In this document: piece by piece, positions 1 to 20,610 of the stretch
Position numbering within the stretch: position 1 is the stretch's first letter
Layout of the letters: every line of letters starts with the position of its first letter
Assembly (NCBI GenBank): GCA_016763255.1
Contig: JAESUA010000249.1
Span: 1-20,610, forward strand
Reading direction: 5' to 3'
Source of the DNA: Magnetovibrio sp.
Lineage (GTDB): Bacteria; Pseudomonadota; Alphaproteobacteria; Rhodospirillales; Magnetovibrionaceae
DNA: 20,610 bases
Translations under genes and position numbers: made by a program
Notes under the pieces: generated by a model
Seen by the model: the letters and a program-made list of their open reading frames with translations, nothing else
What the model was told of the DNA's origin: nothing
Database searches by the model: none

Positions 1-417
1 GGCATCTACGGCGGCATCGTCATGGTCGTCGGCCTGCTGGGCCTGTGGGTGCGCCGTGTGGTGCAAGAACGCATTCGCTACATTTCCGGTCCGTCCGACC
101 ATCTGATGCTGGCGCTGCTGGTGTTGATCGGGGCTTCCGGCCTCAACATGAAGTTTTTAACCCACACCGACATCATTCAGGTGAAGGCCTATTTCTTAGG
201 CTTGATGCGCTTCAACATCCAAGATTTGCCGACCGATGGCGCACTGTTGATCCATCTAGGAGCGGTTGTTGCTTTGATGATTGTTTTTCCGTTCAGCAAG
301 CTTTTGCATGTGCCGGGGGTGTTTTTCAGCCCCGCCCGCAACCAGGTTGATGACGCACGTGACAAACGCCATTTGGCACCATGGGCAGCGCCCATGGACG
401 CCGATCGCGAAGCCTGA
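1..417 (+). CDS. dsrM: DsrM, cytochrome b subunit of the Dsr membrane complex (3' part only)
   Basis: The reading frame is open from the first base of the window and ends in TGA at 415-417, giving the last 138 residues; the start lies upstream of the window. Three hydrophobic segments are visible: residues about 2-20, about 40-58 and about 80-98. The last contains a His-Leu-Gly start and a Phe-Ser-Lys-Leu-Leu-His end, as in NarI-like dihaem cytochrome b proteins. A polar cytoplasmic tail rich in Asp/Arg follows. In the family, DsrM binds haem b and exchanges electrons between menaquinone/ubiquinone and DsrK at the inner membrane. The identification depends mainly on position: dsrK begins 13 bp downstream, and the order M-K-L-J-O-P is that of known dsr operons. 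Without the N-terminal half, another NarI-like subunit cannot be excluded from sequence alone, but the context makes DsrM by far the best call. Confidence 0.88.
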   Translation, partial: GIYGGIVMVVGLLGLWVRRVVQERIRYISGPSDHLMLALLVLIGASGLNMKFLTHTDIIQVKAYFLGLMRFNIQDLPTDGALLIHLGAVVALMIVFPFSKLLHVPGVFFSPARNQVDDARDKRHLAPWAAPMDADREA

Positions 418-429
418 GGAGTTTAGATC

Positions 430-1926
<1,497 letters not shown>

Positions 1927-1938
1927 ACAAATCGGTCG

Positions 1939-2006
1939 CGCGGGATCAACCCCGCCACCCCATGCACCTAACAGGGCATCATCACAGAGGGGCAAAAAGC
2001 CCCCTT
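1939..2006 (+). other. Two small intercistronic hairpins between dsrK and dsrL
   Basis: The 99-bp gap between dsrK and dsrL can form two hairpins. The first pairs GCGGG (1940-1944) with CCCGC (1951-1955) around a 6-nt loop. The second pairs GGGGC (1989-1993) with GCCCC (1999-2003) around an AAAAA loop. No T-tract follows either, so they do not look like intrinsic terminators. The second ends just before the dsrL ribosome-binding site (GAGGAAGGA, 2009-2017). They could be mRNA processing or stability elements, which is inference. Confidence 0.4.
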
Positions 2007-2025
2007 GCGAGGAAGGAAGACAAAA

Positions 2026-3972
2026 ATGACTGCGGAACAGGCTTTAAATTGGCGTCGTTACACAGACGGTGAAGAAAAATGGGATGACCTCCAGGAGGAC
2101 ATCTTCAATGCCAGCTGGACGCACAAGTGCCCGACCTACGTTCACCGCACCCCGCCGTGTCAGGGTTCATGCCCGTCCGGTCACGATATCCGTGGTTGGT
2201 TGGCCATTGCGCGCGGCATGGAAAAGCCCCCGGTTGAAGGCATGGAATGGCAGGAATATGCGTTCCAACGCATGGTCGAAGCCAACCCCTTCCCGTCGGT
2301 CATGGGCCGTGTCTGCCCGGCACCGTGCGAAGACGGCTGTAACCGTAACGAAGTCGACGACCAAGTCGGCATCAACGGCGTTGAGCAGCATGTCGGCGAT
2401 TACGCCATCGAACACAAGCTGACCCTGCCCAAGCCGGAAGTAGAAACCGGCAAAAAGATCGCCGTCATCGGTGGCGGTCCGGGTGGTCTGGCCGCAGCTT
2501 GGCAAATGCGCCGCAAGGGTCACTCCGTCACGGTGTTTGAAAAGCAAGACAAGCTCGGCGGCATGATGGCCTTCGGCATCCCCGGTTACCGCGTTCCGCG
2601 CGACATCCTCGACGCTGAAATTCAGCGCATCCTGGACACCGGTGTGGAAGCCAAGACCGGCGTGACCATCGGCAAAGACGTCACCGTCGAACAGCTCGAA
2701 GCCGATTATGATGCAATCTTCTGGGCGGTTGGCGCACAGAAGGGCCGCGGCTTGTTCCTCGACAGCTGGGAAGGCACCGAAAACTGCATCACCGGCGTGG
2801 CCTTCTTGGAAGCCTTCAACCAAGGTCGTTTGCACTACACCACCAAAAAAGTGGTCGTGGTCGGTGGTGGTGATACCTCCATCGATGTGGCATCGGTTGC
2901 GCGTCGTTTGGGTCACATCACCTCCATGGCGGACAAAGATCGTCCCGAGGCGATTGTCCTCGGCTACACCGCACACGACGTGGCGTCTTCGGCCCAGCGT
3001 GAAGGCGTTGAGTCGGTGCTGACCTCTTTGTTCCCGCTTGAGGGCATGACCGCATCCGAACGTGAGCGCGACGACGCGACCCGCGAAGGTGTGGAAATCA
3101 AAGGCGGCGTGATGCCGGTCGACATCATCAAAGATGCCAACGGCCGCGCCACCGCATTGCGCATGTGCGAATGCACCATGGACGGCATGACCCCGGTCCC
3201 CGTCGAAGGCACCGAGTTCGATATCGAATGTGATTTGATCGTTTCGGCGATCGGTCAGATGGGTGACTTGGCGGGTGGCCTTGAAACTCTCGACAACGGT
3301 AAGGGCTTCATCGACACCAACGCCGTCTATCAGGTCAAAGGCGAAGGCAAAGAAAAGCATTTTGCCGGCGGTGATGTTATCCGCCCGCATTTGCTGACCA
3401 CCGCCATCGGCCACGGCTCGATCGCCGCGCAAAGCATCGATCACATGCTGGCTGGCTCACCCGATGAACGTCGCCCCAAGGTTGATGTGCATCACTTCAA
3501 ATTGCTTGAAGAACTGAGCCTGCGCGACAAGTCCCCGACATCATTTGAAAATGCCCCGACCCGTGGCACCGACAGCGATAGTTTCGCTGTTCACAACTAT
3601 GAAGATCGTTCGGCATCTCAAATCATCCCGCATGGCGACCTGTTCTTGGGCCACTACACCCATGACGCGGTCACCAAGCGCGATGAAAAGCACATCGATG
3701 CCGATAAGGTTCTCGGCAACTTCGAAGAACGCCTGATCGGCTTCAGTGCTGAACAAGCGAGCCACGAAGGCGAGCGCTGCATGAGCTGCGGCATGTGTTT
3801 TGAGTGCGACAACTGCGTGATTTTCTGCCCGCAAGACGCCGTCTTCCGCGTCAAGCGCGACGACATGACCGTTGGCCGCTACGTCGATACCGACTATCAA
3901 AAATGCATCGGTTGCCACATCTGCCGTGATGTTTGCCCAACCGGCTACATTCAGATGGGCCTCGGTGAATAA
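2026..3972 (+). CDS. dsrL: DsrL, NAD(P)H:acceptor iron-sulfur flavoprotein
   Basis: This 648-residue cytoplasmic oxidoreductase resembles the glutamate synthase small subunit with an added ferredoxin domain. The N-terminal cysteines C35, C45, C49, C97, C101 and C105 sit where the family binds FeS clusters. An FAD-binding GxGxxG motif is at about 145-158 (IGGGPGG) and an NAD(P)-binding one at about 276-289 (VGGGDTS). The C-terminus carries two ferredoxin motifs: C591-C594-C597-C601-P and C627-C630-C633-C637-P, preceded by an extra CxxC pair (C585, C588). In sulfur oxidisers DsrL is known to couple sulfite reductase to NAD(P)H. The ATG at 2026 was chosen over an in-frame TTG at 2005 because a good ribosome-binding site (GAGGAAGGA) lies 8-16 nt before it. 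Its presence in the cluster favours an oxidative or bidirectional Dsr pathway. Confidence 0.95.
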   Translation: MTAEQALNWRRYTDGEEKWDDLQEDIFNASWTHKCPTYVHRTPPCQGSCPSGHDIRGWLAIARGMEKPPVEGMEWQEYAFQRMVEANPFPSVMGRVCPAPCEDGCNRNEVDDQVGINGVEQHVGDYAIEHKLTLPKPEVETGKKIAVIGGGPGGLAAAWQMRRKGHSVTVFEKQDKLGGMMAFGIPGYRVPRDILDAEIQRILDTGVEAKTGVTIGKDVTVEQLEADYDAIFWAVGAQKGRGLFLDSWEGTENCITGVAFLEAFNQGRLHYTTKKVVVVGGGDTSIDVASVARRLGHITSMADKDRPEAIVLGYTAHDVASSAQREGVESVLTSLFPLEGMTASERERDDATREGVEIKGGVMPVDIIKDANGRATALRMCECTMDGMTPVPVEGTEFDIECDLIVSAIGQMGDLAGGLETLDNGKGFIDTNAVYQVKGEGKEKHFAGGDVIRPHLLTTAIGHGSIAAQSIDHMLAGSPDERRPKVDVHHFKLLEELSLRDKSPTSFENAPTRGTDSDSFAVHNYEDRSASQIIPHGDLFLGHYTHDAVTKRDEKHIDADKVLGNFEERLIGFSAEQASHEGERCMSCGMCFECDNCVIFCPQDAVFRVKRDDMTVGRYVDTDYQKCIGCHICRDVCPTGYIQMGLGE

Positions 3973-4019
3973 TCGGACCGCCTAGGGACTATAGCCCCTC
4001 ACTTAAGGAGGAACGTCGA

Positions 4020-4553
4020 ATGCGTTCGGCTTCTCGAATTTTGAGCCTCACAATATTGGGGTTTGCCATTGTCATCATGGGTTTAGGGAGTGGCCTCAGC
4101 GCCGCTCCCGCCCAGGCTGGCGAAGTGCCATTGCCAAACCCGGCCAAGGCCTTCAAGGGCGAGCAATGCGTTGAACCCATCGATGTGATGCGCCGTGACC
4201 ATTTTGAGTTTCTCAAACACCAGCGCGATGAAACGCTACGCGAAGGGATCCGCGGAAAAAAGTATAGCTTGAACGCGTGCATCGACTGCCACGCGGTGAC
4301 GTCCCCGGACATCGCCGGTGGTAAGCTGCGCACGCTCAAGCCATTTTGCGCGGAGTGCCACTCTTACGCTGCCGTTTCCATCGACTGCTTTGAATGCCAC
4401 AGCGGCGCGGTCCAACCGGGCATTGGTTCTGAGATTGGCAAGCAATCCGCCCTACCCCCAAATCACGAACAGCTCAAGGCCGACAAAGCCCTGATTACGC
4501 TGCTCAAAGGTCATCTCGACCCCACATCTCCTCAAGGGGGGACAGGTCAATGA
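4020..4553 (+). CDS. dsrJ: DsrJ, periplasmic triheme cytochrome c
   Basis: This is a 177-residue secreted cytochrome. Residues 1-33 form a signal peptide: an Arg-containing n-region, a hydrophobic stretch at 7-29, and an AQA end consistent with cleavage after A33. Family members often keep it as an uncleaved anchor. Three covalent haem sites are present: CIDCH at 87-91, CAECH at 110-114 and CFECH at 123-127. C50 lies before the haem motifs. In Allochromatium DsrJ a conserved non-motif cysteine is an axial ligand giving unusual His/Cys haem ligation, and C50 is the natural candidate here, by position only. An AAGGAGG ribosome-binding site lies 8 nt upstream. The stop overlaps the dsrO start as ATGA, so the two periplasmic subunits are translationally coupled. 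Confidence 0.94.
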   Translation: MRSASRILSLTILGFAIVIMGLGSGLSAAPAQAGEVPLPNPAKAFKGEQCVEPIDVMRRDHFEFLKHQRDETLREGIRGKKYSLNACIDCHAVTSPDIAGGKLRTLKPFCAECHSYAAVSIDCFECHSGAVQPGIGSEIGKQSALPPNHEQLKADKALITLLKGHLDPTSPQGGTGQ

Positions 4554-5326
4554 CGGACAAAACCATGAACACCGTTGATAGCTCCCCCGTAGACGCAACC
4601 AAGCGGACCCTCTTGAAGGGTGGCGTTGCGGCTGCTGTGATCACCCTTGCACCGGGCATCACCCTGCGCACTGTTGAAGCCGCCGTGACCGGACCGGCCA
4701 CCCAAGCCAAGCGCTGGGGCATGCTGATCGACGCCACCGCCCCCGAAGGGGTGTGGGACCTGGCGGTTGAGGCCTGCAAAGCCGAACAAGGCTGGGGATC
4801 TGACCACAACAAATCCGGCAAAGCCAATGCCGCCACGGACCCACAGTGGATCCGTAAGGTTTCCATCAAAAACCCCAAGACCGGTGCCAAAGCCAGTCTG
4901 CCGGTGATGTGCCAGCACTGCGCCAACCCACCGTGCGTCGATGTCTGCCCGACCGGCGCTTCGATGAAGCGTGAAGACGGCATCGTGCTGGTCGACAAAC
5001 ACATCTGCATCGGTTGTCGCTATTGCATGATGGCGTGCCCGTATTCAGCCCGTTCGTTTGTGCATGAGCCGGTTGAAATGCAAAAGCCGCATATGCCGCG
5101 CGGCAAGGGCACCGTCGAAGGCTGCACCATGTGCGTGCACCGCGTCGACAAAGGTCAACAACCGGCCTGTGTCGAGGCCCTGAACAAGGCTGGCTCCGAC
5201 GCCATCATGTTCGGTGACCTCAACGATCCGAAATCCGATATCTCGCGTGCTGTTTCCAAGTACGTCACCCAACGCATCCGTGCCGACCTTGGGGTCGAGC
5301 CCGGCGTCCATTACCGGGGGATTTAA
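4550..5326 (+). CDS. dsrO: DsrO, periplasmic ferredoxin-like subunit with a Tat-type signal
   Basis: This 258-residue NrfC/DmsB-type iron-sulfur protein carries cysteine groups C121-C124-C129-C133, C153-C156-C159-C163 and C192-C195-C207. Of the usual first cluster only C76 (EACKAEQ) remains; as far as I recall, DsrO proteins generally lack the other ligands of that cluster. The N-terminus has a Tat-like signal with TKRTLLK at 17-23 followed by a hydrophobic stretch to about residue 38. The normal twin arginine is Lys-Arg here. In the family, DsrO mediates electron transfer between DsrJ and the membrane subunit DsrP in the periplasm. The gene overlaps dsrJ by 4 nt and is followed by dsrP after a 4-nt gap. 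Confidence 0.94.
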   Translation: MTDKTMNTVDSSPVDATKRTLLKGGVAAAVITLAPGITLRTVEAAVTGPATQAKRWGMLIDATAPEGVWDLAVEACKAEQGWGSDHNKSGKANAATDPQWIRKVSIKNPKTGAKASLPVMCQHCANPPCVDVCPTGASMKREDGIVLVDKHICIGCRYCMMACPYSARSFVHEPVEMQKPHMPRGKGTVEGCTMCVHRVDKGQQPACVEALNKAGSDAIMFGDLNDPKSDISRAVSKYVTQRIRADLGVEPGVHYRGI

Positions 5327-5330
5327 GGCA

Positions 5331-6551
5331 ATGGCTGCTGATACGACCATTTACAAAGAAATCGAAGGCAAAGGCGGCGATTATTATTCGCTCGTCGGTT
5401 GGCTGGCCGTGATGGCTGCGGCCGGTTTTGGCTCCATGCTCTACATGGAACATTACGGCCACGTGGTGACCGGCATGACCAACGCCGTTGTCTGGGGCAC
5501 ACCGCACGTATTTGCCGTGTTCTTGATTGTCGCCGCTTCCGGTGCCTTGAACATCGCTTCGATCTCATCCGTGTTTGGCAAGACCCAATACAAGCCATTG
5601 GCGCGCCTTTCGACCATCACCGCGGTGGCGTTGCTGGCCGGTGGACTGATGGTATTGTTGCTGGATCTGGGCCGCCCTGATCGTTTGATCGTGGCGATGA
5701 CCAAATACAACTTCAAATCTATCTTTGCCTGGAACATCATTCTTTATTCTGGATTTTTCGTCATCGTACTGACGTATCTGTGGATGATGATGGAACGGCG
5801 CATGGTGCCATATTCCAAAAAAATGGGTTTACTGGCCTTTGTTTGGCGCTTGGCCCTGACCACCGGTACCGGCTCGATCTTCGGCTTTTTGGTGGCCCGC
5901 CCGGGTTACGACGCCGCGATCATGGCGCCGATGTTCATCGCCATGTCGTTTGCCTTTGGTTTGGCGATCTTTATCTTGGTCGTTAACGTCGCTTACCGTG
6001 CAAGCAATCGTCCATTGGGTGATTTTATCTTGTTCGAGATGCGCAACCTGTTAGGGGTGTTCATCGCCGCCGCGCTGTATTTCACCGTGACCCAGCATCT
6101 GACCAACCTCTACGCCGCAGAACATGCCGGCATCGAAGCCTTTATCTTGTGGGACGGTGGCATCTACACCTTCTTCTTCTGGGTGGTGCAGATCGGCCTG
6201 GGCGCGTTATTCCCGTTGGCGTTGTTGTTCAACCCGGCCACCGGTCGCAGCTGTCAAGGCATCATGATCGCATCAATTTTGGTGATCGTCGGTGGGTTGG
6301 CCCAGTTGTACATCATCATCATTGGCGGCCAGGCCTTCCCGATCCCGCTGTTTCCGGGCATGGAAGTGTCTTCAAGCTTCTTTGACGGTGCCGTGCACCC
6401 TTATGTGCCAAGCTTACTGGAAATCCTTCTCGGCCTGTCGGGTATGGCGGTGTCCCTGCTGATCATCGCCATTGCGGTTAAGTACCTGCCATTGATGCCG
6501 ACCAGCCTGTCGGATGCGAAGGTTGATCCAAACCATGTAGCCGCCGAATAG
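5331..6551 (+). CDS. dsrP: DsrP, NrfD-family integral membrane quinone-interacting subunit
   Basis: This 406-residue polytopic membrane protein has about ten hydrophobic segments, for example at about 21-39, 57-79, 95-111, 131-153, 166-187, 199-221, 239-256, 276-300, 311-331 and 363-384. It matches the NrfD/PsrC/HybB family by length and spacing. DsrP exchanges electrons between the quinone pool and the periplasmic DsrO/DsrJ side. The ATG at 5331 begins 4 nt after the dsrO stop. Longer in-frame starts would run deep into dsrO and lack a ribosome-binding site. GGGGG at 5316-5320 is the only purine-rich stretch nearby, so translation probably depends on coupling to dsrO. It is the last gene before the tandem terminators. 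Confidence 0.94.
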   Translation: MAADTTIYKEIEGKGGDYYSLVGWLAVMAAAGFGSMLYMEHYGHVVTGMTNAVVWGTPHVFAVFLIVAASGALNIASISSVFGKTQYKPLARLSTITAVALLAGGLMVLLLDLGRPDRLIVAMTKYNFKSIFAWNIILYSGFFVIVLTYLWMMMERRMVPYSKKMGLLAFVWRLALTTGTGSIFGFLVARPGYDAAIMAPMFIAMSFAFGLAIFILVVNVAYRASNRPLGDFILFEMRNLLGVFIAAALYFTVTQHLTNLYAAEHAGIEAFILWDGGIYTFFFWVVQIGLGALFPLALLFNPATGRSCQGIMIASILVIVGGLAQLYIIIIGGQAFPIPLFPGMEVSSSFFDGAVHPYVPSLLEILLGLSGMAVSLLIIAIAVKYLPLMPTSLSDAKVDPNHVAAE

Positions 6552-6576
6552 GTCGCTACAGACTAACGTTCACCAA

Positions 6577-6607
6577 TCATTTGCGGGGAGGCAAATGACT
6601 GGTTTTT
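6577..6607 (+). terminator. First hairpin downstream of dsrP
   Basis: A perfect 8-bp stem pairs TCATTTGC (6577-6584) with GCAAATGA (6591-6598) around a GGGGAG loop. Four nucleotides later there is a run of five T (6603-6607). It works on paper as an intrinsic terminator, although the stem is A+T-rich. Confidence 0.5.
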
Positions 6608-6609
6608 CG

Positions 6610-6649
6610 GGGGGGTCCGGGCCATAGTGCCGGGGTCCCCTTCGTTTTT
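6610..6649 (+). terminator. Intrinsic terminator of the dsr operon
   Basis: An 11-nt G-rich arm (6610-6620) pairs with 6630-6640 across a 9-nt loop, with one G-G mismatch and two G-T pairs. A TTCGTTTTT tail follows (6641-6649). With the hairpin immediately upstream it forms a tandem terminator separating dsrMKLJOP from the sirohaem unit. Confidence 0.75.
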
Positions 6650-6652
6650 CAG

Positions 6653-6669
6653 TCTCAACCGTTCTGAGA
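6653..6669. promoter_or_regulatory. Small dyad upstream of the TrpD2-like gene
   Basis: TCTCA (6653-6657) and TGAGA (6665-6669) form a 5-7-5 inverted repeat in the short gap between the dsr terminator and the next gene. It could be an operator half-site pair or chance. No confident -10/-35 pair was recognised in this gap. Confidence 0.2.
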
Positions 6670-6691
6670 TGTTATCGTGGGGGGTGACACA

Positions 6692-6718
6692 ATGAAGATG
6701 GATATCAAAACAATATGA
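6692..6718 (+). CDS. Possible 8-codon leader peptide
   Basis: ATG at 6692 opens a frame of eight codons (M-K-M-D-I-K-T-I). Its TGA at 6716-6718 overlaps the ATG of the following gene in an ATGA arrangement. A G-rich stretch with a GGGGGTGA core lies 5-12 nt before it and is a better ribosome-binding site than anything next to the downstream ATG. It may serve to load ribosomes for the downstream gene by translational coupling. This is inferred from layout only; a peptide this short cannot be judged by composition. Confidence 0.3.
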   Translation: MKMDIKTI

Positions 6719-7719
6719 GTACCGAACACCCCTTTGCCCAATACATCCGCATCATCGGCCGTGGCCCCAACCTGTCACGCCCGCTGGATGAAGAAGAAAT
6801 GTACGAAGCCGCGCAGTTGATCATGTCGGGCGATGTCGAACCGCTGCAACTGGGTGCTTTCTTGTGCATCCTGCGCATGCGCACCGAGGTACCGGGCGAA
6901 GGCGCAGGTTTTGTGCGCGCCGCCCGTGCGACCTATAGCGTGCCACAAGATGCCCCATCCGTGGATCTCGATTGGGCATCGTATTCGGGCAAAAAACGCC
7001 AACTTCCGTGGTATTTGTTATCCGCCCTTTTGCTGGCCCAAAACGGCATCACCATCTGCATGCAGGGCACCGACACCCACACCCCGGGACGGCTTTATTC
7101 CAGCGAAGCGCTCCCCGCCTTGGGCATTCCCCTAGCCGGATCGCTTGAAGAAGCCGCAGACCAGATCAAGGCCACCAATTTTGCCTATCTGCCGCTGCGC
7201 AACTTCGTGCCGCGGCTGCAAGACATCATCGAATTGAAACCGATCCTCGGCGTGCGCTCCCCGGTCAACACCTTTGCACGGATGCTCAACCCGTTCGATG
7301 CTCCGCACGAAATTCAGACCGTATTTCACACCGCATATCGTGATGTCCACCGCGACACCGCCGATATGCTGGGCCAAAAACATATGGCGGTGTTTAAGGG
7401 TGAAGGCGGCGAAGCCGAACGCCGCCCGCACAAACCAGTGGTGGTGCAGTATCTGCACGACGGTGTGCAGTCCGAAGAGGTATGGCCCGCTATTGTCGGC
7501 GATGATGCTTTTTACAAAGATGAGGTTCTCGACGTTTCGCGCTTGCCCAAAATTTGGAATGGCGATGAAACCGATGCATATGGCGAAGCCGCAATCATCG
7601 GCACCGCAGCTTATGTTTTGCGCCTGATGAGCCGCGCGAAAAACCCTGAGGACGCCGTCGATCAAGCCCGCAATCTATGGAACACGCGCAACCGCGCGCA
7701 AATGTTCCAAGCCGCTTAG
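6715..7719 (+). CDS. TrpD2/YbiB-like protein (anthranilate phosphoribosyltransferase fold, non-catalytic type)
   Basis: This 334-residue protein has the glycosyltransferase-family-3 layout: a helical N-terminal domain (about 5-75) and an alpha/beta domain. The motifs that make TrpD an enzyme are replaced. Where TrpD has its glycine-rich GTGGD loop this protein has SYSGKKRQ (about 89-96), and where TrpD has KHGNR it has CMQGTD (115-120). The later segments LGVRSPVNTFARMLNP (178-193) and FKGEGGEAERRP (227-238) keep the family pattern. Loss of the catalytic loops is typical of the TrpD2 (E. coli YbiB) family, described as nucleic-acid-binding rather than as a tryptophan enzyme. It precedes dsrN by 14 bp, so they are probably co-transcribed. 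No role in sulfur metabolism is established that I know of; the link here is context. The start is supported by the ATGA overlap with the short leader ORF. Confidence 0.8.
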   Translation: MSTEHPFAQYIRIIGRGPNLSRPLDEEEMYEAAQLIMSGDVEPLQLGAFLCILRMRTEVPGEGAGFVRAARATYSVPQDAPSVDLDWASYSGKKRQLPWYLLSALLLAQNGITICMQGTDTHTPGRLYSSEALPALGIPLAGSLEEAADQIKATNFAYLPLRNFVPRLQDIIELKPILGVRSPVNTFARMLNPFDAPHEIQTVFHTAYRDVHRDTADMLGQKHMAVFKGEGGEAERRPHKPVVVQYLHDGVQSEEVWPAIVGDDAFYKDEVLDVSRLPKIWNGDETDAYGEAAIIGTAAYVLRLMSRAKNPEDAVDQARNLWNTRNRAQMFQAA

Positions 7720-7733
7720 ACCGGATTATATAT

Positions 7734-9155
7734 ATGGGCCACTTTCTTATATCCGCCGCACATAAGTCTTCGGGCAAAACCATGGTTAGCACCGGGCTGA
7801 TCCGGGCTTTGAGCTTGCGCGGACGAACCGTCGCGGCGTTTAAAAAAGGCCCCGACTATATTGACCCCAAATGGTTGGGAGAAGCCGCAGGACGACCTTG
7901 TCTCAACTTGGATTTTCACACTCAATCTAATGATGAGATCAAAACCCTGTTTGCCCAACATGCCAGTCAAGTCGACATCGCCATCATCGAAGGCAACAAG
8001 GGTCTGCATGACGGGGTGAATGTGGACGGCAGCAATTCCAACGCTGCACTGGCCAAAATGTTGGGCACACCGGTGATTTTGGTGGTCGATGTTTCGGGCA
8101 TCACGCGCGGCATCGCTCCGCTGCTAAAAGGCTACGAGGTGTTCGACCCTGAGGTCAACATCGCCGGTGTGATCCTCAACAAGGTGATGGGTCCGCGCCA
8201 TGAAGAAAAACTCATCGCCGCAGTTGAACGTTACACCAACATTCCGGTTCTTGGCGCAATCCGCCGCAATGCAAAATTAGGAGTCGATGAACGCCACATC
8301 GGCTTGATCCCCAGCAATGAGTTTCCAGCCGCACGTGCACGCATCGAAACCCTGGCCGAGCAAATCACCGAACAAGTCGATCTCGATAGAATCGAAGCCA
8401 TTGCGGCAACAGCCCCCGCCCTACCGGCCATCCGAACCGTCACCAGTGAAGGCGTGCGCCCCAACGTGCGCATCGCCATCGCCAAGGATGCGGCCTTCGG
8501 TTTTTATTACGCTGACGATCTCGAGGCCCTGAAACGTGCCGGTGCACAGCTGGTATATTTCAATGCCTTGAAAGACGTCTACCTGCCAACCTGTGACGGC
8601 TTGTTTTTGGGTGGCGGCTTCCCGGAAACCCAAATGAAGAGGCTCGACGCCAATAAGAGCCTGAGAAACCGTATCAAAGCCGCCATCGAAGCAGGCCTGC
8701 CGACCTATGCCGAATGCGGCGGATTGATGTATCTCACCCGCTCCATCTCCTGGCACGAAGACCGCCATCAGATGGTTGGGGTGATTCCCGCAGACGCCAC
8801 CATGCATGCCCGGCCCCAGGGCAAGGGCTATGTGCAACTGTACCCCACGGACGACCATCCATGGAACACCACCCAAGAATCCTGCACGTTCGAAGGCGAT
8901 TACATCCCGGCCCACGAATTCCATCATTCGCGTCTTGAAAACATTGATGGTGAATTCACATACGCGTTCAAGGTTCTACGCGGGCAAGGCGTTGATGGCA
9001 GCGGGGACGGCATCGTGATGCACAACATGGTCGCCGGTTACGCCCATTTGCGCGACACCAGCCGCTGCCGTTGGGCCAAAGCCTTCACGGCCTTTGTGCG
9101 ACAGAAAAAACAAGAAAGAAACGGTGCCGCATCACCGGCCCAAATCGCCGGTTGA
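7734..9155 (+). CDS. dsrN: DsrN, sirohaem amidase (CbiA/cobyrinate a,c-diamide synthase-like)
   Basis: This 473-residue glutamine-dependent amidase has an ATP-binding N-terminal domain with a P-loop-like AAHKSSGKT at 8-16. It also has a C-terminal class I glutamine amidotransferase domain with the nucleophile C328 in YAECGGLMYL (325-334) and histidines H395/H398 and H438. CbiA amidates cobyrinic acid. In dsr clusters the homologue DsrN is required to make sirohaem amide, the prosthetic group of DsrAB. Context decides between the two: no cobalamin genes are present, and the dsr operon and sirohaem genes flank it. The ATG at 7734 puts the ATP-binding motif right at the N-terminus, as in the family; an upstream in-frame start would overlap the preceding gene. 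Its ribosome-binding site is weak. Confidence 0.9.
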   Translation: MGHFLISAAHKSSGKTMVSTGLIRALSLRGRTVAAFKKGPDYIDPKWLGEAAGRPCLNLDFHTQSNDEIKTLFAQHASQVDIAIIEGNKGLHDGVNVDGSNSNAALAKMLGTPVILVVDVSGITRGIAPLLKGYEVFDPEVNIAGVILNKVMGPRHEEKLIAAVERYTNIPVLGAIRRNAKLGVDERHIGLIPSNEFPAARARIETLAEQITEQVDLDRIEAIAATAPALPAIRTVTSEGVRPNVRIAIAKDAAFGFYYADDLEALKRAGAQLVYFNALKDVYLPTCDGLFLGGGFPETQMKRLDANKSLRNRIKAAIEAGLPTYAECGGLMYLTRSISWHEDRHQMVGVIPADATMHARPQGKGYVQLYPTDDHPWNTTQESCTFEGDYIPAHEFHHSRLENIDGEFTYAFKVLRGQGVDGSGDGIVMHNMVAGYAHLRDTSRCRWAKAFTAFVRQKKQERNGAASPAQIAG

Positions 9156-9182
9156 GACGCCGCAAAATTTAAGGATACGACA

Positions 9183-9995
9183 GTGAGCAAAACGAAGAAC
9201 AAAACGGATGATGCCAGCGTATTCATCGTCGGTGCGGGCCCCGGCGATCCGGGACTTTTGACCCTTAAGGCCGCCGCATGCCTGAAAAAAGCTGACGTAG
9301 TGGTTTATGATCGCTTGGTGTCCGACGATATCTTGGCCATGGTGCCCGACAGTGCGGAAAAAATATTCGCCGGCAAAGCCGCACGCGATCACTTTATGCC
9401 CCAAGATGAAATCAATCAAACCCTGGTGGATTTGGCGCGCCTCGACAAAATCGTGGTGCGGCTTAAGGGTGGCGATCCGTTTATTTTCGGTCGTGGCAGC
9501 GAAGAAGCCATGTTCCTGGCCGAACACGACATCAACTTTGAGATCGTACCGGGCATCACCGCCAGTGCCGGCTGCGGTGCCTATGCGGGCATTCCTTTGA
9601 CCCACCGCGGCCTTGTCACCGGGGTGCGCTTTGTCACCGGGCATTGCCGCGACGGTCAACACCTGGATCTCAACTGGAAAAGCATGGCCGACCCCAACAC
9701 CACCTTGGTGATCTATATGGGTTTGATCAACATCCAGAAAATTTCTGACGAGCTGATCAAGGCCGGCCTGCCCGCCGACACCCCCGCAGCGGGGATCGAG
9801 CGCGGCACCACGCCAGATCGACGCACCATCATCACCACCTTGGACAAACTGCCCGCCTGTATCGAACGCGCCGAGCTCAAAGCCCCATCGCTGTTGATCA
9901 TCGGCAAAGTGGTGGAACTGTCCGATACCATTGCCTGGCACACCCACGCCCATGAATGCCTGATGGAAGAGGATGGCGTCGCCACCGATGCCTAA
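9183..9995 (+). CDS. Uroporphyrinogen-III C-methyltransferase (SUMT)
   Basis: This 270-residue SAM-dependent methyltransferase converts uroporphyrinogen III to precorrin-2, the first step towards sirohaem. Hallmarks are GAGPGDPGLLT (17-27), VRLKGGDPFIFGRG (92-105), PGITASAG (123-130) and IYMGL (177-181). It is the stand-alone form (CobA/NirE/SumT length) without the CysG-A dehydrogenase/ferrochelatase domain. The start is GTG at 9183 with AAGGAT about 9 nt upstream. It lies 27 bp after dsrN and overlaps the next gene. Its place between dsrN and a CbiX-like gene indicates sirohaem rather than cobalamin supply. The symbol cobA or sumT would fit; none is given because usage is inconsistent. Confidence 0.93.
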   Translation: MSKTKNKTDDASVFIVGAGPGDPGLLTLKAAACLKKADVVVYDRLVSDDILAMVPDSAEKIFAGKAARDHFMPQDEINQTLVDLARLDKIVVRLKGGDPFIFGRGSEEAMFLAEHDINFEIVPGITASAGCGAYAGIPLTHRGLVTGVRFVTGHCRDGQHLDLNWKSMADPNTTLVIYMGLINIQKISDELIKAGLPADTPAAGIERGTTPDRRTIITTLDKLPACIERAELKAPSLLIIGKVVELSDTIAWHTHAHECLMEEDGVATDA

Positions 9996-10830
9996 TGACA
10001 AAGACACCGTTATGGATTTCAGCCACGCCGGTCTATTGATCGCAGCGCATGGTTCGACCAGTGCACCTGGCGGACGCACCTCGTCGCGCAAGCTTGCCGA
10101 TACCATCCGTGCGCTCGACCTGTTTGGCGATGTGCGCGCTGGTTTTTTGACTCAAAAACCGTTCGTCAAAAATGTCCTCGATGACATGAAAGTGGCGGAA
10201 GTTTTTGTGGTACCGAATTTGGCCTGTGCGGGTTACGTCAGCTCCATCAAGTTACCGACTGCCTTATACCTCACCGGTGCCGTGACGGAACGCATCTCGC
10301 CCAACGGCCGCCAACGGGTTTACCTCACCGATCCGGTCGGCACCGATCCGGCGCTGGGCAAAACCATGGCGATCCGCATTGGTGCGACCATGCAAAACCT
10401 ATCCATGCCGCCCCAGGACACCTGTGTGGTGGTGATCGGCCACGGCTCGCAAAAAACCCGTGAATCGTTTGAACACACCCAACGCATCACCGCAGACATT
10501 TCGCGCCAGGGCTTAGATGTTGAAATCATTACCGCTTATTTGGAAGAACAGCCCTTCATCAAAGATTGGCGTAACCTCACCAACGCCAAAAACGTGGTGT
10601 TCGCGCCGTTTTTGATCTCCGACGGCTATCACGGTTCCAACGAAATTCCTCAGCACATCGGATTCGATGCCAAGGCCGAAGACTTCATCGCCAAGCTCAG
10701 CAGTATCGAGCCCAACGAACTGATCAGTGATGGCCGCCGCCTAATCTATCTGCCGCCCATCGGCGATGCTCCGGAAATGGCCGAACTCATCTTGAAGCGC
10801 GTGCGCGCGGCCCAAGCCCAATCCGCTTAA
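9973..10830 (+). CDS. Two-lobed CbiX/SirB-type sirohydrochlorin chelatase-like protein
   Basis: This 285-residue protein contains two CbiX-type lobes in tandem. The N-lobe begins LLIAAHGST (21-29, H26) and the C-lobe begins VVVIGHGSQKTRESF (152-166, H157). The C-lobe keeps the second metal-site histidine in SDGYHGSNEIP (H220). The matching N-lobe stretch CAGYVSSIKLP has V89 at that place. One functional site is therefore expected, as in long CbiX/SirB chelatases, which insert Fe(II) (or Co(II)) into sirohydrochlorin. Together with the upstream methyltransferase and dsrN it completes most of a sirohaem-amide route. The start is uncertain: ATG 9973 overlaps the preceding gene by 23 bp; ATG 9988 and ATG 10012 are in-frame alternatives. 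The 3' end overlaps the convergent transporter gene by 44 bp. The exact metal or substrate is not determined by sequence. Confidence 0.8.
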   Translation: MASPPMPNDKDTVMDFSHAGLLIAAHGSTSAPGGRTSSRKLADTIRALDLFGDVRAGFLTQKPFVKNVLDDMKVAEVFVVPNLACAGYVSSIKLPTALYLTGAVTERISPNGRQRVYLTDPVGTDPALGKTMAIRIGATMQNLSMPPQDTCVVVIGHGSQKTRESFEHTQRITADISRQGLDVEIITAYLEEQPFIKDWRNLTNAKNVVFAPFLISDGYHGSNEIPQHIGFDAKAEDFIAKLSSIEPNELISDGRRLIYLPPIGDAPEMAELILKRVRAAQAQSA

Positions 10831-11743
10831 GAATACGCCCGTCAATAACCGCCAAGCCGATAGCGATCAATGACATGCCAAGCAGGCTCTTGGTCTCCAA
10901 TGTTTCGTGGAGAAACGCCACCCCCAACATGATCGCGCTAACCGGCACCAACAAGGTCACCAACAAAACGTTGGTCGCCCCCGCGGTGGACAGGATGCGA
11001 AAATAAAGGATATAGGCCAAGGCGGTCGACAGCACCGCCAAGCCCACCAGCGCGGCCCAGGTATCCAGGCCGGGCATCGCCAGGGTCCATGGACGATCCA
11101 CCCATAAAGCCAAGGGAATCAGCATCATTGCCGACGCGCTCACTTGGCCAGTGGCGGTGTGCAGCGGCTTTACCCCCAGCGCCTTAAAGCGCCGACCGTA
11201 AACGCCTGCGAAGGCATAAGACAACGCCGCCCCCAAGATCGCCACCTGAGCGACAACATCTGATCCCACCCCCGCCAGAACCTCTGGCCCGATCATCACG
11301 CCAACGCCGCAAACGCCCGCGACAATGCCCACAAGGCGCGCGGGGCTCAGGCGCTCATCCGTGGTGAGGAAATGGGCCACAACCACGGCGAAAATCGGCG
11401 TGGTGGCATTCAAGATCGACGCCAATCCCGATGCAATGTGGCCTTGGCCCCAAACGATCAAACAAAATGGCACCACATTGTTGAGAAAGCCCATGGTGAG
11501 AAAGGCCCCCCACAGCTTGCCCCCGCCGGGCAGTGGATCTTTTCGAACCATCAAAACCAAATGCAACACCACGGCAGCCAAACCGACGCGCAACATAACG
11601 ATGGTGAACGGCGGCAAATCATCAACCATCACGCCGACAAAAAAGAACGAACCGCCCCACAATACCGAAAGTGTAAGCAGCATGGTCCATTCGAACATGG
11701 ACATATTGGTATTGATGTTAGTGGCGTTGGGCGACGTGCTCAT
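10787..11743 (-). CDS. EamA/DMT-superfamily membrane transporter
   Basis: This 318-residue polytopic protein has about ten hydrophobic helices in two halves, the two-times-five EamA arrangement. The first helix carries LSVLWGGSFFFVG, a typical EamA opening (W-G-x-x-F). Helix ends such as LNATTPIFAVVVAH and LLVTLLVPVSAIMLG match the family pattern in which a Pro sits in helix 4/9. Substrate cannot be predicted; family members export amino acids, nucleosides or other metabolites. The ATG at 11743 is chosen, with AGGA about 8 nt upstream; an in-frame TTG at 11782 would add 13 Gln-rich residues with no good ribosome-binding site. The last 44 bp overlap the 3' end of the convergent chelatase-like gene. 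It is separated from the upstream giant gene by a strong terminator, so it needs its own promoter, which I could not identify. Confidence 0.85.
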   Translation of the reverse strand: MSTSPNATNINTNMSMFEWTMLLTLSVLWGGSFFFVGVMVDDLPPFTIVMLRVGLAAVVLHLVLMVRKDPLPGGGKLWGAFLTMGFLNNVVPFCLIVWGQGHIASGLASILNATTPIFAVVVAHFLTTDERLSPARLVGIVAGVCGVGVMIGPEVLAGVGSDVVAQVAILGAALSYAFAGVYGRRFKALGVKPLHTATGQVSASAMMLIPLALWVDRPWTLAMPGLDTWAALVGLAVLSTALAYILYFRILSTAGATNVLLVTLLVPVSAIMLGVAFLHETLETKSLLGMSLIAIGLAVIDGRILKRIGLGPRARASR

Positions 11744-11821
11744 GGGGAGGTCCTGTTGTTGTTGTTTGAACAACCCTAGCAAGACCCGTTCGATCCGGCA
11801 TTCCGATTCTTGTCATGGTAC

Positions 11822-11857
11822 AAAAAAAGGGGGCGGTAACCTTGCGGTTACCGCCCC
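11822..11857 (-). terminator. Strong intrinsic terminator of the giant coiled-coil gene
   Basis: A perfect 12-bp stem pairs 11830-11841 (GGGGCGGTAACC) with 11846-11857 around a TTGC loop. On the - strand it is followed immediately by seven T (11822-11828 read as A on the + strand). Orientation and position fit termination of the gene ending at 11913. Confidence 0.88.
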
Positions 11858-11862
11858 AAGAT

Positions 11863-11884
11863 GGGCCCCCTAAATATGGGGCCC
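11863..11884. repeat. Second G/C-rich hairpin behind the giant gene
   Basis: GGGCCCC (11863-11869) pairs with GGGGCCC (11878-11884) around an 8-nt loop. There is no adjoining T-tract on either strand. It may be an auxiliary 3'-end structure for the giant gene's mRNA. Confidence 0.5.
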
Positions 11885-11912
11885 TCCCCCGAAAAGTATA
11901 AAAAAATTGGTT

Positions 11913-14900
11913 CTAGAGCTCTCGCCCCAGCGCCTTTGATAGTATCATATACAACTTTCCCATGTCTGACGATAAAAAAGTGTTCTCCAAGACGCCATCA
12001 TGGTCACGTTCACGCGCCTTATCCATCATGGAGCTGAATTCGCTAATATAACGCCCGACATAATCACGGAACTCACCATCTTCTTGATACACGGACTTAA
12101 TCGCTGACAGGGTATTTTTCTCTTTATATCCCAGCATCTTGCGAACAAAAATGCCCTTTTCGCCTTTGTTGAATCGACGCCAGTCGTCTTCGGTAATAGG
12201 CACCTCGACGGTACGTGCTAAGTCGACAGCAAGGGACTGTAATTTTTCGCTGATGAACGCGGAACGTCGCATAAAGTCTTCCACGTGGCCACGATCAAGA
12301 GTGGCATCAAGGTTTTGATTGAGGGCATTGGCCTTTTCCACCGCACTCAAAAGATCGCGCGTGCCTTGCTCAACCTTGGCGCTGGCACCATCCAGTTTCT
12401 GGCCCACGCTGTCGGTGGCACGCGTGAGTTCGGAGACGCCCTCACGCAGGGTTTTGTCCCAGGCCACCACCCGCGCCACGGACTGTTCGGTCACTGCGGC
12501 AACGTTTTTGCTTTGTTTGTCCAACGCATCGCCAAGTATTGCGGCGCCTTTTTCCGCACGGCCATACATGCGATTGAGTTCGCCCAACTGGCCCCTGGCC
12601 CGATCATGGGCGATGCTGAGGTGGTCGGTGACTTTTTCGGCGTCTTGCACAGAGTTTTTGGTTTGATGTTCCATCTGGTCGAGGAACACCCGAATTTTAT
12701 CGAGGCTGCCTTCGGTCAAGCGTGCCACATCATCGGTTCTACGATCCAGTGCGTCGCCCACCTGTCCCAACTTAGACAGCGCATCTTGCGACACCGCCAC
12801 CACTTCATGGCCTTGATGGCGCAGGGCATCCGCACTGCCTTCCAATTTGGCCGTAGCTTGGCTGGAGGCCGAACTGAGTTCGCCCAAATGTTGGCGCAAA
12901 TTTTCGCCTGCGGTGCCCAAATTGCGCACCGTATCATCGGACATGCGGTTCATTTCACCCGCAGAACGCTGGATTAAATCGTTAACGCGTTCCACCTCAC
13001 CCGCCGCACGTTCCGACGCCGCCCCCAAATCAGACGTTTGATGATGAAAGGCATTGGTCACCCGATCGATCAACTTGGCGGCTTTATCGACGGTTTGATT
13101 GACGCCATGAACTTCTTCATTCAGGCGCTCACCAACTTCACCCAATTTATTTGCGGCACGATCAGAGACCTCCATAAGCCCCGTTGCTTGGTTATGCATA
13201 TCATCCGAAAATGTGCGGATATGGTCCGACGCATGGGTGTAGGCATGGGTTAAGTCTTCGGAACGGCGCGATAATAAGCCACCAATATCTTCCAAGCGCT
13301 CACCAGCATGATCTAGGGCCACATCCAAATCCGTGGTGTGGCGGTGAAAGGTGTCGGAGATACCATTCAAGCGATCACCGGCGGCTTCGGAAACGCGGGC
13401 GGCTTCGGCTGCGCGTTCGGCCAAACGGCGGCTGATGCTTTCCAATTCACGTTCCGCACTTTCGGTGCGTTGCGCAACAACACGTTCGCTATCGCTCACG
13501 GCATCGGTGACCTGACGCACACGGGCCACCGAATCATCGGCCGTATTTTGCAGGCTGAATGCGCTTTCTTTGAGCTTTTCGCCGGTTTCAAGCAAGCGAT
13601 CCGTGGCTTGGTTCCCCAAATCATCCAATTCACGCGCGTGCTCTTTGATGTTTTCCCCCATCACATCAATGCGTTCAGCCGCTTGTTTGGAGGCATCGGT
13701 CAGACCTGCGGTTTGACGGTGCAGCGCGTCAGACACCAGCGAGATCAAGCGTGCGGCCCGATCCGAAGCCGAGCCCACTTCACGCGAACGTTCCATCAAG
13801 GCCGAGGTGGCCTTATCCACATCATCCACCGCCAAAGAGGTCACCCGCGATACGCTTTCGGTTTGGCCTTCCAGGGTCCGGCTGACGTTATCAAGACGAT
13901 CTGTGGCTTCATCGGAGCTTTCCATCAGATTGCTCAGGCTCTGGCGCACCGCATCGCCCAATTCACGCAGGCGGTTTTCGGCCCGATCCGAGACATCCTC
14001 CAGCACGTCCGTGCGATCGCTTAAGTCTTCAGATGCCTTGGTCACCAGTTTACCGGTGCGCGCCGCAACGTAGACCATATGCTCTGAACGTTTTTGCAGT
14101 TCATCACCGGCATCGGACAATTTACCGGTGGCGTTGTCTGCGACCCCCTCCAACACCCGGGTGCGGTCCTGTACGATATCGCCTAACTCAGAGATCGAAC
14201 CCACCGCATCAGCTGAAACCTCTTTGAAGTCATGAAGATGATTGCGGAAATTTTCTGTCACTTGGGCGGTGCGCTCGGACGAGGTGTTGAGCCCATCGAG
14301 GCCTTCTTTCATGGCGCGGGTTGAGATGGCGATGGAGCTGGCCCCAGAATGTGCACTGGCATGAATGCGCTGGGCACCTTCTTCCATGATGCGAGCGGCT
14401 TCGCCAAGCGCGCTCTGGGCATTGGCCGATACACCATCAAGTTCCGCCGATCCTCCTTGAAGACGGGCGGTCACCTCGTCAATACGTTCCAGGCTGTTCT
14501 GGGTCGCATCCTTGATGTTTTGTGTTTGCAGTTTGATCGCGTCACCGGCGTTCAAAACACGGGTTTCGGCATCGTCGCCTGCCACACCCAGCTCATCGGA
14601 GCGCGCTTGTAATGATTTGCCCACCGTTTCCACTTGATCCAGGGCTTTGGCGGAAATATGGCTCAAGTCCATCGAGGTTTTGCGCAACAATTCACGCACC
14701 TGGGCGGTATGGTCGGCAGCATTTTGCGAGGAGCCGACCAAGGATTTGGCTTCGGCTTGGAACGCTTCACCGGCGGCCTTCATACGCAGCGCAACCAAAT
14801 CGGACGCAGCCACCAACTCATGGGCTTGCTCACCCATGGTTTCGGACATCGATTTGACTTTAGCGGCGACGTTGTCGGCGGTGGAGTTCAGCGCGAGAGT

Positions 14901-16058
14901 CTGTTGGTGAAGATGTGATTCAACTTCCCGGGCATGGCTGGCGGCGTCCAATGCGGCACGTTCCAGGTCGGCTTGTTGACGACGCAATGCTTCTGCAATG
15001 CGGTCGGTTTGGGCTTCCATGCGGTCGCCACGTGCACCCATTTCCGCGCCCGCGCCAGCCAACAGTTCTGATCCGGTTTCAATGCGCTGCAGGGCTTCTT
15101 CTGTGGCGCCGTTCAGGGTGTTAATGCGATCACCAAGCATTTCGCCAATATTTTCAGCTCGCACCGATGTTTCGGTGGAAATACGCGCAAGATCTTCGGT
15201 GCGTTCATGGAACGTGTCCGCAACCTCATGGGCATGGCGCGAACTGTTATCGGCGGTGTCTGACAATTCCTGAATGCGGCGCTCTAAGACCTCGACCAAA
15301 TCTTCGGCCTTGGCGTTGGCGCGATCAGTGGCGGTGGCGATATCGTGGCCGCGACGGTGCAATATGTCGCTGACATCACGCGCGCGGGTTTCGGCTTTTT
15401 CCGAGACCACACGCAGATCTTCAGTTTCACGTGACAAAGCTTCGGCAACGGCGCGAGCGCGCAGATCGGCGTCTTCGGACACCCTTGAAAGTTCCATGGT
15501 GCGCTCGCGCACCTGGGTGGTGATGGCTTCGGCGCGATTATAGGCCTCATCCGAGGCCTTGGTCAGGTCTTTGGCCTGGCGCCGCAGACTGTCGGTGATT
15601 TCTTTGACCCGGCTTTGCGAACGATCCGACGGATAGGTCAGCTGTCGAATTTGCCAGCGCAAATGTGAGGTTTCGCCGCGCAGGCTATGACCACGTTCAA
15701 ACAACGCAATCACCATCCACAACAGCGCAACAGGTGTGAAGACCCCCGCCGCCAAACCACCCAGTTCGTGGGGCAGCAGCTCGAACAAAACGTCCCATCC
15801 GATATATTGGGCAATATAATTGTTGGTCAGCCACAGCCACCCGACGCTGGCCAAGATGCCGATGCCGGTGGCGAATTTATAGCGCAGATAAAATGGTTGG
15901 TGCCATTCGTCATAGTCTTGCGAAGCTGCAGCCTGCCGCTCGTCTTGGGCCCGGGACGCATCAAGGGACGCATCAAGGTCTGCGAAACCCTCGATATCAA
16001 GGATATCAAGCGCTCCCGATTTTTCACCCTTGCCTTGGCTGTGCGGATCTTTGACCAT
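11913..16058 (-). CDS. Giant membrane-anchored coiled-coil repeat protein (44 x 25-residue repeats), GPR/TipN-like
   Basis: About 1,381 residues from ATG 16058; a GTG at 16091 would add 11 residues, and neither start has a clear ribosome-binding site. In order: an acidic N-terminus (1-55); two membrane helices (about 62-78 and 102-120) with basic residues before the first and after the second, so both ends are cytoplasmic; 44 consecutive repeats (residues 151-1246), all 25 residues long except unit 19, which has 21; and a 135-residue tail (1247-1381). The whole protein lacks cysteine and the repeat region lacks proline. Each unit has hydrophobic residues near positions 1, 4, 8, 15 and 22, Thr/Ser near 12, Asp/Glu near 14, Ser near 19 and often Arg/Lys at 25, the pattern of a coiled coil with 7+7+11 periodicity. 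From memory, layout and tail resemble the Agrobacterium Growth Pole Ring protein and similar giant alphaproteobacterial polarity proteins. Function is inferred as a scaffold, not an enzyme. Confidence 0.85.
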   Translation of the reverse strand: MVKDPHSQGKGEKSGALDILDIEGFADLDASLDASRAQDERQAAASQDYDEWHQPFYLRYKFATGIGILASVGWLWLTNNYIAQYIGWDVLFELLPHELGGLAAGVFTPVALLWMVIALFERGHSLRGETSHLRWQIRQLTYPSDRSQSRVKEITDSLRRQAKDLTKASDEAYNRAEAITTQVRERTMELSRVSEDADLRARAVAEALSRETEDLRVVSEKAETRARDVSDILHRRGHDIATATDRANAKAEDLVEVLERRIQELSDTADNSSRHAHEVADTFHERTEDLARISTETSVRAENIGEMLGDRINTLNGATEEALQRIETGSELLAGAGAEMGARGDRMEAQTDRIAEALRRQQADLERAALDAASHAREVESHLHQQTLALNSTADNVAAKVKSMSETMGEQAHELVAASDLVALRMKAAGEAFQAEAKSLVGSSQNAADHTAQVRELLRKTSMDLSHISAKALDQVETVGKSLQARSDELGVAGDDAETRVLNAGDAIKLQTQNIKDATQNSLERIDEVTARLQGGSAELDGVSANAQSALGEAARIMEEGAQRIHASAHSGASSIAISTRAMKEGLDGLNTSSERTAQVTENFRNHLHDFKEVSADAVGSISELGDIVQDRTRVLEGVADNATGKLSDAGDELQKRSEHMVYVAARTGKLVTKASEDLSDRTDVLEDVSDRAENRLRELGDAVRQSLSNLMESSDEATDRLDNVSRTLEGQTESVSRVTSLAVDDVDKATSALMERSREVGSASDRAARLISLVSDALHRQTAGLTDASKQAAERIDVMGENIKEHARELDDLGNQATDRLLETGEKLKESAFSLQNTADDSVARVRQVTDAVSDSERVVAQRTESAERELESISRRLAERAAEAARVSEAAGDRLNGISDTFHRHTTDLDVALDHAGERLEDIGGLLSRRSEDLTHAYTHASDHIRTFSDDMHNQATGLMEVSDRAANKLGEVGERLNEEVHGVNQTVDKAAKLIDRVTNAFHHQTSDLGAASERAAGEVERVNDLIQRSAGEMNRMSDDTVRNLGTAGENLRQHLGELSSASSQATAKLEGSADALRHQGHEVVAVSQDALSKLGQVGDALDRRTDDVARLTEGSLDKIRVFLDQMEHQTKNSVQDAEKVTDHLSIAHDRARGQLGELNRMYGRAEKGAAILGDALDKQSKNVAAVTEQSVARVVAWDKTLREGVSELTRATDSVGQKLDGASAKVEQGTRDLLSAVEKANALNQNLDATLDRGHVEDFMRRSAFISEKLQSLAVDLARTVEVPITEDDWRRFNKGEKGIFVRKMLGYKEKNTLSAIKSVYQEDGEFRDYVGRYISEFSSMMDKARERDHDGVLENTFLSSDMGKLYMILSKALGREL
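12321..15608 (-). repeat. Protein-level tandem repeat, period 75 bp (25 codons), 44 units
   Basis: Counting through the translation gives 44 contiguous units totalling 1,096 residues with no linker: 43 units of 25 and one of 21 (14196-14258). The check closes exactly: 161 residues before, 1,096 in repeats and 135 after make 1,392 from the GTG. Units share a pattern, not nucleotide identity, so this is an old, diverged repeat rather than a recent DNA amplification. Confidence 0.9.
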
Positions 16059-16119
16059 GCCCCGTGCGTACCCCAGTAAGCGGACCCACACCTGCAGGCC
16101 CCAGTTCTAAGTGGCACAG

Positions 16120-16148
16120 ATCATACACCCTCTATATAGGGCGGTAAA
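16120..16148 (-). promoter_or_regulatory. Candidate sigma70-type promoter of the giant coiled-coil gene
   Basis: Read on the - strand, TTTACC (16148-16143) lies 17 nt before TATGAT (16125-16120), matching the -35 and -10 consensus at four and five of six positions. The predicted transcript start is near 16112, some 20-55 nt before the two possible start codons. Confidence 0.45.
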
Positions 16149-16168
16149 TAGCTTCTGGACGCTACATA

Positions 16169-16218
16169 TTGTGCAAAATGGCGAATCTCCATCTAGGAAA
16201 TCCGCCAAATGTGCACAA
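16169..16218. promoter_or_regulatory. Large interrupted inverted repeat upstream of the giant gene
   Basis: TTGTGCA (16169-16175) pairs with TGCACAA (16212-16218), and inside it TGGCG (16179-16183) pairs with CGCCA (16203-16207). AAA opposite AATG forms an internal bulge and the central loop is 19 nt. It lies between the tauE stop and the promoter candidate. With no T-tract it is more likely a protein-binding dyad or a Rho-type/processing structure than an intrinsic terminator. Confidence 0.45.
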
Positions 16219-16232
16219 ACCACCTGAGAGCT

Positions 16233-16241
16233 TGTGGATAA
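16233..16241 (-). promoter_or_regulatory. Perfect consensus DnaA-box 9-mer
   Basis: The - strand reads TTATCCACA, the strongest known DnaA-box sequence. Only one is seen in this gap, so it does not look like a replication origin. It sits about 85 nt upstream of the promoter candidate for the giant gene and just behind the tauE stop codon. Confidence 0.35.
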
Positions 16242-16250
16242 CCTTATGCG

Positions 16251-17345
16251 CTAAGCATCCGCAGGCTCCGGAACACCTTCGGCCTCCGTCGCCGCAAGTT
16301 TTTTACGTTTATCTTCCGCAATGCCCTTAACCAGGGCCGTCAAGATGGCCACAGCACCGGCCAACAAGGCTAAGCCCAGGGTGGCGAAGCTGATGTTTGA
16401 CAACACTTCACTGGTGGCCGCAGGCAGGGTATCGATCATGCCAAGATTTGAGAAATACACCGGCAGCTTGAAGAAACGGCTGACCAGCACGATCAACATG
16501 ATCATGCCCATGATCATCTTAACCACCCAATCTTTGACGTAAGTGGTGCCGATGGCACCGATCTGCACGCCAAACAAGGACCCGGCCAAGATGATCATCG
16601 CCAACCGGATATCGACAAAGCCGTCCCAGGCAAACAACAAGCTACCACCAGCGCCCATGACAAAAGCGACCACCAATTCGGTTGCCGTGGCCATAATCGC
16701 CGGAACCCCCAGCACATAGATCATAGCTGGAACACCGATGAAACCACCGACCGCGATGGAGGACGCCAACAAACCGGTGGCAAAGCCCAACGGCGCAATA
16801 AACAATACCGAGACTTGTCTGTTGCCGATCGACTTAAAGCGCATCATGGTGCCGGGAATGCGAATGGATTGCACCCACAGGGCCAACTTCGGCGTGACGT
16901 GTTCACCTTCTGGGATATTTTGTTTGCGGCTACGCAGCGCGTCACGCATCACGAACCCGCCAACCACCGCCAGCACCACCACAAATACGGCAGAGACATA
17001 GAGGTTAGTGCCGTCGTCGCCAAATTTATCACGAATATCGGTCATGAAGCCTTTGCCAATAAACACCCCGGCTTCGGCAAAAAACCCCATCACGAGGCCC
17101 AACTTGACATCAACTTGACCGTATTTTGCCCGTTTGATCGAGCCCACCAAGGCTTTGGGAAATTTGTGCGCCATGTTGCTGGCCACCGCGACAATAGCCG
17201 GGACTCCCAGGCTCATCATCGCCGGCGTTAAAACGAACGCGCCGCCGGAACCGATAAAGCCACTGACCATGCCACCGACGAAGCCAACCAGGAACAGCAG
17301 CACGACAATGCTAGGGGTGAGATCAAGGAAGGTTATGGCTTCCAT
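16251..17345 (-). CDS. TauE/SafE-family anion exporter (candidate sulfite or sulfonate exporter)
   Basis: This 364-residue membrane protein has the duplicated TauE/SafE signature: GMVSGFIGSGGAFVLTPAMM (25-44) in the first half and GLLASSIAVGGFIGVPAMIY (191-210) in the second, each followed by LGVPAI. About eight or nine hydrophobic segments are visible. A polar loop at about 134-180 and the charged C-terminus (345-364) make it longer than the usual roughly 260 residues. The family exports sulfite, sulfoacetate and related organic anions. In an organism with a Dsr pathway, sulfite export or balance is a plausible role, but substrate is inferred. An AAGGAG ribosome-binding site lies 8 nt before ATG 17345. 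It is the last gene of an operon with the tandem Usp protein (91-bp gap) and a small membrane protein. Confidence 0.88.
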   Translation of the reverse strand: MEAITFLDLTPSIVVLLFLVGFVGGMVSGFIGSGGAFVLTPAMMSLGVPAIVAVASNMAHKFPKALVGSIKRAKYGQVDVKLGLVMGFFAEAGVFIGKGFMTDIRDKFGDDGTNLYVSAVFVVVLAVVGGFVMRDALRSRKQNIPEGEHVTPKLALWVQSIRIPGTMMRFKSIGNRQVSVLFIAPLGFATGLLASSIAVGGFIGVPAMIYVLGVPAIMATATELVVAFVMGAGGSLLFAWDGFVDIRLAMIILAGSLFGVQIGAIGTTYVKDWVVKMIMGMIMLIVLVSRFFKLPVYFSNLGMIDTLPAATSEVLSNISFATLGLALLAGAVAILTALVKGIAEDKRKKLAATEAEGVPEPADA

Positions 17346-17362
17346 GGGAGACTCCTTTTGGG

Positions 17363-17378
17363 TCGAGCAACGGCTCGA
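17363..17378. promoter_or_regulatory. Hairpin in the gap between usp and tauE
   Basis: TCGAGC (17363-17368) and GCTCGA (17373-17378) form a perfect 6-bp stem with a 4-nt loop just upstream of the tauE ribosome-binding site. No T-tract follows on the - strand. It could stabilise or limit the tauE part of the message. Confidence 0.35.
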
Positions 17379-17436
17379 TCACGTTTCATTTTGATTTTCT
17401 TGAGGGGGAAGGAACCTCAGATACGGCGTTGTTTAG

Positions 17437-18318
17437 TCAGCCACCACGCGCGATTAACACGGCCATCTCGGTCTGGTTGATCACCCGTTCGGCTTTGGAA
17501 CCAAACAACATGCGGCCAATCCCGGTGCGACCAAAATTGCCCAATACAATCAAACCGGCCTGACGATCATGGGCGGTATCGACGATGACATCGTCGGCAG
17601 CCCCTTCATCGACCACACCGCGGGCTTGAATGCCTTGCGATTTGAGAAATTCAAGCACCCGATCGACAATCGGTTGGGCTTCATTTTGACGACGCTCAGA
17701 ATGCACCGGCACCTTAACCGACAACACCGACAACGGCACACCACCGGTTTTGGCCAGTTCCGCAGCCGCCACAGCGGCCATGTCGCTAAAGCGCGAACCA
17801 TCGGTGGCGACCAGGATCGAGGTCCACATGTAGGCCGTTTCCGGCACCACCATGACGGAGCACGGCGCATAACCGATCACCTTGGCGGTGGCATCGCCCA
17901 ACATCAGACGTGCCAAGCCCCGACGCCCTTTGCGCCCCATGACAATCAAGTCGGACTGCAAATCCTTGGATGCCTCGACAATCACTTCGTAAGGGTCGTC
18001 GCCAGACCGCACATGACCGGTGCATTGGATACCGGCATCCGTAGCCATCTTTTCAATGCGTTGAATGGTTTGATCGGTTTGACGTTCGGCCTGCTGGTCA
18101 TTGGGTTTGCCCATCCAACCGGCTTCACCAGGTGTCGAAATGGCCGACAAAATGTGGAGATGCGCACCATGATTCTGGCACATCTTAAGGGCGATGCGTT
18201 CCGCACCGGCACTCCATTCCGATCCGTCGGTCGCCAACAACACGTTTTCGAAACGCCCAATGGGCGAAAGCTGCGGTGCCAAAGCCGCGTCCTCCTGCAT
18301 GGTCTCCACTGAAGTCAT
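17437..18318 (-). CDS. Tandem universal stress protein (two UspA domains)
   Basis: This 293-residue cytoplasmic protein has two Usp domains, about 23-159 and 165-291. Each begins with a beta-strand ending in ATDGS (29-33 and 171-175). The nucleotide-binding motif G-2x-G-9x-G-S/T is complete in the second domain (G260, G263, G273, S274). In the first domain D142 takes the Ser/Thr place after G141, so ATP binding there may be altered. Usp proteins are usually ATP-binding stress or energy sensors. The gene starts 4 bp after the upstream small membrane protein gene and precedes tauE by 91 bp. A Usp encoded between two membrane proteins could regulate the exporter; that is inference from context. 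The chosen ATG at 18318 is the first in frame. Confidence 0.92.
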   Translation of the reverse strand: MTSVETMQEDAALAPQLSPIGRFENVLLATDGSEWSAGAERIALKMCQNHGAHLHILSAISTPGEAGWMGKPNDQQAERQTDQTIQRIEKMATDAGIQCTGHVRSGDDPYEVIVEASKDLQSDLIVMGRKGRRGLARLMLGDATAKVIGYAPCSVMVVPETAYMWTSILVATDGSRFSDMAAVAAAELAKTGGVPLSVLSVKVPVHSERRQNEAQPIVDRVLEFLKSQGIQARGVVDEGAADDVIVDTAHDRQAGLIVLGNFGRTGIGRMLFGSKAERVINQTEMAVLIARGG

Positions 18319-18322
18319 GCTA

Positions 18323-18640
18323 TCACCGCTTTGCTTTCAAACCCAAGGCTTCCCAGAATCGGTCTGTGAAAATACCGTGGACAATGGAAAAAACAAAGGC
18401 GATGCCGAGCGGCAACATGAACATCGACTTGTCGCCCCGATTGGTCATTTCTGCGGCATGGCGGATGTCTGCGTTAAAGGTGTAGAGGCCGTAATACAGC
18501 GCCACGCTCATCAAACCAAAGAGGATGGCGAACTTGGCTGGGCGGCGCAGCATAAACAGGCTGCGCAAGCGGCGGCGGCGTTTGGGGGTGTTTTCGGCAA
18601 TGGCGGCGCCATTGGCATGTGTGACCATTGTCTCGGTCAT
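18323..18640 (-). CDS. Small two-helix membrane protein of the tauE operon, function unknown
   Basis: This 105-residue protein matches no family I can name with confidence. It has a basic cluster (KRRRRLRSLFMLRR, 20-33) followed by two hydrophobic helices (about 35-55 and 73-92), with a polar stretch including HAAEMTNRGD between them. By the positive-inside rule both termini are cytoplasmic. TAGGAG upstream with 6-nt spacing supports ATG 18640. The 4-bp gap to the usp gene indicates one operon with the stress protein and the TauE exporter. It may be an accessory subunit of the exporter. As the first gene, its upstream region (18641-18853) should hold the operon promoter. Confidence 0.82.
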   Translation of the reverse strand: MTETMVTHANGAAIAENTPKRRRRLRSLFMLRRPAKFAILFGLMSVALYYGLYTFNADIRHAAEMTNRGDKSMFMLPLGIAFVFSIVHGIFTDRFWEALGLKAKR

Positions 18641-18808
18641 CCTTTGCTCCTAACCAGGTCGTCTAAAGCGTCGTTTTACATTCCAAAACGGAATTCCCTC
18701 AATGGGTGCAAAATATATTGATAAAATCTTAAAGGTATCATCAAAATTGCTAACCATCGGATTTTAAGTCAAAAAACGCTAGTGATTGTCCGGCGGAGTA
18801 TCGTGTTT

Positions 18809-18828
18809 AACAAGATTGTTTCCCAATC
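18809..18828. promoter_or_regulatory. Overlapping dyads before the LysR gene (candidate operator)
   Basis: AACAA-GA-TTGTT (18809-18820) and GATTG-N5-CAATC (18814-18828) overlap in the divergent intergenic region, 26 nt before the lysR start. LysR-type regulators often bind dyads between themselves and a divergent target. Neither dyad is an exact T-N11-A, so the assignment is tentative. The rest of the 213-bp gap is A+T-rich, with no confident -35/-10 pair for the - strand operon. Confidence 0.35.
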
Positions 18829-18841
18829 AATTCTTTTTTGC

Positions 18842-18847
18842 TAATAT
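18842..18847 (+). promoter_or_regulatory. Candidate extended -10 element of lysR
   Basis: TAATAT at 18842-18847 is preceded by TGC, giving the extended -10 form TGnTAATAT. The expected transcript start would fall on or within a few bases of the lysR ATG at 18854. No convincing -35 is present at normal spacing. Confidence 0.35.
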
Positions 18848-18853
18848 TCCTGA

Positions 18854-19765
18854 ATGGAATACAAAAACCTTCCTGATATACGCGGTTGGGCGGCGTTGCG
18901 CGCGGTCGTGGAAAAGGGCAGCGTCTCCGCCGCAGCACATGTGCTGAACGTCGGTCAGCCCGCCGTGACCAAGCGCCTGCACACCTTGGAAGACAGCTAT
19001 GGCCTGACCCTGGTGGAACGCGGCGGCGGTCAGGTGCGCCTCACCGCCGCGGGGGAAAAGGTCTACCTGTTGGCGGTGCAAACCCTGGATCGTCAGTTGA
19101 CCTTGCGCCACGAACTGGAAAATATGAGGCGGGGCAAGTCCACCTTGCACCTGGATGTGACCATCGCCATCGGTGAACATTTTTTGCCCCGATTTTTGCT
19201 TCAGTTTTCCGAAATGTACCCGCAGTACCGAATCGATAGCCGCATGGTTTATGGCCGCCAGAGCGAAAACAACCTCGCCAGTGGCATGACCGACCTGGCA
19301 TTGCTGGAACGTCCGCCGGAACATCCCGACTTGATGGTGCAAAAGTGGATGGAGGATGAACTGCTTTTGGTGTGTGGCCTCAACCATCCACTTGTCGAGG
19401 AAGACATGATCCCCATCACCATGTTGCTGGACCTCAGCTACGTGTTGCGTGAACCGGGTTCGGCCGCCCGCCTTGATATGAACGAAGCCCTGGAACGCAT
19501 CGGCATCCACACGTTGGATATCGCATTAGAAGTGGGCGCGACCGATGCCCTGATCGATGTGTTGATCCCCGGCCTGCATACGAGTTTTTTGCCACGCTTT
19601 GCGGTCTTAGATCACATCAAAGCCGGACGCCTGCATCATATTAAGGTCAGCGGATTTCGCATCATGCGCACCCTGTGGATTGCCCGTCATCGCAACAACA
19701 TTGACCACCCGGTGGGCGATGCGCTGATCGACATCATCCGCCGGGATGCAAAAAACAAGACTTAG
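18854..19765 (+). CDS. LysR-family transcriptional regulator
   Basis: This 303-residue protein has the N-terminal winged helix-turn-helix of LysR regulators (about 10-66), with SVSAAAHVLNVGQPAVTKRL at 23-42 as the helix-turn-helix and ERGGGQVRLTAAGE (55-68) as the wing region. A linker helix and a periplasmic-binding-protein-like effector domain follow (about 95-295). The effector cannot be told from sequence. The gene is divergent from the small-membrane-protein/usp/tauE operon, the usual arrangement for a LysR regulator and its target, so control of that operon is a reasonable inference. There is no ribosome-binding site before the ATG, and a -10-like element sits directly upstream. The stop shares bases with the convergent dehydrogenase stop. 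Confidence 0.92.
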   Translation: MEYKNLPDIRGWAALRAVVEKGSVSAAAHVLNVGQPAVTKRLHTLEDSYGLTLVERGGGQVRLTAAGEKVYLLAVQTLDRQLTLRHELENMRRGKSTLHLDVTIAIGEHFLPRFLLQFSEMYPQYRIDSRMVYGRQSENNLASGMTDLALLERPPEHPDLMVQKWMEDELLLVCGLNHPLVEEDMIPITMLLDLSYVLREPGSAARLDMNEALERIGIHTLDIALEVGATDALIDVLIPGLHTSFLPRFAVLDHIKAGRLHHIKVSGFRIMRTLWIARHRNNIDHPVGDALIDIIRRDAKNKT

Positions 19766-20502
19766 TACATATGTTGGCCGCCGGTGACCCAAATTTCGGT
19801 ACCGGTGACATAGTTGCTGTCATCGGAACACAAATAATAGACCGTGCTGGCCACATCGCGCGGCGCGCCCATGCGATCCAACGGAATGCGCGGAATCAAG
19901 GCTTCATATTCGGGCTGGATCATCGAGGTTGCGATTTCGCCCGGTGCCACCGCGTTGACACGCACATCAAGCGCGGCAAATTCACCGGCCATCTCCCGGG
20001 TCATGGCGCTGAGCGCCGCCTTGGAAATGGAATAGGCCGATCCGGCAAACGGATGGATATAGTGCCCGGCGATAGACGTGATGTTGACGATCGAACCGCG
20101 GCCATTGTGCAGCACCGATGCGAAACCACGCGACAGCCTCAAGGCGGCAAAAAAGTTAATCTCAAACACGTCGCGCCAGGCATCCAAATCGCCATTGAGA
20201 CAACCTAAGCGTTCTTTGAACGGTGTTTTGGGCGAAAGCCCGGCATTGTTGACCAAGCCATGCAGTGGCGCACCATCAAGCAAGCCGAGAACCTTGGTGA
20301 TAAATGCCTGGACACTATCGGCATCGGCCAAATCCGTAGGGATGTGCGCCAGCCAATTTTTGTTGGTTTGGGCTTCTTCGGGGGCATCGCCACGCGCGCA
20401 GGTGATGATGCGCCACCCGCGTTCCAAAAACAAAAGAGCGGTGGCGAGGCCAATGCCGCGCGACGCGCCTGTGATGATGACTGTTTTCATTTCTTCACTC
20501 AT
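19762..20502 (-). CDS. Short-chain dehydrogenase/reductase (SDR family)
   Basis: This 246-residue classical SDR has the NAD(P)-binding TGASRGIG (11-18), NNAG (85-88), the catalytic S143, Y157 and K161 (YSISK), and the PG motif at 187-188 after the active site. Length and C-terminus (WVTGGQHMY) are typical of FabG-like reductases. Basic residues R15 and R38 near the cofactor site would favour NADP(H), an inference from family rules. Substrate is unknown and the neighbours give no hint. Two starts are possible: ATG 20502 and ATG 20490, four residues shorter; neither has a strong ribosome-binding site. The 3' end overlaps the lysR stop codon, tail to tail. Confidence 0.92.
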   Translation of the reverse strand: MSEEMKTVIITGASRGIGLATALLFLERGWRIITCARGDAPEEAQTNKNWLAHIPTDLADADSVQAFITKVLGLLDGAPLHGLVNNAGLSPKTPFKERLGCLNGDLDAWRDVFEINFFAALRLSRGFASVLHNGRGSIVNITSIAGHYIHPFAGSAYSISKAALSAMTREMAGEFAALDVRVNAVAPGEIATSMIQPEYEALIPRIPLDRMGAPRDVASTVYYLCSDDSNYVTGTEIWVTGGQHMY

Positions 20503-20562
20503 ACTGAGACGTTATGCCAAACCCGATAGGCTTTCCAGTAGGATCACCAATACGGATCAAAT

Positions 20563-20610
20563 ATGTGTGGAAACTTTGAAGTCAAAGTGGCGATGAAGAA
20601 GGTCAAAAAA
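20563..20610 (+). CDS. Possible start of a further gene running off the right edge
   Basis: From ATG 20563 the frame is open to the last base of the window (16 codons, Lys-rich; M-C-G-N-F-E-V-K-V-A-M-K-K-V-K-K). An internal ATG at 20593 could equally be the start. Only GGATC lies upstream as a weak ribosome-binding site. Too little is visible to name it or to be sure it is a gene. Confidence 0.25.
   Translation, partial: MCGNFEVKVAMKKVKK

Follow-up and report, generated by a model that had tools for sequence, protein, structure and literature searches.

What is a bacterial protein that is built mostly of a 25-residue repeat, and what might it do in the cell? The question is raised by a locus in Magnetovibrio sp. 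(contig JAESUA010000249.1; the whole stretch analysed, 20,610 nucleotides, is called the window here). The ORF occupies 11913..16091 of the minus strand, on which all features below lie, and encodes 1392 aa counted from the GTG at its start (16091). The ATG at 16058 (residue 12) is more likely to be the true start, as Met-Val-Lys/Thr is by our reading also found there in five same-genus relatives. Against four same-genus genomes dN/dS was ~0.1, with dS near saturation, which indicates a real gene. Homologues were found in 52 of the 60 genomes searched (own genome counted), and the upstream neighbors are TauE and Usp genes.

The rod (12321..15608, residues 162-1257) was delimited by autocorrelation, hydrophobic positions and a phase profile. 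It has 1096 aa (43 × 25 + 21), with a single Trp. A preliminary description, made from the DNA alone, had counted 44 contiguous units, 43 of 25 residues and one of 21, lacking Pro and Cys, and the translated ORF bore this out. The autocorrelation peak at 25 also survived shuffling: lags 25, 50, 75, 100 and 125 reached z values of 17-18.5 (z = 18 at lag 25), compared with a maximum of 4.3 at any lag in 1000 shuffles. The hydrophobic Fourier peak was at 3.57, or 25/7. A 25-phase profile that allowed free phase jumps was re-estimated on 18 homologues at greater distance (the starting profile had included the window); it scored 581 on the rod, versus a maximum of 9.9 among 100 shuffles. It placed a single phase change in the rod, with a shift of -4 between residues 144-609 and 611-1256. 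The sole 21-residue unit (14196..14258, residues 612-632), positioned by eye from the table of units, is preceded by 18 full units and followed by 25; most of 35 decoded homologues changed phase near this place.

Within each unit, the core positions step by 3, 4, 4, 3, 3, 4, 4. The proposed composition of one hendecad and two heptads held. The hendecad fits positions 15-25 better than the unit start, because position 18 is hydrophobic in 75% of the units and position 19 in 27%. Conservation along the rod was uneven. The most conserved part (15267..15566, residues 176-275, with 201-225 nearly invariant) had mean column entropies of 1.45, 0.87, 1.63 and 1.56 bits, compared with 2.04 overall (19 cluster representatives), and a second conserved site (13692..13766, residues 776-800) averaged 1.50 bits.

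The repeat had first been described by itself, which missed a membrane hairpin before the rod and a conserved helical domain after it. The first predicted membrane helix (15801..15884, residues 70-97) is hydrophobic by reading and helical in the AlphaFold2 model (block pLDDT 62-89); its region aligns gap-free in 39 sequences. The second (15636..15773, residues 107-152; pLDDT 72-85, 56 at the end) is predicted to continue as a cytoplasmic helix and carries the motif LLPHE.GGLAAG..TP.ALLWMV, conserved in 39 sequences. A YPSD break (15624..15635, residues 153-156), whose Y and P do not vary among 39 sequences, interrupts the helix in the model at the hairpin/rod boundary. The C-terminal helical domain (11916..12281, residues 1271-1392), recognized by alignment, class search and model, is the family signature; it was modeled with a pLDDT of 83, and the rod helix continues into it. 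The rod itself was modeled as two helices of ~205 residues each, separated by an uninformative stretch near pLDDT 50. A breakup into helical bundles was not seen in this model, but it is of poor quality (mean pLDDT 62) and does not prove an unbroken helix of ~1,100 residues; a continuous 160-nm helix is an inference.

No Pfam or NCBIfam family passed its cut-off on the 1392-aa protein, in line with the earlier remark that no named domain is known for the 25-residue unit. ZorA (NF033914, 35.8 versus a 190-bit cut-off) and MCE (TIGR00996, 42.4 versus 140.5 bits) were rejected, both with their best stretch within the rod.

The C-domain placed the protein in a known family. By tblastn it matched Sinorhizobium meliloti CP090106.1 (E 6e-19, 95% covered, 36% identity over 116 aa), a record on which the C-domain profile scored 103 bits; records of Shinella and Sphingomonas were matched as well. 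The S. meliloti match is a 6270-bp gene (2089 aa) annotated 'kinesin'. Its neighbors are the petA group and an Hpt gene; an IS110 transposase gene stands between it and the genes for petA and cytochromes b and c1. Pfam reported 12 PF01442 stretches in its product. RgsE is described as a 2,089-aa protein with up to 10 apolipoprotein domains and two membrane helices, with distant homologues in Rhodospirillales (PMC7327166). The equal length and the apolipoprotein stretches identify the match as RgsE, and the window protein as a relative of RgsE/GPR, the Rhizobiales organizers of the growing pole, instead of the unknown protein implied earlier. Judged by its sequence, it is a relative with a predicted membrane anchor and not GPR itself, as we take PF01442 matches to characterize the branch rich in hendecads rather than the family as a whole. 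The RgsE N-terminus matched the N-profile of the Magnetovibrio family weakly (15 bits). GPR is reported to form a ring of six foci and to depend on its C-terminus (PMC8262873), which by analogy gives the ring suggested in the preliminary description a precedent in the family.

The 25-residue rhythm is, as far as period typing tells, recurrent across the class, which is new here. It led in 83 of 98 typed class relatives, in 12 of them weakly (leading z < 6). The leader was chosen among four candidate periods, with lag 11 outside the contest, and lag 11 beat the leading lag in nine of these 12. From 112 other genomes with a C-domain match, 94 were typed and 18 were not, which left families f49, f68, f76, f94 and f105 unsampled.

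Rod length in many close relatives is fixed to the residue. Of 74 distinct near relatives, the window protein among them, 41 had a span of exactly 1095 residues between anchors, at a median pairwise identity of 30%. These statistics cover proteins with an N-anchor of at least 115 bits and a C-domain of at least 165 bits, duplicates removed; 13 proteins had no N-anchor and, like truncated or weakly anchored rows, are not counted. In 28 of the remaining 33, the length difference was 7 or a multiple of 11, 25, 29 or 196, steps compatible with a rod of heptads and hendecads, and there was one misfit each of -1, -171, -189, +174 and +563. The rule was derived after the fact from relatives sharing ancestry, and about one integer in six fits multiples of 11, 25, 29 and 196 by chance; as large numbers are often sums of 7 and 11, only the excess of these multiples is informative. 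In expanded relatives a module of 196 aa (7 × 25 + 21) is repeated, and class-wide the distances between usable anchors ranged from about 414 to 2186. In a local offset test on the first 400 divergent pairs, offset 0 fitted best in 4349 of 4800 windows, followed by ±25. Both the leading period and the length steps support the proposal that the register is preserved as a heritable family trait. The expectation that homologue lengths would be multiples of 25 did not hold in general, identical length being the commonest case.

By analogy with its relatives, we consider it fairly likely that the protein is a membrane-tethered scaffold whose rods pack at the cell pole and mark or organize it in a TipN-like manner, without directing polar elongation. 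The hairpin of two predicted membrane helices would tether it to the inner membrane with the 44-unit rod in the cytoplasm; the helical C-domain follows the rod. At 3.571 residues per turn (hendecad, heptad, heptad), two chains could wind into a nearly straight coiled coil with a gentle left-handed twist, up to ~160 nm long. The fixed register would permit lateral packing of rods, as a cluster, patch or ring, at the pole, where hairpin-proximal units and the C-domain may recruit partners. The genome has MreB and the PopZ family, and for this reason the protein's role is probably to mark the pole rather than to drive GPR-like polar growth.

Alternatively, the rod could be a pure spacer, a tether or ruler holding the C-domain ~160 nm from the membrane, with lateral packing irrelevant. 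The 41 divergent relatives of identical rod length speak for it, fixed length with divergent sequence being a reported spacer signature (PMC5082667). However, length differs in the other 33, in some by +196, +588 or +784, and varies over the class range given above. SMC proteins in the same genomes are just as gap-free, so exact length alone is no proof of a ruler, and the two conserved stretches suggest binding along the rod. We regard a pure spacer as unlikely.

A polar cell-wall growth organizer exactly like that of the Rhizobiales would explain the homologous C-domain and the similar overall layout, but is rather improbable. MreB was found in 113 of 119 genomes searched, a set that took in one genome without a typed rod (G155); it was found in the window's own genome (partial, in a contig-limited draft) and in all five same-genus genomes searched. 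The PopZ family (PF10691) was found in 41 of 42 genomes, own genome included. Moreover, Rhodospirillales and Emcibacterales with an RgsE homologue are reported to have no other Rgs homologues found, and the same report cautions that these RgsE homologues may differ in role (PMC7327166).

It is quite doubtful that the rod is a lipid-binding, apolipoprotein-like helix that lies flat against the inner membrane, shaping or recruiting lipids as proposed for GPR. GPR was classed as an apolipoprotein by its authors (PMC8262873), and ApoLp-III scored weakly here, with 23.8 bits where the cut-off is 36.3. Against this, PF01442 (Apolipoprotein A1/A4/E, cut-off 90 bits) had no match at E 0.001 in the Magnetovibrio protein, and none in the 25-type relative L154; the period is 25/7, not 22/6, and the apolar stripe takes ~7 of 25 positions and is rich in Leu, Val and Ala, in a rod that lacks Pro and has 1.3% aromatic residues. 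Finally, a chance low-complexity helix or an assembly artefact, suggested by biased composition and nothing more, is refuted by the autocorrelation (z 17-18.5), the profile score (581 versus 9.9), the dN/dS of ~0.1 and the homologues in 52 of 60 genomes.

Rhizobiales are reported to lack MreBCD (PMC8546619), and RgsE and its kin from MreB-less bacteria have repeats of 11/22 residues that Pfam takes for 'apolipoprotein'. We tentatively raise the possibility that the 25-residue hendecad-heptad-heptad rod is ancestral to a class-wide pole-scaffold family, and that the Rhizobiales, losing MreB and gaining polar growth, re-tuned it from 25-residue units (3.57 residues per turn) to 22-residue units (3.67). 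GPR would then be 'apolipoprotein'-like by convergence, as a coiled coil with changed twist and not as a lipid carrier. The correspondence of apolipoprotein matches with MreB loss is not strict, since the mixed 11/22/25/29 rod of L147 passes the PF01442 cut-off (142 bits) and its genome (G292) has MreB. The other marginal 22-type, L247 (G177), has a partial MreB match, and MreB is lacking in three 25- or 29-type genomes (G038, G049 and G241).

An anonymous repeat thus becomes part of a defined relative of the pole organizers RgsE and GPR, and the family gains a readable rule of structure, in which the coiled-coil unit has 25 residues and rod length changes by preferred steps. This opens a direct test of GPR as a lipid-binding apolipoprotein versus a coiled-coil rod, and of whether a change in rod twist accompanies MreB loss and polar growth.

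Among known long coiled coils, SMC arms are likewise conserved to the exact length in the same genomes. SMC carries ATPase heads, and in each of the six arms examined the best lag was 7, 14 or 21, with no 25-residue register (L185 was left out, as the longest ORF there did not align to SMC, at 20% identity). Scy and FilP, of Streptomyces polar growth, are by description also long coiled coils that depart from the heptad pattern, with hendecads and cores rich in Ala, but they have a DivIVA-like N-terminus and Scy is almost wholly hendecads (PMC9858780). TipN of Caulobacter crescentus, to which GPR is described as similar (PMC8546619), has 882 aa (PMC13170164), versus 1392 here. Closest are RgsE (SMc00190) and GPR (Atu1348), with a homologous C-domain, a rod that is very long, poor in Pro and predicted to be helical, and a membrane hairpin at the N-terminus, which is predicted both here and in PMC7327166. 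They differ in rod period (11/22 with a Fourier peak of 3.665 in RgsE, 25 with 3.57 in Magnetovibrio), PF01442 stretches (12 versus none), length (2089 versus 1392 aa), gene neighbors (Hpt/petA group versus TauE/Usp) and MreB, reported absent from Rhizobiales (PMC8546619) and present in the Magnetovibrio genome.

The repeat lies in a minus-strand open reading frame (16091..11913) encoding 1392 residues, and occupies residues 162-1257 of the product, 1096 residues with neither proline nor cysteine. A preliminary description had counted 44 contiguous units in an exact 25-residue register. The reading of the frame and a unit layout set by eye (18 units of 25, one of 21, 25 of 25) agree with its coordinates and counts. 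The lag-25 peak also persists against shuffled sequence: BLOSUM autocorrelation of this rod gave peaks at lags 25, 50, 75, 100 and 125 (z 17-18.5), whereas no lag exceeded z = 4.3 in 1000 shuffles. In the Fourier spectrum, hydrophobicity peaked at 3.57, that is, 25/7. A 25-phase profile was first built with the window protein included and then re-estimated on 18 more distant homologues. It scored 581 on the rod, versus at most 9.9 in 100 shuffles, and showed one phase change only, of -4 residues. In the 21-residue unit, placed by eye at residues 612-632, three heptads replace the hendecad and two heptads. As a control for periodicity, six SMC arms taken from this genome and two related ones all had their best lag at 7, 14 or 21, with profile scores of 4 to 9. 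The 44-fold repeat is confirmed, and its interpretation as a continuous rod with a selected register is partly supported. Judged from its sequence, the gene is real, with a dN/dS of ~0.1 at a dS close to saturation.

Unit positions 1, 4, 8, 15, 18 and 22 are hydrophobic in 75-100%, and position 12 is Thr, Ala or Ser (hydrophobic in 43%). The core steps 3,4,4,3,3,4,4 correspond to one hendecad plus two heptads, as first proposed, but the placement has to be revised: because position 18 is more hydrophobic than position 19, the hendecad fits better at positions 15-25, where its core is Leu-(Ala/Val)-Ala. Heptads have 3.5 residues per turn and hendecads 3.667; the rod, with 3.571, falls between them, so that a gently left-handed coil is expected. 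With a rise of 0.15 nm per residue, the rod would be ~164 nm long. Hendecad packing can be accommodated, among other ways, by small core residues, chiefly Ala (PMC9858780).

N-terminal to the rod, the structure model predicts a membrane hairpin (helices at residues 70-97 and 107-152), and in the alignment an invariant Tyr-Pro (residues 153-154) stands between hairpin and rod. C-terminal to the rod is a domain conserved in the alignment (residues 1271-1392), which the model shows as a small bundle of helices continuous with the rod helix (pLDDT 83); Foldseek and VIA-align searches with the model gave no trustworthy fold match. The rod model (residues 67-666, mean pLDDT 62) consisted of two helices of ~205 residues each. 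The proposed continuous helix did not separate into bundles, but the stretch between the two helices, near pLDDT 50, is uninformative, and continuity is not proven.

Own genome included, full-length matches were found in 52 of the 60 genomes searched, and the C-terminal domain in 113 of 289 genomes sampled from the class. The nearest named genome found was Magnetovibrio blakemorei MV-1 (90% domain identity). In a plasmid collection, six records matched the domain. In a 3.7-Mb S. meliloti record, the match lies inside a gene of 6270 bp annotated as kinesin (2089 aa, 12 Pfam PF01442 stretches), with an IS110 transposase gene and then cytochrome c1, cytochrome b and petA downstream. The pole organiser RgsE (SMc00190) is described as having 2,089 aa, up to ten apolipoprotein domains and two membrane helices (PMC7327166). 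On these grounds, we take the S. meliloti protein to be RgsE, homologue of Agrobacterium GPR. At the level of sequence, homology of the C-terminal domain to RgsE is established, and the window protein is an RgsE/GPR relative with a 25-residue register. In the account of PMC7327166, distant RgsE homologues occur in Rhodospirillales and Emcibacterales, where homologues of other Rgs proteins were not found. A small Hpt-domain gene stands beside the family gene, in divergent orientation, in S. meliloti (L181:2102-2470) and Sphingomonas parapaucimobilis (L182:3649-3942). Shorter frames of ~317-519 aa (G005:C24, G007:C165, G033:C1:120699, G053:C10, G046:C2, G020:C25) match only the hairpin and, where the match goes on into the rod, no more than its first ~100 residues, with no C-terminal domain match among the matches listed.

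Rod periods were typed by autocorrelation in 98 class proteins (the window protein, three from plasmid records and those from 94 genomes). The leading period was 25/50/75 in 83 (12 of them weak, leading z <6; in nine, lag 11, outside the typing, was higher still), 22/44/33 in seven, 29/58 in seven (L170, L176 and L179 among them) and 47 in one, which makes the 25-residue register a family trait. All four periods can be expressed as heptads plus hendecads; the 29-residue unit would be two hendecads and one heptad. RgsE (L181) is among the strong 22-type proteins (also L155, L178, L183, L272; Fourier 3.655-3.665). PF01442 was over the cut-off in L181, L183 and L147, and not in 25-type L154 or 29-type L170. 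In a C-domain tree (64 rows, L272 absent), the other four strong 22-type proteins formed one group (99/92) joining three 25-type rows (97/82), and six changes were needed for all rod types. With 121 columns, an arbitrary root and 21 of its 61 inner branches unresolved, this tree lets us only infer the direction 25 to 22. In the literature searched, which excludes most subscription journals, we saw no description of the register, the fixed rod length or the 25-to-22 change.

From hairpin anchor to C-terminal domain, 57 rows measured exactly 1095 residues; they comprise 41 distinct sequences in 19 clusters at 50% identity, with a median pairwise identity of 30%. Of the distinct near relatives with good anchors (74, window protein included), 41 have this length. 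Another 28 had deviations that fit a heptad/hendecad rod by a rule drawn up post hoc (-7, +7, 11, 22, 44, 55, 66, 88, 110, 116, 121, 175, 196, 200, 220, 232, 588, 784), and five had deviations that did not (-1, -171, -189, +174, +563). MAFFT placed no gaps across 600 columns in 39 sequences, and local windows of divergent pairs had their best offset at 0 in 4349 of 4800. Reading the rod as a special ruler is weakened, because SMC in these genomes is equally gap-free outside its ends (54-79% identity, eight other aligned rows, one row dropped). In several expanded relatives, L030, L031, L033 and L035 among them, 196-residue modules (7 x 25 + 21) stand in tandem, with up to 89% identity in the best local windows; this suggests amplification within the rod, recent in L030 and L031. 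Modules in L052 and L154 have 200 residues. Across the 19 cluster representatives, mean entropy is 2.04 bits overall, 0.87 in the nearly invariant unit 201-225, 1.45-1.63 in its neighbours within residues 176 to 275, and 1.50 in unit 776-800; these low-entropy stretches are candidate binding sites.

Elsewhere, window 1-9155 holds an electron-transfer and cofactor gene cluster that looks like dsr sulfur metabolism: a C-terminal fragment with a DsrM match (119 bits, under the 300-bit cut-off), 4Fe-4S proteins, a pyridine-nucleotide/4Fe-4S oxidoreductase, an NrfD-like membrane protein, a glycosyltransferase-3 family protein and a CobB/CbiA-type amidotransferase. Frames 9132-10106 (minus strand, 324 aa) and 4020-4553 (plus strand, 177 aa) had no Pfam family at E 0.001.

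In the proposed mechanism, the chains would form a parallel coiled coil, the rods would pack laterally in register, and the protein would be localised at the cell pole. PF10691, the PopZ family, was found in 41 of 42 genomes searched and, among 14 named controls, in Caulobacter vibrioides only. Of 119 genomes searched for MreB, 113 had it, including the own draft genome with a partial match. It was absent from all three strong-22-type genomes searched (G116, G215, G294), which count as one evolutionary case because all belong to family f88. Three genomes whose rods are 25- or 29-type and whose completeness is 92% or more (G038, G049, G241) had no MreB match at 1e-40, possibly through independent losses or assembly gaps; the source genome of the mixed-rod L147 has MreB. 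MreBCD is reported missing from Rhizobiales (PMC8546619). Because MreB and the PopZ family are present, we favour for the window lineage a scaffold that marks the pole, as TipN does, rather than an organiser of the growth pole. GPR itself forms a 200-nm ring of six foci and needs its C-terminus for function (PMC8262873), and it has been described as similar to TipN (PMC8546619).
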